64,000 bases of DNA from Candidatus Nanopelagicus hibericus (GTDB taxonomy: Bacteria > Actinomycetota > Actinomycetes > Nanopelagicales > Nanopelagicaceae). Made by a program: the position numbers and the translations under genes. The notes below the pieces were generated by a model. It was given only the letters and a program-made list of their open reading frames with translations. It made no database searches and was not told the origin of the DNA. Below, piece by piece: positions 1-64,000 of this stretch. Positions within the stretch are counted from its first letter, which is position 1. Each line of letters opens with the position of its first letter. Location of the stretch: assembly GCF_002288005.1 (NCBI RefSeq), contig NZ_CP016771.1, positions 992,001-1,056,000 on the forward strand, read 5' to 3'.

Positions 1-1
1 G

Positions 2-1987
2 ATTTTGATTTCGATGTTCCATGATTGGCACGCACAGATTGATAAAAACTTACTGCAATACCTTGATAGCTTTAATTCATTATTACAGAGCAATAAAGCA
101 ACTTTTGAAATTGCCTACCCCCAGGCGCCAATAACAACCTGGCTACTGATTGCACTTTCACTGCCGGTAGTTTTTATCTTTGCTTGGCCGATTCACAGAG
201 CCGCAATGAAGAACCTACTTAATCCAACAATGGATACTCTGGTTTCGTTAGGTTCATTAATTTCATTTGCGTGGAGTGCTTACTCTGCCTTTGATTACCA
301 GCCAAATTCAGAAATGCCAAATATTTATGTTGAAGTCTCCGCTGCCGTTATTTTCTTTGTAATGCTAGGTCGATACCTCGAACACAGAGCAAAACATAAA
401 GCTGGCTCATCACTTGCGGAGTTGTTTAAACTTTCAGTTTCTGAAGTAGAGATCAAAGTTGAAAACGAGAACAGAATTATCCCGATCGATCAATTACAAG
501 TAGGTGATATTTTCGTAGTTAAGCCGGGTGATCGCATTGCAACTGATGGGCAAGTAATCTCAGGATTTACCACGGTTAATAATGCTTTTCTTACCGGTGA
601 AGTAACACCAATGGAGGTTTCCATTGGAAGTTTGGTATTTGCTGGATCAATAAATAACAATGGCAATATCATTGTGAAAGCTACTCGGGTTGGATCTGAA
701 ACAGAGTTAGCGCGAATTACAAGAATGGTGCTTGCGGCTCAATCTGAAAAAGCACCTGCCCAACAATTAGCGGATCGGGTTAGTAAAGTATTTGTTCCAG
801 TTGTTCTTTTGCTATCGATCGCAACTTTCTTCGCGTGGTATTTAAATGAAGCGAATTTATCTAAATCAATCACTACCGCTGTGGCTGTCTTGGTGATTGC
901 TTGCCCATGCGCCCTTGGCCTTGCCACTCCGATTGCGCTGTTAGTCGCAGGGGGTAAGGCGGCTCGCTCTGGGGTAGTAATTAGATCACCAAGATCAATT
1001 GAAAAGTCAGTCGGAATTACAGATGCAGTTTTTGATAAAACTGGCACAATTACTTCTGGGCAAATGCTCTTGCAACAAATGACATTGATCAATAATCCAC
1101 TCACAACTGCAAATACAGCAATTGCTACATTAGATTTGATGAGTTATGCGTTAAGTATTGAAAGCATGGACTCTCATCCAGTTGCGGTAGCAATTTCAAA
1201 AGCACTCTCAAAACAAGGAATTAAAGTTTTAAAAGTATCTGAATTTGAACATACCCCTGGTAGTGGAGTGGCCGGGCGTGTGCAGTCAACAATCTCGGCC
1301 ACCTCAAAGGCGGTTTTAATTGGCACGCCCATTTCAATTGCTCGTGCCACAACTGCGTTTTCGCCTGAAATTCAAAAAGCAATAGATTCAGGAGTTGCTC
1401 GATCAAATTCAATTGCCGTTCTTGCAGTAGATGGTTTGGCTTACGGTGTATTTGAGGTTGGTGATGAAATAAAAAGTGAGAGTAAATCTGCAATTTTACA
1501 TTTACAAAAGCTTGGAATAAATACTTGGTTAGCGACTGGAGACAATCAAGAGGCTGCCATTACAATTGGTACAGAGGTTGGTGTTCCTGCTGATCATATT
1601 TTTGCCAACGCATCCCCAGCCGACAAATTAGCACTTGTTGAAAACCTACAGGCCAAAGGCAAGGTGCTAATGATTGGTGATGGCATAAATGATGCAGCAG
1701 CTTTGGCAAAAGCAGATCTGAGTATTGCTATGGGCTCTGGGACAGATACCGCAATAGCTGTGGCTGACATAACTTTGATTAGGTCATCCTTAAATGCGGT
1801 GATTGATAGCCTTGCAATATCAAAAAAGAGTGTGAAAATTATTAAATCAAATCTTGGTTGGGCCTTTTTCTACAATGTTGTGGGTATTCCAATTGCAGCG
1901 AGTGGAAATTTGTCACCTATGTATGCGGCGGCGGCGATGTCTTGTTCTTCACTATTTGTGGTTTTAAATAGTTTACGTATTAAATAA
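2..1987 (+). CDS. copA: Cu+-type P1B ATPase (CopA-like), 5' end outside window
   Basis: This is a heavy-metal-exporting P-type ATPase of the inner membrane. Visible parts are the TM segment ending in NPTMDTLVSLGS, the actuator-domain TGE (FLTGEVTP), the CPC metal site in CPCALGLATP (about residue 300 of the visible part), the phosphorylation motif DKTGT (about 344), the SHPVAVAI HP motif, and the GDGINDAAAL hinge. The last two helices carry YN and MSCSS, the pair that marks Cu+/Ag+ (P1B-1) pumps. The first possible start in the window is a TTG at base 5, but the frame is open to the edge, and the N-terminal metal-binding domain and first helices of the family are missing. The gene therefore almost certainly begins upstream. 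A zinc/cadmium pump is less likely given the YN and MSxSS motifs. Confidence 0.9.
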   Translation: MLISMFHDWHAQIDKNLLQYLDSFNSLLQSNKATFEIAYPQAPITTWLLIALSLPVVFIFAWPIHRAAMKNLLNPTMDTLVSLGSLISFAWSAYSAFDYQPNSEMPNIYVEVSAAVIFFVMLGRYLEHRAKHKAGSSLAELFKLSVSEVEIKVENENRIIPIDQLQVGDIFVVKPGDRIATDGQVISGFTTVNNAFLTGEVTPMEVSIGSLVFAGSINNNGNIIVKATRVGSETELARITRMVLAAQSEKAPAQQLADRVSKVFVPVVLLLSIATFFAWYLNEANLSKSITTAVAVLVIACPCALGLATPIALLVAGGKAARSGVVIRSPRSIEKSVGITDAVFDKTGTITSGQMLLQQMTLINNPLTTANTAIATLDLMSYALSIESMDSHPVAVAISKALSKQGIKVLKVSEFEHTPGSGVAGRVQSTISATSKAVLIGTPISIARATTAFSPEIQKAIDSGVARSNSIAVLAVDGLAYGVFEVGDEIKSESKSAILHLQKLGINTWLATGDNQEAAITIGTEVGVPADHIFANASPADKLALVENLQAKGKVLMIGDGINDAAALAKADLSIAMGSGTDTAIAVADITLIRSSLNAVIDSLAISKKSVKIIKSNLGWAFFYNVVGIPIAASGNLSPMYAAAAMSCSSLFVVLNSLRIK

Positions 1988-1990
1988 AAT

Positions 1991-2067
<77 letters not shown>

Positions 2068-2120
2068 TCGGTAGTTAAATCCTAGAGTAGGTAAGGAATT
2101 AACCCAAATAAATGAAATTT

Positions 2121-5039
2121 TTATCTATTTTGTGCAGAAATTAATGCTGCAATTGCTGCTTTAACACGTGCTCTTGCTTTGTCTTCAGCTGCGCCATCTA
2201 ATCGTTTTTGTGCTGCTTCAAGATCAGCATAAGCAGATTGCAATGATGCAATTGCTGATCTAATTGCCTGACTTGTGCCAGGCCCGCTGTTTATCGGTGC
2301 GTTTTGATCATTGGTCGATTCTGTTGTGCCAGAGTCGCCACCAAATACTTGATCTAAAGCACCTTGCAAGGTCTCACTAAACCCAATTTGATCACCAAAT
2401 GAAACTAAAACTTTTTGTAGCAATGGATAAGCGGCGGTATTACCAGTCGCCCTTACATACACCGGTTGCACATATAACAAGCCTTTTCCAACTGGAAGTG
2501 TTAAAAGGTTTCCAAGCACTACATCAGCGCCACCTTGGCGAAGAAGTGACAAAGAAGTAGCAACCTCTGGCTTGGCCTCAAAATTGGATGCTACCTGTGA
2601 TGGGCCTGCAACGTTTGTTGATCTTGGTAGTTGTAAGACAGTAATTTTTCCGTAATCATCACCAGCATCTGAGTTAACAACGGCAACTGCAGTTAAGTTT
2701 TCACGTCCACCCCGCGGAACAAATGGAGTGTATAGAGAAAATGTTGGTTTACTCTGACCAGGAATTTGCATTGTTAAGTAGTAAGGTGGTTGAACTCCTG
2801 AGTTAGCACCAAAACTTGATGGATCAAGTGGAACTCTCCAGAAGTCCTGTCCACCATAAAATGCATCAGCGGTCTTAACGTGATAAGCGCTCAGAATGTC
2901 GCGCTGCACCTTAAATAAGTCCTCTGGATATCGAATATGTGAGAGCAAACCAGCTGATATCTCACTCTTAGGTTTTAAAGTACCTGGAAAAGCTTTGCTC
3001 CATGCCGCTAATACTGGATCGTTTTCATCCCATTTGTATAGTGAAACCGTTCCATCATAAGCATCCACCGTAGCTTTCACTGAGTTTCGAATGTAATTAA
3101 TGTTTTGATTATTCAATGAAAATGCGTTATTTGTGGAGGTCAGGGCATCACCGGTATTTGCCAAGTTCACAATTCGAGAGTTTGGATAACCAGCGCTAGT
3201 AGTAAACCCATCAATTATCCAAAGAATCTTGCCATCGATAATCGCTGGGTATGGATCTGCATCCAAAGTCAGCCAAGGTGCCACTTTTGCAACGCGTTCC
3301 CTTGGATTTCTATTAAAAAGTATCTTTGACTCTGAATTAATTAAATTTGATAACAGGATTCTTTGTTCCTGGTAATTAATTGCAAACAAAAGCCGAGAGA
3401 ATAATGAACCCATCGGCACTCCACCTTTGCCGGTGTAGGTGTAATTCTTTTGCCCATTTGGCGAATTATCATCTGGATAATCAAGCTCAACTGGATTATC
3501 GGTAGCTGGCCCACCAATAATGGAATAATTTGGAACGTTCTCACCAAAGTAAACACGAGGCTCGAACTCACCTAATCCTTTAGTTGGTGGAATATTCTCG
3601 ATAACAAATGATGGTTTTCCATCTGCATCAACAGTGTTTCCGTAAGCACCGACCATTCCAAACCCGTGGGTGTAAACCAAGTGATCATTGATCCAATTTC
3701 GAGATGGATTTCCTGCAATATTTAGCTCTCGAATAGAAACTACAACATCACGCTCTTTACCATCAATTACATATCGATCAATATCAAGTGAATCTGAAAA
3801 TGTGTAGTAAGGCTTAATTTGTTGCAATTGTCTAAATGTTGCTGAAAGAACATTTGGATCCATCAATCTTATATTGGCTATTGTTGCCGCATCATTTGCC
3901 AGCTGGCCTGCTGAGGTGGTCACAGTTGCTTGATAATCGTTAACCTCCACATTGGTCAAGCCAAAAGCATCTCTGGTGGCTTCAATATTGCGTTGAATGA
4001 AAGGTGCTTCCTTGCTTGACTCTGATGGCTTGACTTGAAATTGCTGAATTGCTGCTGGATAAACTCCAGCAATTAAAACTGAAGCAATTACCATCAAAGC
4101 AACTCCAGCAGTTGGTAACAGCCAAGATCTTCTTACAATGTTTGCAAAAAATAACAATGAACAGATCACCGCAATCGCCGACAAAATTGATTTGGCCGGC
4201 AATAGCGCATTGACATCTGAATAGGTGAGACCAGTTATCAATCTTCCTTCTTTAAGCGTTAAGGCAAATCGGTCAAAGTAATAGGCAACCGCCTTAAGGA
4301 GAACTAATAAGCCAAGTAGTATTGAAAGCTGAACTCTGGCAGCAACAGTTGTGCGCTCCTCCTTTACTTGTGGCCTAATTCCGCCGTAGATGTAATGCAC
4401 GGCAGCGGATGCAATAATCGCCAGCACGATCGTTGATATGGCCCAACCAATCAGGCCTTGATACATTGGCAATTTAAAGGCGAAAAATGAAATATCCAAA
4501 CCAAATTGTGGATCTACTTTTCCAAATTCAGTTGAGTTTCTAAAAAGTAACCATTGCTCCCAAAATCTAGAGCCCGAAGAGCCAGCGAAATAAAAAATTA
4601 CTAGAAATATTCCGATGCCAGCTAGGCGGCGAATTGGCTCAAGTTGAGCCCGGTATCTCTCTAAGTTATCTGCCTCAACTGAAACCGGCACATAAATTGG
4701 TCTTCTGCGAAATGCAAAATAAATATTAGTCGAGATAATTGCTGCTGTAATTAAACCAAAGGCTAAAAACAAATAGATTTTAGTAAATAGAGTAGTTTGC
4801 CAGACATTTACATAATCAACTGAGCGATACCAAAGAAAGTCAGCATAAAACCCACTGGAGGAAATCAAAACCGTACTAAGAACAAATAAAACGATTACAG
4901 TGATTGTTAGCGGACTGATTCGCCTGCGACCACCACCTCGATTGGCAAACGGATTTGGAAAGTTGCCACCAAAGCCGCTGCCACCAAATGGATTATTGCT
5001 TCGGTTAAATCCGCCGCCGCCAAAACCCGAATTACTCAT
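2121..5039 (-). CDS. UPF0182 family integral membrane protein
   Basis: This is a large UPF0182 (COG1615) protein of about 972 residues; its function is unknown. A glycine/asparagine-rich N-terminus (FGGGGF, NPFGGSGF) leads into about seven hydrophobic helices in the first 310 residues. A long, probably extracytoplasmic, soluble region follows, with repeated YxYxGKGG and NPRERVAKVAPWLTLD-type segments, ending in an acidic linker and a charged C-terminal helix rich in Ala, Lys and Arg. The ATG at 5039 is preferred over a TTG six bases upstream; neither has a strong ribosome site. The next gene upstream is the PDZ/Lon protease, as in M. tuberculosis Rv3193c-Rv3194c, so the two probably form an operon at the cell surface. 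Confidence 0.9.
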   Translation of the reverse strand: MSNSGFGGGGFNRSNNPFGGSGFGGNFPNPFANRGGGRRRISPLTITVIVLFVLSTVLISSSGFYADFLWYRSVDYVNVWQTTLFTKIYLFLAFGLITAAIISTNIYFAFRRRPIYVPVSVEADNLERYRAQLEPIRRLAGIGIFLVIFYFAGSSGSRFWEQWLLFRNSTEFGKVDPQFGLDISFFAFKLPMYQGLIGWAISTIVLAIIASAAVHYIYGGIRPQVKEERTTVAARVQLSILLGLLVLLKAVAYYFDRFALTLKEGRLITGLTYSDVNALLPAKSILSAIAVICSLLFFANIVRRSWLLPTAGVALMVIASVLIAGVYPAAIQQFQVKPSESSKEAPFIQRNIEATRDAFGLTNVEVNDYQATVTTSAGQLANDAATIANIRLMDPNVLSATFRQLQQIKPYYTFSDSLDIDRYVIDGKERDVVVSIRELNIAGNPSRNWINDHLVYTHGFGMVGAYGNTVDADGKPSFVIENIPPTKGLGEFEPRVYFGENVPNYSIIGGPATDNPVELDYPDDNSPNGQKNYTYTGKGGVPMGSLFSRLLFAINYQEQRILLSNLINSESKILFNRNPRERVAKVAPWLTLDADPYPAIIDGKILWIIDGFTTSAGYPNSRIVNLANTGDALTSTNNAFSLNNQNINYIRNSVKATVDAYDGTVSLYKWDENDPVLAAWSKAFPGTLKPKSEISAGLLSHIRYPEDLFKVQRDILSAYHVKTADAFYGGQDFWRVPLDPSSFGANSGVQPPYYLTMQIPGQSKPTFSLYTPFVPRGGRENLTAVAVVNSDAGDDYGKITVLQLPRSTNVAGPSQVASNFEAKPEVATSLSLLRQGGADVVLGNLLTLPVGKGLLYVQPVYVRATGNTAAYPLLQKVLVSFGDQIGFSETLQGALDQVFGGDSGTTESTNDQNAPINSGPGTSQAIRSAIASLQSAYADLEAAQKRLDGAAEDKARARVKAAIAALISAQNR

Positions 5040-5058
5040 GCGCAAATCTTATCTACTC

Positions 5059-6129
5059 TTAGGTAAAGCTCTGACAACTGGGAAACTTGGCGTTATCAGG
5101 CAGTTCTAAGAGTGAAATCGCCTCGGCGAGTGTGGCGACCGGCACAATCTTCATTACCTTTCCTGAGTTACCTGATTTTTGCTTGGCTAAGGCTTTTAGA
5201 TTTTTGATATCCATACAATTTTCAGTTGGGGTCAGGAATATTTCTACACCATCTGCCTGTGCACCGATTATCTTCTCTGCAATCCCACCAATCGGTCCAA
5301 CTCTGCCATCTGTAGTAATTGTGCCGGTGCCAGCGATATTACGGGAGCGAACCAAATTTTCTGGAGTTAACTTTTCCACCACACCAAGTGCAAAAATTAA
5401 TCCACCGCTAGGCCCGCCAGTTTCTTCAAGTTTTATCTTGACATCAAATGGAAAATCAAATTGCTCTTCAATATTTATCCCGATAAATGCTGAATTATCC
5501 TCTCGGGCTGATAATTTAATCGACTTAGTTAACACACCTAATCCAGCCCTAATTACTTTAATCGTTACCAAATCACCTGGCTTTTTATCACCTAGATACG
5601 CAATTAATTCCGAAGAGCTTTTGACTGTCCGGTCATCAATGCTCAGGAGCTGATCCGATACTTCAATAGCTTTATATGCATTTGAACTCTTATTTATGTC
5701 GAGAACAACAATTTTTGACGCACTCTTATACCCAAGATAAGAAAGAGCCGCAGCGGTGGCATTTATTTGCGAGCCACTCATTTCAGCTGCGCCCTCTTCT
5801 ACCGCCTGCTCTGCTGTTTCTCCCTCGGGATAAACTTCAGAACGGGGAATGACTGCGCGATCTTTATCTACCCAGCCATACAAAATATCAAAGCCAGTTA
5901 TATAGGAATCTGGATCGGTGACCATTACTGATGTGACTGATAATTTTCCACTGGTGGGATAGACCTTAGTACCAGTAATGGTTATCGCCGAACCAAGAAT
6001 ATTTTGTGGATCCCCCGGTGAGAGAATTACAAATGGTGCAGGTAAAAAAAATGCTGCCAGCATCAGCAGGGTGACCAATACTTTGGTTGGTGTAAGCAGG
6101 CGACCTTTTACAGGCATGATTGATCTCAT
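5059..6129 (-). CDS. PDZ and Lon-type protease domain protein (YlbL family)
   Basis: This is a membrane-anchored serine protease of about 356 residues. An N-terminal hydrophobic segment (LVTLLMLAAFFLPAPFVILSPG) tethers it. A PDZ domain follows around residues 150-215 (AIEVSDQLLSIDDRTV), then a Lon-type catalytic domain whose Ser lies in GGPSGG and Lys in GGIAEKI, the Ser-Lys dyad. Unlike Lon there is no AAA+ domain. The family (Rv3194c, B. subtilis YlbL) is thought to act in surface protein quality control; substrates here are unknown. A second in-frame ATG at 6117 is a possible start. It sits 19 bases upstream of the UPF0182 gene in the same direction. Confidence 0.9.
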   Translation of the reverse strand: MRSIMPVKGRLLTPTKVLVTLLMLAAFFLPAPFVILSPGDPQNILGSAITITGTKVYPTSGKLSVTSVMVTDPDSYITGFDILYGWVDKDRAVIPRSEVYPEGETAEQAVEEGAAEMSGSQINATAAALSYLGYKSASKIVVLDINKSSNAYKAIEVSDQLLSIDDRTVKSSSELIAYLGDKKPGDLVTIKVIRAGLGVLTKSIKLSAREDNSAFIGINIEEQFDFPFDVKIKLEETGGPSGGLIFALGVVEKLTPENLVRSRNIAGTGTITTDGRVGPIGGIAEKIIGAQADGVEIFLTPTENCMDIKNLKALAKQKSGNSGKVMKIVPVATLAEAISLLELPDNAKFPSCQSFT

Positions 6130-6149
6130 TTTAATTAATTTCTCGAAGC

Positions 6150-6326
6150 TTATTTTTTATGTCTAAAACTATTTTGAAATTTACTAAACTTATTGACCGA
6201 ACGATTAGTCTGATTGTCATACTTAGATTTGTATTTGGTTACCCACACCCCATAGATGGTGGCACCCAAAACAGCTGTGATCGGAATTACCCACCAGATC
6301 AGGGCCACCGCTGAAGTTGAACTCAT
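6150..6326 (-). CDS. small single-pass membrane protein, hypothetical
   Basis: This 58-residue protein has one hydrophobic helix near its N-terminus (ALIWWVIPITAVLGATIYGVWV) followed by a strongly basic, Lys/Asn-rich tail (TKYKSKYDNQTNRSVNKFSK) that should lie in the cytoplasm. The frame is open farther upstream, to 6446, but that would overlap the divergent neighbour. The ATG at 6326 has a TACTAT hexamer exactly 6 bases upstream, the leaderless layout seen across this window, so I chose it. I do not recognise a family. It precedes the PDZ/Lon protease and may be co-transcribed with it. Confidence 0.6.
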   Translation of the reverse strand: MSSTSAVALIWWVIPITAVLGATIYGVWVTKYKSKYDNQTNRSVNKFSKFQNSFRHKK

Positions 6327-6338
6327 GAGGTAATAGTA
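6327..6338 (-). promoter_or_regulatory. leaderless promoter -10 for the 58-aa membrane protein
   Basis: On the minus strand TACTAT (6333-6338) is followed by 6 bases and then the ATG at 6326. It fits the TANNNT-N6-start pattern repeated in this window. Confidence 0.45.
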
Positions 6339-6424
6339 ATCAGCTGGGAAGAAAAAAGGTGGCATTATTGTTCTATAGGAATCGCTGGTCTTTCTATCAA
6401 GTGAATTGAGGGAGTTGTTTGTAA

Positions 6425-7741
6425 ATGAGTTTTGGCTTTCTTCCAAATGAAGGGCAACCTGATTTTGACGCGCTGCTTAAAAAATTCTCAGAAATGGGAA
6501 TCGACTCTGGTGTATTAGCTGGTGCGAAATCCTTTATCGAGGGCATGGGTGGCAATAAATCTGGTGAACAAAACTTAATAACCGTTGCTAACCTGCGAGA
6601 GATATCTAGAAAAATTATTACCGCTAAAGGTGATCTTCCGGTGGGCAGTGTTGACCTGCAGCAACTCTCCCAATCCTTAACTATCGCCAACACTTGGCTG
6701 GATACCGAAATCTTGTTCCCAGCAGCGACTGTTTCCAATCAAAGTGCATGGGCAAAGCGAGATTGGTTAGATGAATCTGTTAATGGTTGGCAGCAGCTAT
6801 TTGAGCCACTAGCAGTTGGCATGGCCGATGCCTTAGGAAATGTGATTGCTAGCTCCAACAACACACTGCCGATTGAGTTCATGGGATCAGGGGAGCAAAA
6901 CCCGCAGCAGCAGGAGGCTATGAAATTAATGCTGGCTCGAATTTTGCGAGGATTTATGGGCACCTTAATTGCCACTCAACTTGGACAAGGCATTGGCACA
7001 CTTGCCAACACCATCACTGGTGCTAATGATGTGGCGATTCCACTGCTAAAAGCAGACTCTGGATCCCACTTGATTCCCCAAAACATCACTGAGTGGGCAG
7101 ATGGTTTAGGAATAGATCTAGAGCAAATTCGAATTTACTTATCCTTGCGCGAGGCTGCTGCGGCCAGGTTGTTTGCCAATACCCCATGGCTTGAAAACTA
7201 TATTAAGGATTTAATCATTGCTTACGGTGAAGGAATCACTATTGATGTTGACTCCATTACCAGACAAGCGGAGGAGGCGATGGCTGGCGGTGAAATAGAT
7301 ATTAATAATCCCCAATCAATTAACATCGCATTAAATGCCGGTTTATTTACACCACAACAAACACCTGCGCAAGAGCTTGCCTTAACTAGATTGGAAATGA
7401 CACTTGCATTAATTGAAGGCTGGATTGATCATGTTATATCCGCTGTTGCTAGTGAAAAAATTCCAGCCTTTAACGCTTTGATTGAAAACTCTCGTCGTCG
7501 TCGAGCTACAAACTCACCAATGCAACAAATATTTGCAAACCTGTTGGGAGTTGAGGTCTCGCCAAGAAAAATGCGTGAGGCATCTGCTTTCTGGAGTGAG
7601 GTTAAAAAGCTACGGGGAGCAGATGGTCGCGATAAGTGCTGGGAGGATCCAGCATTTTTACCTATGCCAAATGATCTATCTGATGTAAAAAACTTCTTGG
7701 ATAGTGTCACCGTGCCAGATGACCTATCTGGCTTGATCTAA
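6425..7741 (+). CDS. zincin-2 (DUF2342) family protein
   Basis: This 438-residue protein belongs to the actinobacterial DUF2342/zincin-2 family (Rv3195-like, often labelled zinc-dependent metalloprotease or putative hydrolase). Typical family segments are visible: the N-terminal PDFDALLKKF, the central LFANTPWLENYIKDLIIAYGEGI, the ALIEGWIDHVISAV helix, and a C-terminal KMREASAFWSEVKKLRGADGRDKCWEDPAFLP. I cannot find a canonical HExxH, so peptidase activity is unproven. A purine-rich ribosome site (GAGGGAG, 6408-6414) lies 10 bases before the ATG. The gene diverges from the small membrane protein and the PDZ/Lon protease. Confidence 0.85.
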   Translation: MSFGFLPNEGQPDFDALLKKFSEMGIDSGVLAGAKSFIEGMGGNKSGEQNLITVANLREISRKIITAKGDLPVGSVDLQQLSQSLTIANTWLDTEILFPAATVSNQSAWAKRDWLDESVNGWQQLFEPLAVGMADALGNVIASSNNTLPIEFMGSGEQNPQQQEAMKLMLARILRGFMGTLIATQLGQGIGTLANTITGANDVAIPLLKADSGSHLIPQNITEWADGLGIDLEQIRIYLSLREAAAARLFANTPWLENYIKDLIIAYGEGITIDVDSITRQAEEAMAGGEIDINNPQSINIALNAGLFTPQQTPAQELALTRLEMTLALIEGWIDHVISAVASEKIPAFNALIENSRRRRATNSPMQQIFANLLGVEVSPRKMREASAFWSEVKKLRGADGRDKCWEDPAFLPMPNDLSDVKNFLDSVTVPDDLSGLI

Positions 7742-7743
7742 AT

Positions 7744-7831
7744 CCACAAAAGTAAAAGCGAAATCCCCGGGCGCACAATTTCTTATCTGCCTTCCCCTTG
7801 CAGATATGAAACGGTTATCCGGGGACTTCGT
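7744..7831 (-). ncRNA. candidate small RNA, long hairpin with own promoter and terminator
   Basis: The minus strand encodes one long hairpin. The outer stem pairs 7819-7830 with 7759-7770 (12 pairs including one G-U), an 8/7-base internal loop follows, then an inner stem of 11 pairs with one mismatch (7800-7811 with 7779-7790), closed by a 9-base purine loop AAGGGGAAG. The only outer-stem mismatch on the plus strand becomes a G-U pair on the minus strand, which favours the minus strand as the RNA. The 3' side runs into CTTTTACTTTTG, a plausible intrinsic terminator. Predicted length is about 85 nt. It does not match SRP RNA, tmRNA, RNase P RNA or 6S RNA as I know them. Confidence 0.5.
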
Positions 7832-7866
7832 AGCGTAAAGATATGGGAATAAAAGTTGGGAATCAA
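7832..7866 (-). promoter_or_regulatory. promoter of the candidate small RNA
   Basis: Read on the minus strand, TTGATT (7861-7866) is separated by exactly 17 bases from TATCTT (7838-7843). The predicted transcription start, 7 bases farther on at 7831, falls at the first bases of the long hairpin. Confidence 0.45.
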
Positions 7867-8061
7867 CTTAAAAGGGTGTTTTAAAAACTTATTTTAAAAT
7901 ATTTTTTTAGCACTCGCGGTGCACCTGTGATAAAAAATAAAGTATCTAATCCCCTTCAGCATGGCATACGGCAAATAAGTATCAAGGTTGCGTAAAATTT
8001 AACCGCACTCTGTGGATTAACCTGTGGAGATAAGCACAATTATGGTGGATAAGAAGAGGTA
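7867..8061. other. AT-rich intergenic region with GTGGATAA-like repeats
   Basis: No credible gene is seen here. The left half is AT-rich with two TTTTAAAA palindromes. The right half and the following start codon carry four related units, TGTGGATTAA (8011), TGTGGAGATAA (8023), GGTGGATAAG (8044) and GGTGGATAAC (8064), spaced 12, 21 and 20 bases apart. They resemble the DnaA-box core on one strand. A six-codon reading frame (ATG at 8042, MVDKKR, stop at 8060-8062) ends in a TAATG overlap with the next gene and starts with the same 11 bases as that gene. Confidence 0.4.
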
Positions 8062-8694
8062 ATGGTGGATAACTTTGAGCAAGAAATCCTCTTTTCGGAG
8101 ATTTTTCCGCAGGTTGCTCAAATCGCTAAGCGTAGAAAAAGTGATGATGCTAAATTGCCACAGAATTTGCCCGCATATCGGGTAATTCGAAAGGAGCGCA
8201 GGCGCCGCGGCATCAGCGCCTTTCGTCAGGGTGGAGTGATTGAGATTCACATCCCAGCACGGATGAGCAGGCGGCAAGAGATCGAAATAATTCCAGAGAT
8301 GATTGCCATGGTACTAAGGCGAGAGGCACGCGAGCGCAAAACCGACCTACAACTGATGCAGATCGGAGTGGAGCAACTTGCCACCTACCTACCGGAGTTT
8401 GATATTTATCCAGCAAGTATTAATTGGCGCAGTATGAATGAACGATGGGGCTCTTGCACCACAGTAGATCGCACAATTCGAATCTCTGATCGATTAATTG
8501 GTGCACCAAGTTATGTTTTAAATTACATAATTTTCCATGAGCTAATTCATTTGAAGGTCATCGCTCATGATCAGGAGTTCAACAACTATTTAAGTAGATT
8601 CACCGATAAAGATAAAGCGGAGGCATTTTTGGAAGGGTTTGAACTTGGCTGCCAAAGTGGTGCTCCTGCGCTACTGCCGGCGGCAAATAACTAG
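8062..8694 (+). CDS. YgjP-like M48-type metallohydrolase
   Basis: This 210-residue protein belongs to the YgjP/SprT-like (DUF45, WLM) family of zinc metallohydrolases. The zinc site is clear: HELIH (about residues 156-160, after NYIIFHE) with a downstream H in AHDQEF, and the upstream family motif WRSMNERWGSCTT. The basic region KERRRRGISAFRQGG near residue 55 is also usual for the family. The substrate is not established. The ATG at 8062 follows AGAAGAGG very closely and overlaps the stop of a tiny upstream frame, so translation may be re-initiated. The next genes, two small zinc-ribbon proteins, follow after about 50 bases. Confidence 0.85.
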   Translation: MVDNFEQEILFSEIFPQVAQIAKRRKSDDAKLPQNLPAYRVIRKERRRRGISAFRQGGVIEIHIPARMSRRQEIEIIPEMIAMVLRREARERKTDLQLMQIGVEQLATYLPEFDIYPASINWRSMNERWGSCTTVDRTIRISDRLIGAPSYVLNYIIFHELIHLKVIAHDQEFNNYLSRFTDKDKAEAFLEGFELGCQSGAPALLPAANN

Positions 8695-8730
8695 TTTTAC
8701 CCCTTTTTTCTCAGTTATTACTTAATATTT

Positions 8731-8742
8731 TAGATTTTAGGC
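8731..8742 (+). promoter_or_regulatory. leaderless promoter -10 for the 41-aa CxxC protein
   Basis: TAGATT (8731-8736) plus 6 bases precedes the GTG at 8743. It may also be the promoter of the overlapping DUF5679 gene. Confidence 0.4.
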
Positions 8743-8868
8743 GTGGAAAACCCCAGTTGCAGCAGTTGCGGGGGGTATGGTGAAGCCATTCGTACTCACA
8801 TGCAGGAACTAACCTACATGCTCCCAAGAGTGCGGCGGATGGAGGAAGAAAATGGCAGAAGAGTATAA
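8743..8868 (+). CDS. candidate 41-residue CxxC protein
   Basis: This short frame, starting at GTG, encodes a protein with an N-terminal CSSCGG zinc-binding-like motif and a charged C-terminal helix (PRVRRMEEENGRR). A TAGATT box lies 6 bases before the GTG, the leaderless pattern used by other genes here, and the frame contains the strong ribosome site of the following DUF5679 gene, which it overlaps by 17 bases. That arrangement would couple the two translations. I do not recognise the family, and a chance frame remains possible. Confidence 0.45.
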   Translation: MENPSCSSCGGYGEAIRTHMQELTYMLPRVRRMEEENGRRV

Positions 8869-9010
8869 AGGTGAGGCTTACTGCGTTAAGTGCAAAGAGA
8901 AGCGCTCCTTTGAAGGACATGTAAAGGTCTCTGATTCCGGTCGCCGTATGGCACAGGGAATCTGCCCAGTTTGTGGCACAAAGGTAAATCGTATTCTTGG
9001 TAAGGCTTAA
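8852..9010 (+). CDS. DUF5679 small zinc-ribbon protein
   Basis: This 52-residue protein matches the actinobacterial DUF5679 family. It has two CxxC pairs (C11-C14 in YCVKCKEKR and C38-C41 in ICPVCGTKVNR) that should bind one zinc, with the conserved GRRMAQG between them. Function is unknown; the fold suggests nucleic-acid or protein binding. A strong GGAGGA ribosome site sits 6 bases before the ATG. In M. tuberculosis a homologue lies in the same neighbourhood, between the zincin-2 protein and WhiB7. An intrinsic terminator follows directly. Confidence 0.9.
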   Translation: MAEEYKGEAYCVKCKEKRSFEGHVKVSDSGRRMAQGICPVCGTKVNRILGKA

Positions 9011-9033
9011 TAAATAAGCAGGTAACCAAATGT

Positions 9034-9070
9034 AAAAGCGGGGGTGGTTAGATACCATCCCCGCTTTTTT
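9034..9070 (+). terminator. intrinsic terminator after DUF5679
   Basis: A stem AAAGCGGGGxTGG pairs with CCATCCCCGCTTT around a short loop and is followed by a run of six T. It ends the short plus-strand unit and faces the WhiB7-like gene coming from the other side. Confidence 0.85.
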
Positions 9071-9111
9071 ATGTTAACCCTTTCTAGTTAACAGTTGTTA
9101 TTTGAAAAAAT

Positions 9112-9582
9112 TTAACTTGCCTGCGCCACCTTTGCTGGTCTGCCTGGTGTTCGCTTGCTTTGAATTATCTGACCTTCATCAAATAACTCACCTCCCCATA
9201 CGCCACATGGCTCAGCTCTTGAGATCGCCCCAGCTAAGCACTTAGCTTTAACGGGGCAACCTGCGCACAACACCTTTGCTTGGGCGATTACCGGCGCGCT
9301 ATCGCTGAAAAAGAGCTCTGGATCAGCGCCGTGGCAGGGAAGGGTAATCACCGCTACTTGCTGCTTGATCTCTGGGGCAAAAGGATTATCAGCGCGCTTA
9401 TATCCACCTGTCGCCGGCTTGTTCTTCTCTGCACTGTAATTGGTTGCAGAGTTTGTGGCGTAATCGGTATAGGAGATAACTGGGACATCCTCATAAGCCC
9501 AGGTGACATCACCTAATCCAATTTTGGCGGTCGGGCCTTGTGCCCAACCGGGGATAAGTAGTTCGCTGAAGAGAACGGTCAT
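9112..9582 (-). CDS. whiB7: WhiB7-like transcriptional regulator
   Basis: This WhiB-family iron-sulfur regulator has about 156 residues. Four cluster ligands are present: C83 in LPCHGADPELFF, then C106, C109 and C115 in CAGCPVKAKC. The turn GVWGGE (127-132) contacts the sigma factor in the family. The C-terminal TPGRPAK is a reduced version of the RGRPRK AT-hook that defines WhiB7, which drives resistance and stress genes. Its place beside uvrD2 and nudC agrees with WhiB7. Unusually, about 75 residues precede the first cysteine, far more than in typical WhiB7. The ATG at 9582 is chosen for its AAGGTGAG ribosome site; an ATG nine codons upstream is possible. Confidence 0.82.
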   Translation of the reverse strand: MTVLFSELLIPGWAQGPTAKIGLGDVTWAYEDVPVISYTDYATNSATNYSAEKNKPATGGYKRADNPFAPEIKQQVAVITLPCHGADPELFFSDSAPVIAQAKVLCAGCPVKAKCLAGAISRAEPCGVWGGELFDEGQIIQSKRTPGRPAKVAQAS

Positions 9583-9626
9583 CGTTCTCACCTTTCCTTT
9601 CGGTTGCATTGCGTTGGTTTACTGCT

Positions 9627-9640
9627 TTGCCATTTGGCAA
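9627..9640. repeat. inverted repeat TTGCCA-TT-TGGCAA upstream of whiB7
   Basis: A perfect 6-bp inverted repeat lies 45-58 bases upstream of the WhiB7-like start codon. It could be an operator or a weak hairpin. On the plus strand it is followed by TTTTTT, so it could also act as a minor terminator. Confidence 0.35.
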
Positions 9641-9651
9641 TTTTTTATTTG

Positions 9652-9697
9652 GAGAAAAGAAAAAGGGCCCCCGAATCATTAGATTCGCGGGCCCCTT
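9652..9697 (-). terminator. strong intrinsic terminator after the 59-aa gene
   Basis: On the minus strand AAGGGGCCCGCGAATC pairs with GATTCGGGGGCCCTT around a 4-base loop, and the 3' side continues as TTTTTCTTTTC. It separates the small gene from the WhiB7-like gene and is one of the strongest hairpins in the window. Confidence 0.88.
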
Positions 9698-9713
9698 GGC
9701 TCCTATCTCGACT

Positions 9714-9893
9714 TTAGCCGATATAGCTCCGAGGGGTGCGACCTAATGTGAAGGTATAAAAACCCTTATTAGAGCGCTTATTTGTCCAGTTTGAACGGTA
9801 TGAAGAGGCAGCCGTTACTGGATTAATGGCATACCAATTAGCAGCAACCGCTGAAATAGCAGCTGCTGCCTTAGAGATAAGTACTTTTGCCAT
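9714..9893 (-). CDS. small basic protein of unknown function
   Basis: This 59-residue protein has an Ala-rich N-terminal half (KVLISKAAAAISAVAANWYAI) and a basic, aromatic C-terminal half (SNWTNKRSNKGFYTFTLGR). A TACTCT box lies exactly 6 bases before the ATG at 9893, and a strong terminator follows 17 bases after the stop. It therefore appears to be an independent small transcription unit. It occupies the gap between uvrD2 and whiB7. I do not recognise a family; it is probably a real gene given its promoter and terminator. Confidence 0.6.
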   Translation of the reverse strand: MAKVLISKAAAAISAVAANWYAINPVTAASSYRSNWTNKRSNKGFYTFTLGRTPRSYIG

Positions 9894-9905
9894 TCCCGAA
9901 GAGTA
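9894..9905 (-). promoter_or_regulatory. leaderless promoter -10 for the 59-aa gene
   Basis: TACTCT on the minus strand (9900-9905) plus 6 bases precedes the ATG at 9893. Confidence 0.45.
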
Positions 9906-9930
9906 AAGCATTGGGGGTATGAGGTGCAAC

Positions 9931-11574
9931 TTAATTAAATTGCTCTAGAAATACGCTGGGTTTGCCAGCGTAGGTAATTTGAATCCGCTGCTTTGCCCGG
10001 GTAACCCCAACATAAAATAGCCTGCGCTCCTCATTTAAATCATTACCCATTGGTAGCACTCCATCTGAGACCCCAATTAAAAATAGCTGATTCCACTCCA
10101 AACCTTTTGCTGCATGCAAAGTGGCAAGTGTTACCCCAGGCAGGGTTGGTGGATTATTTTGTTCAGCCCGATCCTCAATCTCACGTAAGAAGGCGCGCAT
10201 GTTGCTACCGCCATTTTCTTGAATACTTTTAGCAAGTCGCAAAAAAGCGGTCACATAATCCGCATCACCAAATGGCCGAAGCACAGCAACTAGATCGGCG
10301 TACCAATCTCCATCCTCAGATGGAAGTACTGAAGCGCTCCTAATCAATCTCATCACATCTCTAACATCTACCCGATCAAAAAATCGCTCACCTGATCTGA
10401 TCTGGCTCAAAACCTGGGCATTATTCAGTGCTGATTTAACCTGATCAAGTTGGGCGTTAGTTCTAGCCAGTATCGCAATCTCAGATGAATCAGCTCCAGC
10501 TGCAATAACTTTTTTCACCTCAGCTACCACATATGCAATCTCATCTCCGCTGGAGTTAAAGCCATTTACTGCAGGCTTTTCACCATGTTCATTAGCAGAT
10601 TGCAACTCATCCCCATGATCACTTACTAAATTGCCTTGTCGTAAAATCTTATTTGCGGTATTTATTATCTCTGGGGTTGATCGATAGCCACGCGATAATC
10701 TAAAAACCTGGGCGTTCGGAAAGCGGTTTTTAAAGTTCAGCAAGAAGTTTGAAGTGGCGCCTGCAAATGAGTAAATAGTCTGGGCTGCATCCCCCACTAC
10801 GCACAGCTCCTGTCGATTCCCTAGCCACAGATTGAGCAATCTTTGTTGCAATGGTGAAACATCTTGGTACTCATCAACGGTGAAATAGCGATACTGATCG
10901 CGCACTCGCTCTCTTACCCCACGATCCTCCTCTAACATGCCCACACAAAGGAGTAGAACATCTTCAAAATCTAATCCCCGCTCCTGCTTTTTTAATGATT
11001 CATACGCTTCATAAACCTGCGCAACCATGGCTAAATTTTCATTTTCACCTTTGTTGTTTGGCAATTTAACTAAACGCTCATTAGCAACTGCCTGCTCGTG
11101 ATAATCCTGCGGTGAAATCTCCAGCACCTTTGCCCATTCAATCTCACCTGATATCTCCCGAAGTGCGTTGGCAGAGGCCGGGATTGCCACATCTGCTCTG
11201 CTGATTGCTTGGCTAATAAAGCCAGATTTTGAGGTGAGTAATGACGGAAATTGTCCGCCAAAGGCGTAGGGCCAAAAATATAAAAGTTGCTTAAGTGCTG
11301 CCGAGTGAAATGTTCTAGCAGTTGCATTTGCAATACCTAATCCGCGCAGCCGTGCACGCATCTCACCAGCAGCTTTGGCAGTAAAGGTAAGTGCCAAAAC
11401 TTTGGTGGGATCGGTGACACCGGAGTTAATTGCATATGCAATTCGGTGGGTGATAACTCTAGTTTTTCCCGTGCCTGCTCCAGCAATTACACAAATAGGG
11501 CCATTAATTGCAGTTACTACCGCTAATTGCTCGGGATCAAGATTAGCCAGGATTACTGAATTATCTACCGCCAT
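9931..11574 (-). CDS. uvrD2: UvrD/Rep-type superfamily 1 DNA helicase, UvrD2-like
   Basis: This 3'-5' DNA helicase/ATPase has 547 residues. Walker A is AGAGTGKT (31-38), motif Ia is ALTFTAKAAGEMRAR, Walker B is VDEYQD, the Q/R region is GDAAQTIYSF, motif V is TLHAAKGLEW and motif VI is YVGVTRAKQRI. It ends soon after motif VI. M. tuberculosis UvrD2 continues with an HRDC and a tetracysteine domain, which are absent here. Synteny (whiB7, uvrD2, nudC) supports the assignment. The start overlaps the nudC stop by 10 bases, so the two are co-transcribed. Expected role: DNA repair or replication-fork processing. Confidence 0.88.
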   Translation of the reverse strand: MAVDNSVILANLDPEQLAVVTAINGPICVIAGAGTGKTRVITHRIAYAINSGVTDPTKVLALTFTAKAAGEMRARLRGLGIANATARTFHSAALKQLLYFWPYAFGGQFPSLLTSKSGFISQAISRADVAIPASANALREISGEIEWAKVLEISPQDYHEQAVANERLVKLPNNKGENENLAMVAQVYEAYESLKKQERGLDFEDVLLLCVGMLEEDRGVRERVRDQYRYFTVDEYQDVSPLQQRLLNLWLGNRQELCVVGDAAQTIYSFAGATSNFLLNFKNRFPNAQVFRLSRGYRSTPEIINTANKILRQGNLVSDHGDELQSANEHGEKPAVNGFNSSGDEIAYVVAEVKKVIAAGADSSEIAILARTNAQLDQVKSALNNAQVLSQIRSGERFFDRVDVRDVMRLIRSASVLPSEDGDWYADLVAVLRPFGDADYVTAFLRLAKSIQENGGSNMRAFLREIEDRAEQNNPPTLPGVTLATLHAAKGLEWNQLFLIGVSDGVLPMGNDLNEERRLFYVGVTRAKQRIQITYAGKPSVFLEQFN

Positions 11575-12485
11575 GACTCTTCGCCAACCAAGTCAATATC
11601 AGCACCCGTCCCATACCAAGCCTTAATCATTTGCCGTGCAACACTAATTTCAAGTGGCAGGATTAAAGATTTATCAGCGATCGCAGCTTTCATATCAGCT
11701 CTGGTAAACCAGCGAATCTCCTCTATCTCATCCCCATCTGGTCTGGCCAATTGCGGAGTATTTGTAATCGCTTCAAAGGCGATCATCAATGATGCCGGAA
11801 ATGGCCATGGTTGTGAGCCTAAGTAATTAATTTCACTCACCTGCACTCCTGCCTCTTCACCAACCTCTCTAACTACACAATTTTCAAATGATTCACCAGG
11901 TTCAACAAACCCAGCAAATGTTGAAAAGCGGTGCTTAGGCCAAACCTTTTGTCGGCCAAGCAAAATGCGATCTTGAATATCTTTTACTAAGACAATAATT
12001 GCGCTATCAGTTCGAGGGTAATGCTCACTTTGATCATCAACGCACTTTCTTACCGCACCACCCAAAACCACATTGGTAGCCCCACCACAGATTGAACATC
12101 TTGGATGTTTCTGGTGCCAATTAGCCAGCCCTTGGGCGTGCACCGTAAGGCCAATATCTCGAGCAGATAAAAAAGCACCAATCTGCCGCAAAGTTTTATA
12201 CTCAAACTGATTATCAACTTCAGCAACTAGGTGGCGAATGAAAAATGCTGTTGAATCTTTAGTACCTAAAAAGTAATCGGTTTGGGATTGATAGGCACCC
12301 AAAGTTGAGCCTTTTAGGAAAAGTACCTGATCATTTATCACTGCAAATTTTTCCTCAAAAAATATCAAAACTTGACCATCGGAAAATGCGCTACTGAGAT
12401 ATTTCTCATCACTTCGCAAATGGGCAGCCCGATCAACTTCAGCTGCTGCTAGCGGGAGTTTTAGCGGTTTAATCGGTGCCATCAC
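11565..12485 (-). CDS. nudC: NAD(H) diphosphatase NudC, Nudix family
   Basis: This enzyme of 306 residues hydrolyses NAD(H) to NMN(H) and AMP and, in other bacteria, decaps NAD-RNA. A zinc-ribbon region has C130, C133 and C148 followed by EHYPRTD. The Nudix box is intact: GFVEPGESFENCVVREVGEEAGV (about 192-214), and the NADH-specific SQPWPFP motif (224-230) follows at the right distance. The GTG at 12485 is preceded by TAGGGT and 6 bases. The next codon is ATG, also possible. The promoter abuts that of the divergent phosphatase gene. Downstream uvrD2 overlaps it. Confidence 0.92.
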   Translation of the reverse strand: MMAPIKPLKLPLAAAEVDRAAHLRSDEKYLSSAFSDGQVLIFFEEKFAVINDQVLFLKGSTLGAYQSQTDYFLGTKDSTAFFIRHLVAEVDNQFEYKTLRQIGAFLSARDIGLTVHAQGLANWHQKHPRCSICGGATNVVLGGAVRKCVDDQSEHYPRTDSAIIVLVKDIQDRILLGRQKVWPKHRFSTFAGFVEPGESFENCVVREVGEEAGVQVSEINYLGSQPWPFPASLMIAFEAITNTPQLARPDGDEIEEIRWFTRADMKAAIADKSLILPLEISVARQMIKAWYGTGADIDLVGEESWR

Positions 12486-12504
12486 CGCCCGACCCTACTA
12501 GCCT
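12486..12504. promoter_or_regulatory. abutting divergent leaderless promoters (nudC and EEP gene)
   Basis: TAGGGT on the minus strand (12492-12497) stands 6 bases before the nudC GTG. TAGCCT on the plus strand (12499-12504) stands 6 bases before the ATG at 12511. The two -10 boxes are one base apart, so RNA polymerase could occupy only one at a time. Confidence 0.5.
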
Positions 12505-12510
12505 GTCGTC

Positions 12511-13356
12511 ATGGTTGTCGCCCCCGCTCAAAAAATGAGAGTGATCTCATGGAACCTGTTACATGGTGCGCAGATCCCACCTATTAAAAATCAAGAGTGG
12601 CAAAAAAGTTTGGAGAGTGCAGCTGCTGCGGTGGCCAAAAATTATCATCCAGATTTTATTGGCATCCAAGAGGTGGATTATCTGCAGCCAAGATCTGGTG
12701 GAGTTAATCAAACAAAACTTATTGCTGAGGAGTTAGGGCTTAAATACTGGGCCTACCTACCATCATTAATCGGCACACCTGGTGAGCGATGGCACAAGGT
12801 TAAAGATTTTGAAAAGGCGCTAATCACAAATAAATTCAAGCAAATAAGCAAAGAGAAGAGCTATGGAATTGGGATTGCCTCCAACGTAGCGATAAAAAAA
12901 CTGCACCTGAAATATCTTGGTCGATCTTTAGTGGGAATGCCGCTGTTGATCCCTAAAGAGGATGGGCGGGGTGCGAAATTTATTTATGTAAAGGATGAAC
13001 CAAGAATGGCGCTGATTGCCGAGCTTGAAAATGGTGTAACTATTGCTAATACGCATCTTTCATTTGTGCCGGGTGTAAATATTTTTCAACTAAACCGCTT
13101 AAGCTCCTTAATGAAGCACTTACCTGGAGATCAAATATTAATTGGAGATTTAAATCTGCCAGGTAATCTGCCTACCAAGGTGAGTGGATTTAAATCGTTA
13201 ATTGGCCACTCCACCTACCCAAGTTGGAAGCCATCCATCCAGTTTGATTACATTTTGGCTCGCAAATCAGCGCAGGTCACGGTGAAAGTACTACCAACCT
13301 TAAATACTTCAATCTCAGATCATGTTCCGATTGGGGTAAAACTTAAATTTCAATAG
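12511..13356 (+). CDS. endonuclease/exonuclease/phosphatase family protein
   Basis: This 281-residue protein has the EEP (Mg2+-dependent DNase I/synaptojanin-like) fold. Diagnostic pieces are ISWNLLHG at the N-terminus, the metal-binding IGIQEVD (about residue 51), the catalytic IGDLNLPG (about residue 210), FDYILA and the C-terminal ISDHVPI. There is no signal peptide, so it is probably cytoplasmic. Whether it cleaves phosphodiesters in nucleic acid or small-molecule phosphates cannot be told. It diverges from nudC, and its 3' end overlaps the end of the convergent adnB by 14 bases. Confidence 0.82.
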   Translation: MVVAPAQKMRVISWNLLHGAQIPPIKNQEWQKSLESAAAAVAKNYHPDFIGIQEVDYLQPRSGGVNQTKLIAEELGLKYWAYLPSLIGTPGERWHKVKDFEKALITNKFKQISKEKSYGIGIASNVAIKKLHLKYLGRSLVGMPLLIPKEDGRGAKFIYVKDEPRMALIAELENGVTIANTHLSFVPGVNIFQLNRLSSLMKHLPGDQILIGDLNLPGNLPTKVSGFKSLIGHSTYPSWKPSIQFDYILARKSAQVTVKVLPTLNTSISDHVPIGVKLKFQ

Positions 13357-16300
13357 GGATTTGACTAATTAAATCAACTAGCTCTTTCTCATTCAAAATG
13401 TCTGCCACTCTAACCGTCTCATTATCTGCTACATAATGAAAAGCTGCACTGACATTTTCGATAGGAATATTCTTTAGCTTGGCATAAGCCAGGCGATACA
13501 TAGCAAGCTGAATAGCTGCATTTGCCAAGTCATCACCTGATTTAACCTTGCCAGTCTTCCAATCTACAACCTCATAATGGTTGGAGCTTTTCTGATAAAC
13601 CGCATCAATCCTTCCTCTGATGAGGGTGCTTTCAATCATTGTCTCAAAGCCAACCTCCACATCAACTGGGCTTTGATTAGCCCAATCACTTGCTAGCCAT
13701 GCGGTTTGTAATTTCTCTAGTGGTTCATCCTGCGCTGCTGATTCTGCGCTACCAGAATTAAATAAATCATCCATTGATATTAAAGCTGGGTGTTTGAAGT
13801 AGTTTTCAAGCCAAAGGTGAAAATCAGTTCCGCGCCTGGCATATTTATCTATGTGATTTGGCATTGGCCGGCGTAGACGAAGTGCAAGTGATTGTGGGTC
13901 ATTTGCTAAATACAGCAAGGTGGAGACTGATAATCTGCTTGGTAGAGTTACTGACAGTTGTTCACTTTTATTTGCAATCTCGGTGATAATCCCTTGCATA
14001 TCTTGAATTAGATCTGCTGCTAAATTATCTTGCGATTTTGCTAGTAATTTCGCCATCTCATCTTTGGTAAAGGGTTTGGCTTGGTCAACTAAATCAGCAA
14101 TTTTTCGTAGCTTAATTACCTCACTTTTTTCCTCCGGCCAAACTCCGGTAGTTGGATTTTCTTTGATTGGATTTCCTCCCTCTGCAGGTGGGGTATCAGC
14201 CAGAACTACTCCACCTTTTATAGTTGTTAATGCACCTGCAAATAGAGTAAATAATTCACTTGGTGCAACAATATTGGCGCCACTTCTAAAGTGTGAGGTG
14301 GTGAGAATTAATCCTTGCTTTGCTCTAGTAATTGCCACATAGGCAAGGCGCATCTCCTCCATATTTTTGCGGTCATTCCATCGATCACCAAATATTTCGA
14401 TGCCAGTTTTTAACTCTTTGTTTGTGGAAAAGTTAGCAAAATTAATGGAGGGCAATTGCTGGTTGTCACCACGCATACTGACAGGGATGCTGCCAGCATT
14501 TCTTATCCAGTTATCAGATTTTTTTCCAGAGTTTGGGAAACTTTTTTCAGCCAAACCTGGGATCGCTACATAATCCCACTCTGCACCCTTTGCCGCATGA
14601 ACAGTCAATATCTGAACCGCATCACTTCTGACATCAACCTCAGCTGGCTTTAATCCACCCTCTGCTTCTTCAGCAATTTTTAGCCATTGCAGAAAGCCCA
14701 ACAAGGTGCCACCATTTTTTTCAAATCTAGCAGCCTCATCAAGAAAGCGATCAATGTTTTTTTGCCCTTGCTGCCAGCCATCTCTTACCAAAACTTCAGT
14801 ATCTAAGGATAAAAACTGCTCTATCTCCACAATAGCTTCGGTAATTGAACCATTCAATTTACGGCGCAGGGTACGAAGTGAGAGCGCAAATTTTCTAAGC
14901 CTTGCTAAACCCTCTTGCGTAAATTCTGGGGTTCGAAGATATTTCTTTAGCTCTGCGGGAGTCAAAATCAACAACTGCTCAAGTGATTCAATAATTGAGC
15001 CAGTTGCAAACTCATCTGCTGTAGCAGCCACCTCCTTGTTTTGCTCTAACGCCTGTTTTAATTGCTCACCCCGAGAGTAATCATTTGCCCGGGCAAATGA
15101 TTTAGTAAATCCACCAAGTGCCATTAAATCTCTGGCACCTAAATTTAAATAGGGACCAGTTAATAACCGCATTAAAGCGGTGCCCGAATCTGGCATGGTT
15201 AATGTCTTGAGTAAGGCAATAATGTCAGCCACCTCTGGAGTTTGAATTAAACCCCCGACGCCGACTACATCTGTGGGAATATTTAATTCTCGAAAAGCGG
15301 ATTGGATCGCATCTATTTGGGATCGATTTCGGACCAATACTGCAAAGGTTGATCTTTGATCAGCGGTGAGCTCTTCACGTTTTTTATCAAACCAGTACTT
15401 TGAAAAATAAGCAGCAATCGCTTCACCCTCTTGAATCTGGGTTTCAGATACTGCGCAGATAACCTCACCGATTTGAGCATTTGGTCGGGCTTTCAATTTT
15501 GCAATTTTACTCGTTAGGCAAATCTTATCAATTACCACATTTGCTAGATCCAAGATTGCGTGGTCATTTCGCCAAGTAGTAAGCAACTCATATCTCGTTG
15601 CTTTACTGTTGAATGATTGTGAAAAAGTATCTAAGGTTTCAGAGCTGGCACTGCGCCAACCATAGATAGCCTGATTTGGATCCCCAACTGCTGTGACTGG
15701 GTGGTTATCTCCAAATAAATTGGATAGAAATTGAATTTGATTAAAAGAAGTATCTTGGTACTCATCAAGAAGGACAACTTTATATTTCTCTCGTTCAATT
15801 CTGGCAATATCATCGCCATAATTAGATTTACTTTCTTTTACTAACCTTGCCGCAATAGACATGTGATCATTAAAGGTCAGTAAACCGTGCTCTTTTCGAC
15901 GTTGATCAAATGCTTCTACAATTGGCAAAATTGCCAGCCGTTGCATCAACTCCTCTTTGAACTCAATTATCGGATTAGTTTGTTTATCAGAAAATTGTGA
16001 AATATCCGCCAGTAGCCCTTCGGTATATTCAGTAATCTCTGCTGCGGTTTTGTCATTTTCTGCCAGCTGAGTAGATAAATCCATCACCTCTTTAATTACT
16101 GAATTTGGTGAGCCATTAATTGGCAGATCACTTCCGACAAATCTTGCTACCTCTTGTGATGCAAGTTGCCAAGCAGCTGCCTCACCAATTGGATCTACAT
16201 CAGCATCTATGCCAATTCGGATCGCGTGCTCGGCTAATACTCGACCAGCATAGGAGTGATAGGTGGAAACTGTTAAGCCAGATTCATCTAGATGATCTGG

Positions 16301-16603
16301 TAGTAATTTTGCACTTTTTAATTGGCGCAGGCGAGTTTTGATTCGTTTGGATAACTCACCGGCAGCTTTGCGGGTAAAGGTAAGGCCAAGTAATTGATCT
16401 GGGGTAATTATTGAGTTTGCGACAAGATATAAAACACGCTGGCTCATCGTCTCAGTTTTTCCAGAGCCAGCACCCGCAACTACAACTGCAGGGGCAAGTG
16501 GTGATTGAATTATTGGTATCTGCTCATCGGTTGGCATCTTAAATTGCGGATCAACTGATTGGATTTTCTTGGCAATATCAATTGCTGAGTATTTAATGCT
16601 CAT
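13343..16603 (-). CDS. adnB: AdnB-like helicase-nuclease subunit
   Basis: This is the motor subunit of the mycobacterial-type AdnAB double-strand-break resection complex, with about 1086 residues. Walker A is AGAGSGKT (43-50), Walker B LLDEYQD, motif IV GDPNQAIYGWRS, motif V TVHAAKGAEWD and motif VI VAITRAKQGL. A PD-(D/E)XK nuclease domain is at the C-terminus with VVDWKTGK near residue 1014 and a following QLAMYRLAYAK helix. The ATG at 16603 overlaps the TGA of adnA (ATGA), so the upstream extension of the open frame is ignored. AdnA and AdnB should work as a heterodimer that unwinds and degrades DNA ends for recombination. Confidence 0.88.
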   Translation of the reverse strand: MSIKYSAIDIAKKIQSVDPQFKMPTDEQIPIIQSPLAPAVVVAGAGSGKTETMSQRVLYLVANSIITPDQLLGLTFTRKAAGELSKRIKTRLRQLKSAKLLPDHLDESGLTVSTYHSYAGRVLAEHAIRIGIDADVDPIGEAAAWQLASQEVARFVGSDLPINGSPNSVIKEVMDLSTQLAENDKTAAEITEYTEGLLADISQFSDKQTNPIIEFKEELMQRLAILPIVEAFDQRRKEHGLLTFNDHMSIAARLVKESKSNYGDDIARIEREKYKVVLLDEYQDTSFNQIQFLSNLFGDNHPVTAVGDPNQAIYGWRSASSETLDTFSQSFNSKATRYELLTTWRNDHAILDLANVVIDKICLTSKIAKLKARPNAQIGEVICAVSETQIQEGEAIAAYFSKYWFDKKREELTADQRSTFAVLVRNRSQIDAIQSAFRELNIPTDVVGVGGLIQTPEVADIIALLKTLTMPDSGTALMRLLTGPYLNLGARDLMALGGFTKSFARANDYSRGEQLKQALEQNKEVAATADEFATGSIIESLEQLLILTPAELKKYLRTPEFTQEGLARLRKFALSLRTLRRKLNGSITEAIVEIEQFLSLDTEVLVRDGWQQGQKNIDRFLDEAARFEKNGGTLLGFLQWLKIAEEAEGGLKPAEVDVRSDAVQILTVHAAKGAEWDYVAIPGLAEKSFPNSGKKSDNWIRNAGSIPVSMRGDNQQLPSINFANFSTNKELKTGIEIFGDRWNDRKNMEEMRLAYVAITRAKQGLILTTSHFRSGANIVAPSELFTLFAGALTTIKGGVVLADTPPAEGGNPIKENPTTGVWPEEKSEVIKLRKIADLVDQAKPFTKDEMAKLLAKSQDNLAADLIQDMQGIITEIANKSEQLSVTLPSRLSVSTLLYLANDPQSLALRLRRPMPNHIDKYARRGTDFHLWLENYFKHPALISMDDLFNSGSAESAAQDEPLEKLQTAWLASDWANQSPVDVEVGFETMIESTLIRGRIDAVYQKSSNHYEVVDWKTGKVKSGDDLANAAIQLAMYRLAYAKLKNIPIENVSAAFHYVADNETVRVADILNEKELVDLISQIPIEI

Positions 16604-19600
16604 GGCGCGATCACCGACCTGCCAGCAGGTTGAATTGGACAGGAGGATTTGACTGCGCAACTGCGACAGCGCTCATTAATGGTGGCAACAAAGGAGCTCT
16701 TACTCATGTCTTGCGCAATCTGTGAGATCTCATCAGTGACTGCTTTGGCATCAACCTTCGCCTGTACTCGCTCCTGCACACTTTTAACCTTGTGATCTCC
16801 CACGTAGATTAATTGCGCACCAGCCACCTCTTGATGCGCTAACTTATTTTCAAATCCGTTATTTACTACCGCCAATTGATAACTTTGCAATTGCTTGTTG
16901 GTAAGTGCATCAGCTTTAGATATCGCAGTTGCACCTGTCTTTAAATCTAAGATGTAATACTTATTATCTGCAGTTAATTCAATGCGATCTATCGCACCTG
17001 AAACTATTGCTTTTCCTAATTTAAACTCAAATTTTTCCTCCACCGCTACAAGTTGGTTTTTATTTTCTAGGTTCCAGCCATAAAACTTCTTTAGCATCAA
17101 AGATGCCCGACGATACTCATAATCTTTAATCCAACCTTGATTCATATCAATTAAACTCCACGCGCCCTTTAATTTAGATTCAAGTTGATCAAGTGAGAGA
17201 TGCGGATCAGCTTTTAATTGCGCCGCGATCACATGGATTGCACTGCCTAATACCTGCGCAGTTGAATCAGCATCCCTGCCGCCGGATTGCTCCAACATCC
17301 ACTTAAGGCCGCACTCAGTGAAGGATTCAAGTGAGCTAGGAGATATGCGAAGCACCTCTTCAGCAGTAATTACCGGTGAGGTGGTTGAGGGCGGAGTAAT
17401 CCCAACCCAGTTGCTTGGTTCTGCTGCCTTCACGCCATTTGTTGCCAAGGTTTTAAGCGCCCGCGTTGCAAACTCTAACTGCCCACCAGTTGCATCCTTT
17501 GCCATTCGGCGCAGCTCTGCCACCAGCGCTGGTTGCGTAATAGATCGCTGCCTACTGGAAATCTTTATCTCATCTGGTGCTAATTTTTCAAAGTATCTGG
17601 ATGGTTGATTATCCTCTTGAGAGACTGCGGTAATAAATAATTTTTCACTTGCGCGTGATAAAGCAACATTTAATAATCTCTCTTCATCAACAACTAATCC
17701 AGCAGCAGATATTGCATCTAACTGTGCGGGGTTACTAATACCGTGGCGAAATATCTCCACTAATCGCTCACTGCCAAGCAGTGAACCACGCTGTCTTAAG
17801 TTGGGCCAGCTACCTTCTTGCACTCCAGCTATCGCTACATATCGCCACTGCAAACCTTTAGCTGAGTGGACAGTCATCACTGAGACCGCATCACCTTTTT
17901 GCGCAGTAGCGGTGATGCTATCTGACAATATTTTCTCACCCAACAACTGGTCAATAAATAAGGCAGCGCCACCACCAAGTAATCTTTGGCTAAATCTTCT
18001 TGCCACCTCAAATAAGGTGATTACTGCATCTAAGTTTTGATCAGCCACCGCGCCAGCTCTGCCGCCATTAATAGCTTGCTGCTGCCAATAAGTTGAGATC
18101 GCCTCACCTTCATAATTTTTTGCATTACTCCAGATACTCCAAAGTAAATCTGAAATATCCTTTGATTTTGCATAATCTTTTTTAACCTGCCGGATCAAAT
18201 CATTTATCCGCTTAAGCGGGATTAATTGCTCCCAAGGTAGCTCTGGGGTTACAGATGTTAGGTGATCTAAGATCAATTGCGTTGAATTTTTACGATCTCC
18301 CTCTTTTTGCTCCTTGGTTAACGCAATTCGCATTGCGCGCAAGGAGATTGCATCCGCTCCAGCAAACTCACCTTTTAATAACTCTTCAATCTGATCCCAA
18401 TTTGCTGGTATCAACTTGAGCTGACCTAAGACAATCTCTGCGATCGTGATAATTGGCTTTATTGCTGGGTTATCAGCAAGTGATAGCGCTGCTGCATCAA
18501 TCTCAACTGGAATTGAATTAACTGCAAATGCCCGCTGCAGGGCAGATACTTGTGCGCCAGGTGATCTAAGAATTACTGCCATCTCAGACCATTTGACACC
18601 ATCTCGTAGATGAGCTGCTCTAAATTGATGGGCAATGTAATTTGCCTCATCACTTACACTGGCCAGCATTACTACATTTTTTTCACTGATATTTCGATAT
18701 ATGGTTGGCAGAGTTATAACATTTTTTATGCCCGCATCTTCAAGATCGGCCATTAAATTCTCTGGGTCAGCGCCGCGAAATCTACCAACGGCAGATTCAA
18801 CATCTGCAAATATTACTAATTCATCACCACTTAATAACTGCAGTAATTTGCGCTGAGCCTTATCAGACTCTTGAAACTCATCAACATAGATCACTTTAAA
18901 TAATTTGCGATACTTTTCAAGTAATTTTTGATTCTCCTGCAGTTTTTCAACCGCTTCAATGACTATCTCACTGGGATCAATTCGGATTATTGAATTTGCT
19001 GGGGTTAGATCTTTAAGCGCAGAAACTGATTTATATCTTTGCCAGAAGTCACAAATCGCAGGCCAATACTTTTGTTGATACTTTTTGCCAACTGCCAATA
19101 GCTCATCGGGTGAGCTGCCTCGTTCAGTTGCACGGTTTATAAACTCCCGCAGCTCTTTAGCAAAGCCTCTAGTGCTAAGTGCTGGGATTAACTCTTTGGG
19201 CCAAGATGTTTCACTTAAATCCTTTATATCCTGTTCTAATAATCCTCTAATTTGAGCATCTTGTTCAGCTCCTGAGAGCAGCACATACTTTTTACTCTCA
19301 CCCGCACTGGCATTAATTGGATCATTTAGAATCATAAATGCCAGTGAGTGAAATGTTCTGGCAATCGGCTCATTTACAGTGTGGGCTTTAGGATTTGCGG
19401 CTGCGATCTGATCTCGCAATTTACTGGCGCTGGCTCTGCCATAGGTAATAGCTAAAATAGAGTTTGCATCATCCCCGTTAGCAATTCGATTTGCGATCGC
19501 AGAAATTAAGGTTGAGGTTTTTCCACTTCCTGCCCTACCCATTACCAATAACTTTGAGCTGCGATGATTTACCACCGCCTTTTGTTGCTGATTTAATTCA

Positions 19601-19674
19601 GCCACTGCAATCGCATCACTCTTATGGGCAGCGCGAAGCAGCTTTATCTCAGAGGTATTTTTAGGGTTCACCAC
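16600..19674 (-). CDS. adnA: AdnA-like helicase-nuclease subunit
   Basis: This is the partner subunit of AdnB, with 1024 residues. It has Walker A GRAGSGKTST (about residue 46), Walker B IYVDEFQESD, motif V TVHSAKGLQWRY and motif VI VALSRASEKLF. The C-terminal third is an AddB/AdnA-type nuclease: a cysteine in FTECGLKWML (about 788), the catalytic ILDLKTG (about 908) and a terminal CRSCAVKSSC cluster (about 1000), which together should hold a 4Fe-4S cluster. Motif IV is less canonical than in AdnB (FADVESAVGRFRGA), fitting a weaker motor. The start is a GTG with TAAATT 6 bases upstream. Confidence 0.88.
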   Translation of the reverse strand: MVNPKNTSEIKLLRAAHKSDAIAVAELNQQQKAVVNHRSSKLLVMGRAGSGKTSTLISAIANRIANGDDANSILAITYGRASASKLRDQIAAANPKAHTVNEPIARTFHSLAFMILNDPINASAGESKKYVLLSGAEQDAQIRGLLEQDIKDLSETSWPKELIPALSTRGFAKELREFINRATERGSSPDELLAVGKKYQQKYWPAICDFWQRYKSVSALKDLTPANSIIRIDPSEIVIEAVEKLQENQKLLEKYRKLFKVIYVDEFQESDKAQRKLLQLLSGDELVIFADVESAVGRFRGADPENLMADLEDAGIKNVITLPTIYRNISEKNVVMLASVSDEANYIAHQFRAAHLRDGVKWSEMAVILRSPGAQVSALQRAFAVNSIPVEIDAAALSLADNPAIKPIITIAEIVLGQLKLIPANWDQIEELLKGEFAGADAISLRAMRIALTKEQKEGDRKNSTQLILDHLTSVTPELPWEQLIPLKRINDLIRQVKKDYAKSKDISDLLWSIWSNAKNYEGEAISTYWQQQAINGGRAGAVADQNLDAVITLFEVARRFSQRLLGGGAALFIDQLLGEKILSDSITATAQKGDAVSVMTVHSAKGLQWRYVAIAGVQEGSWPNLRQRGSLLGSERLVEIFRHGISNPAQLDAISAAGLVVDEERLLNVALSRASEKLFITAVSQEDNQPSRYFEKLAPDEIKISSRQRSITQPALVAELRRMAKDATGGQLEFATRALKTLATNGVKAAEPSNWVGITPPSTTSPVITAEEVLRISPSSLESFTECGLKWMLEQSGGRDADSTAQVLGSAIHVIAAQLKADPHLSLDQLESKLKGAWSLIDMNQGWIKDYEYRRASLMLKKFYGWNLENKNQLVAVEEKFEFKLGKAIVSGAIDRIELTADNKYYILDLKTGATAISKADALTNKQLQSYQLAVVNNGFENKLAHQEVAGAQLIYVGDHKVKSVQERVQAKVDAKAVTDEISQIAQDMSKSSFVATINERCRSCAVKSSCPIQPAGRSVIAP

Positions 19675-19686
19675 GTACTTAATTTA
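19675..19686 (-). promoter_or_regulatory. leaderless promoter -10 for adnA
   Basis: TAAATT on the minus strand (19681-19686) plus 6 bases precedes the GTG at 19674. It drives adnAB independently of typA. Confidence 0.45.
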
Positions 19687-19731
19687 ACTAGCCAACACCG
19701 ACAATCAGGCTAAAGCCTCACCACTTTGGGC

Positions 19732-21630
19732 TTAAGAGTTCTCGTTCGCTCGCTTTGCTTTAGAGGTATTTCTTGCCCGGGTAGAGCCATCTAAAATAAC
19801 CTTTCGAATTCGAACTACTGCAGGTGTTACCTCAACACACTCATCCTCTCGGCAAAACTCCAACGCCCCTTCCATATTTAATTTCTTGGCTGGAATTAAT
19901 CGCTCAGTTTCATCGGTGCCAGATGCTCGCATATTTGTTAACTTCTTCTCCCGCACACAATTAACATCTAAATCCTCATTACGTGAGTTCTCACCAATCA
20001 CCATGCCCTCATAAACCTCGTCCCCTGGCTCCACAAATATCGCACCCCGATCTTGGGTGCCATAAAGTGCGTAACTTGTTACTACTCCCATTCGATCTGA
20101 AACTAATGAACCAGTTGCGCGAGTGCGCAGCTCACCATGCCACGCCTCATAACCATCAAATACATGGTGAAGTAAGCCAGTTCCACGGGTCTCAGTTAAA
20201 AACTCAGTTCTAAAACCAATTAAGCCACGGGATGGAACTCGGTAATCAAGACGGATCCAACTAGTGCCATGGTTAACCATCTGCTCCATTCGACCCTTGC
20301 GCAGCGCCATTAATTGGGTAATTACCCCTAAGTACTCCTCTGGTGCGTCAATTGATAATCGCTCCATTGGCTCATGCACCTTGCCATCAATAATTTTGGT
20401 AACAACCTGCGGCTTACCAACAGTTAACTCAAATCCTTCTCGCTTCATAATCTCAACTAGTACTGCAAGCTGCAGCTCACCTCGTCCCTGCACCTCCCAG
20501 GTGTCAGGACGCTCGGTATTTAACACCCGCAGTGAAACATTTCCTACCAACTCAGCATCTAATCGACCTTTCACCTGCCGGGCGGTTAATTTATTTCCAC
20601 TCTTGCCAGCCAAAGGTGAGGTATTAATACCAATAGTCATCGAAATACTTGGCTCATCCACAATAATTAATGGCAACGGATGTGGGTTTTCTAAATCAGC
20701 AAGTGTTTCACCCAAAGTAATTGACTCAATTCCAGCCACCGCAATAATGTCTCCAGGGTGAGCCTCCTCCGCTGGCACTCGCTCAAGTGCTTCAGTCATT
20801 AATAACTCAGAAACTTTTACCCGTTGCGTACTACCATCTGTTTTAATCCAAGTAACTGATTGGCCTTTTTTAATCACACCTTCTCGAACTCGACAAAGCG
20901 CTAATCTGCCTAAGAAAGGAGATGAATCTAGGTTGGTTACATGTGCTTGCAGCGGTGCACCTTCATGGTACTGCGGTGCTGGAATTGCAGAAAATATCGT
21001 CTCAAATAAAACATCTAAGTTTTCCTCTTTCGGCATACCACCATCTGCGCACCGCTCAAGTGAGGCTCTGCCAGCTCTGGCTGAGGCGTAAACAATTGGA
21101 AACTCAATTTGCTCTTCATTGGCATCTAAATCTAAAAATAATGCGTACGCCTCATCAACCACCGCTGCAATTCTTGCATCTGGGCGATCTACTTTATTTA
21201 TTACCAAAATTACTGGCAGATTTTTTTGTAAGGCTTTTCTTAAAACAAATCGAGTTTGTGGCAAGGGACCTTCAGAGGCATCAACTAATAAAATAACACC
21301 ATCCACCATCTCTAATCCGCGCTCCACCTCGCCACCAAAATCTGCGTGCCCTGGGGTGTCGATGATATTTACAATGGTGTCACCACGTTTTACCGCGGTA
21401 TTTTTTGCCAAAATGGTAATTCCTTTTTCCCGCTCTAAATCCATGGAATCCATCATTCGCTCTTGGCCCTCATCCTGCTTTTTGTGAGCGGCAAATGCAC
21501 CAGATTGCCAAAGCATGGCATCAACCAAAGTTGTTTTGCCATGGTCAACGTGGGCAATAATTGCTACGTTTCTAAGATTCTCCCGTTTTTTAACTGGTAG
21601 ATCTTTTAAGTGTGCTTGTTTTTTAGACAT
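19732..21630 (-). CDS. typA: translational GTPase TypA/BipA
   Basis: This 632-residue ribosome-associated GTPase belongs to the EF-G-like family. G1 is AHVDHGKTTLVD, the switch region has GITILAKNTAV, G3 is DTPGHADFGGEVER, and G4 is NKVDRPDAR. The BipA-specific C-terminal part (RVPSRGLIGFRTEFLTETRGTG, SYALYGTQDRGAIFVEPGDEVYEGMVIGE) is complete, with a short basic tail. It assists ribosome assembly and stress or cold adaptation in other bacteria. The ATG overlaps the 3' end of ychF by 8 bases, so the two are one transcription unit. Confidence 0.96.
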   Translation of the reverse strand: MSKKQAHLKDLPVKKRENLRNVAIIAHVDHGKTTLVDAMLWQSGAFAAHKKQDEGQERMMDSMDLEREKGITILAKNTAVKRGDTIVNIIDTPGHADFGGEVERGLEMVDGVILLVDASEGPLPQTRFVLRKALQKNLPVILVINKVDRPDARIAAVVDEAYALFLDLDANEEQIEFPIVYASARAGRASLERCADGGMPKEENLDVLFETIFSAIPAPQYHEGAPLQAHVTNLDSSPFLGRLALCRVREGVIKKGQSVTWIKTDGSTQRVKVSELLMTEALERVPAEEAHPGDIIAVAGIESITLGETLADLENPHPLPLIIVDEPSISMTIGINTSPLAGKSGNKLTARQVKGRLDAELVGNVSLRVLNTERPDTWEVQGRGELQLAVLVEIMKREGFELTVGKPQVVTKIIDGKVHEPMERLSIDAPEEYLGVITQLMALRKGRMEQMVNHGTSWIRLDYRVPSRGLIGFRTEFLTETRGTGLLHHVFDGYEAWHGELRTRATGSLVSDRMGVVTSYALYGTQDRGAIFVEPGDEVYEGMVIGENSRNEDLDVNCVREKKLTNMRASGTDETERLIPAKKLNMEGALEFCREDECVEVTPAVVRIRKVILDGSTRARNTSKAKRANENS

Positions 21631-22696
21631 TAAACCTAAACTCCACTACATCGCCATCTGCCATCACGTAATCCTTACCCTCCATGCGCACCTTGCCATT
21701 GGCGCGGGCTTGCACCATTGATCCAGCAGCAACTAATTCATCAAAGGCGATGATCTCTGCCTTTATAAATCCTTTTTGAAAATCGGTGTGAATCACACCA
21801 GCTGCAACTGGCGCGGTATCACCTATATGAATCGTCCACGCTCTGGTCTCTTTTGGACCTGCGGTGAGATATGTCTGTAATCCTAATGTATTAAATCCAA
21901 CTCTTGCTAATGTAGTAAGGCCGGGCTCAGTTAATCCGATTGATTTAAGTAACTCCAGCGCATCTGCCTCATCTAAATCAGCTAATTCTGCCTCAGTTTT
22001 TGCATCTAAAAATATCGCCTCCGCAGGTGCTACCAATGCTGCCAACTCTGAACGTAATTGATTATCACCCAACTCGGCAGCATCAACATTAAATACATAT
22101 AAAAATGGCTTGGCGGTGAGAAGTTGTAACTCTTTAATCGCCTCAATATCCACCTTACTGCCGCGCAAGAGCACACCTTGATTCAAAACCTCCGCCGCAG
22201 CTTTTGCCGCCGCTAAAACTGGCACCTTCTCCTTTATTGTCCGCACCTCTTTTTCTAGGCGTGGAATCGCCTTTTCTAAAGTTTGCAGATCAGCTAAACA
22301 AAGCTCGGTATTAATAGTTTCCATATCTTTTTTCGGATCAACATTTCCATCAACATGGACTACATCCCCATCTTTAAAAACTCTAATTACTTGGCAGATT
22401 GCATCTGACTCTCTGATATTTGCTAAGAACTTATTTCCAAGTCCTGCCCCTTCCGATGCGCCCTTAACAATTCCGGCAATATCAACAAAGGAGACAGCAG
22501 CTGGCAGAATTTTTTCAGAGGTAAATATTTTGGCCAACACCGCCAGCCTTGGATCTGGCACCCCCACCACACCAACATTGGGTTCAATCGTGGCAAAGGG
22601 GTAGTTGGCAGCTAGGACATTATTTTTAGTCAGCGCATTAAACAGGGTGGATTTACCCACATTTGGCAGACCAACTATTCCGATTGAAAGGCTCAC
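21623..22696 (-). CDS. ychF: redox-regulated ATPase YchF (OLA1 family)
   Basis: This is a universally conserved Obg-related P-loop ATPase of 357 residues that binds ribosomes. The P-loop is GLPNVGKST (9-17), the G3 region DIAGIVKGASEGAGLGNKFL, and NVDAAEL takes the place of the GTP-selective NKxD, as expected for an ATP-preferring YchF. The C-terminal TGS-like domain (FNTLGLQTYLTAGPKETRAWTI ... DVVEFRFNV) is intact. Translation starts at GTG. Its stop overlaps typA. The unit diverges from rmuC with about 50 bases between. Confidence 0.96.
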   Translation of the reverse strand: MSLSIGIVGLPNVGKSTLFNALTKNNVLAANYPFATIEPNVGVVGVPDPRLAVLAKIFTSEKILPAAVSFVDIAGIVKGASEGAGLGNKFLANIRESDAICQVIRVFKDGDVVHVDGNVDPKKDMETINTELCLADLQTLEKAIPRLEKEVRTIKEKVPVLAAAKAAAEVLNQGVLLRGSKVDIEAIKELQLLTAKPFLYVFNVDAAELGDNQLRSELAALVAPAEAIFLDAKTEAELADLDEADALELLKSIGLTEPGLTTLARVGFNTLGLQTYLTAGPKETRAWTIHIGDTAPVAAGVIHTDFQKGFIKAEIIAFDELVAAGSMVQARANGKVRMEGKDYVMADGDVVEFRFNV

Positions 22697-22747
22697 GAGG
22701 GGTAAAGCCTACGCAAGATTGTCAGTACTTCCTGCCACTATAACCCC

Positions 22748-23899
22748 ATGCCCGCCTCGATCATCTCACTTATTATCGGCCTCGCTAGCGGAGTTGCCAT
22801 CGGCTATCTACTGGCCAAATTGCGCAGCAAAGCTGGGGCAGATAACTCACCCCTGTTAGATGATTATAAAAAGCAGTTAGAGGCTGAGAGAAGTAAAACT
22901 GAGAACTCAATCAAATTAACTGCCGAGCTAAATGCGATGAAGACAACAGTTGAAAAACTATCCAACCAATCAGTTGAGGCTAATCGGATTCGTACCCAAG
23001 CTGAGGCAAAACTTGAGACCACAATTAATGAGATGAGGCGTGCGAGTGAGTCAATATTTGATGAGACTAAAAAAATTGCTGGCGCATTATCTAGCAGTCA
23101 AACGCGAGGTAAATTTGGTGAGGCGCAATTAGAGCTACTTTTGCAATCAGCAGGGTTGCGTGAAGGACATGAGTATGCCAGGCAAAAATCCACCACCGAT
23201 GCTGATTCCGCAGGTATTCCAGATATCACCGTAAAAATGCCAGGTGGCAGCGCGATATTTATTGATTCTAAATTTCCATTTGATCGCTTCTTGGATGCAT
23301 TTGGCACAGAGATAGAGAGTGAACGCAATGAGTTTTTAGCCCAACATACTAAAGATTTACTTAAACATGTAGAGGCGTTGGCTAAACGTGGTTATCACAA
23401 ATCAGCTGGCTCCCCTGATTTTGTAGTTTTATTTGTTCCCTTTGAGACTTTACTAGCAGAGGCTTTGCGGATTGATCCAGCCTTTTTAGAAAAAGCATTT
23501 AAATTAAATGTCACCATCGCTACTCCAACCTCAATGATGGCTTTGCTGCGCACCATTGGTTATATCTTTACCAGAAATAAATTAGCGGATAATGCCGATG
23601 AGATTCAAAAGGTGGCAAACACCTTCCTTAAAAATATTACCTTGCTACATGGCAAGATTGTGGCGGTGGGTAAGGCGATCTCATCAACTGCCAAGGCGTA
23701 TGAGGATTTAATTCCTACCGCAGAAAAAACTGTCTTAAATCCAGCAAGACGTATTCATAATCTAGGAGTTGCTGGTGATAAAGAAAAATTAGCAATTGAG
23801 TATCCAGACTCACCTGGTGATGTAAGGGAGTTAAAGGCGATCTCTGCTGATGATGACTTTATTGAGGTAGAGGAGATCGAAGGTGGCAAGGATGAGTAG
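22748..23899 (+). CDS. rmuC: DNA recombination protein RmuC
   Basis: This 383-residue protein has an N-terminal membrane anchor with a GxxxG-like stretch (IISLIIGLASGVAIGYLLAKL), a coiled-coil segment (about 35-110), and the RmuC domain with TRGKFGEAQLELLLQSAGL, IPDITVKMPGGSAIFIDSKFPFDRF and DFVVLFVPFETLLAEAL. The fold belongs to the restriction-endonuclease-like nucleases. RmuC limits inversions at short repeats in E. coli; its mechanism is unresolved. It overlaps the following DUF6542 gene by 8 bases. Confidence 0.93.
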   Translation: MPASIISLIIGLASGVAIGYLLAKLRSKAGADNSPLLDDYKKQLEAERSKTENSIKLTAELNAMKTTVEKLSNQSVEANRIRTQAEAKLETTINEMRRASESIFDETKKIAGALSSSQTRGKFGEAQLELLLQSAGLREGHEYARQKSTTDADSAGIPDITVKMPGGSAIFIDSKFPFDRFLDAFGTEIESERNEFLAQHTKDLLKHVEALAKRGYHKSAGSPDFVVLFVPFETLLAEALRIDPAFLEKAFKLNVTIATPTSMMALLRTIGYIFTRNKLADNADEIQKVANTFLKNITLLHGKIVAVGKAISSTAKAYEDLIPTAEKTVLNPARRIHNLGVAGDKEKLAIEYPDSPGDVRELKAISADDDFIEVEEIEGGKDE

Positions 23900-24314
23900 T
23901 TTGCCAATTAACTCACCAATTAAAGGTCCTGGTTTAACAAAACCTGGGGTGGTAATTCTGCAGTTTGTAGTGATCTTTTTATTTGCTGCGGTTGAATTAC
24001 TCTTTCGCTCCTCCTTTGGAATTATCACCTGCCTTGCAATCTGGATTGCATTCTTCGGTGGTACTTACTTAGGTCGTACTGGCACCGCTTATGTAACCGC
24101 GGTTGCCCCACCAGTATCACTGCTGCTGAGCTCCTTTATCCTGCTGCCAACAATTGGCGGCTCATCCTTTGCGCCTACAAAGTTGCTGATTGATCTAGTA
24201 ACTGCGCTAGCTGCAGTATCTTTTTATTTACTCTCAGGTGCTGGAATTACTTGGTTCATTTGGTTTAAAAAAGAACGCAACCAAGGTAATCAATCACTTT
24301 CCGGCAGCTTTTAA
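23892..24314 (+). CDS. DUF6542-type small integral membrane protein
   Basis: This protein of about 140 residues has four hydrophobic helices ([55 protein letters not shown], and [23 protein letters not shown]) and a short polar tail. It resembles the actinobacterial DUF6542 proteins found beside ychF and ispH; the function is unknown. The ATG at 23892 overlaps the rmuC stop and has AAGGTGG upstream; a GTG nine bases earlier is possible. Its 3' end overlaps the convergent ispH by 21 bases. Confidence 0.7.
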
Positions 24315-25259
24315 TTCCTTTCGCAGCTCCACCGGTAGTGAAAAAAGTAGATGCTCCTCAGTTGCAGTAATTACCTGCACATCACCAAAGCCACGCTTTG
24401 CCAGCCACTCAAGTAGATCCTTCACCAAGATCTCTGGTACTGATGCACCACTTGAAACTCCAACTGTTGTAACACCGCTTAACCATTCATCTTTCGCCTC
24501 AGCAGCAAAATCAATTAAGTAAGCAGCCTTTGCGCCATATTCAAGTGAGACCTCAACTAAGCGGACTGAATTAGATGAGTTTTTAGAGCCAACAATTAAA
24601 ACTAGATCCGCCTTTGGTGCTATCTCTTTGATCGCTACCTGTCGGTTTTGGGTGGCGTAACAAATATCATCGCTCGGTGGGTCAATTAAATTTGGAAAAC
24701 GTTTTCTCAGCTCTGCTACCGTAGCCAAAGTTTCATCCACACTTAAGGTTGTTTGGGATAACCAAGCCACTTTATTCTCATCTCGCACCTTAATATCTTT
24801 AATACTCGCAATGCCATCTACCAATTGAATATGTTTGGGTGCTTCACCGGCGGTGCCATCAACCTCTTCATGGCCCTTGTGTCCAATTAATAAAATATCG
24901 TAATCATCGGCGGCAAATCTTTTTGCTTCATTGTGCACCTTGGTCACCAGTGGGCAGGTGGCATCAATAGTTTTTAAATTTCGCTCCGCCGCACTTTGAT
25001 GGACCGCAGGTGATACGCCGTGGGCGGAGAAAACAACTATCGCACCCTCTGGCACCTCATCAGTTTCATCAACAAATATTGCGCCCCGCTCCTCTAAGCT
25101 TTGTACTACATATTTGTTGTGCACAATTTGCTTTCGCACGTAAACCGGTTTTCCATAAAGATCTATAGCTTTTTCAACGGTGACCACAGCGCGATCAACA
25201 CCTGCGCAGTAGCCACGTGGGGCGGCAAGTAGTACCTGCTTTTTACTGGCTGTGCTCAT
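24294..25259 (-). CDS. ispH: 4-hydroxy-3-methylbut-2-enyl diphosphate reductase IspH
   Basis: This is the last enzyme of the MEP isoprenoid pathway, reducing HMBPP to IPP and DMAPP, with 321 residues. The three cluster cysteines are in [23 protein letters not shown] and [14 protein letters not shown]-type substrate contacts appear as FSAHGVSP and [15 protein letters not shown]. The ATG is preceded by TAGGAT plus 6 bases. With ispE in this window it shows that the organism uses the MEP route. Confidence 0.97.
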
Positions 25260-25271
25260 GGGCTTATCCTA
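25260..25271 (-). promoter_or_regulatory. leaderless promoter -10 for ispH
   Basis: TAGGAT on the minus strand (25266-25271) plus 6 bases precedes the ATG at 25259. Confidence 0.5.
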
Positions 25272-25290
25272 ATTGATGATAGAAAGTGAG

Positions 25291-25303
25291 TAGATTTACC
25301 CCT
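25291..25303 (+). promoter_or_regulatory. near-leaderless promoter -10 for fumarase
   Basis: TAGATT (25291-25296) plus 7 bases precedes the ATG at 25304. The ispH -10 lies 20 bases away on the other strand. Confidence 0.45.
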
Positions 25304-26959
25304 ATGCCACCAGAGTTTACCTACCAAGATCTACTGCCAATTGGTGAGGATAAAACTGAGTATCGGCTGATTTCCAAGACAGGGGTAAGTGGCTTCACCG
25401 CAGATGGCCGGCAATTTTTAAAGGTTTCCAAGGAAGCAATAACGGAATTAACCCAGGTTGCGATGCATGATATTTCACATTATCTGCGCAGTGAGCATCT
25501 TGCGCAATTGGCTAATATTTTAAAAGATCCAGAGAGCTCAGCTAATGATCGATTTGTGGCAACTGATCTTTTAAAAAATGCCAATATCTCAGCCGGTGGC
25601 ATCTTGCCGATGTGTCAGGACACCGGAACTGCAATTGTGATGGGTAAAAAAGGTCAGCAGGTATTAACGGAGGAGAAGGATGAGATCTCAATCTCCAGAG
25701 GTGTTTATGAGGCTTTCACCAAATTAAATCTTCGCTACTCCCAATTAGCACCAGTTACTACCTGGGAGGAGAAAAACACTGGCAATAATTTGCCGGCCCA
25801 AATCGAGATCTACTCCGATACTGATCATCCAGACGAGTACAACTTCTTATTTATTGCCAAAGGTGGCGGCAGTGCTAATAAATCATTTTTATATCAAGAA
25901 ACAAAAGCGGTCTTAAACCCCACCACATTTATGAGTTGGCTGGAGGAAAAACTTCGCTCCCTGGGCACCTCCGCCTGTCCGCCTTATCACCTAGTAGTAG
26001 TAATTGGTGGCACCAGCGCTGAGTACACAGTTAAGGCAGCGAAGCTGGCAAGTACTAAGTATTTAGATTCTCTACCCACAAAAGGTGATGCTAAAACTGG
26101 CCATGGCTTTAGAGATCTAGAATTAGAAAAAGAAGTATTAAAATTGACGCAAAACATTGGCATCGGCGCCCAATTTGGTGGCAAGTACTTCTGCCATGAT
26201 GTGCGAGTTGTCAGGTTGCCCCGTCATGGTGCATCCCTGCCAATTGCAATTGCTGTTTCATGTTCAGCAGATCGCCAGGTGAAGGCGAAGATCACCAAGG
26301 ATGGCATCTTTATTGAAAAACTTGAGACTGAGCCAGCACACTTTTTACCTGCTGCCACCAAAGAAGATTTAGATGGCCCGGAGATAAATATTGATTTATC
26401 AGCGCCAATGGCTGATATTTTGGCTCAATTATCAAAGTATCCCGTTAAAACTCGAGTTAATTTATCTGGCACATTAGTAGTTGCCAGGGATTTAGCCCAT
26501 GCCAAATTAAAGGAGCTACTAGAAAGTGGAAAACCACTTCCAGATTACTTTAAAAAGCATGCAGTTTATTACGCAGGTCCTGCCAAAACTCCAACTGGAT
26601 TTGCCTCTGGCTCCTTTGGTCCCACAACTGCCGGAAGAATGGACTCTTATGTAGAGCAGTTCCAAGCAGCAGGTGGTTCGTTAATTATGTTGGCAAAGGG
26701 AAATCGCTCCGAGATAGTTTCAGCAGCTTGCAAAAAGTATGGCGGCTTTTACCTAGGATCTATTGGTGGCCCTGCTGCCAGACTTGCCCAGGATTGCATC
26801 AAAAAAGTTGAGGTTTTAGATTACGAAGAGTTGGGTATGGAGGCAATTTGGAAAATTGAGGTGGAAAACTTTCCAGCTTTTCTAATTATTGATGATAAAG
26901 GAAATGATTTTTACGCCCAAACCAGAAAGCCATTAAGTATTGGGAAAAAACCTAACTAG
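25304..26959 (+). CDS. fum: class I (Fe-S) fumarate hydratase
   Basis: This iron-sulfur fumarase of the FumA/FumB type interconverts fumarate and malate in the TCA cycle and has 551 residues from the chosen start. Cluster ligands are in [33 protein letters not shown] and [17 protein letters not shown]. The alpha domain ([20 protein letters not shown]) and beta domain ([41 protein letters not shown]) are fused as in the single-chain form. The frame is open to a GTG at 25286, but the ATG at 25304 matches the family N-terminus and has a TAGATT box just upstream. This class is oxygen-sensitive, unlike FumC. Confidence 0.94.
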
Positions 26960-26969
26960 TTAAAATCTT

Positions 26970-27572
26970 TTAATACCATCTTGATCTCTTAAACTTGCTC
27001 CACGCCTTACATGGTGTCTCATATCGCTCTTCAATATATTTAAGTCCCCAAGTAATTTGAGTTACTGGATTGGTCCGCCAATCTGTGGCAACCACCTCCA
27101 TCTTGGTAGCAGGTAGTGCTTGCGGGATCCCATGGGCGCCAGTGACTTTATTCCTAGCTTTGTAATTCCAATGACTCTCTTTAATCCATAATTGATCCAG
27201 GCAGGTGAATTGTTTCTCTGACCATTGATACTTCGCCGCAATTATCTCTTTGGCAACCGCTCTAGCTCCATCTGGTTGACGAGCCAACTCCAGCTTTCGG
27301 GCAGCCACTGAGATCAAAGCCATCGATGAGGCATCCACTGTTTTCACCGCATCTAGCTCAAGTAGGGATGGGTTGGGATCAGCCGCCTCCTCTGGGGTGG
27401 CAGGGGCGCTCGCCTCTAGATTTGCTCCCACCATTGGGATGGTGACTGAGACCTGCAGATTGCTAGTTGCATATGCCGGCTCTGAAATAGTTAGGAAGAA
27501 GGCAAGGCAGGCAGCAGCTATCGACAGCCGGCGCACCCTTGGTGCGGGCGTAGGCATACCTTTCACCTTCAT
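26970..27572 (-). CDS. secreted lytic-transglycosylase-like (SLT) protein
   Basis: This 200-residue exported protein has a signal peptide (PRVRRLSIAAACLAFFLTISEPAYA) with a likely cleavage after AYA. A linker rich in Ala, Pro and Glu follows, then a C-terminal SLT/lysozyme-like domain: FTCLDQLWIKESHWNYKARN places the catalytic Glu, followed by GAHGIPQALPATKM and NPVTQITWGLKYIEERYETPCKAWSKF. It should cleave peptidoglycan glycan strands during growth. The ATG at 27572 has a GGAAGGG ribosome site. The roughly 200-base leader upstream contains hairpins and a C-rich tract. Confidence 0.87.
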   Translation of the reverse strand: MKVKGMPTPAPRVRRLSIAAACLAFFLTISEPAYATSNLQVSVTIPMVGANLEASAPATPEEAADPNPSLLELDAVKTVDASSMALISVAARKLELARQPDGARAVAKEIIAAKYQWSEKQFTCLDQLWIKESHWNYKARNKVTGAHGIPQALPATKMEVVATDWRTNPVTQITWGLKYIEERYETPCKAWSKFKRSRWY

Positions 27573-27773
27573 AATCACCCTTCCTTCACATGCCCTAACT
27601 GCTAAATAGGGCTCCTAGAACTGGTTCAGAGTGCCAGCCAGGGGGTGGGGGGGCAACTTTATATAGCCGTGTGGCGGGATTATGTTTATATTCACAGGTA
27701 TTGACTGAAGGAAAACCGCAGGTCAGATACGGTGAAGTCCGATTTATCCGATATGTCGCAAGAGGGGTAAAAA
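27573..27773 (-). promoter_or_regulatory. structured leader upstream of the SLT gene
   Basis: There is no gene here. On the minus strand an AT-rich promoter-like stretch (TATAAACATAAT, about 27679-27690) is followed by a C-rich tract (27638-27653) and by a hairpin GCCCTA/TAGGGC with a 9-base loop (about 27592-27612), then the ribosome site. Cell-wall hydrolase genes of Actinobacteria often carry c-di-AMP riboswitches here, but I could not match that consensus. Confidence 0.35.
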
Positions 27774-29126
27774 TCAACTGGTAAAGCTAATTGGCTCCTC
27801 TAGTAGCTCAGTTACCAGGGCGGCGATCTGGGATCTCTCACTGCGAGTCAGGGTTATATGGGCGAAGAGCGGGTGTCCTTTAAGGGACTCAATCACCGCA
27901 ACCACCCCATCATGACGGCCCACCCGCAGGTTGTCCCGTTGGGCGATGTCATGGGTTAGAACCACTCTGGAGCCTTGGCCGATTCGAGAGAGCACCGTCA
28001 ACAAAACCCCTCGCTCTAGTGATTGGGCCTCATCAACAATTACAAAGGAGTCATGCAAGGAACGTCCGCGAATATGGGTCAGGGGCAGGACCTCAATTAA
28101 TCCTCGCTCTACCACCTCATCAATCACCTGCTGGCTCACTAACGCCCCCAAGGTATCAAAGACTGCTTGCGCCCAAGGTGACATCTTTTCATTTTCAGTT
28201 CCAGGCAGATAACCAAGCTCTTGACCACCTACTGCATAAAGCGGGCGGAAGATAACTACCTTTTTATGTAAACGTTTTTCTAGCACCGCCTCAAGTCCGG
28301 CAGATAATGCCAAGGCACTTTTACCAGTTCCCGCCCGGCCACCTAAAGAGATGATTCCGATTTCATTATCCAACAAAATATCTAAAGCTACCCGTTGCTC
28401 AGCACTTCGACCATGTAGGCCAAATGCTGCTCGGTCACCTTTTACTAATTTAAGTTGTTTGTCTGGTGTAACCCGAGCGAGTGCACTTCCTTTTTCAGAG
28501 TGCAACACAATTCCAGTGTGACATGGATGAGTCTTTCCAAACTCATGTGGAATTTTATCTTTCTCATAAAGTGAATCAATAATTGTTGAGCCAACACTCT
28601 CTTCAACCATACCAGTCCAGCCACTGGTGCTAGCTAACTCAGCTCGATACTCCTGCGCCTCCACCCCAACTGATGATGCCTTTACCCGCAGCGGTAGATC
28701 CTTGGTAACTAAGACCACCTTACGGCCATCTGCCATCAGGTTTTTTGCAATTGCTAAAATTCTAGAATCATTTGAGCCATCTCTTAGAAATCCAGATGGC
28801 AACTTTGAAACATCAGAGTGGTTTAATTCAACTGAAAGTGTGCCACCCTCATCATTAATGCCAATTGGTTGATCTAACCGGCCACTTTTTACCCGCAACT
28901 CATCCAAGGCGCGCAGCGCAGCTCGGGCAAAGTAGCCAAGATCTGGATGATCTCGTTTGGTCTCCAACTCACCAATAACGGTGATTGGAATGATTACTTC
29001 ATGCTCGGCAAATCTAGAGAGTGCGATTGGGTCGGCCAGCAGTACTGAGGTATCTAAAACGTAGGTGATTCGAGCGAGTAGTGGATTACTTGCCACCGAC
29101 TTTAAGACAATAGATTCACTAGCCAA
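27774..29126 (-). CDS. PIN domain-PhoH ATPase fusion (PhoH2/YlaK-like)
   Basis: This 450-residue protein has an N-terminal PIN nuclease domain ([53 protein letters not shown]) with the acidic metal-binding residues intact. A C-terminal PhoH P-loop domain follows: [18 protein letters not shown] as Walker [12 protein letters not shown] as Walker B and [11 protein letters not shown]. PhoH2 of mycobacteria is an RNA helicase-RNase. The start is uncertain: TTG at 29126 is the longest, and a GTG 27 bases inside is closer to the family start. It precedes the SLT gene in the same direction. Confidence 0.9.
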
Positions 29127-29253
29127 TTATTGTCATCACATTCTGTTTAGTTGGGGTTTGAAGGTTTTGGAAGATAAGACAAACGATAAATTATTAAGCC
29201 TAAAATCTAGGGTCAACACGCTAGGGCTAAAGGTGAAGTTTAGATTAACCCCC

Positions 29254-29553
29254 TTACCACCTGCCGGATTTAACCCGCCGTTCGATCCAGATTGAGGCCA
29301 CCGGCAAGGTGCCAGCTAGTAAAAATAGCCCAGTTGAAAGCAGGGATTTTCGCTTTGCAATACAAAGAATTAGAGCTGCAAGTAGATAGACCGGGTAGGT
29401 GAAGCCATGCACAATTGGAATCCAAATAAATTGCTCATAAATACTTTTATCACTTAATAAGTACTTAGCTGGCATATATAAAAACCAAAGCAGCAAGGAC
29501 ATTACCCCTGCCCAGAGCGCCCAGAAACGGAAGAAGTAAATTATCTTGCTCAC
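29254..29553 (-). CDS. DUF3817 integral membrane protein
   Basis: This 99-residue protein with three hydrophobic helices matches the actinobacterial DUF3817 family, in which FRFWALWAGVMSLLLWFLYMP, HGFTYPVYLLAALIL and a C-terminal GTLPVASIWIERR are typical. It starts at a GTG that overlaps the SURF1 stop (GTGA), so it is translationally coupled to that gene. Function is unknown; the coupling suggests a role connected with the respiratory membrane. Confidence 0.85.
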   Translation of the reverse strand: MSKIIYFFRFWALWAGVMSLLLWFLYMPAKYLLSDKSIYEQFIWIPIVHGFTYPVYLLAALILCIAKRKSLLSTGLFLLAGTLPVASIWIERRVKSGRW

Positions 29554-30296
29554 TTTTTCACACTCGCTTTCACTTTTTTCTTTGAACCTGCAGTAATTTG
29601 ATTATTCACCCTATCTCCTCTTGCCCTAAATTGTGGAAATGCTGGAGCGATTAAAAGTAGCAGCCCCATAAACCACCAGACCACCACATAAGAGATATGT
29701 TGCCAGTAAAAACCAGGAAGTTTTTGCGAGATTTGTTCGGATGGGATCAATGAAAGTGTGGAGCTTTGCCCAGATATCTCCTCTGATTTCAAAATAATAT
29801 ACCCATCATATAAAAATGGATTCGCCTTACTTACCACCAGCGCTGGATCAATTCTGGGTAGCTCACCAGGCTTAGCAAAGGCTCGGTCAACATTTTGTCG
29901 CGGATAGAGCCGGCCAGTAATTGCCACCGGTCCTGTTACCTGGCTACCCTGCTGATCTAAAACTTCTCGGGCGACTAACACCGCATGACCTGAGCTTAAC
30001 TTTAATAATCTCACATCCAGATCTGCAATCTTTTCATCTGCAATCTTTTGATCGCGAGCAATGTAAATTGCTGCGTAATTACCCTCTGCTGAAACAATTC
30101 TATTTACCGCCTTTATCGGCATATTCTTGCCAGCGGAGGAGACCTGATCTAGTCGAATTACTGGCTGATCTGGCTGGGGGGCGGTTGATAGATTTAAAGC
30201 TTGCGCCCGATGTAATTGCCACATTCCCAACTCGAAGCAGCCATAGATTAAAAGCAGCCAAGTGATCAGCAGGCCAGTGGTTTTTAATATTTTCAT
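29550..30296 (-). CDS. SURF1 family protein
   Basis: This 248-residue SURF1-type protein is implicated in cytochrome c oxidase assembly (heme a delivery). Two helices frame a periplasmic domain: the N-terminal TGLLITWLLLIYGCFELGMWQLHRAQ and the C-terminal HISYVVVWWFMGLLLLIAPAF. The first helix carries the usual LGxWQxxR-like pattern (GMWQLHRA), and the second region has YVVVWW just before the helix. A basic tail (AGSKKKVKASVKK) follows. The 45-residue membrane protein lies 15 bases upstream and DUF3817 overlaps downstream. Confidence 0.85.
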   Translation of the reverse strand: MKILKTTGLLITWLLLIYGCFELGMWQLHRAQALNLSTAPQPDQPVIRLDQVSSAGKNMPIKAVNRIVSAEGNYAAIYIARDQKIADEKIADLDVRLLKLSSGHAVLVAREVLDQQGSQVTGPVAITGRLYPRQNVDRAFAKPGELPRIDPALVVSKANPFLYDGYIILKSEEISGQSSTLSLIPSEQISQKLPGFYWQHISYVVVWWFMGLLLLIAPAFPQFRARGDRVNNQITAGSKKKVKASVKK

Positions 30297-30311
30297 GCTG
30301 AGTGGAAAAAA

Positions 30312-30449
30312 TTACTCTTGATCTTTACGGTCAACTAATCTCTTATATCTGCGATAAAAACTGGTAAGCAAAACCACCGTTGCTAGGGTTAAAAAAATCA
30401 TAGTCAAGGAGCCAGCAACCCCCATATCAAAACTTGCGCCCTCATCCAT
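30312..30449 (-). CDS. 45-residue single-pass membrane protein
   Basis: This very short gene has a strong ribosome site (AAGGAG, 6 bases before the ATG at 30449). The protein has an acidic N-terminus (MDEGASFDMG), one hydrophobic helix (SLTMIFLTLATVVLLTSFY) and a basic tail (RRYKRLVDRKDQE), giving an N-out/C-in prediction. It sits 15 bases upstream of SURF1. Its position and size would fit a small respiratory-complex or assembly factor, but no family is recognised and that is inference. Confidence 0.65.
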   Translation of the reverse strand: MDEGASFDMGVAGSLTMIFLTLATVVLLTSFYRRYKRLVDRKDQE

Positions 30450-30472
30450 TTTTACTCCTTATAAAGCTACTT

Positions 30473-30490
30473 AGGTAAGCCTACTTACCT
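30473..30490. promoter_or_regulatory. 7-bp inverted repeat, possible metal-regulator operator
   Basis: AGGTAAG-CCTA-CTTACCT is a perfect 7-bp inverted repeat in the divergent gap between the 45-aa/SURF1 unit and the DUF4307/greA unit. The left half, TTAGGTAAGCCTA, resembles the DtxR/IdeR iron box, but the 4-base centre differs from the single central base of that consensus. Confidence 0.4.
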
Positions 30491-30505
30491 GCGGTGAAAT
30501 AGTTC

Positions 30506-30518
30506 TACACTTATCTCT
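30506..30518 (+). promoter_or_regulatory. near-leaderless promoter -10 for the DUF4307 gene
   Basis: TACACT (30506-30511) plus 7 bases precedes the GTG at 30519. Confidence 0.4.
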
Positions 30519-30923
30519 GTGATCCACCCCAAAGTATTAGCGAATCCTGCACTGCGCCAGCGGTATGGGATCAAAGAGCTTCCTAAAAATCGCAACTGGC
30601 TGCTGGGGGTGCTAATTGCAGTTGTTGCTACCTGGTTTGCCTGGAGCGGGTATAACGCAGCAAATCCTGCCGTCAGATCTGAATTAGTTTCCTTTGAAGT
30701 TATTGATGAGCAAAGTATTTCTATCACCTACAAAATTTCGGTCAGAGATTTATCTGCTGATCACAACTGCGCAGTTGTTGCTAGGGATATTGATAAGAAT
30801 GTTGTTGGTGAGGTTACTGATCTAATGCCTGCTGACTCACTTATGGTGGGGGCAAATCTTCGTACTGTTGCCATCCCTACCCGATTGCCTGCAGTAAATG
30901 CGGGAATTTCTAGTTGCCAGTAA
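30519..30923 (+). CDS. DUF4307 membrane-anchored protein
   Basis: This 134-residue protein has a cytoplasmic start containing LRQRYGIKELPKNRNW, one hydrophobic helix (LLGVLIAVVATWFAWSGYNAA) and a soluble beta-rich domain with SVRDLSADHNCAVVARD and two cysteines, the second three residues from the end (SSCQ), probably a disulfide outside the cell. It matches the DUF4307 family that accompanies greA in Actinobacteria (Rv1081c-like). It starts at GTG and lies 12 bases upstream of greA. Confidence 0.8.
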   Translation: MIHPKVLANPALRQRYGIKELPKNRNWLLGVLIAVVATWFAWSGYNAANPAVRSELVSFEVIDEQSISITYKISVRDLSADHNCAVVARDIDKNVVGEVTDLMPADSLMVGANLRTVAIPTRLPAVNAGISSCQ

Positions 30924-30935
30924 TATTGCGCACTT

Positions 30936-31415
30936 ATGAACCAACCAACTCAAACCTGGCTGACCCAAGAGGCAGCAGATCGTCTAGCAGCAGAGCTTGC
31001 TGAGCTAGAGGGTCCACTTCGTGCGGAAATAATTAAAAAGATTGAAACTGCAAGAGCTGAGGGTGATTTAAAAGAAAATGGTGGCTACCACGCAGCCCGG
31101 GAGGAACAAGGAAAAATCGAGGGTCGAATTCGCCAGCTAAAACATATGTTGGAGCATGCCCACATTGGCACACCACCGGCAAGTGAATCTGGAGTGGTGG
31201 GACTAGGTATGTTGGTAACAGTTGATATTGCAGGTGATGAACTTAAGTTCCTCCTCGGCTCCAGAGAGATCTCCACTAGTGATGTTGATGTCTACTCTGA
31301 AAAATCACCTCTGGGGGCGGCAGTTCTGGGGGCAAAGGTGGGGCAAACTGTTAATTACACAGCGCCAAATGGCAAGCAGATAAAGGTTGCAATTCTTGAG
31401 GCTAAGCTCTTTTAA
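30936..31415 (+). CDS. greA: transcription elongation factor GreA
   Basis: GreA (159 residues) binds the RNA polymerase secondary channel and stimulates cleavage of backtracked RNA. The N-terminal coiled coil carries the acidic tip (EGDLKENGGYHAAREEQ) with the two catalytic acidic residues D and E. The C-terminal FKBP-like domain shows ISTSDVDVYSEKSPLGAAVLGAKVGQTVNYTAPNGK. Its stop abuts the end of the convergent ABC permease gene with no spacer. Confidence 0.96.
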   Translation: MNQPTQTWLTQEAADRLAAELAELEGPLRAEIIKKIETARAEGDLKENGGYHAAREEQGKIEGRIRQLKHMLEHAHIGTPPASESGVVGLGMLVTVDIAGDELKFLLGSREISTSDVDVYSEKSPLGAAVLGAKVGQTVNYTAPNGKQIKVAILEAKLF

Positions 31416-32213
31416 TTACTTTTTAGCTGCGTTGTTGTATTTGCGAATACTTAATGGAATAAAAATAGCCATTATTAAAATCATATAAATTACCGACATT
31501 TGTAATGGGTTTTCACTGGGAAATGAACCAGCGGTAGCGCCAAATTGATTTTCAAGTCCAAATAACTGCCGACAAGCTGCCACCATGGTGGAGACTGGAT
31601 TCCACTCCGCTACATACTGCAACGGTCTTGGCATGCCAGTGGTTGGGGCAAAAGCGTTAGATAAAAATGTAAGTGGAAAAACTACGATGAAGGTGGCATT
31701 AGTTGCCACCCGCTCCTCTCTTACTGACAAGCCAATTAGCACTCCGATCCAAGACATCGCAAAACCAAAAACTAATAGGAAAACAAAACCTAAGAAGACC
31801 TCAAATAAAGATGAGGTTGGTCGCCATCCCACCGCAAAACCTGCAACTCCCATTGCGGTCAAGACCACGATATTTAAGGCACCATCTCCCAGAGTTCTAC
31901 CAATTACCACTGCAGATCTTGAGATTGGTAGTGATCTAAACCGATCAATTAATCCTTTTTGCATATCTGCAGCTAAACCTACTGCCGTTCCTGCCAAGGT
32001 GAAGGCAACTGTTTGCACAAATATGCCGGGCATAAGTAATTGCACATATCCACCTGGCTGGCCAGTATCAATTGAGCCACCAAATACATATCTAAATAAC
32101 AATACAAACATTATTGGCTGAATAGTTGAGAACAAAAGTAACTCTGGTACTCGAGAGAGTTGTAATAGTTGGCGTTTAGTGATTATTGCTGCATCTGAGA
32201 TGAAATTAATCAT
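31416..32213 (-). CDS. ABC-2 type exporter permease (DrrB-like)
   Basis: This 265-residue permease has six predicted helices and belongs to the ABC-2 (DrrB) family. Visible features are LLLFSTIQPIMFVLLFRYVFGG, the GVLIGLSVREERVATNATFIVVFPLTFLSNAFAP stretch and the C-terminal WNPVSTMVAACRQLFGLENQ. It starts with an ATGA overlap with the ATP-binding subunit, so the two form one exporter. Substrates of this family include drugs, lipids or glycolipids; which applies here is unknown. Confidence 0.9.
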   Translation of the reverse strand: MINFISDAAIITKRQLLQLSRVPELLLFSTIQPIMFVLLFRYVFGGSIDTGQPGGYVQLLMPGIFVQTVAFTLAGTAVGLAADMQKGLIDRFRSLPISRSAVVIGRTLGDGALNIVVLTAMGVAGFAVGWRPTSSLFEVFLGFVFLLVFGFAMSWIGVLIGLSVREERVATNATFIVVFPLTFLSNAFAPTTGMPRPLQYVAEWNPVSTMVAACRQLFGLENQFGATAGSFPSENPLQMSVIYMILIMAIFIPLSIRKYNNAAKK

Positions 32214-33202
32214 TTGCCCCGTCTCCTGCCCTTACTCACTGATACTTCCTCATCTTTTTTCTCCTCAGCAACATGGCCGGTTAAGGAGAGAAATACATCA
32301 TCTAATGATGGCCGCTTAAGCCCAATATCCAAGGGATGTATGCCCTTTTCATCCAACATCTTTGCTGCTTCAATCAATGCTTTGCTGCCGGTAGTAACTG
32401 GGGCTGATACTTGGCGAAGCCCCTCATCAACATTTATGGCACTGCCGCTAACTCTGGCAACAATCTCTTTTACTGAATCCATATGCTCATTCTCAACCAC
32501 AATTTCCAGCCGCTCACCACCCACCTGCTTCTTTAATGAATCAGAGGTTCCTCTAGCAATTACTTTGCCATGGTCAATTACTGCAATCTCATCAGCTAGG
32601 TGATCTGCCTCTTCCAGATATTGCGTGGTTAATAACAATGTCACTCCACCCTTTACTAAATCATCAATTACGCCCCACATATCTTGCCGTCCTCTTGGAT
32701 CAAGGCCAGTGGTTGGTTCATCCAGAAATAAAACCTTTGGGCGAATAATCAATGAAGCTGCCAAATCTAATCTACGACGCATTCCACCTGAATAGGTTTT
32801 AATTGGCCGCTTGGCCGCATCTGATAATGCAAACTGCTCAAGTAATTCAATCGCACGTTGTTTAGTTTCCTTGGCAGATAGATGATAAAGCCGGCCAAAC
32901 ATAATTAAGTTATCCCAACCAGTTAAGGTCTCATCAACTGCTGCGTACTGACCAGATAATCCAATTAATTTTCTAACCTCATCTGGATGTTTTAGCACAT
33001 CAATTCCAGCAACGGTAGCGCTACCTGAATCTGGTGAAAGCAGGGTTGCTAATATTCTTACAGTTGTAGTTTTACCAGCACCATTTGGCCCTAGCACGCC
33101 AAGTACTGTGCCCTCTTCAACATCTAGGTTTAAACCATCTAATGCTTTAACTGTGCCTTTGTTATAAGTTTTGACTAAGTTTTCCGCAATAACTGCTTTC
33201 AT
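32210..33202 (-). CDS. ABC exporter ATP-binding subunit (DrrA-like)
   Basis: This 330-residue ATPase of the DrrA subfamily has Walker A GPNGAGKTTTVR (about 37-48), a Q-loop at LSGQYAAVDE, signature TYSGGMRRRLDLAASLI, Walker B VLFLDEPTTGLDPRGR and H-loop LLTTQYLEEADHLAD, where Gln replaces the usual His as in DrrA. The C-terminal extension with a conserved KRPSLDDVFLSLTGH follows, and a basic tail (SKGRRRGK). A TAGTAT box stands exactly 6 bases before the ATG. Confidence 0.93.
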   Translation of the reverse strand: MKAVIAENLVKTYNKGTVKALDGLNLDVEEGTVLGVLGPNGAGKTTTVRILATLLSPDSGSATVAGIDVLKHPDEVRKLIGLSGQYAAVDETLTGWDNLIMFGRLYHLSAKETKQRAIELLEQFALSDAAKRPIKTYSGGMRRRLDLAASLIIRPKVLFLDEPTTGLDPRGRQDMWGVIDDLVKGGVTLLLTTQYLEEADHLADEIAVIDHGKVIARGTSDSLKKQVGGERLEIVVENEHMDSVKEIVARVSGSAINVDEGLRQVSAPVTTGSKALIEAAKMLDEKGIHPLDIGLKRPSLDDVFLSLTGHVAEEKKDEEVSVSKGRRRGK

Positions 33203-33214
33203 AAGTAGATACTA
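33203..33214 (-). promoter_or_regulatory. leaderless promoter -10 for the DrrAB-type operon
   Basis: TAGTAT on the minus strand (33209-33214) plus 6 bases precedes the ATG at 33202. Confidence 0.5.
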
Positions 33215-33267
33215 ACAAGAAAAATCAGTAAACTACACACTTATACTAATCAAAGTAATTCATTTGA

Positions 33268-34545
33268 GTAGTTTCACTATTAAAAAAGGCGGCAGTTAAA
33301 ATAAAACCTAAAAAGCTCCTTAAAAACCCCTTTGCTGAACTGCCATCTGAGATTGCGATATTGTCTTCGATTTCTTTCTTTGTAGCGGTGGGCTTTGGCC
33401 TAATAATTCCTGCACTGCCCATATTTGCCTCATCATTTGGTGTAAGTAAAACAGCAATTGGCCTAATTATTTCTAGCTTTGCGATTGTGCGCTTTTCCTC
33501 TGGTTTAGTAGCTGGAAAATTTGTAGACAAGTTTGGTGAGAGATCTGTACTTGGCTTTGGCTTATTTATGGTCTCCTTCTTCACCTTGCTTACCGCCTTG
33601 GCGCAAAACTATGAACAATTATTGATATTTAGATCCTTAGGCGGCCTTGGTTCCTCAATGTTTTCAGTCTCAGCTGGATCTTTACTGATGCGCTCAGTTG
33701 GTGATGATTTTAGAGGACGTGCCCAATCATTATTTAACGGCGGGTTCTTGCTAGGCGGCATAACTGGCCCGGCCTTTGGTGGAGTTCTTTCAGCAATCTC
33801 TTTGCGGGCGCCATTTTTTGTTTACTCAACGACTTTGGCAATCGCTGGCGCAATTGCATTATTTTTCTTAAGTGAAAAAAGATTAGGTAAAAAAGTAGAT
33901 GCCCCGACAAGCAAATTAGGACAGACCACCCTGGGTCAAGCAATGCGCTTAAAGCCATATCAAATTGCCCTGGCACTTGCTTTTATAAATAACTGGATTT
34001 TATTTGGCCTCAGGTCATCTATCTTGCCCTTATTTGTGACTGAGGAATTAAAATCCACCGCTGCGATTGCAGGGCTTGGTTTAACTGTAGGCGCACTGGT
34101 GCAGGGAGTATTTATGTTAAAAGCTGGAAAGTACTCAGATAAAAAGGGACGCAAAGCTGCGTTATTATTTGGTAGCGCATTTGTTTTGTTTGGAATTTTA
34201 ATGCTGGCAATTACCACCAATACAGCGCTCTATTTCATTTCAATGGCGTTATTTGGCTTAGGTGGCGCTTACGTTGGCACCGCCCCGGGCAGCGTGGTTG
34301 GCGACATTATTCGTGGCCGAGGCGGACAGGTAATTGCAGCATGGCAAATGGCAGGAGATGCAGGGATGATCTTTGGGCCAGTAATTGTGGGCTTACTTAC
34401 TGACCTTTATAGCTATCAAACAGCATTTTTGGTCTCAGCTGGAATTTGGGTTCTGGCAATTTTACTTGCTGCGATTTTGCCAGAGACTAGATTGTCACAC
34501 TTAGAAAATGATTTAATTCCTGATAAAAATAAACAGGAGCTGTGA
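33268..34545 (+). CDS. major facilitator superfamily transporter, start unresolved
   Basis: This is a 12-helix MFS permease, probably a proton-coupled drug or metabolite exporter. The family loop 2-3 motif appears as GKFVDKFGERSVLGFG and loop 8-9 as GKYSDKKGRKAALLFG. The first standard start in frame, TTG at 33361, falls at the edge of the first helix. The frame continues upstream with a convincing N-terminal region (KPKKLLKNPFAELPSEIAIL) back to a stop at 33265-33267, yet contains no ATG, GTG or TTG before 33361. A TTG at 33264 lies one frame away and would join if one A of the A6 run near 33282 were skipped or absent. A -10-like TATACT is at 33243. Confidence 0.85.
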   Translation, partial: VVSLLKKAAVKIKPKKLLKNPFAELPSEIAILSSISFFVAVGFGLIIPALPIFASSFGVSKTAIGLIISSFAIVRFSSGLVAGKFVDKFGERSVLGFGLFMVSFFTLLTALAQNYEQLLIFRSLGGLGSSMFSVSAGSLLMRSVGDDFRGRAQSLFNGGFLLGGITGPAFGGVLSAISLRAPFFVYSTTLAIAGAIALFFLSEKRLGKKVDAPTSKLGQTTLGQAMRLKPYQIALALAFINNWILFGLRSSILPLFVTEELKSTAAIAGLGLTVGALVQGVFMLKAGKYSDKKGRKAALLFGSAFVLFGILMLAITTNTALYFISMALFGLGGAYVGTAPGSVVGDIIRGRGGQVIAAWQMAGDAGMIFGPVIVGLLTDLYSYQTAFLVSAGIWVLAILLAAILPETRLSHLENDLIPDKNKQEL

Positions 34546-34561
34546 TCTTTCACAGCCCCTG
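34534..34561. terminator. bidirectional terminator between MFS and BI-1 genes
   Basis: CAGGAGCTGTGA pairs with TCACAGCCCCTG. On the minus strand it is followed by TTTATTTTTAT, making it a good terminator for the Bax-inhibitor gene. On the plus strand a T-run lies about 11 bases farther on. The MFS stop codon is inside the stem. Confidence 0.7.
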
Positions 34562-34577
34562 TTAGGTAATGCTTTTT

Positions 34578-35348
34578 TTAGCGGTTTCCGCGCAAGATTG
34601 AAATCAAGCGTAAAACTTCAAGGTATAGCCAAACAACAGTAACCATTAAACCAAAGGCTGCTCGCCATGATTGATTCTCTGGAACTCCGGCATTAACGCC
34701 CTTTTCAATTTGATCAAAATCTAGTACTAGGAAAAGGCTGGCAAGTCCTACTCCTGCAACTGCAAGAAGTAATCCAAGTCCAGATACTCCATAGAAACCA
34801 TATCCTTGACCTACACCAAAGAATGATGCAACAAGTGAAACTAAACCAAGAATAAAGTAACCAATCGCTGCACCAATTACCGCACGGGTAAATTGTGGGG
34901 TGGCACGTAATCTGCCACTGCGATACATCACTAGTACGCCAGCAAATGCTGCGATGGTACCAATTACAGCTTGGCTAACAATTCCTGGGTAAAACGCTTC
35001 GTAGTAGCTGCTTAATGTTCCTAGTGCCAAACCTTCAAGTGCTGCGTAGGTGATAACTAAAGCTGGCTTAATTGATTTGCTAAATGAAATAATCATTGCC
35101 AATACAAATCCACCAAGGAAGCCGAGCATTACCGCGCCCATGCCAAGATTTGCACGCCATGCCACTGCGCCAACTACAAGTAAAATTCCAAATAAAAATC
35201 CGGTTTTCGCAACGACATCTTCAAGTGTCATGCGACCTGTTCGTAGTGATGAGGCTGCTGGAGCACTATATGTTTGCTCTAGTTGATCAACTTGCATAGT
35301 TGCTGGTTGATTAAATGCCTTGCCCAGTACAGGGTTTGAACTCTTCAT
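34578..35348 (-). CDS. Bax inhibitor-1/YccA family membrane protein
   Basis: This 256-residue protein has seven hydrophobic helices and belongs to the BI-1/YccA-like group common in Actinobacteria. Family features are an N-terminal SSNPVLGKAF segment, MTLEDVVAKTGFLFGILLVVGA, ALEGLALGTLSSYYEAFYPGIVSQAVIGT and the C-terminal LDFDQIEKGVNAGVPENQSWRAAFGLMVTVVWLYLEVLRLI with the two acidic residues thought to bind or gate Ca2+/H+. The ATG at 35348 has a GGAGAAG ribosome site. Confidence 0.92.
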   Translation of the reverse strand: MKSSNPVLGKAFNQPATMQVDQLEQTYSAPAASSLRTGRMTLEDVVAKTGFLFGILLVVGAVAWRANLGMGAVMLGFLGGFVLAMIISFSKSIKPALVITYAALEGLALGTLSSYYEAFYPGIVSQAVIGTIAAFAGVLVMYRSGRLRATPQFTRAVIGAAIGYFILGLVSLVASFFGVGQGYGFYGVSGLGLLLAVAGVGLASLFLVLDFDQIEKGVNAGVPENQSWRAAFGLMVTVVWLYLEVLRLISILRGNR

Positions 35349-35368
35349 TCTTCTCCTTCTATAGAAAG

Positions 35369-35389
35369 TGGCCACCAGTTGGTGGTTAC
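35369..35389 (-). repeat. short hairpin in the leader of the BI-1 gene
   Basis: CCACCA-GT-TGGTGG forms a 6-bp hairpin about 24-37 bases upstream of the start codon of the BI-1 gene, next to the ribosome site. It might affect translation or be an operator; nothing more can be said. Confidence 0.3.
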
Positions 35390-35492
35390 CGCCTTAGGTA
35401 GTTAACAAATATTAATCACTACCAATTCCCTAAGCCAACGCCAACGGCTAACTCTGGCTTAAACTTTGCTGAAGATCCCGCCAAATTGAGCG

Positions 35493-35565
35493 TGCCCCCG
35501 GTGGGGGTCGAACCCACACTTGTGCGATTTTAAGTCGCATGCCTCTGCCGTTGGGCTACAGGGGC
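35493..35565 (-). tRNA. tRNA-Leu (TAA) with a short variable loop
   Basis: The minus strand gives a complete cloverleaf: acceptor GCCCCTG/CGGGGGC, anticodon stem TGCGA/TCGCA with loop CTTAAAA (anticodon TAA), T-arm GTGGG-TTCGACC-CCCAC and discriminator A. CCA is not encoded. The anticodon reads UUA leucine, but the variable region is only 5 bases (CAAGT), whereas bacterial tRNA-Leu is normally a type II tRNA with a long variable arm. Confidence 0.85.
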
Positions 35566-35626
35566 GAATCTTCAGGGGGTAAATCTACCTGCTATTAGTC
35601 GCTAGTAAATCCAGCCAAATCTCACC

Positions 35627-36541
35627 TTACTTAGTGAGTGACCAAGCGATTCCATCCAAAATATCTGACTCTGATGCCACAAACTCACTGACCCCAGTTG
35701 CTGCCATTACCCGTGATAAAACTAAAGCTCCAGCGGTGATTACATCAACTCTTCCGGGGTGCATATATCCCAGGGATGCTAACTCTTCCTTACTTAAAGA
35801 TTGAAATAAACCTGCCACCTTATGCACTGATTGTGCTGAAACTCTAGATAGGTGAATTAAATACCGATCATACTTATCTAATTCTAAAGCTGCTGCTGCA
35901 ACTGTTGTCGCTGTGCCGGCAACTGCAACTAAAGTTTTTGCTTGGGTAATTGGCACCACCGCAGCAGCCTGAGTTATTGCCAGATCAATATCAATAATTG
36001 CTTGCGCAACCTGCGCCATGGAAGGTGGTTGAGTATTCAAGTGTCGCTCACTCATTCGTACGCAGCCGATGTTGACACTTTTTGCGGCAATAACACTTTT
36101 ATCACCATAGACGAATTCAGTTGAACCGCCACCAATATCTACAACTAAAAATGGTGCATCACTTTGCTGCAACTCTTTAGTTGCACCTATATAAGAAAGC
36201 TCTGCCTCCTCCTCTCCTGGTATTACCTCAACCTCTACTCCTAATATATTGCGCACACCATCGATAAATAACGCTCTGTTTGAGGCATCCCTAGTAGCAC
36301 TTGTGGCACAAAACCTTATTTTTTCAACACCCTTGCTGGTAATTTGTTTTGCAAATTGTTCCACTGCAGCAAGAGTTCTTTCAATTGCATCTGGATGAAA
36401 CTTTTTAGTTTGATCTACTCCTTGCCCCAACCTAACAATCTGCATATCCCGTACCACCTCTTTGAAATTTCCATCGGTGATATCTGCGATTAAAAGTCGA
36501 ATTGAGTTAGTGCCGCAATCTATTGCTGCCACCCGAGCCAT
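35627..36541 (-). CDS. ppx: Ppx/GppA family phosphatase
   Basis: This 304-residue exopolyphosphatase/pppGpp phosphatase-type enzyme has the ASKHA ATPase fold. The phosphate loops are visible as IDCGTNSIRLLIADI (6-20) and VVDIGGGSTEFVYGD, with EEAELSYIGATKE between and HPGRVDVITAGALVLSRVM near the end. It is a short, single-core form like Rv1026/Ppx2. It lies immediately after the DUF501 gene in an ftsB-DUF501-ppx series, the usual actinobacterial order beside eno. Confidence 0.92.
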   Translation of the reverse strand: MARVAAIDCGTNSIRLLIADITDGNFKEVVRDMQIVRLGQGVDQTKKFHPDAIERTLAAVEQFAKQITSKGVEKIRFCATSATRDASNRALFIDGVRNILGVEVEVIPGEEEAELSYIGATKELQQSDAPFLVVDIGGGSTEFVYGDKSVIAAKSVNIGCVRMSERHLNTQPPSMAQVAQAIIDIDLAITQAAAVVPITQAKTLVAVAGTATTVAAAALELDKYDRYLIHLSRVSAQSVHKVAGLFQSLSKEELASLGYMHPGRVDVITAGALVLSRVMAATGVSEFVASESDILDGIAWSLTK

Positions 36542-37099
36542 TTAGCGCTCCTCGTTAATTAAATTTTCGATCACCGAACACGGCTTACTTAACCACCACG
36601 GATCAAGTGCGTTTAGTGCTTCATCTCCTAATGGATTAACACCAGTACCAGCTGCTAAGGAGTGTGCAACCAATGAGTGCAGGCATTTGACCCGATCGGG
36701 CATACCGCCTGCAGTAATTCCAGATATCTCTGGTACATCTAAGTTAAGTACCGCAGCTAAGCCATTCCTGGCAGCCTCATAATCAACATGAGCTGCTGCG
36801 TACTCACCAGCTAATTTTGGATCACTTTGCAAGCGCTGGCTCATCTCATTCATCAAGCCAGAACTTTCTAAGGTTGATATAGCGCCAGTTAATCTGGGAC
36901 AGGTTGCGTAATAAAAGGTAGGAAATGGTGTGCCATCTGCCAATCTAGGTGGTGTAGAAACCACATCTGCTTGTCCACAGGGACAACGGTGGGCAACTGC
37001 AGCCACATCTCTGGGATTTCTACCCAATTGAGCAGCGATTGTTTCTAAATCTTTTTCAGTTGGCTGCTGACTTTCAGTGGTACTTTCTAGATTAACCAT
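36542..37099 (-). CDS. DUF501 family protein
   Basis: This 185-residue soluble protein of the DUF501 family shows the typical VAHRCPCGQADVVSTPPRLADGTPFPTFYYATCPRLTGAISTLE opening, the GGMPDRVKCLHSLVAHSLAAG core and a terminal WW(L)SKPC segment. Conserved cysteines suggest metal or disulfide chemistry, but the function is not known. It begins right after the ftsB stop and ends right before the ppx start, so the three genes are co-transcribed. Confidence 0.92.
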   Translation of the reverse strand: MVNLESTTESQQPTEKDLETIAAQLGRNPRDVAAVAHRCPCGQADVVSTPPRLADGTPFPTFYYATCPRLTGAISTLESSGLMNEMSQRLQSDPKLAGEYAAAHVDYEAARNGLAAVLNLDVPEISGITAGGMPDRVKCLHSLVAHSLAAGTGVNPLGDEALNALDPWWLSKPCSVIENLINEER

Positions 37100-37549
37100 T
37101 TACTTATTTACATTTGTGCTGGTGATTGATGAAATTAATCTGGAGTACCAAGGAATACCGATTGGTAGTTGCTCCGAAACTTTAGTGCTCTCATTTTCTA
37201 CCACTGCATCATCTCCCACCACGATATATCTTCGCTCACCTGGGAAAACAAAATGTAATCTCACTCTTGCTTGTTTGGCAACGTAATCAGGATCATCCCA
37301 AAGGGCCAACTCATTTGCTGCCTTTCCTAACATTGCTTTGTTATCTGCTAATTGGGTTTTCAAAGAGTTGATCTGAGCGCGTTGGGTAAAATAATGTTGA
37401 ATTGGCGGAGCAAGTGTGACTGCAAGTGCGAACAAAACTATTCCCACAATTAACGCTCGATTTGATAATCCCCGTTTTTTAAGCCCAGATTGAATTGATT
37501 TGCGCGAGGATTCAATTAATCCCGCTGCAAAAAATCTTCGCTTAACCAT
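37100..37549 (-). CDS. ftsB: septum formation initiator FtsB/DivIC-like
   Basis: This 149-residue bitopic divisome protein has a basic cytoplasmic N-terminus, one helix (ALIVGIVLFALAVTLAPPIQHYF), a coiled coil (QRAQINSLKTQLADNKAMLGKAANELALWDDPDYVAKQAR) with the signature DPDYVAKQARxRLHFVFPGE and a short extracellular tail. It should join FtsQ and FtsL in activating septal wall synthesis. A TAGACT box, overlapping the eno stop, stands 6 bases before its ATG. Confidence 0.93.
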   Translation of the reverse strand: MVKRRFFAAGLIESSRKSIQSGLKKRGLSNRALIVGIVLFALAVTLAPPIQHYFTQRAQINSLKTQLADNKAMLGKAANELALWDDPDYVAKQARVRLHFVFPGERRYIVVGDDAVVENESTKVSEQLPIGIPWYSRLISSITSTNVNK

Positions 37550-37558
37550 ATTGCTAGT

Positions 37559-37561
<3 letters not shown>
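37550..37561 (-). promoter_or_regulatory. leaderless promoter -10 for ftsB, overlapping the eno stop
   Basis: TAGACT on the minus strand (37556-37561) plus 6 bases precedes the ATG at 37549. The first three bases of the box are the eno stop codon TAG. Confidence 0.45.
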
Positions 37562-38845
<1,284 letters not shown>

Positions 38846-38884
38846 CTAACTATTTGTTTGTTACTTGATTTAATGACGGTAATT

Positions 38885-39529
38885 CTACCGCTTCTCATGC
38901 TGCTGAATCTGAGCAATTAACCCTTTAGTGGCGGTGCGAAGTGCAGCCTCAGGATCAACGCCCTTATCAACAGCTTGGCTGATTAAACCAAGGAGAATCA
39001 GGCCAAATTGATCCTGATCAATATTACCTTCAAGTTTGATTGGCTCAGCAATCGGTAACTCATAATTTAATTTATTTAATCGGTAAATTACCTTAGTTGC
39101 CAATGGCAAGGCAGGTTGGGCAAGTGGCACTCCATCAATTGCTGAGCTTCGACCCTTTTCAGCAGCTTTTTGCTTTTCCCAATTTTCCAATACCTCGGCG
39201 CTACCACTAACTGATTCGCCAGCAAATACATGTGGGTGCCTTCTTATTAATTTATCTGCCACCGATTTTGCTACATCCTCAATGTTAAAGGGCTGCTTGG
39301 CATCCTCCTCCGCCATCCGAGAGTGGAAGTAAACTTGCAATAGCAAGTCACCTAACTCCTCCTGCATTGCAGCTCGATCATTGTTTTCAACCGATTCAAT
39401 AAATTCATAAGACTCTTCTAATAAGTATTTAAGAAGAGATGTGTGATCTTGCTCGGCATCCCATGGGCAGCCACCAGGTGAGCGAAGTTTGTCCATTACT
39501 TCGCGCAGTCGAATGAGTTCAGAACTCAT
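38885..39529 (-). CDS. mazG: nucleoside triphosphate pyrophosphohydrolase MazG
   Basis: This 214-residue MazG hydrolyses (d)NTPs, including aberrant ones, to monophosphates. The N-terminal MazG fold carries LRSPGGCPWDAEQDHTSLLKYLLEESYEFIESVE and the EExxE plus D metal-binding motif in EELGDLLLQVYFHSRMAEE. RRHPHVFAGE and NWEKQKAAEKG are also typical. The second domain is weaker, as in actinobacterial single-site enzymes. It lies between the SurA-like lipoprotein and eno, all on the minus strand. Confidence 0.93.
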   Translation of the reverse strand: MSSELIRLREVMDKLRSPGGCPWDAEQDHTSLLKYLLEESYEFIESVENNDRAAMQEELGDLLLQVYFHSRMAEEDAKQPFNIEDVAKSVADKLIRRHPHVFAGESVSGSAEVLENWEKQKAAEKGRSSAIDGVPLAQPALPLATKVIYRLNKLNYELPIAEPIKLEGNIDQDQFGLILLGLISQAVDKGVDPEAALRTATKGLIAQIQQHEKR

Positions 39530-39535
39530 ATTTGT

Positions 39536-40147
39536 TTAAGGAAGTGGGGTTACTGCGCCATCAGTTGCATCACTAGCATCAATGGAGGCGTTGGTTGGAT
39601 TCCACTTGCCATACTTGGGATTTACTTCCACACCTAGTTTGGTTGCCATATCTGTCACCGCTTTTGCTACTAAGGCTGGTGCCTCTGCCTCTGGGGTGCC
39701 AGAGTTAATAAAAAATGCATCTAATCGCTCAGAAATGATCAAGACCTTCAGGTAGGCATCAAGATTTGAGGCTGCAAGATTTGCTCCTACCAATGCGGTT
39801 GGCAACTCACTCTCACCACCAACATTAATTACAATATCGGCTCGCCTAGCTGCTACATCCGCCTTGGTAACAACAATATTTTTTTCCTTTGCAATCTCAT
39901 CTAATAAGGCTGTGACAATTAAGAACTGGGCTTGATCCCGAAGGAGTTCTGGGCCTTGAGTTAATTGCATCGCAGTGGTGTCAATATCTTTTCGGGCAGA
40001 TAATATTTCATCAACAACTTTTTGAATCTGCTGGCCAGAGTAATTAGTTTCGCCGACACTTACACCAGAGCTCATGCTGGCGCAGCTAGTAAGAAGAAGT
40101 ATTGCCAATACTGGTGTGATTATCCGCTTAAGCAATTGCATCCTCAT
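39536..40147 (-). CDS. SurA-like N-terminal domain lipoprotein
   Basis: This exported lipoprotein of 203 residues has a signal peptide ending in LLLTSC, with C22 as the lipidated cysteine. The mature part begins VGETNYSGQQIQKVVDEILSARKDI and resembles the N-terminal chaperone domain of SurA/PrsA (DQAQFLIVTALLDEIAKEKNIVVTKADV). No parvulin isomerase domain is present, so it would act as a holdase-type chaperone, if at all. The ATG overlaps the mfd stop (ATGA), and the mazG gene follows within 6 bases. Confidence 0.8.
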   Translation of the reverse strand: MRMQLLKRIITPVLAILLLTSCASMSSGVSVGETNYSGQQIQKVVDEILSARKDIDTTAMQLTQGPELLRDQAQFLIVTALLDEIAKEKNIVVTKADVAARRADIVINVGGESELPTALVGANLAASNLDAYLKVLIISERLDAFFINSGTPEAEAPALVAKAVTDMATKLGVEVNPKYGKWNPTNASIDASDATDGAVTPLP

Positions 40148-43100
40148 TTTTCTACTATCGGTTGAATAAAATTACGTAGAACTGAATCGACCCACGCAAG
40201 GGTTGAAGTATCTCCTACCTCACCACCTTCTATCCAATTAGGCGCAGTGACTCTTGCAACTAAGAGGGTGGAGCTGCTCATTTTATAAATTGAGCCGGGA
40301 TAAAGCCTACTGAGTTTTATCTGTGCTGACTCAGCAAGTGTGATGGGTGTGAGCCGCAACTGTTTACCAGCGATCGCAATATCCGTTATTCCTAAAGATT
40401 TAGCAAATAATCTCAGTGCTGCCACTTTAAGTAGCTCTGCCGCTGCTGCTGGTAGCTCGCCAAAGCGATCTAACATCTCGGCTCTGATCTCAGCAATCAC
40501 CTCATCACTTTGTGCTTCAGCAATTCGACGATAAAGATCTAGCCGCAATCGCTCTGATTCGATGTACTCAACTGGTAGATGTGCATTTACTGGTAACTCC
40601 ACCTTGCAATCAATATTTTTTGGCTTCTGTACAAAGTAATCACTCTTAAACTCATCAACCGCATCTGCCACCATCCGCATATATAAATCAAAGCCAACCT
40701 CTGCAATATGTCCTGATTGCTCACCACCTAATAAATTTCCAGCACCCCTAATCTCTAAATCCTTCAATGCCACCGCCATACCTGCGCCAAGATCGGTATT
40801 GGTAGCAATTGTGGTCAAGCGGTCATGAGCTAATTGCGTAATTGGTTTATCAGCTGGATAGAAAAAATAAGCGTAAGCCCGTTCACTACTTCGGCCCACC
40901 CGGCCACGTAATTGATGCAATTGTGAAAGGCCAAATAAATCAGAGCGATCCACAATCAAGGTGTTGGCATTTGGAATATCAATACCACTTTCAATAATGG
41001 TGGTGCAAAGAAGCAAATCAAATTGCCGAGTCCAAAAGGCAATAATTACCTCCTCCAGCACCCGCTCATTCATTTGACCATGAGCGATACCAATTTTTAT
41101 GCCAGGAATTAATTTCTTGATCCTCTCGCCAACCGCCTCAATACTTTCCACCCGATTGTGAATATAAAATATTTGTCCATCACGTAATAGTTCACGGTTG
41201 ATCGCAGCGCTCACCTGCTTTTCATCAAAAGCACCCACGTAAGTTAAAACTGGGTGGCGCTCCTCCGGTGGAGTGGTGATATTAGACATCTCTCTTATCC
41301 CAGTTATTGCCATCTCTAAAGTTCTCGGAATTGGTGTTGCCGACATTGCCAATACATCCACATTTGTTCTAGCTTTTTTCAGCTCCTCTTTATGTTCAAC
41401 CCCAAATCGTTGCTCCTCATCAATAACTAGTAATCCTAAGTTTGCAAACTCAACATCTTTAGATAAAAGTCGATGGGTGCCAATTACTACATCAACCACC
41501 CCAGTTTTAATTTCTGCTATAACTTTTTTACTCTCTGCTGGCGTATTAAATCTTGAAAGGGCAGCGATTTTTATTGGAAAGCCGGCGTAGCGATCTGAAA
41601 AAGTATTCATATGTTGCTGCACCAGTAAAGTAGTTGGTACCAATATTGCCACCTGCTTGCTATCTTGCACCGCTTTGAATGCAGCCCTTACCGCAATCTC
41701 AGTTTTTCCATAGCCCACATCACCACAAACAATTCGATCCATTGGATTTGGTTTTTCCATATCCCGCTTAACTTCATCAATAGTTGCTTGCTGATCAATT
41801 GTCTCCACAAATGCAAAGTTATCCTCTAGCTCTTTTTGCCAAGTGGTATCAGCTGAGAATGCATAGCCAGGAGAGCTCATTCGGGCGGCGTAAAGCCTGA
41901 TTAACTCCGCTGCTATTTGTTTAATTGCCTTTCGCGCGCGTCGTTTACTGTTTTGCCAATCAGCACCACCAATTCGGTGGAGTGCGGGTGCCTCACCACC
42001 AACATACTTTGTTACCTGTTCTAAAATATCGGTGGGGACAAATAACTTATCTGCAGGCTGACCACGTTTTGAAGCAGCGTACTCAATAACTAAGTACTCT
42101 CGTGAGATTCCACCAATTGATCTAGTAATTAACTCTAAGTATTTACCAACCCCATGCTGTTCATGCACCACATACTCACCCGCCTTAAGCTCTAATGGAT
42201 CAATCGCTTTTTTGCGTCGAGAGGGCATCCGGGCTAAATCCTTATCAGCAGAGCGTTGACCTGAAATATCCTTATCGGTTATTAACACAGTTTTAAACTC
42301 TTCACTAATAAATCCATGCTTGATATCAGATCTAATTAAGGTTATTAAGTGAGTATTTTCTACCACCTGATCATTAGCAATTATCTGATTTGGTAGATCG
42401 GCGCTACTTAACAACTCTGCAAATCTTTTTAAGGTGCCATTTGCTGATGAGGTGAAAATGACCTGGTACTTATCACTATGCCATTGCTTGATATCAGCGA
42501 TAGCTACTTCATACTTATTACCATAGGTAGTAATTTCTGTCAGAAAATCAAGGCTTATATCCTCTGGCGTAGAGGAGTAAAGATTTAGCTTTCGCAGGTT
42601 GAAATTATGTTTATTGGCTATATCTTTTATTTGATCCAACTCATAAAAGCCACCCCTGCCTAGCTCCTGACTTAAATCAATCGGGGTCTCAACTTTTATC
42701 TCCTGCGACCAAGCCAGGTTGCTCCAAGCGGCAGATAAAAACTCCGCATTGGTTTTAATTAAATCCTTCGCCCGGGATTTGATTCTGGGCTCATCAATTA
42801 AAATTATTTGGCAATTTTTGGGCAGATAATCCAAAATGGATTTGAAATCATCGACTACACCTGCGGCGAGTGATTCCATCCCCTCAAAGGTGATGCCGGC
42901 AATCAGCTTGTCGGTGTACTGGTTTATTTGAGGAAATTTTTCAGCCAACTTTTTTGCTTTGTCCTTCACCCCATCATCAATTAACAACTCCCGACAGGGA
43001 TAGATCAATATCTCAGTGGATACTTTTTCTAATGATCTTTGATCTGACACCGCAAAGTAGGAGATCTCATCGATCTCATCACCAAAAAAATCAATTCGAA

Positions 43101-43632
43101 TTGGATGCTCTTGATCTGCTGGGAATAAATCTAGGATGCCGCCACGGACTGCAAAATCACCACGACGCTCAACGAGATCAGAGCGCACAAAGCCAAGCTT
43201 GCTTAATTTGGCAATTAACTCTGCCATCTCAATCGTGAGAGCTTTAGAAACTTTAATCTGTGATGTTGCTAGATCATTATCAATAATTGGCTGTAGTAAT
43301 GCCCGAATTGAACAAACAATAAATTTGCACTCTTGATTTCGCATTTTATTCAATGCTTTAAATCTCATTGTTACCGTGTCACTTTTTGGACTAAGCCGCT
43401 CGTGCGGCAATGTCTCCCAGGCTGGGAAATTAACCACAGATTGATCACCTTCAAATGCAATAATTTCATTTGCTAACTCTTGCGCCGCCCTAGTTGATTT
43501 TGTCACCAACAAAACTGGCGGCTTTAAGTTTGTAAATATCAGTGAGTGCGCTGCAGCTGGTGCTACTAAATCACCAGGTTGATTGAAGTAATTTTTAATT
43601 GGCACAGAAAGGTGCGAGAGTAGATTTTTCAT
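40144..43632 (-). CDS. mfd: transcription-repair coupling factor Mfd
   Basis: Mfd (about 1162 residues) removes stalled RNA polymerase and recruits UvrA. The UvrB-like module is at the N-terminus (NFPAWETLPHERLSPKSD, RGGILDLFPADQEHPIRIDFFGDEIDEI). The RNA-polymerase-interaction region with EYVVHEQHGVGKYL follows, then the translocase with GDVGYGKTEIAVRAAF (about residue 636), DEEQRFGVEHKE (about 737), SATPIPRTLEMA and QLRGRVGRS, and the C-terminal TRCF domain. The ATG at 43632 has an AAGGAAGG ribosome site. The lipoprotein and mazG follow in the same unit. Confidence 0.96.
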   Translation of the reverse strand: MKNLLSHLSVPIKNYFNQPGDLVAPAAAHSLIFTNLKPPVLLVTKSTRAAQELANEIIAFEGDQSVVNFPAWETLPHERLSPKSDTVTMRFKALNKMRNQECKFIVCSIRALLQPIIDNDLATSQIKVSKALTIEMAELIAKLSKLGFVRSDLVERRGDFAVRGGILDLFPADQEHPIRIDFFGDEIDEISYFAVSDQRSLEKVSTEILIYPCRELLIDDGVKDKAKKLAEKFPQINQYTDKLIAGITFEGMESLAAGVVDDFKSILDYLPKNCQIILIDEPRIKSRAKDLIKTNAEFLSAAWSNLAWSQEIKVETPIDLSQELGRGGFYELDQIKDIANKHNFNLRKLNLYSSTPEDISLDFLTEITTYGNKYEVAIADIKQWHSDKYQVIFTSSANGTLKRFAELLSSADLPNQIIANDQVVENTHLITLIRSDIKHGFISEEFKTVLITDKDISGQRSADKDLARMPSRRKKAIDPLELKAGEYVVHEQHGVGKYLELITRSIGGISREYLVIEYAASKRGQPADKLFVPTDILEQVTKYVGGEAPALHRIGGADWQNSKRRARKAIKQIAAELIRLYAARMSSPGYAFSADTTWQKELEDNFAFVETIDQQATIDEVKRDMEKPNPMDRIVCGDVGYGKTEIAVRAAFKAVQDSKQVAILVPTTLLVQQHMNTFSDRYAGFPIKIAALSRFNTPAESKKVIAEIKTGVVDVVIGTHRLLSKDVEFANLGLLVIDEEQRFGVEHKEELKKARTNVDVLAMSATPIPRTLEMAITGIREMSNITTPPEERHPVLTYVGAFDEKQVSAAINRELLRDGQIFYIHNRVESIEAVGERIKKLIPGIKIGIAHGQMNERVLEEVIIAFWTRQFDLLLCTTIIESGIDIPNANTLIVDRSDLFGLSQLHQLRGRVGRSSERAYAYFFYPADKPITQLAHDRLTTIATNTDLGAGMAVALKDLEIRGAGNLLGGEQSGHIAEVGFDLYMRMVADAVDEFKSDYFVQKPKNIDCKVELPVNAHLPVEYIESERLRLDLYRRIAEAQSDEVIAEIRAEMLDRFGELPAAAAELLKVAALRLFAKSLGITDIAIAGKQLRLTPITLAESAQIKLSRLYPGSIYKMSSSTLLVARVTAPNWIEGGEVGDTSTLAWVDSVLRNFIQPIVEK

Positions 43633-43670
43633 AACCACCTTCCTTGCTAGATTTCTACGCCAAACGCCGT

Positions 43671-43702
43671 TTACCCCCGCTTCATAAATGAAGGGGGGTT
43701 AA
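43671..43702. repeat. palindromic hairpin between mfd and ppc
   Basis: CTTCAT-AA-ATGAAG (43680-43693) is flanked by CCCC/GGGG and TTA/TAA pairs, giving 13 pairs with two mismatches. It is in the mfd leader and about 90 bases upstream of ppc. No T-run follows on either strand, so it is more likely a regulatory palindrome than a terminator. Confidence 0.5.
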
Positions 43703-43789
43703 CAACCTGGCCAATTCTACGACCCCAACCACTGGGGTATTTGCCATAAAGGTGCGCCTAGAAATATTTAAACCTGTAATGATTACGCC

Positions 43790-46456
43790 ATGACCGCTGC
43801 CGCCGACAACACTGATTTGCGTAATGATGTTCGCAAATTGGCAGATCTATTAGGCCAAACCTTAGCTAGGCAAGAGGGTGATGATCTTTTGGCATTGGTT
43901 GAATCTGTTCGACTTTCAGTGCGCCAAGGTCAGCAAGATGAAATATTAAGTAAATTAACCGACTCGCAAACAATCTCCTTGGTGCGAGCGTTTAGTACCT
44001 TTTTTAATCTAGCAAATGTTGCCGAACAGGTTAACCGTGCGAAAGATATTGCCGGTACTCACGCCAAGACAGAGGGTTGGTTAGGCAGAGCGGTTAGTAA
44101 TATTTTAAAGGCGCAGGAGAGTAATAAGGATTTCACAACCAAGGATTTGCAAAGTTGGCTAGAAAATTTCTCTGTTAGACCAGTTTTCACCGCACATCCA
44201 ACTGAGGCGGCAAGACGTTCAGTATTAAGCAAAATGACCACAATTGCGCAATTGCTGACTCAACCTGAGAGTCAAATAAAAAATGACAGACTTGCAGAGA
44301 GTATTGATTTGTTGTGGCAAACCGATGAGTTGCGGTTAGGTAGACCAGAGCCTTTAGATGAAGCGGTTAATTCAATCTACTATCTAGATGAACTCCTCCA
44401 CGAAACTGTTCCTGAGGTGCTGGCGGAGTTTGTTAATGAAATTAAAAGATTAGGTGTAGAGCTGCCGCTCTCCGCCCGGCCATTAAGGTTTGGCACTTGG
44501 ATTGGTGGCGATCGAGATGGTAATCCAAATATCACAGCCGAGGTAACAAAGGAGACGGTGCTGCTACAAAATGCGCACTTTACAAGAAGCTTATCCCTAC
44601 ACCTTGATGAGTTACGACAAGCACTTTCAATTTCGACAAAATTAGTTGGTGTCTCACCTCAACTTACGGATTCAGTTGCGCTGGATCTAAAAAATCTGCC
44701 AGAAATAGAGGATCGATACCGGCGTATCAATGTGGAGGAGCCTTATCGATTAAAGGCAACTGCGATTGGGCATAAATTAATTTTAACTAGAGTGCGGCAC
44801 GCAGCCGGCTTGCCACATTTTCCAGGCAGAGATTACAAAGATACTGCAGAGCTAATCGCTGATTTTGAAATTATGCGAAACTCACTGCTAGCAAATAATG
44901 GTGAATTAATTGGCAATGGCTTACTTGAGCGGATTATCAGATCAATTAATGGCTTTGGATTAACCCACGCCACAATGGATATCAGGGAGCACTCTGGGGT
45001 TCACCGCCAATTAATAAAACAGATATTTGGTGGTGATGATGCAAAAACTATTAATGAGAGATTACTTGATACGGCAAATCCCGGTACAAAACAGCTTGAC
45101 CCTGCAGGTGAGAGGTGTTTGCAGAGTTTTCTAGCAATTGATCAATTAATTGAGCAGTTTGGAGCTGAGGTAATTGAGAGCTACATAATCTCCATGGTCA
45201 AATCTGCAGATGATGTAATGGCAGCAGTGTTGATTGCAAAATTAGCTGGCTTAATTTCAATTACCGGGGATAAGAAATTTGCCAAAATTGGCTTTGTGCC
45301 ACTGCTAGAAACAGTTACTGAGCTGCGAAATGCGGACAAGATACTAGATGAGCTGCTAAGTAATCAGAGTTATCGCATGATTATCACAATGCGCGGTCAG
45401 GTGCAGGAGGTAATGCTTGGTTACTCAGATTCAAATAAAGATGCTGGCATAACTACTAGCCAATGGGAGATCCATAAGGCACAGCGCAAATTACGAGATG
45501 TTGCGATAAAGCATGGAGTTAAGTTGCGATTATTTCACGGTCGTGGTGGATCAGTTGGTCGCGGCGGCGGGCCAACATATGACGCACTTATTGCTTTGCC
45601 TTGGGGATCCATTGATGGCCAAATAAAAATGACGGAACAAGGTGAGGTTATCTCCGATAAATTTGGCTTGCCATCTTTGGCAAAAGAAAATCTTGAGTTA
45701 ACTCTAGCCGCAGCTCTTGAGGCGACAGTATTAAATAGAAAACCAAGACAATCCTCCGGTGATTTAAATAGCTGGAGTGAGTGCATGGATTTAATTAGTG
45801 ATAGCGCCTATAAGTGTTATCGAAATCTGCTGGAGGATCCAGATCTTCCTGCCTACTTCTACGCCTCAACACCGGTTGAGCAATTAGGAAATATGTATTT
45901 GGGATCTAGACCATCACGCAGACCAGATTCAGCTGCTGATCTAGAATCACTAAGAGCAATACCTTGGGTATTTGGCTGGACACAATCTAGACAAATTGTG
46001 CCGGGTTGGTATGGGGTGGGATCAGGACTTAAGGCTGCAAGATTGGCGGGTAAATCAGATCTACTTCACACCTTATTTACCCAGTGGCACTTCTTTCGAA
46101 CATTTATCAGTAATGTAGAGATGACAGTTGCTAAGACAGATTTACTTATTGCCCAACGGTATGTGCAAACGTTGGTTGATCCTTCACTGCACAAAATATT
46201 TGATCTTATAAAAGCTGAGTTTGAATTAACTGTTAGTGAGATTTTATTATTAAGTAAGAAGAGTGAGATTTTGGGTAATCAGCCAATTCTGGCAAGAACC
46301 TTGCAGGTAAGAGATACCTATCTGGCGCCAATTCAATTACTGCAAATATCCTTACTCAAGCGGGTGCGCTCTCAAAAAGAGGTAGATCCGCTGCTAGCCC
46401 GAGCGTTACTTTTAACCATAAATGGTGTTGCGGCAGGTTTGCGCAATACTGGCTGA
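43790..46456 (+). CDS. ppc: phosphoenolpyruvate carboxylase
   Basis: PEP carboxylase (888 residues) makes oxaloacetate from PEP and bicarbonate, an anaplerotic step. The catalytic His is in FTAHPTEAARRS (about residue 135), WIGGDRDGNPNIT and GFGLTHATMDIREHSGVH follow, VMLGYSDSNKDAGITTSQWEIHKAQ and LRLFHGRGGSVGRGGGP (about 583) form the active site, and the C-terminus ends RNTG as is typical. ppdK starts 33 bases downstream, so both enzymes of PEP use are co-expressed. Confidence 0.97.
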   Translation: MTAAADNTDLRNDVRKLADLLGQTLARQEGDDLLALVESVRLSVRQGQQDEILSKLTDSQTISLVRAFSTFFNLANVAEQVNRAKDIAGTHAKTEGWLGRAVSNILKAQESNKDFTTKDLQSWLENFSVRPVFTAHPTEAARRSVLSKMTTIAQLLTQPESQIKNDRLAESIDLLWQTDELRLGRPEPLDEAVNSIYYLDELLHETVPEVLAEFVNEIKRLGVELPLSARPLRFGTWIGGDRDGNPNITAEVTKETVLLQNAHFTRSLSLHLDELRQALSISTKLVGVSPQLTDSVALDLKNLPEIEDRYRRINVEEPYRLKATAIGHKLILTRVRHAAGLPHFPGRDYKDTAELIADFEIMRNSLLANNGELIGNGLLERIIRSINGFGLTHATMDIREHSGVHRQLIKQIFGGDDAKTINERLLDTANPGTKQLDPAGERCLQSFLAIDQLIEQFGAEVIESYIISMVKSADDVMAAVLIAKLAGLISITGDKKFAKIGFVPLLETVTELRNADKILDELLSNQSYRMIITMRGQVQEVMLGYSDSNKDAGITTSQWEIHKAQRKLRDVAIKHGVKLRLFHGRGGSVGRGGGPTYDALIALPWGSIDGQIKMTEQGEVISDKFGLPSLAKENLELTLAAALEATVLNRKPRQSSGDLNSWSECMDLISDSAYKCYRNLLEDPDLPAYFYASTPVEQLGNMYLGSRPSRRPDSAADLESLRAIPWVFGWTQSRQIVPGWYGVGSGLKAARLAGKSDLLHTLFTQWHFFRTFISNVEMTVAKTDLLIAQRYVQTLVDPSLHKIFDLIKAEFELTVSEILLLSKKSEILGNQPILARTLQVRDTYLAPIQLLQISLLKRVRSQKEVDPLLARALLLTINGVAAGLRNTG

Positions 46457-46489
46457 GTAGGATTTACAAAGTTTTGGACAGGGGTCATT

Positions 46490-49168
46490 TTGGCTAAGCA
46501 GTTGATCTACCCATTTACCTTTGGTGATAAAAGTAAATCTGATTTGCTTGGTGGCAAAGGCGCCAATATTGCAGAGATGGTGCAGATGGGATTACCAGTC
46601 CCACCCGGTTTTACTATCACCACCGAAGCCTGCCGCGAGTTTCTCACTACCGGCGTAGTGCCAGCTGGTTTAAATGCAGAGATCAAAACTGCATTAGCAA
46701 ATCTAGAAAAGGTAGTGGGAAAGAAATTTGGTGATCCCACCGCACCACTTTTAGTTTCAGTTAGATCTGGCGCTAAACACTCTATGCCAGGAATGATGGA
46801 GACGGTATTAAATGTCGGTATCACCCCAGAGGTGGCAGATGCAATGGCGAAATCAACTGGCAATGAGAGATTTGCTTGGGATTCCTATCGCAGATTTATA
46901 GATATGTTTGGCAGAATTGTTTGTGACCTGCCTGATGAAATTGTGCATAAAGTAGAGAGCATTTATCTAACAAAAGAAAATGTTAATGTAGTGGCAGAGT
47001 TGTCAGCACAATCACTTAAAGATTTGGCGCAAGATTTAATCAAAGCGATTGAGGATTTCACCACTAACCCCTTTCCCACCACTCCCTTTGATCACCTAAC
47101 CCAATCGGTGGCAGCGGTCTTTAGATCTTGGAACTCAGAGCGAGCGCAGTTATATCGAAGGCGCGAGCGAATCCCATCTGACCTAGGAACTGCGGTGAAT
47201 ATTCAATCCATGGTATTTGGCAATTTAAGTGATGACTCTGGCACTGGTGTTGCCTTCACTCGCAATCCAGCCACTGGTGAAAAGGGTAGTTATGGTGATT
47301 ACTTAGATCGCGCCCAGGGTGAGGATGTGGTTGCTGGAATTAGAAACACAATCTCACTGGCAGATATGGCAAAGAAAGAACCAGTTGTCCATGCCGAGTT
47401 GGAAAGATTAATGAAGTCTCTGGAGAATCACTACCGAGATCTTTGTGATATCGAGTTCACAGTTGAACGCGGAAAGCTTTGGATTCTGCAAACAAGGGTT
47501 GGAAAGAGAACTGCTGAGGCAGCATTTCGCATCGCTACCCAATTAGTTGATGAGGGCAAGATATCAATGGATGAGGCGCTACTGCGCACAAGTGGTGATC
47601 AATTAGCCCAATTAATGTTTCCACAATTTGATTTATCAGCAAAACGTAATCTCATTGCAACTGGTATCCCAGCATCACCAGGAGCTGCAGTTGGTGAGAT
47701 TGTCTTTAACTCCAAACGAGCATTTGATCTGGCAAAAACTGGCAGAAAGGTAATTTTAGTTCGCAGAGAAACCAGCCCAGATGATTTAGTGGGCATGGTG
47801 GCAGCGGAGGGAATATTGACCAGCCGTGGTGGAAAAACTTCTCACGCAGCGGTTGTGGCAAGAGGAATGGGTAAGACGGCAGTTTGTGGTACTGAGAGTA
47901 TTACCGTTGATGAAAAACAATTGCAATTTAGTGTTGGTGATTTAATTGTGCGCGAGGGCGAGGTGGTTTCAATTGATGGTACAACTGGTTGTGTTTATCT
48001 AGGTGAGCTACCTGTTACCCAATCACCTGTTACCTCATACCTTGAGGGCACACTTAAAGCTGCCTCAAATGATGCTACCCCAGTAGTCAAAGCGGTTGAT
48101 CGCATCTTGCAACATGCAGATGAGATTAGAAAATTATATGTCCGGGCAAATGCTGATACGCCAGAGGATGCCAAGCGGGCGAGAACACTTGGCGCCCAAG
48201 GAATTGGCTTATGTCGCACTGAGCATATGTTTTTAGGTGATCGACGCAGCTATGTAGAGCGAGTGGTCTTAGCTGATAATGAAGATGAACAAAATGCAGT
48301 AATCACTGAGATGCAACCATTACAACAGGCAGATTTTGTGGGAATCTTAAAAGAAATGTCAGGCCATCCAGTAACTATTAGATTACTTGATCCACCATTA
48401 CATGAGTTCCTACCAAATCTAGCCACCTTAAGTGCGGAGATGGCAACAGCTGAAGCACTTAACACCAGTATCTCACCACGGGATAAAGCAATCTTTGCTG
48501 CGGTGAAAAGATTGCATGAATCAAATCCCATGTTGGGTTTAAGAGGAGTGCGACTTGGAATATTAATTCCCGAGTTATTTAAGATGCAGGTAAAGGCGTT
48601 GGTGCTGGCAAGTATTGAGGTTAAAAAGGCAGGCTTTGATCCCCAACCTGAAATCATGATTCCGTTGGTGGCAAGTCAGCGTGAACTTCTTTATTTAAGA
48701 CAAGGATTAGAAAGTGAGATTAAAAAAACTTTAGCCGGAAATAATATTGAGATCCCAATTGGCACCATGATTGAAACTCCAAGGGCAGCAATTACCGCCA
48801 CCAGAATTGCTGATTACGCTGACTTTTTCTCATTTGGCACAAATGATCTCACCCAACTCACCTGGGCATTTAGCAGAGATGATGTGGAATCAACATTTTT
48901 GCCAAGATATTTAGATCTTGAGTTGTTGCCCTTTAATCCATTTGAGTCACTGGATCAAGATGGTGTGGGGTTGTTGGTGAAGATTGCACGGGATCAGGCC
49001 AGAAAGGTACGCCCAGATTTTAAGTTAGGTGTATGTGGTGAACATGGTGGAGATCCCAGAAGTATTCACTTCTTCCATAATCTAAATCTTGATTATGTCT
49101 CCTGCTCCCCATTTAGGGTGCCGGTAGCAAGACTTGAATCCGGCAGAGCAAGGTTGCTTAAGAGTTAA
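46490..49168 (+). CDS. ppdK: pyruvate, phosphate dikinase
   Basis: PPDK (892 residues) interconverts pyruvate, ATP and Pi with PEP, AMP and PPi. The ATP-grasp domain shows LLGGKGANIAEMVQMGLPVPPGFTITTE and MPGMMETVLNVG. The phospho-His domain is LTSRGGKTSHAAVVARGMGKTAVCG (catalytic His about 453), and the PEP-binding TIM barrel has GIGLCRTEHMF, PMLGLRGVRLG and FGTNDLTQLTWAFSRDD with the catalytic Cys in KLGVCGEHGGDP. The start is TTG with AGGGG 7 bases upstream. Its 3' end overlaps the convergent pth by 11 bases. Confidence 0.96.
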   Translation: MAKQLIYPFTFGDKSKSDLLGGKGANIAEMVQMGLPVPPGFTITTEACREFLTTGVVPAGLNAEIKTALANLEKVVGKKFGDPTAPLLVSVRSGAKHSMPGMMETVLNVGITPEVADAMAKSTGNERFAWDSYRRFIDMFGRIVCDLPDEIVHKVESIYLTKENVNVVAELSAQSLKDLAQDLIKAIEDFTTNPFPTTPFDHLTQSVAAVFRSWNSERAQLYRRRERIPSDLGTAVNIQSMVFGNLSDDSGTGVAFTRNPATGEKGSYGDYLDRAQGEDVVAGIRNTISLADMAKKEPVVHAELERLMKSLENHYRDLCDIEFTVERGKLWILQTRVGKRTAEAAFRIATQLVDEGKISMDEALLRTSGDQLAQLMFPQFDLSAKRNLIATGIPASPGAAVGEIVFNSKRAFDLAKTGRKVILVRRETSPDDLVGMVAAEGILTSRGGKTSHAAVVARGMGKTAVCGTESITVDEKQLQFSVGDLIVREGEVVSIDGTTGCVYLGELPVTQSPVTSYLEGTLKAASNDATPVVKAVDRILQHADEIRKLYVRANADTPEDAKRARTLGAQGIGLCRTEHMFLGDRRSYVERVVLADNEDEQNAVITEMQPLQQADFVGILKEMSGHPVTIRLLDPPLHEFLPNLATLSAEMATAEALNTSISPRDKAIFAAVKRLHESNPMLGLRGVRLGILIPELFKMQVKALVLASIEVKKAGFDPQPEIMIPLVASQRELLYLRQGLESEIKKTLAGNNIEIPIGTMIETPRAAITATRIADYADFFSFGTNDLTQLTWAFSRDDVESTFLPRYLDLELLPFNPFESLDQDGVGLLVKIARDQARKVRPDFKLGVCGEHGGDPRSIHFFHNLNLDYVSCSPFRVPVARLESGRARLLKS

Positions 49169-49721
49169 AAGCGGTCTGTGCCCTATCTAATCCATTTAAT
49201 ACCAAACTCTTAATCGCATCAGCTCCTCTTTGGCAGAATGGATCAATTTGGCTGCGCTCCTCTTTATTAAAGGGCTTTAATACAAAATCTGCTGGATCTT
49301 GATCACCAATTGGCCGGCCGATGCCCATTCTTATTCGAAAGTAATCAGCGGTTGAAAAAGAGTCGGTAAGTGATTTAAGGCCGTTATGGCCATTATCTCC
49401 ACCACCTTGTTTTATTCGAAGTGCGTTAAAGGGCAGATCAAGCTCATCATGGATCGCAATAACCTTTTCAATATCAATTTTATAAAAATCTACTAAGGCT
49501 TTTGCTGGTCCGCCAGTTTCATTCATATAGCCACGAGATTTTGCTAAAACCAATTGCTGATCACCAGATTTAATCTCACAGATCTGCATCCGAGATTTAT
49601 GGGTTGAAAACTTTTGATTCTCTGCCAACTGATCTAAAACCATTTGACCTATATTATGCCGAGTCTTTTCATACTCAGCGCCAGGATTTCCTAAGCCAAT
49701 TACCAACCAGCGATCAGCCAT
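49158..49721 (-). CDS. pth: peptidyl-tRNA hydrolase
   Basis: Pth (187 residues) releases tRNA from prematurely dropped peptidyl-tRNA. Motifs are VIGLGNPGAEYEKTRHNIGQMVLD with the catalytic His, AKSRGYMNETGGPAKALVDFYK with Asn, and AIHDELDLPFNALRIKQGGGDNGHNGLKSL with Asp and His. A TAGCCT box 6 bases before the ATG gives it a promoter of its own in the short gap after rplY. Confidence 0.96.
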   Translation of the reverse strand: MADRWLVIGLGNPGAEYEKTRHNIGQMVLDQLAENQKFSTHKSRMQICEIKSGDQQLVLAKSRGYMNETGGPAKALVDFYKIDIEKVIAIHDELDLPFNALRIKQGGGDNGHNGLKSLTDSFSTADYFRIRMGIGRPIGDQDPADFVLKPFNKEERSQIDPFCQRGADAIKSLVLNGLDRAQTAFNS

Positions 49722-49733
49722 AAGTAAAGGCTA
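49722..49733 (-). promoter_or_regulatory. leaderless promoter -10 for pth
   Basis: TAGCCT on the minus strand (49728-49733) plus 6 bases precedes the ATG at 49721. Confidence 0.45.
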
Positions 49734-49741
49734 GTCCTTAA

Positions 49742-50422
49742 TTACTTCTTCTTGTCTTTCTTATCATCCTTCTTATCTGCCTCCGCAGCAGCAGGAGCAG
49801 CAGCTGTTGCAGCAGCATCTCCTTCAGCAGCAGGAGCAGCACCGGCTTCACCCTCAACAGGGGCAACAACCACAACCTCTTCCTCAGCAGCCTTAACAGA
49901 AAGGTGAACCACACTCATCTTAGGATCACTTATTAATTTAACACCCTCAGGAATTACCACATCGGATGCATATCTTGAATCTCCAGCCATCATGCCTTCC
50001 ATGCTTAACATTAAGAATGATGGAATGTTAGTTACATCTACCTCAACCTCAATAGAGTTATTAATATGCTCCAAAATTCCATCTTGGTCATACTTACCTT
50101 CAGTATGTACTGGAACAGAGACAACAACTCGCTCACCACGGCGGACAATTACTAAATCAATATGCTCAAGGAGACCGGTTAGTGGATCACGGCTAACAGA
50201 TTTAGGAAGTGTTAACTCTGTGTGATCATCTAAGACAACATCAATCAAAACGTTTGAGGTTTTTAATGCCACACCTAACTCACGTGAAGGCAGAGCTACA
50301 TGTTGTGGCTTCTCACCATGACCATAAATTACCGCCGGTATAAATCCATCACGGCGTGCTCTACGGGATGCACCCTTGCCAAACTCAGTTCGGCGTGCGC
50401 CCTTTATTGAAATCTCAGCCAC
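49742..50422 (-). CDS. rplY: 50S ribosomal protein L25/general stress protein Ctc
   Basis: This 226-residue long-form (Ctc/TL5-like) L25 binds 5S rRNA. The N-terminal domain has RTEFGKGASRRARRDGFIPAVIYGHGEKPQHVALP. The second beta domain has HINNSIEVEVDVTNIPSFLMLSMEGMMAGD. The tail is a long run of Ala, Glu and Lys ending KKDDKKDKKK, probably disordered. The start is GTG with a good GAGGGAGAAG ribosome site. pth lies 20 bases downstream, the usual actinobacterial order. Confidence 0.95.
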   Translation of the reverse strand: MAEISIKGARRTEFGKGASRRARRDGFIPAVIYGHGEKPQHVALPSRELGVALKTSNVLIDVVLDDHTELTLPKSVSRDPLTGLLEHIDLVIVRRGERVVVSVPVHTEGKYDQDGILEHINNSIEVEVDVTNIPSFLMLSMEGMMAGDSRYASDVVIPEGVKLISDPKMSVVHLSVKAAEEEVVVVAPVEGEAGAAPAAEGDAAATAAAPAAAEADKKDDKKDKKK

Positions 50423-50553
50423 TTTACTTCTCCCTCGATAACGGTTTAATCCCTCGCGGTGTAAGGGGTGAGGTTAGCGAATAGGCAGGGAAAGGACAAA
50501 TCAAGGCGAAGGTTGGCCACTTTGGCCACCGATTTAAGGCAATTAGCTGATGG
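50423..50553. other. rplY leader and divergent intergenic region
   Basis: No gene is seen. A hairpin-capable GGTTGGCCA-CTT-TGGCCACC lies about 50508-50530. The stretch nearest rplY can pair CCCCTTAC with its downstream GAGGG, which could be an r-protein leader, but nothing matches a known leader motif. Confidence 0.3.
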
Positions 50554-50565
50554 TAGATTATAAGT
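50554..50565 (+). promoter_or_regulatory. leaderless promoter -10 for the 123-aa membrane protein
   Basis: TAGATT (50554-50559) plus 6 bases precedes the ATG at 50566. Confidence 0.5.
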
Positions 50566-50937
50566 ATGAATGAAAAAGAGTTAATTAGTATTTTCAACCA
50601 ACAACGAAGCATCCGGGTGAAATCCCAACTTGCTCCCACGATATTACTCTCTGCTGTCTTAGCCTTAGCAGCAACTGGAAATCTTAATCAAAACACCAAC
50701 TGGAGTTTAAAGTTGTTTGTAATCGGCTTAGTTGCCTCCGGCGGTGTCTTCTCCGTAACTGCGATGCTCGCCGCCATCAGAGACAGTCTGGCAGTTGTTG
50801 ATGCGCTCAAAGATCTAAAATCATTATCACCAGTAGGTAAAGGGATTAAAAACTCCGCAGATCAGCTAAAAATTGTCGGAGTTTTATATATGGCAATGAG
50901 CACCTTTAATTTTGCAGTGCTGGTCATTTATCTCTAA
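50566..50937 (+). CDS. hypothetical membrane protein, three helices
   Basis: This 123-residue protein has an amphipathic N-terminus (NEKELISIFNQQRSIRVKSQ), two hydrophobic helices (APTILLSAVLALAATG and LKLFVIGLVASGGVFSVTAMLAAI), a central soluble stretch with DSLAVVDALKDLKSLSPVGKGIKNSADQL, and a final helix (VGVLYMAMSTFNFAVLVIYL). I do not recognise the family. It has its own leaderless promoter and diverges from rplY. Confidence 0.65.
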   Translation: MNEKELISIFNQQRSIRVKSQLAPTILLSAVLALAATGNLNQNTNWSLKLFVIGLVASGGVFSVTAMLAAIRDSLAVVDALKDLKSLSPVGKGIKNSADQLKIVGVLYMAMSTFNFAVLVIYL

Positions 50938-50990
50938 TCAAGGCTAAATTTGTAGCCCAACTCCTGCTGGGCAAAGCTTTGCTTGTTGAG

Positions 50991-51002
50991 TATGGTTGGT
51001 AG
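50991..51002 (+). promoter_or_regulatory. leaderless promoter -10 for the 47-aa gene
   Basis: TATGGT (50991-50996) plus 6 bases precedes the ATG at 51003. Confidence 0.45.
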
Positions 51003-51146
51003 ATGAAATTTCTTGATTTCCTAGCAAATTTGATCTTTGGTAAACGGATTGAGTTATATGACGCTGAAACTGATAGCACTATTCATAAACTTCGCCTGCG
51101 AACTCGTAATAAGAATACTGATGATCCCTACGGCTTAAATGGTTAG
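51003..51146 (+). CDS. 47-residue protein of unknown function
   Basis: This short frame starts MKFLDFLANLIFGKRIELYD, an amphipathic hydrophobic N-terminus, and continues with a charged region (DAETDSTIHKLRLRTRNKNTDDPYG). The promoter hexamer TATGGT exactly 6 bases before the ATG supports it as a gene. It lies between two other small plus-strand units. No family is recognised. Confidence 0.55.
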   Translation: MKFLDFLANLIFGKRIELYDAETDSTIHKLRLRTRNKNTDDPYGLNG

Positions 51147-51201
51147 TCCGTTTGTTGAGACCAAAGAGTTGAGAGATTTAGTAAGTAGTTTATTTAATCG
51201 A

Positions 51202-51213
51202 TAGATTCATCTC
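51202..51213 (+). promoter_or_regulatory. leaderless promoter -10 for the S51-like gene
   Basis: TAGATT (51202-51207) plus 6 bases precedes the ATG at 51214. Confidence 0.5.
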
Positions 51214-51930
51214 ATGGTCGGATCCCTCGCCTTAGTTGGCTCTGGTGAGTATTTACCAGCAATGTCAGAGTTTGAAAAATCATTAATTGATGATGGTGTT
51301 AAAAATGGTAAGAAGCCAATTTATTTGCAGATCCCAACCGCTGCTGGCCAAGAGAGTCAATCTCGGATTAATTATTGGCAGCAGTTGGGTGAAAAAGCGG
51401 CAGTGGCAATTGGGGCATCACCAGTATTCCTACCAATCTTCAACAGGGATGATGCCAATAACCAAGAGTTTGTAGATCAAATCAACCAAGCAGCACTGAT
51501 CTATTTATCTGGTGGAGATCCACATCATTTAGCAAAAATCTTAATTAACACCAAGGTATGGAGTGCAATATTAGAAAATTGGCAAACTGGTTCATCTTTG
51601 GCAGGGTGCAGCGCAGGGGCCATGGTCTTATCCTCACAGGTTCCAAATTTTAGAGTCAGTAAAGGGGGCGCTACTGAGGGATTAAATCTGATTCCAAATA
51701 TAAGGGTAATTCCGCACTTTGATAAGTTTTTTAGATGGATTCCAGAAAGTGCTGCCAAGTTAGTAATGAGTGTGCCACAAGGGGGGATACTAATTGGAAT
51801 CGATGAGCTAACTGCTTTGGTTAAAAGAAGTGGTGAAGATTTCTGGCAGGCCTATGGGCAGGGCAAGGTTCATTTCCTTAAAGGAGTCCCCGATCAACAA
51901 TTAACAGCTGGCCAAATAATCAAGTTTTAG
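51214..51930 (+). CDS. peptidase S51-family protein (type 1 glutamine-amidotransferase-like)
   Basis: This 238-residue protein has the dipeptidase E/cyanophycinase-like fold. The nucleophile serine is in the elbow AGCSAGAMVLSSQVP (about residue 134), preceded by ALIYLSGGDPHHLAKIL and YLQIPTAAGQES. LIPNIRVIPHFDKFFRWIPESAAKLV gives the conserved His. It lacks a signal peptide. It could hydrolyse Asp-X peptides or a related bond; specificity is not visible. It has its own leaderless promoter. Confidence 0.78.
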   Translation: MVGSLALVGSGEYLPAMSEFEKSLIDDGVKNGKKPIYLQIPTAAGQESQSRINYWQQLGEKAAVAIGASPVFLPIFNRDDANNQEFVDQINQAALIYLSGGDPHHLAKILINTKVWSAILENWQTGSSLAGCSAGAMVLSSQVPNFRVSKGGATEGLNLIPNIRVIPHFDKFFRWIPESAAKLVMSVPQGGILIGIDELTALVKRSGEDFWQAYGQGKVHFLKGVPDQQLTAGQIIKF

Positions 51931-51967
51931 ATCTAAAGGCTTAGCAAATAATTTTTGCAAATTCTAA

Positions 51968-52045
51968 TTACTTGCTCTTACTTGAGCTGCTTTTGGCAAG
52001 CACAAGTATTATGAATATTGCCAAAATGACAATTATTGCTTTCAT
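51968..52045 (-). CDS. 25-residue membrane microprotein
   Basis: This tiny frame encodes a single hydrophobic helix (AIIVILAIFIILVLA) after MK and a polar tail KSSSSKSK. A TAGACT box stands exactly 6 bases before the ATG, the same leaderless layout and same hexamer as ftsB. The composition is that of a genuine single-span microprotein rather than random translation. It lies between the S51-like gene and tRNA-Arg on the opposite strand to the former. Function unknown. Confidence 0.5.
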   Translation of the reverse strand: MKAIIVILAIFIILVLAKSSSSKSK

Positions 52046-52057
52046 ATACAAAGTCTA
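52046..52057 (-). promoter_or_regulatory. leaderless promoter -10 for the 25-aa microprotein
   Basis: TAGACT on the minus strand (52052-52057) plus 6 bases precedes the ATG at 52045. It lies 41 bases downstream of tRNA-Arg. Confidence 0.45.
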
Positions 52058-52097
52058 CTCGGCGAAATCCACTGATGCTGCAATTGGAAATCATTGC

Positions 52098-52174
52098 TGG
52101 TGCGCCCGCAGGGATTCGAACCCCGAACCTTCTGATCCGAAGTCAGATGCTCTATCCAGTTGAGCTACGGGCGC
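52098..52174 (-). tRNA. tRNA-Arg (TCG)
   Basis: The minus strand folds as a 77-nt tRNA with encoded CCA: acceptor GCGCCCG/CGGGCGC, anticodon stem TCTGA/TCAGA with loop CTTCGGA (anticodon TCG, reading CGA), and T-arm with TTCGAAT. It has the A20-containing D-loop usual for Arg. It is downstream of prs in the same direction. Confidence 0.95.
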
Positions 52175-52200
52175 AAGTTATATTGTCGGTAAATCTATTC

Positions 52201-53181
52201 TTAGCTATGCCCATCAAAAAGACTTGTTACTGAACCATCCTCAAAGACCTCTTTGATGGCACGGGCAAGCAGTGGAGCGATAGATAGGACCGTTAGGTTA
52301 TCAAATCTATTCTCCTCCGCAATTGGCAGCGTATTTGTTACTACCACCTCTGAGACCCTTGATTTCTTTAATCTATCAATCGCAGGGCCGGAGAGAACTG
52401 CGTGGGTGGCGGCAATGATTACATCCTTTGCACCATCTTCAATTAACGCATCAACTGCTTTAGTAACTGTGCCAGCAGTATCGATCATGTCATCAATGAC
52501 TACGCAGGTCATTCCTTTCACATCACCAACTACTTTGCCGGTTGTGGCCTCATTTGGCACCTTTGGATCACGAGTCTTATGAATAAAGGCGATACTGCAG
52601 CCACCAAGTAGCTCACTCCATCGCTCTGCCACTCTTACTCGACCTGAGTCTGGTGAGACAATAACTAAGTTTTTACGATCAACCTTGCTGCCAACATAAT
52701 TTGCCAACAGTGGCAGTGCAAAGAGGTGATCAACTGGACCATCAAAGAAGCCTTGAATCTGTGAGGTGTGAAGATCTACACACATTAAACGATCTGCCCC
52801 TGCCGTCTTAAATAAATCTGCCATTAATCTTGCTGAGATCGGTTCTCTTCCTCGATGTTTTTTATCTTGCCGGGCATAACCATAAAAAGGAAGTACTACG
52901 GTAATTCGTTTTGCCGAGGCACGTTTGAGTGCATCGACCATAATTAACTGCTCCATGATCTGTTTATTTATTGGGGCAGCATGGCTTTGTAATACAAATG
53001 CGTCAGAGCCGCGCACACTCTCTTCAAATCTAATAAAGATCTCACCATTGGCAAAGTCATAAGCTGATGTTGGCGTGATTGGAATGCCAAGCTCTGCTGC
53101 GACCGCATCGGCTAACTCAGGATAGGCGCGACCAGTAAATAAACGCAGGGATTTTTCGGAGGTTAAGCGAATTTCATTCAG
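52201..53181 (-). CDS. prs: ribose-phosphate pyrophosphokinase, probable CTG start
   Basis: PRPP synthase makes the precursor of nucleotides, histidine and tryptophan. Visible motifs are FFGYARQDKKHRGREPISARLMADL as KVLPFYGYARQDKK-like flexible loop, RLMCVDLHTSQIQGFFDGPVDHL, VSPDSGRVRVAE and the PRPP loop VVIDDMIDTAGTV. The first ordinary start lies inside the protein at 53016, but the frame continues upstream with a perfect family N-terminus (NEIRLTSEKSLRLFTGRAYPELADAV, FANGEIFIRFEESVRGSD). The only start in the right place is CTG at 53181, with a GAGGGGG ribosome site 8 bases before it, giving the family's usual 326 residues. Confidence 0.9.
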   Translation of the reverse strand: MNEIRLTSEKSLRLFTGRAYPELADAVAAELGIPITPTSAYDFANGEIFIRFEESVRGSDAFVLQSHAAPINKQIMEQLIMVDALKRASAKRITVVLPFYGYARQDKKHRGREPISARLMADLFKTAGADRLMCVDLHTSQIQGFFDGPVDHLFALPLLANYVGSKVDRKNLVIVSPDSGRVRVAERWSELLGGCSIAFIHKTRDPKVPNEATTGKVVGDVKGMTCVVIDDMIDTAGTVTKAVDALIEDGAKDVIIAATHAVLSGPAIDRLKKSRVSEVVVTNTLPIAEENRFDNLTVLSIAPLLARAIKEVFEDGSVTSLFDGHS

Positions 53182-53233
53182 TTTAGCTTCCCCCTCGCTC
53201 TGGTGGATCTGGCTTAACTCTACTAGAGGTTAA

Positions 53234-54658
53234 TCACTCTTTAGCACCAGCTTTTTTTGCAGCCGCTGCTGATTTACTACTTCCTCGCTTGCGTAATACC
53301 CAACCTAAGATATTGACCTGCTTGGTACGGCCGATTCCGATCGCACCCGCTGGCACATCCTCATTTATCACCGATCCGGCTGCGGTATAGGCACCATCAC
53401 CTACTGTTACTGGTGCTACCAACATGGTGTCACTACCAATGCGCACATGATCGCCAACCTTAGTTTTATGCTTCTGCTCACCATCATAATTAACAAATAT
53501 TGTGGCTGCGCCAATATTGCTCTCATCGCCAATCTGCGCATCTCCCACATATGAAAGATGGGCAACCTTTGAGCCTTGGCCTACTGTTGAATTTTTAATC
53601 TCCACAAAAGCGCCAGCTTTACTCTCATCTTTTAAAACACTTCCCTTGCGTAGATAGGTAAAGGGTCCAACCTTGGCGCCAGCACCAATCTTAGAATCGG
53701 TGCAATGTGATTCAATCACCTTTGCCCCTTCTCCTACTGCGCAGCTATCTAGGGTGGTACGTGGACCAATTACTGCCTGTGATTTAATCTTGCTTTTTCC
53801 TTCTATTACCGAGCCGGGATAAATAATTACATCCTCACCAATCTCAACCTCAGCATCAATCCAAGTAGTAGTGGGATCAATAATGCTTACCCCATTTTGC
53901 ATATGTTGGTAATTAATTCGATCTCGCATAATCGCTGCGCACTCAGCCAACTGGCTGCGATCATTAATTCCTAAAGTTTCAGTGTAATCATTGGAGAGAA
54001 TGGCGTAGCTGCTTTCTCCTGATTTATTTAGCAGCTCAATCACATCGGTGAGATAGAGCTCTTGTTGGGCGTTATCACTTTGCAGTTGGTTGATTACGCT
54101 TTTGATTACTGGCAATTCAAATAGATAGACGCCGGTATTGATCTCATCATTATCTCGCTCAGAGTCGGTAGCATCTTTTTCCTCCACAATTTTTAATATT
54201 TTGCCATCACTACCTCGCAATATCCGCCCATATCCAGTTGGATCTGGCAGTAGCGCAGTTAATACCGATGCACTGTTTTTCTCACTCTGATGGGCGGCTA
54301 AAAACTCCTGCAAAGTTTGGGTGGTAAGCAGTGGGGTGTCGGCGGCCAAGATCAATACTGTGCCATCACCTTTAGCCTGCGCTAATGCCAATGCGGCGGC
54401 TGCGCCGGTGCCATTTCTTTTTTCCTGAAAAACTGTAGTAGCAGCAGGATAGATCTCATCTAAATGTTGAATAACTGCATCTTTGTGGGCGCCAACAACC
54501 ACCGTTAATTTTTTTGGTGCAATTGGCTGTACTGCAGCTAGTAAGTTTTCAATTACGGTGCGTCCGGCGATCTTATGGAGCACCTTAGGAGTCTTTGATT
54601 TCATTCGCTTGCTCTCACCCGCAGCAAGAACAATGGCAAGTGATAACTTGCTCATCAT
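53234..54658 (-). CDS. glmU: bifunctional GlmU (UDP-GlcNAc pyrophosphorylase/GlcN-1-P acetyltransferase)
   Basis: GlmU (474 residues) makes UDP-GlcNAc for peptidoglycan. The uridyltransferase domain begins LAIVLAAGESKRMKSKTPKVLHKIAGR and has ILAADTPLLT and NTGVYLFELPVI. The C-terminal left-handed beta helix carries hexapeptide repeats with the acetyltransferase residues in GPFTYLRKGSVLKDESKAGAFVEIKNS, HLSYVGDAQIG and NIGAATIFVNYDG. Two adjacent ATG codons follow AAAGGGGG; either may start. tRNA-Gln precedes it and prs follows, the common actinobacterial order. Confidence 0.96.
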   Translation of the reverse strand: MMSKLSLAIVLAAGESKRMKSKTPKVLHKIAGRTVIENLLAAVQPIAPKKLTVVVGAHKDAVIQHLDEIYPAATTVFQEKRNGTGAAAALALAQAKGDGTVLILAADTPLLTTQTLQEFLAAHQSEKNSASVLTALLPDPTGYGRILRGSDGKILKIVEEKDATDSERDNDEINTGVYLFELPVIKSVINQLQSDNAQQELYLTDVIELLNKSGESSYAILSNDYTETLGINDRSQLAECAAIMRDRINYQHMQNGVSIIDPTTTWIDAEVEIGEDVIIYPGSVIEGKSKIKSQAVIGPRTTLDSCAVGEGAKVIESHCTDSKIGAGAKVGPFTYLRKGSVLKDESKAGAFVEIKNSTVGQGSKVAHLSYVGDAQIGDESNIGAATIFVNYDGEQKHKTKVGDHVRIGSDTMLVAPVTVGDGAYTAAGSVINEDVPAGAIGIGRTKQVNILGWVLRKRGSSKSAAAAKKAGAKE

Positions 54659-54675
54659 TACCCCCTTTTCCTTGG

Positions 54676-54750
54676 TGGCTCCGCCACCAGGTATCGATCC
54701 TGGACCCTGAGCTTCAAAGGCTCATGTGCTAGCCACTACACAATGGCGGA
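54676..54750 (-). tRNA. tRNA-Gln (TTG)
   Basis: The minus strand gives a 75-nt tRNA with encoded CCA: acceptor TCCGCCA/TGGCGGA (first pair U-A, as usual for Gln), anticodon stem TGAGC/GCTCA with loop CTTTGAA (anticodon TTG, reading CAA), and T-loop ATCGATA. It lies just upstream of glmU, where tRNA-Gln is common in Actinobacteria. Confidence 0.95.
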
Positions 54751-54779
54751 ACCTGAATTATCCCTTATAACTGGGTAAA

Positions 54780-55700
54780 TCAAAAACTTTCAACAATTCG
54801 AGCCCCAGCAACTGCTCCGCTTGCTCTTACCACCGATGAAACTACCCCGCTGCCACTTAATGCAACGGTTAAATCCATTGCATGCTCATCATCTGAAACT
54901 AAAAATGCAACAGTAGGTCCAGAGCCAGAGACAACTCCACCAAGTGCGCCGTAATCATTTCCAACATCTAAAACCAATCTAAGTGCTGGACGAAGTGAAC
55001 AAGCAGCAGGTTGTAACTCATTAATTAAAGATTTACCCAATGCTTTTGCATCCCCTGCACGTAGCGCCTGCATTAATGGTTCACTGACTGAAGGAAGTGC
55101 GATTGATAAACCTTCTCGCAGTCGATCACACTCTTTATATACAGATTGGGTTGCTAATCCTTGACCAGATAATGCCAATACCCAGTTGTAACTTCCCTTT
55201 GCTAGAGCTGGTGTTATTTGATCACCTCTACCAGTACCAATTGCCACGCCACCACAAATAGAAAATGGCACATCTGCGCCAAGTGTCGCCCCCACCGACT
55301 CCATCTCATCTCGAGAGAGTCCTAACTCATAAAGTGAGTCCAGACCAACAATTACACCAGCAGCATCAGCGCTTCCCCCGGCCATACCACCAGCAACTGG
55401 AATCTCCTTTTTTAATTTAATTGCTAGATCTTTTGGCAAATCATATTTTTCAATCATCAGCTGCGCTGCTTTAACTGCAAGATTTGTATTATCAATTGGC
55501 ACACCACTTGCTGTTTGGCCAAAAATATTGATGCTCACACCATCACCTGCTTTACTACTTGCTACGGTGACATCATCAAAGAGTGAGATGGCTTGAAATA
55601 CGGTAGTGACCTCATGGAAGCCATCTGCGCCAAGTGGGCCAACAGATAATTGCAGATTCACCTTGCCTGGAACTCTGGCAACTACTCCGTTATATCTCAT
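54780..55700 (-). CDS. ispE: 4-diphosphocytidyl-2-C-methyl-D-erythritol kinase IspE
   Basis: This GHMP-family kinase (306 residues) phosphorylates CDP-ME in the MEP pathway. It shows VARVPGKVNLQLSVGPLGADGFHEVTTVFQAISLFDDV, the ATP loop IPVAGGMAGGSADAAGVI, GADVPFSICGGVAIGTGRGD and GGVVSGSGPTVAFLVSD. A TACGCT box lies 7 bases before the ATG. rsmA ends 17 bases upstream, so it may also be read through from the metG-tatD-rsmA unit. Confidence 0.96.
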   Translation of the reverse strand: MRYNGVVARVPGKVNLQLSVGPLGADGFHEVTTVFQAISLFDDVTVASSKAGDGVSINIFGQTASGVPIDNTNLAVKAAQLMIEKYDLPKDLAIKLKKEIPVAGGMAGGSADAAGVIVGLDSLYELGLSRDEMESVGATLGADVPFSICGGVAIGTGRGDQITPALAKGSYNWVLALSGQGLATQSVYKECDRLREGLSIALPSVSEPLMQALRAGDAKALGKSLINELQPAACSLRPALRLVLDVGNDYGALGGVVSGSGPTVAFLVSDDEHAMDLTVALSGSGVVSSVVRASGAVAGARIVESF

Positions 55701-55713
55701 ACCCTAGAGCGTA
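55701..55713 (-). promoter_or_regulatory. near-leaderless promoter -10 for ispE
   Basis: TACGCT on the minus strand (55708-55713) plus 7 bases precedes the ATG at 55700. Confidence 0.4.
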
Positions 55714-55717
55714 TTGG

Positions 55718-56575
55718 CTATCTCAGCTGTTGGGTGAGATTGTGCTTAGTTAATTGCATACCAATTTGCAGAAACTCATCAACTGCTAAATCCTCACCAC
55801 GGATGGTGGGATCAATTCCAGCACTTACTAAATTCTCTTCAGCTTTGCCAGCAAATAATTGATTTAATCCTGCCCGTAGCATCTTTCGCCGTTTGGCAAA
55901 GGCGTGCTCGACTACAGTAAAAGTTGCCACTCGCTGCCCTTCATCTCCTAATGGTTTGTGGCGAATAAATCTAACTAATGATGAATCTACATTGGGGATG
56001 GGCCAAAACACTGATCTACTTATTTGGCCAGCATTGCTCAGATCACTAAACCAGTTGGCTTTCACAGTTGGCGCACCGTAATTTTTGTTATTTGGAGTGG
56101 CAATTAATCTATCTGCCACCTCACTTTGCACCATTACTACACCAGTTGAAAGTGCAGGAAATCGCTCTAATACTGTTAATAAGATCGGCACCGCCAGGTT
56201 ATACGGCAGATTTGCCACCAAAACTGTTGGCTCAAGTGGCAGTTTATTCACACTCAATGCATCTTGGTTGATCACAATAAGTTTGTTGGTATCAAAGCTG
56301 TGGTTGCCTGCGGTAATAGGTAATTGATCTGCCATCCGCTTGTCAATCTCAATTGCGATTACCGATTTTGCTGTTTCAAGTAATGCCAAGGTGAGAGAGC
56401 CAAGTCCGGGACCAATTTCAAGCACAGTATCTGCTGATGTAACCCCCGCTACCTTCACAATCTTGCGACAGGTGTTGGCATCTACTACAAAATTTTGGCC
56501 TAGTTTCTTACTTGGCTTTATGTTTAATTGATCAGCTAGAGCTCTGATTTCAGTTGCGCCAAGTAGATTAGACAT
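55718..56575 (-). CDS. rsmA: 16S rRNA dimethyladenosine transferase RsmA (KsgA)
   Basis: RsmA (285 residues) dimethylates two adjacent adenines near the 3' end of 16S rRNA. It has KPSKKLGQNFVVDANTCRKIVKVAG, the SAM loop VLEIGPGLGSLTLALLE, and the catalytic VANLPYNLAVPILL. The C-terminal FAKRRKMLRAGLNQLF is usual. It starts at the base following the tatD stop region, so the genes are co-transcribed. Confidence 0.96.
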   Translation of the reverse strand: MSNLLGATEIRALADQLNIKPSKKLGQNFVVDANTCRKIVKVAGVTSADTVLEIGPGLGSLTLALLETAKSVIAIEIDKRMADQLPITAGNHSFDTNKLIVINQDALSVNKLPLEPTVLVANLPYNLAVPILLTVLERFPALSTGVVMVQSEVADRLIATPNNKNYGAPTVKANWFSDLSNAGQISRSVFWPIPNVDSSLVRFIRHKPLGDEGQRVATFTVVEHAFAKRRKMLRAGLNQLFAGKAEENLVSAGIDPTIRGEDLAVDEFLQIGMQLTKHNLTQQLR

Positions 56576-57430
56576 TTAAAACTTACCAAAAATCCTTTCG
56601 GCATTCTCCGATATTGCACCAGCTAAGTAATCAGCTGATACTCCCCGCAGATCTGCCATTACCCGCAAGGTGTTTGGAATCTGAGCTGGGGTATTAAGTG
56701 CGCCTCGGTTTGGCATTGGTGCTAAAAATGGTGAGTCGGTTTCAACTAGTAATTGTTCAATTGGTACTAGTACTAATGCATCTCGTAATTGCTGGGCATT
56801 TTTAAATGTCACAGTGCCAGCAAAGGAGAGAATGTAATTATTTGCAATACATTCCTTTGCCATCGCCACATCCCCTGAGTAACAATGAAAGATGCTATTT
56901 AAAGGTGCTCCCTCCTCCTGCAAGGTGTCTAACACCTCCCGGTGGGAATCTCGATCATGAATTACCAATGCTTTGTTGTGCTGTTTAGCAATCTTTATAT
57001 GTTCTTTAAATGAGTATTTTTGTTTATCTCTTAATTCAGGTGGGGTTCGAAAGAAATCTAATCCACTCTCGCCAATGGCCCTAACTCTTGGATGGGAGGC
57101 TAAATCTCTAATTACCTGCAGATCCTTCTGTAAATCATCAACTACCGGTGCCTCATTTGGGTGCAGTGCAACCGCTGCTAAAACTTGGCCAACAAAGCTT
57201 TCAGCACATTTCACCGACCAGATTGATTGCTCTGCGGAGTAACCAACCTGCACAACTCGATCAATACCAACGGCGGCTGCATCGGCTAGCACCTGCTTGA
57301 TTAATGGTGAATCAGCCTCACTATTGTGAATTAACTCTAGGTGGGCATGTGAATCAACAGTTTTGCTTTTTAATGGATCTGGAAGTGGTGCTGGCTTTCG
57401 ATCAAGATCACGGTTGTGACGATCTGCCAT
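56576..57430 (-). CDS. tatD: TatD family metal-dependent hydrolase
   Basis: This TIM-barrel metallohydrolase (284 residues) is of the TatD DNase type. Metal ligands are in TVDSHAHLELI, IGESGLDFFRTP, KALVIHDRDSHREVLD, FHCYSGDVAMAKE and LLVETDSPFLAPMPNRG. A short N-terminal extension with DRHNRDLDRKPAPLPDPL is typical for Actinobacteria. It lies between metG and rsmA. In M. tuberculosis an rpfB gene sits between tatD and ksgA; none is present here. Confidence 0.94.
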   Translation of the reverse strand: MADRHNRDLDRKPAPLPDPLKSKTVDSHAHLELIHNSEADSPLIKQVLADAAAVGIDRVVQVGYSAEQSIWSVKCAESFVGQVLAAVALHPNEAPVVDDLQKDLQVIRDLASHPRVRAIGESGLDFFRTPPELRDKQKYSFKEHIKIAKQHNKALVIHDRDSHREVLDTLQEEGAPLNSIFHCYSGDVAMAKECIANNYILSFAGTVTFKNAQQLRDALVLVPIEQLLVETDSPFLAPMPNRGALNTPAQIPNTLRVMADLRGVSADYLAGAISENAERIFGKF

Positions 57431-57434
57431 AAAT

Positions 57435-58988
57435 TTACTTAACCTCTTCTAACCTTGGAAATAAAACCTCTGTCTTTGTTACTGCACCACCTGCTGGCAG
57501 CTGGCCCCATTTTGCTACATTACTAATTTGCTGATCGCCAATTTTGCCAATCGCATTTGCTCCCAAACTTTGCCAAAGTTTTTCCGTTACCTCTGGCATC
57601 ACTGGGTGAAGTAATACTGCAAGAGCACGAAGTGACTCTGCGGTGTTATATAAAATCTGATCAAGCTCACTCTTTTTAGCTGCATCCTTGGCAACTACCC
57701 ATGGGGCGGTTTCGGTGACAAAACCATTAACCCGTTTACAAAAATCCATAATCGCATTTATGCCACCTTGAAAATCAAGGGCACAGATTGCACTGTCTGC
57801 AGTTTCAACAGTTTGCCTTAATAATGCTGATAACTCAGCATTTTGTGCCACCGCTGGAATCTTGCCATCACAGTACTTTTCAATCATGGCGATTAATCTT
57901 GAAGCAAGGTTTCCAAAATCATTTGCCAACTCACTTGTGTAGCGGGCAGCCATATCTTCCCAAGAAAAGGAGCCATCACTACCAAAGGGAATTGCCTTTA
58001 GGAAGTAGTAACGAAAAGCATCAACCCCAAAATCCTTTGTAATATCAGAAGGTGCGATTCCAGTTAATTTACTCTTAGACATCTTTTCACCGCCAACTAA
58101 TAACCAGCCATGGGCAAATACTTTTTTGGGAACAGCAACTCCTGCTGCCATCAACATCGCGGGCCAAATAATTGCGTGAAACCTTAAAATATCCTTACCA
58201 ACTAAATGCACATCTGCTGGCCAGGTGGTGACAAACTTCTTACCCCCATCAGTTGATTCATCATCTCCTAAACCAACCGCTGTGGCGTAATTAAGTAGGG
58301 CATCAAACCAAACATATATAACCTGCTTTGGATCCCACGGCACTGGGATTCCCCAATCAAAGGTGGATCGGGAGATAGATAAATCTCGCACCTCACCCTC
58401 TAAAAAGGAGATTACCTCGTTGCGAGCAGATTCTGGTTCACAAGCTGATGGGTTTGATTTGTAGTGATCTAATAATGGTTGGGCGAATTGGGAGAGTTTA
58501 AAAAACCAATTATCTTCACTAAGCATTGCTACCGGCTTAGAGTGAATTTTGCATTTGCCTTCAATTAAATCACCCGGCAGTTTGAACTCTTCACAGCCGA
58601 CGCAGTAGGGCCCTTCAAACTTACCTGCGTATATATAGCCAGCATCATTTAATTTTTGAAGAAATTTTTGCACCCGAACTGTATGGCGCTCCTCAGTCGT
58701 TCTAATGAAATCATCATTTGCAATATTTAAATCTTTCCAAACTGGCTTCCAGGCTGATTCAACTAACTTGTCACACCAATCCTGTGGTGGGGTGTTATTT
58801 GCTTTAGAAGTATTTAATACCTTTTCACCATGCTCATCTGTGCCAGTTAAGTACCAAACCTGATCACCACGTTGGCGATGCCACCTAGTTAATACATCAC
58901 CTGCCACAGTTGTGTAGGCATGACCAATATGAGGGGCATCATTGACATAATAAATAGGCGTAGTTAAATAAAAAGATTTTTTGGCCAT
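57435..58988 (-). CDS. metG: methionyl-tRNA synthetase
   Basis: MetRS (517 residues) is of the short form without the C-terminal tRNA-binding domain. Motifs are TPIYYVNDAPHIGHAYTTVAGD (HIGH), WYLTGTDEHGEKV, a connective-peptide zinc site remnant CVGCEEFKLPGDLIEGKCKIH and GGEKMSKSKLTG (KMSKS). It starts 2 bases after the rsmI stop region and precedes tatD by 4 bases. Confidence 0.96.
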   Translation of the reverse strand: MAKKSFYLTTPIYYVNDAPHIGHAYTTVAGDVLTRWHRQRGDQVWYLTGTDEHGEKVLNTSKANNTPPQDWCDKLVESAWKPVWKDLNIANDDFIRTTEERHTVRVQKFLQKLNDAGYIYAGKFEGPYCVGCEEFKLPGDLIEGKCKIHSKPVAMLSEDNWFFKLSQFAQPLLDHYKSNPSACEPESARNEVISFLEGEVRDLSISRSTFDWGIPVPWDPKQVIYVWFDALLNYATAVGLGDDESTDGGKKFVTTWPADVHLVGKDILRFHAIIWPAMLMAAGVAVPKKVFAHGWLLVGGEKMSKSKLTGIAPSDITKDFGVDAFRYYFLKAIPFGSDGSFSWEDMAARYTSELANDFGNLASRLIAMIEKYCDGKIPAVAQNAELSALLRQTVETADSAICALDFQGGINAIMDFCKRVNGFVTETAPWVVAKDAAKKSELDQILYNTAESLRALAVLLHPVMPEVTEKLWQSLGANAIGKIGDQQISNVAKWGQLPAGGAVTKTEVLFPRLEEVK

Positions 58989-58990
58989 GA

Positions 58991-59833
58991 TCAGATCTTA
59001 TCGCCACTCTTATAAGTAACCATGGCATCAAATACAACTCGCTTTGAAACTCCACATTGTTTGGCAACCTGCGTGATTGCCTCTTTTCGACTCTCACCAG
59101 CTGCCTCTTGCTTTAATACCATTTGCACTAAATCACTATCAGCCACATGATTGCTGGCTGGATCAAAACCTGAAACCACAACTGTTATCTCACCTAAAAT
59201 ATCTTTAGATCCTGACCAAGAGATTAACTCAGAAAAACTACCCCTTACTACCTCTTCATACTGCTTGCTCATCTCCCGACAAATCACCGCAGCTCGATCA
59301 TTTCCAAATGCCTTGGCTGCATCGATTAAGGATTCACTCAGTCGATGAGGTGCTTCAAAGAAAATAATTGTCCGCTCCTCTTTAGCCAAAGATTCATACC
59401 ATTTATCTCTGGCAACTTTTGTACGGGGTGGAAAGCCTTCAAAACAAAATCGATCAGTCGGTAATCCCGATAACAACAACGCAGTTGTCACCGCACTTGG
59501 CCCTGGTAATACTTTTATCTGTACACCGGCTACCAACGCTGCCTGAATTAGTCGATAACCAGGATCTGAAATACCTGGCGTGCCAGCATCGGTAAGTAAC
59601 AAAATGTCTTTTTGTGATTTTAAGATTGCACTCAGTTCAGTAATTCGCTCACTCTCATTTCCTTCAAAAAATGAAATGACCTTTGCCTTGTGGCTGATAT
59701 TTAAATCTTTACACAACCTGGCAAACTTTCGAGAATCCTCTGCTGCCACATACGGCACAGTTTCAATTGTGGCGGTGAGGTTTATCGAGGCATCACGCCA
59801 ATCACCAATTGGCAGGCAGGCAAGAATTAACAT
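58991..59833 (-). CDS. rsmI: 16S rRNA 2'-O-ribose methyltransferase RsmI
   Basis: RsmI (280 residues) methylates C1402 of 16S rRNA. It starts LILACLPIGDWRDAS and shows AAEDSRKFARLCKDL, the SAM site LLLTDAGTPGISDPGYRLI, LPGPSAVTTALLLSGLPTDRFCFEGFPPR and FFEAPHRLSESL. It heads the unit rsmI-metG-tatD-rsmA-ispE and diverges from the mannosyltransferase gene. Confidence 0.95.
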   Translation of the reverse strand: MLILACLPIGDWRDASINLTATIETVPYVAAEDSRKFARLCKDLNISHKAKVISFFEGNESERITELSAILKSQKDILLLTDAGTPGISDPGYRLIQAALVAGVQIKVLPGPSAVTTALLLSGLPTDRFCFEGFPPRTKVARDKWYESLAKEERTIIFFEAPHRLSESLIDAAKAFGNDRAAVICREMSKQYEEVVRGSFSELISWSGSKDILGEITVVVSGFDPASNHVADSDLVQMVLKQEAAGESRKEAITQVAKQCGVSKRVVFDAMVTYKSGDKI

Positions 59834-59880
59834 CTGCTAATTCTCTCAGGTTATATTCCCTTTCGCTTTCCATCTGGTCT

Positions 59881-59893
59881 TAGGCTGAGCCCC
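59881..59893 (+). promoter_or_regulatory. near-leaderless promoter -10 for the mannosyltransferase
   Basis: TAGGCT (59881-59886) plus 7 bases precedes the ATG at 59894. Confidence 0.45.
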
Positions 59894-61141
59894 ATGAGCA
59901 CAACGCGCCTTAAGCAGATATTGCCCATCTCGATAATTACTATTTTTTCACTGATTATTCGTCTTTGGCATTTAAATTCTCCGAAAGGATATATTTTTGA
60001 TGAGGTTTACTATGCAAAAAATGCAAACTCTCTAGTTCAGCATGGAGTTGAGTTAAATGAGCAAGGTGGAGCAGATTTTATAGTCCATCCACCATTTGGC
60101 AAATGGCTGATAGGTATTGGCATAAGAATATTTGGAAATAATGAGTTTGGTTGGCGGATCATTCCAGCCTTAGTCGGTACAGCTTGCGTGATACTTATTT
60201 ATTTGATTGCACAAAGATTATTCAACTCAATTTTCTTAAGTACTACCGCCGCACTTTTAATGGCCTTAGATGGTCTTGCCTTGGTGATGTCTCGGGTAGC
60301 CCTGCTTGATATTTTCTTAGTATTTTTCATTTTGCTCTGCTTTTATTTCATTTTAACTAATAATCTTTGGTTAAGTGGAGTTGTGATTGGATTAGCAGGT
60401 GCTAGTAAATGGAGTGCTTTCTTTTTAATTCCGCTTGTAATTGCTCTCACAATTAATTGGAAAAACTTGCAATTAAACAGCTTGCTGCGCCGGATTGGGC
60501 AATTTGTATTGGTGCCACTTGGGGTTTACCTCACCACTTGGAGTGGTTGGATATTAAGTAGTAATGGTTGGGGTCGGCAATCAGGTAGCAACTTATTTAC
60601 ATCTTTGTGGAAGTATCACATTGAAATTCTCAACTTCCATCGAGATCTTTCAGAGGAGCACGCCTACGCTGCAAACCCTTGGAGTTGGCTGATCCTAGGA
60701 AGACCCACCTCTTTTTACTATGAAAGCCCAAAAGATTGCGGGGCAGCAAGTTGCGCGCAGGAGATATTGGCAATTGGTACACCCGCACTTTGGTGGGCAG
60801 GAGTATTTGCGATTGCCGTCACCCTCGGATTATTTATTGTTAGTAGAGATCGCATTGCAGCCTTTATTTTGGCTGGTGTGGCTGGCACTTATTTACCTTG
60901 GTTTTTCATACAAAGTAGAACTATGTTTTACTTTTATGCGATCAGTATTTTGCCTTTTTTGATACTGGCGTTGATTTATACCTTTAATTGGGCTTTAAAA
61001 TATAAGGATTATCGAAAGTATATTGGTGTTTTTCTTACAATAGTCGCTATAAACTTTTTTTACTTTCTGCCAATATTTCTGGGTATTCAAATCCCATATG
61101 CAGATTGGTTAGATCGAATGTGGTTACCAAGCTGGATTTAA
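59894..61141 (+). CDS. pmt: dolichyl-phosphate-mannose-protein mannosyltransferase (PMT family)
   Basis: This 415-residue polytopic GT39 enzyme transfers mannose from polyprenyl-phosphate-mannose to Ser/Thr of exported proteins. The first extracytoplasmic loop carries the catalytic acidic motif FDEVYYAKNANSL and the family's HPPFGKWLIGIGI. About nine or more helices follow, and the loop HIEILNFHRDLSEEHAYAANPWSWLILGRPTSFYY is characteristic of the bacterial PMT. It is shorter than the roughly 520-residue mycobacterial Rv1002c. Its stop abuts the end of the convergent glpR-like gene. Confidence 0.92.
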   Translation: MSTTRLKQILPISIITIFSLIIRLWHLNSPKGYIFDEVYYAKNANSLVQHGVELNEQGGADFIVHPPFGKWLIGIGIRIFGNNEFGWRIIPALVGTACVILIYLIAQRLFNSIFLSTTAALLMALDGLALVMSRVALLDIFLVFFILLCFYFILTNNLWLSGVVIGLAGASKWSAFFLIPLVIALTINWKNLQLNSLLRRIGQFVLVPLGVYLTTWSGWILSSNGWGRQSGSNLFTSLWKYHIEILNFHRDLSEEHAYAANPWSWLILGRPTSFYYESPKDCGAASCAQEILAIGTPALWWAGVFAIAVTLGLFIVSRDRIAAFILAGVAGTYLPWFFIQSRTMFYFYAISILPFLILALIYTFNWALKYKDYRKYIGVFLTIVAINFFYFLPIFLGIQIPYADWLDRMWLPSWI

Positions 61142-61864
61142 TTACTGATTAACAGCTCTCTCATCTTCAGCAGTATCAGTCAAAATTGCTTGGTCAAACA
61201 GGTCATCATCTCGACCAGATAATGCTTTTATCCGCTCCTGCTCAGCGCTCCACTGCCCAGTAGTAGTTAGATCAATAATTCGCTTACTAGGAATTGCCTT
61301 TGCTGCGCTGGTGTAAACCGGCTTTGGTAATTGAGTTGGCTGCCAGCCTTTACGATCTTTTGGCACAACTACTACACCAGTAATTTCACTTCGCTCTGAG
61401 AATGGCACCCAATGCTCATTACTACTTTTTTCTTTCACTGGCTCTGGAATGACAGTAGTTGGAATTTTACTATTTGTAATTTTCTCTAATGCTCTTAATC
61501 TTCTTACTTTAAGTTGTGATGCAACTACCTGTTTTCTTACATTGACTAAATAAATAAGTAAAGCAGTTGCGGGCACGAGTGTGGTGGTCCAATCCAAAAA
61601 TCCAATGCCAGCATAAATTAGGGAAATAGTTAATAATGAAACTATTGAACCAAATATCATTCTACGCTTGAAAAAAACCTTGCTATTATCTTCAATATTT
61701 TCTTCGGTTTTTATACTGCCATTATTTTCACCCACCACCTGCATCGCATTTTTATATCTTTCGATTGCTTTGCCAGAGGTGTCCTCATGTTTGCTCAACC
61801 ACTGGGGCAGGAAATAGGCAGCCCACATACAAATGATGATTAAATAGATAAACCCCGAACCCAT
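61142..61864 (-). CDS. glpR: divisome membrane protein SepX/GlpR-like
   Basis: This protein of about 240 residues matches the SepX/GlpR family of actinobacterial division proteins. The N-terminal segment GSGFIYLIIICMWAAYFLPQWLSKHED is diagnostic, followed by two more helices (FGSIVSLLTISLIYAGIGFL and TLVPATALLIYLVNV) and a cytoplasmic tail with the usual WxPxxLPKPxYTSAAKA segment (GWQPTQLPKPVYTSAAKAI). GlpR is the membrane receptor of the gephyrin-like protein Glp in Corynebacterium, whose homologue lies two genes upstream here. The ATG at 61864 is preferred over a TTG nine bases upstream. Confidence 0.85.
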   Translation of the reverse strand: MGSGFIYLIIICMWAAYFLPQWLSKHEDTSGKAIERYKNAMQVVGENNGSIKTEENIEDNSKVFFKRRMIFGSIVSLLTISLIYAGIGFLDWTTTLVPATALLIYLVNVRKQVVASQLKVRRLRALEKITNSKIPTTVIPEPVKEKSSNEHWVPFSERSEITGVVVVPKDRKGWQPTQLPKPVYTSAAKAIPSKRIIDLTTTGQWSAEQERIKALSGRDDDLFDQAILTDTAEDERAVNQ

Positions 61865-61931
61865 AAAGGACAACGATAAATGTCGGAGGTTAATTCTCGG
61901 TGGAATTAGGTGGGTATGTCCTATTTATTTT

Positions 61932-62492
61932 TTATTTTACTGCTGGGTTTTCTTTAACAAAAGTAATGTGATTTCGCCAATCGCCTGCAATATGTAGGTA
62001 ATTCTTCCGCGCACCTTCGAGCTCATACCCCGCTTTTATTGCAACCTGCTTTGATGCCTCATTTTCTGGTCGCAAATTAATTTCTATTCGATGAAGTTTT
62101 AGAGAATCAAATCCAAATTTAGTCAATAACTTAACTGAACGAGTTGTATATCCTTGATTAGCAAACCGCTGATCAATCCAATAACCAATATGAGCTCCTC
62201 GCATTGCACCAAAAATTATTCCGCCCAGGGTAATTTGACCTATCAAAATCTCATTTCGGTTTTCTTTCAACCATATACCTAAGGCGATGGATCTCACCGC
62301 TCTAATCTCTCGATTTAATTGCATCACCATCCCGTAATAAGAAGGTAGTGGTGACTTGCTATCTATGTTTGGCCGTGTTGCCTCCCAAGGTGATAACCAA
62401 TCTCGATTTACTGAGCGAACGGCATCCCACTGAGCTTTATCTCTAAATCTAATCGGTTTTAGAATTAACTCATTCTCAACTAATTTTTTCAA
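61932..62492 (-). CDS. GNAT-family N-acetyltransferase (RimJ-like)
   Basis: This 186-residue acetyltransferase has the GNAT fold. It resembles ribosomal-protein Ser/Ala acetyltransferases: LKPIRFRDKAQWDAVRSVNRDWLSPWEATRP at the N-terminus, LIGQITLGGIIFGAMRGAHIGYWIDQRFANQGYTTRSVKLLTKFGFDSLKLHRIEINLRPENEASKQVAIKAGYELEG as the acetyl-CoA core, and a Q-x-x-G-Y acetyl-CoA loop in ANQGYTT. The start is TTG with CAGGAG upstream. It sits between the MoeA/Glp-like gene and glpR, the same order as Rv0994-Rv0996. Confidence 0.9.
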   Translation of the reverse strand: MKKLVENELILKPIRFRDKAQWDAVRSVNRDWLSPWEATRPNIDSKSPLPSYYGMVMQLNREIRAVRSIALGIWLKENRNEILIGQITLGGIIFGAMRGAHIGYWIDQRFANQGYTTRSVKLLTKFGFDSLKLHRIEINLRPENEASKQVAIKAGYELEGARKNYLHIAGDWRNHITFVKENPAVK

Positions 62493-62494
62493 GA

Positions 62495-63400
62495 TTACTC
62501 CTGATTAATCATCATCACATTTACCAAATCTCCAGAGCTGAGTTTTTCATCTTTTTCATTTACTAAAACTAGGCAATCGGTGAAGGATAGGGTGGTGATT
62601 GATTCTTGATCAGAAAGTGGGGAGACTTGACCATCAGAGTTTATGCAAGCTCTTACATACTGCAGTTTGCCAGATTGACTACTAATTGATTTACTTAGTT
62701 TAATTCTTTTAATTGGTCGTTGAGTGACTTCCCTAGCTAGCATTTTTAAAATAAGTGGCCGAATGAAGATTTCAGCAGATAGATAATTTCCAACTGGATC
62801 ACCGGGCAAACAAATTACTGGAGTTTTATCAGGGCCAATTAAGCCAAAGCTATGTTTTCCACTTTCAGCAAGATTTGGGGTAACAATCTGAATTTCACCT
62901 AACTTAGAGATTACTGAGGTGATTAGGTCAAAAGATTCATCCTGTGATTCACCGCTAATCACAATTAAATCTGCCCTGACTAATTGATCCTCAATGATTA
63001 GCTTTAACTCTTCTTCGGTTTCAGGAATAGTATGGACGCGAAAGGCGTGAGCACCAGCCTCTTTAACAAAGGTAGTTAAAAACCAGGAGTTAGATTCAAA
63101 CTCATCATCTTGGGTTGCTAACTTGCTTCCTGGTTCAACTAGATCATAACCAGCACTAATTATTACTACCCGGGGATGGGGCCGACAAGGCAACCTGTCC
63201 AGGCCGAGAAATGCGGCCAGGGCAATCTGATTAGAACCAATTCGTTGGCCATTTTTTATTACAACTTTTTCATCCACCAGTAAGTCACTAGCAAGGGTGG
63301 CGCCGTGGGCATCTAATAGCGGCAGATCCAATGGTGTTAATGGCTCACTCAGCGCGAGCAAACGCTCTTGCAGCGCAGCAACCGGCATCAAATCATCCAT
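62495..63400 (-). CDS. reduced MoeA/Glp-like (gephyrin-like) protein
   Basis: This 301-residue protein is related to the molybdopterin molybdotransferase MoeA, normally about 400 residues, and its divisome relative Glp. The N-terminal helix region (ALQERLLALSEPLTPLDLPLLDAHGATLASDLL) passes straight at about residue 42 into VKIKNG-like IKNGQRIGSNQIALAAFLGL, so the inserted domain II with its DNSAMDGYA motif is missing. Catalytic motifs are changed: SGGVSVGxxD is SGESQDESFD (149-158), and LPGNPVS is LPGDPVGN (198-205). The C-terminal domain IV is present. It lies with rimJ and glpR. A divisome rather than molybdenum-cofactor role is inferred. Confidence 0.8.
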   Translation of the reverse strand: MDDLMPVAALQERLLALSEPLTPLDLPLLDAHGATLASDLLVDEKVVIKNGQRIGSNQIALAAFLGLDRLPCRPHPRVVIISAGYDLVEPGSKLATQDDEFESNSWFLTTFVKEAGAHAFRVHTIPETEEELKLIIEDQLVRADLIVISGESQDESFDLITSVISKLGEIQIVTPNLAESGKHSFGLIGPDKTPVICLPGDPVGNYLSAEIFIRPLILKMLAREVTQRPIKRIKLSKSISSQSGKLQYVRACINSDGQVSPLSDQESITTLSFTDCLVLVNEKDEKLSSGDLVNVMMINQE

Positions 63401-63412
63401 ACCTAAACCCTA
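63401..63412 (-). promoter_or_regulatory. leaderless promoter -10 for the MoeA/Glp-like gene
   Basis: TAGGGT on the minus strand (63407-63412) plus 6 bases precedes the ATG at 63400. Confidence 0.5.
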
Positions 63413-63431
63413 CTTTGCCCAAGCCATAAAT

Positions 63432-63443
63432 TAAGGTAGGTGC
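63432..63443 (+). promoter_or_regulatory. leaderless promoter -10 for the 5-formyl-THF cyclo-ligase
   Basis: TAAGGT (63432-63437) plus 6 bases precedes the ATG at 63444. The purine-rich AAGGTAGG here could instead serve as a ribosome site. Confidence 0.4.
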
Positions 63444-63986
63444 ATGGCTGGTAATGAGAATAAATCACAACTTCGCAAACAGTATCGAAAAGAACGCCAA
63501 GATCGATTTATGAAGGAAAGTTGGCTGCATATTCTCACCGCCAAAGAAGTAAAAGATGTAAAAAACGTTGGTACATATATCTCATATGAGTTTGAGCCAG
63601 ATACTTCTGACTTAAATCAACAACTCATTGCCAGTGGGAAAAGAATATTTTTACCTCGGTTGATTAAAAATAATGATTTGGAGTGGGTAAGTTGGGATGG
63701 TCGGCAGGAAAATCTAAAAAAATCTGGAAAAGTGTTCGAGCCAATTGGAAATGCGCAAGCTAATATCAATCTTGAAGTAATAATTGTGCCAGCCCTGCAT
63801 GTGGACCGGCAAGGCAATCGTTTGGGGCAAGGTGGTGGCTCCTATGATCGAGCACTTTCGCGGAGTAACGCTTGGAAAATTGCCCTATTACATCGCGGGG
63901 AGTTAACTAGTCAGCAACTGCCGGTTGAGCCACATGATCAAAAAGTTAATGCAGCTGCTACCCCAGAAATTATTGTGAGATTTTAG
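63444..63986 (+). CDS. 5-formyltetrahydrofolate cyclo-ligase
   Basis: This 180-residue enzyme uses ATP to convert 5-formyl-THF into 5,10-methenyl-THF. Family signatures are the N-terminal KSQLRKQYRKERQDR, the FEPIGNAQANINLEVIIVPALHVDRQGNRLGQGGGSYDRALS stretch with the ATP-binding GxGGGxYD loop (about 126-134), and the C-terminal LPVEPHDQKVNAAATPE. The gene diverges from the MoeA/Glp-like gene, as Rv0992c stands near Rv0994; galU, usually between them, is not here. Confidence 0.95.
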   Translation: MAGNENKSQLRKQYRKERQDRFMKESWLHILTAKEVKDVKNVGTYISYEFEPDTSDLNQQLIASGKRIFLPRLIKNNDLEWVSWDGRQENLKKSGKVFEPIGNAQANINLEVIIVPALHVDRQGNRLGQGGGSYDRALSRSNAWKIALLHRGELTSQQLPVEPHDQKVNAAATPEIIVRF

Positions 63987-64000
63987 TTAGTTAAAGTTTC

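Follow-up and report, generated by a model that had tools for sequence, protein, structure and literature searches.

A short stretch of DNA between two metallopeptidase genes of Candidatus Nanopelagicus hibericus raises the question of whether it holds the gene of a stand-alone RNA and, if so, which strand is read, whether the RNA belongs to a known family and how it might act. The locus lies in a window of 64,000 nucleotides (positions 992,001 to 1,056,000 of contig NZ_CP016771.1), which is the whole stretch that was analysed; the source genome is complete and 1.22 Mb in size, and coordinates below are those of the window. An earlier note, made from the letters of this stretch, had proposed an independent and novel small RNA (sRNA) gene here, with its own promoter, a long hairpin and a terminator.

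The proposed promoter was read from the minus strand as TTGATT (-35 element, 7861-7866) and, after 17 nt, TATCTT (-10 element of the form TAnnnT, 7838-7843), followed after 7 nt by the outer stem of the hairpin. Comparison bore this reading out. The pattern TTG[ACT]-17/18-TAnnnT was found just before the outer stem in 57/57 diverse homologues, in which the end of the -10 element lies 6-11 nt from the stem, as against 0.75% of shuffled upstream sequences; in high-GC homologues, the -35 element is GTTGAC. In an alignment of 69 sequences of the source family, conservation of the -35 hexamer was 0.93 compared with 0.45 in the DNA further upstream, the -10 element reached 0.99-1.0 at its T, its A and its two final T positions, the spacer reached 0.54, and the mean majority identity of the RNA itself was 0.91. 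Conservation of the hexamers and the RNA, and not of the spacer and the upstream DNA, indicates that the promoter and the RNA were selected together, while their surroundings were not. Generic scans of the locus list neither a promoter nor a terminator, and the promoter was therefore called on its in-register conservation in all 57 diverse homologues.

The spacing from this promoter, together with a covariance model match at 7835-7751 (104 bits), predicts a minus-strand transcript at 7747-7832, which would start at about 7832-7831 and end within the T-rich tail CTTTTACTTTTG (7747-7758). We infer that it is transcribed constitutively. The tail and the outer stem probably form a weak intrinsic terminator, weakest in high-GC homologues; over the 8 nt that follow the stem, the 17 source-family homologues contained 5.4 T on average and the other homologues 2.75. 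A T-rich tail is thus seen in the source family only, and the signal of the proposed terminator is weak. In addition, an A/T-rich palindrome was observed at 7882-7909, upstream of the sRNA promoter and between it and the YgjP-like gene.

Folding supported the minus-strand hairpin. The stem from 7830 to 7759 has a minimum free energy of -37.2 kcal/mol (z -4.9), and none of 200 shuffled sequences folded as well. The plus strand folds well too (z -4.5), so the strand is not fixed by folding alone. To describe the structure, we used an alignment (A3) of 57 diverse homologues, with GC contents of 47-82%, fitted to the covariance model. The outer stem is formed by CGAAGUCCCCGG (7819-7830) and CCGGGGAUUUCG (7759-7770) on the minus strand; as had been claimed, it comprises 12 pairs, and one mismatch on the plus strand (A.C) turns into G.U on the minus strand. 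Compensatory changes were found in 11 of these 12 pairs. The inner part, previously described as a continuous stem of 11 pairs, actually consists of 7 + 5 (+2) pairs with internal loops. Its middle stem pairs GUUUC (7808-7812) with GAAAU (7778-7782) and shows double changes in 5/5 pairs, with 84% of cells paired. The apical stem pairs UAUCUGC (7800-7806) with GCAGAUA (7784-7790) and shows double changes in 6/7 pairs; its top pair is invariant, and the top two pairs are almost so. On the 5' side of the internal loop lies the motif GGAUAAC (7814-7820), whose first two bases are within the outer stem; it is nearly fixed in the source family, kept in many of the other homologues and lost in some high-GC ones. 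One shortened homologue (locus L325, positions 1203-1266, genome G225) has lost the middle stem and retains the outer stem, the apical stem and the AGGGGAA loop.

The hairpin, first proposed from a single sequence, is strongly supported by covariation. Among the 57 homologues, 22 of the 24 pairs showed compensatory double changes and 95% of cells were paired. The covariation score was 0.609, compared with 0.242 for shuffled alignments and at most 0.131 for slid structures, and none of 500 shuffles reached the observed values. A MAFFT alignment of the family, made independently of the model, gave the same picture, with double changes in 11/24 pairs and a score of 0.231 versus 0.123 (0/500 shuffles). 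Moreover, when the pairs were read on the minus strand, G.U cells outnumbered A.C cells by 100 to 25, which shows that the RNA is the minus strand. The covariance model likewise scored 104 bits on the minus strand and 30 bits on the plus strand.

A DNA search, which listed a single match for each genome, detected the element in 182 of the 201 genomes of the source family (acI, Nanopelagicales-type) and in 97 of the 99 near-complete ones; contigs recorded as Candidatus Planktophila and Candidatus Nanopelagicaceae carry the same RNA. A covariance model (R1) built from source-family members only detected the RNA in 99 of the 296 class genomes sampled, from 21 family groups, and the matches were nearly always single. 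Full-sensitivity searches near the YgjP gene added one further family of the class (L312, 57 bits) and, outside the class, family f58 (L320 and L321, 53-55 bits) and a weaker but syntenic match in family f54 (L327, 36.5 bits). No AGGGGAA hairpin was found within 1.5 kb of the YgjP gene in the majority of the remaining class genomes that were inspected (13 families), where the RNA appears to have been lost, moved or become unrecognisable. A phylum-wide search with a second model (R2) scored only 11 candidates per genome and is thus unreliable in high-GC genomes. Outside the class, the exact 15-nt loop pattern occurred at a background level similar to that of the reversed control. Two pattern matches (L103 and L212) were rejected because the structure was absent. 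Separately, several contigs labelled Bifidobacterium breve, Streptomycetaceae, Clavibacter or Candidatus Fonsibacter (L130, L139, L144, L195 and others) carry an acI-type RNA, and the labels or bins of these records are probably wrong.

The most constant part of the RNA is its terminal loop, AAGGGGAAG (7791-7799, minus strand), with the core AGGGGAA. Across the 57 homologues, GCAAGGGGAAGGC was identical in 55. The exceptions keep the core despite a changed loop length or closing pair: in L273, AGGGGAA is closed by an extra C-G pair, and in L312 and L325, the loop lacks one A. Because the loop and its closing pairs are nearly invariant while the middle is variable and can be deleted, the probable working part is the loop as presented on those pairs. 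Judged from these sequences, it is most likely recognised as a structured element, since the closing pairs are invariant and the core survives changes of length.

The reading that we favour, with middling confidence, is that the locus encodes a stand-alone structured sRNA of about 85 nt, read from the minus strand under its own promoter, which acts in trans through a loop that is most likely bound by a protein. The comparison of homologues directly supports the stand-alone unit, the structure, the strand and the fixed loop, while we infer the action in trans through the loop. The RNA lies behind its conserved sigma-70-type promoter and folds into one long hairpin, in which a GC-rich outer stem of 12 pairs and a variable middle lead up to the 7-pair apical stem that presents the almost invariant purine loop. 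Under the favoured scheme, it would remain untranslated and act in trans; a protein would most likely recognise the structure of the loop on its closing G-C and C-G pairs and bind it in a regulatory or housekeeping ribonucleoprotein (RNP), and the stems would serve as a stable handle and terminator. A more specific version, which we hold tentatively, is that this is an undescribed housekeeping-type RNA, ancient in Actinomycetota, whose AGGGGAA loop binds a conserved RNA-binding protein or a ribosomal component, forming an RNP unlike any known from other bacteria.

The alternative that survives best is a trans-acting antisense sRNA, whose loop would be a seed pairing with pyrimidine-rich, UUCCCCU-like stretches of several mRNAs and controlling their translation or stability. 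Conserved seeds typically take the form of an exposed single-stranded loop that does not vary, the actinobacterial 6C RNA has been proposed to work through its C-rich loops in this manner, and a stand-alone gene with its own promoter would suit such a role. Targets were searched as perfect 9-nt matches throughout the genome and as 6-7 nt matches within the window. Only four non-self sites in the genome are perfect 9-nt complements of the loop, and none lies at a gene start, which leaves the earlier suggestion that the loop could pair with C-rich targets unsupported. Complements of 6-7 nt near starts in the window showed no excess, being found for one gene compared with 2.4 for shuffled loops. 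Furthermore, the top two pairs vary no more than the loop does, a constancy that pairing with a target would not require. The rarity of 9-nt complements, the lack of an excess in the window and the invariance of the closing pairs together tip the balance moderately towards a protein as the partner of the loop and away from an antisense seed, and we regard an antisense RNA as a serious possibility on the less probable side.

Could the RNA instead belong to a family that is already known? Rfam searches returned no match in the window and none in a permissive E-value search of the region; among homologous loci, of which 29 distinct ones were scanned in all, there was none above the gathering threshold in 18 and none at permissive E-values in 12 short ones. 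The SRP RNA lies elsewhere, at positions 1,154,776-1,154,872 of the genome (65.2 bits), and 6C RNA was not detected in the 19 genomes of the same genus that were searched, the source genome included. The open-licence literature contained no description of the RNA and no paper with the loop sequence. We therefore regard the RNA as an undescribed sRNA family, and the scans led us to reject an identity with SRP, 6S or 6C RNA. It is unlikely that a known family was missed, such as a diverged SRP, 6S or 6C RNA or a published sRNA outside Rfam; absence from Rfam is no proof of absence from the literature, of which the open-licence papers were searched, but the Rfam, SRP, 6C and literature results speak against it, including the permissive searches of the region and of the 12 loci. 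The novelty proposed in the earlier note was supported, as was its independent sRNA gene, which proved to be conserved, single-copy and covarying, with a conserved promoter.

Like 6C RNA (RF01066), the RNA is a small stand-alone structured RNA of actinobacteria with a conserved homopolymer-like loop; 6C RNA, however, has two hairpins with C-rich loops, whereas here there is one hairpin with a purine loop. The small SRP RNA (4.5S, RF00169) also forms one long hairpin, about 100 nt in length, and is a housekeeping RNA whose invariant, purine-rich apical part is bound by a protein, but the sequences of its loop and internal loop differ. With 6S RNA, the element shares a long hairpin broken by internal loops and its own promoter. 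6S RNA is about twice as long and has a large central bubble, whereas this RNA has a fixed terminal loop and a variable middle that can be missing, as in L325. Decoys of the CsrB/RsmZ type, which titrate a protein, carry GGA-containing hairpin loops as well, but many of them, in contrast to the single loop here. On the coding strand, AAGGGGAAG occurs at only two other sites in the genome, both inside genes, and a CsrB-like decoy was rejected because there is no evident set of matching mRNA sites. Its kind, the bacterial structured sRNA, is thus familiar, but the family is not, and neither, probably, is its mode of action.

The loop had also been noted to resemble a ribosome-binding sequence. 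As a mimic of the Shine-Dalgarno (SD) sequence, it would bind the 3' end of 16S rRNA in a ribosome-associated or ribosome-titrating RNA. Aligned by hand, AAGGGG could form six pairs, one of them G.U, with the anti-SD CUCCUU of the source genome. However, the conserved core is AGGGGAA and not AGGAGG, this loop does not vary although a mimic could change freely from one SD variant to another, and the mature rRNAs contain no longer complement to the loop. Such a role is distinctly improbable.

The gene neighbourhood is itself conserved. The Zincin_2 / TIGR03624 metallopeptidase gene (6425-7741, plus strand; Pfam PF10103, TIGR03624) converges on the RNA gene, and the YgjP-like metallopeptidase gene (8062-8694, plus strand; Pfam PF01863), which is not part of the working unit, lies on its other side. 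In relatives, the RNA adjoins the YgjP-like gene, usually head-to-head, with the Zincin_2 / TIGR03624 gene nearby. In two loci (L116 and L258), the RNA is present but a search of its surroundings showed no adjacent YgjP gene, so this gene is not required for the presence of the RNA. An action in cis, whether as the leader or attenuator of an adjacent gene or as a structured DNA site, is highly improbable. The strong synteny with both genes speaks for it. However, the G.U bias, which a DNA hairpin would not favour as G.T, the strand-specific model scores (104 versus 30 bits) and the promoter, from which transcription would enter the hairpin heading away from YgjP, led us to reject both a plus-strand YgjP leader and a structured DNA element. 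Moreover, the gene downstream of the RNA in the source family (Zincin_2) is on the opposite strand, so that the RNA is not an mRNA leader there, and the RNA persists without a detectable YgjP neighbour. Over 2121-12485, the window encodes UPF0182, PDZ-Lon protease, Zincin_2, YgjP-like, WhiB, UvrD-type helicase and NudC-like proteins, in an order that we take to resemble the region around whiB7/uvrD2 in mycobacteria; this resemblance suggests an old conserved cluster. Two small minus-strand open reading frames of 98 and 115 aa (6150-6446 and 8711-9058) occupy the same positions in most loci of the family and have no Pfam or NCBIfam match.

Few RNA families are known to be conserved across actinobacterial families. 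With its fixed loop, conserved promoter and conserved gene neighbourhood, this one should be readily located in relatives that can be cultured, and the RNA could join Rfam and serve the annotation of many genomes. It is nearly universal in acI, which are the most abundant bacteria of fresh water and have extremely reduced genomes. Its retention in such genomes suggests an important job, and it has the appearance of an undescribed RNA, probably important, with a regulatory or housekeeping role in these bacteria and many of their relatives.
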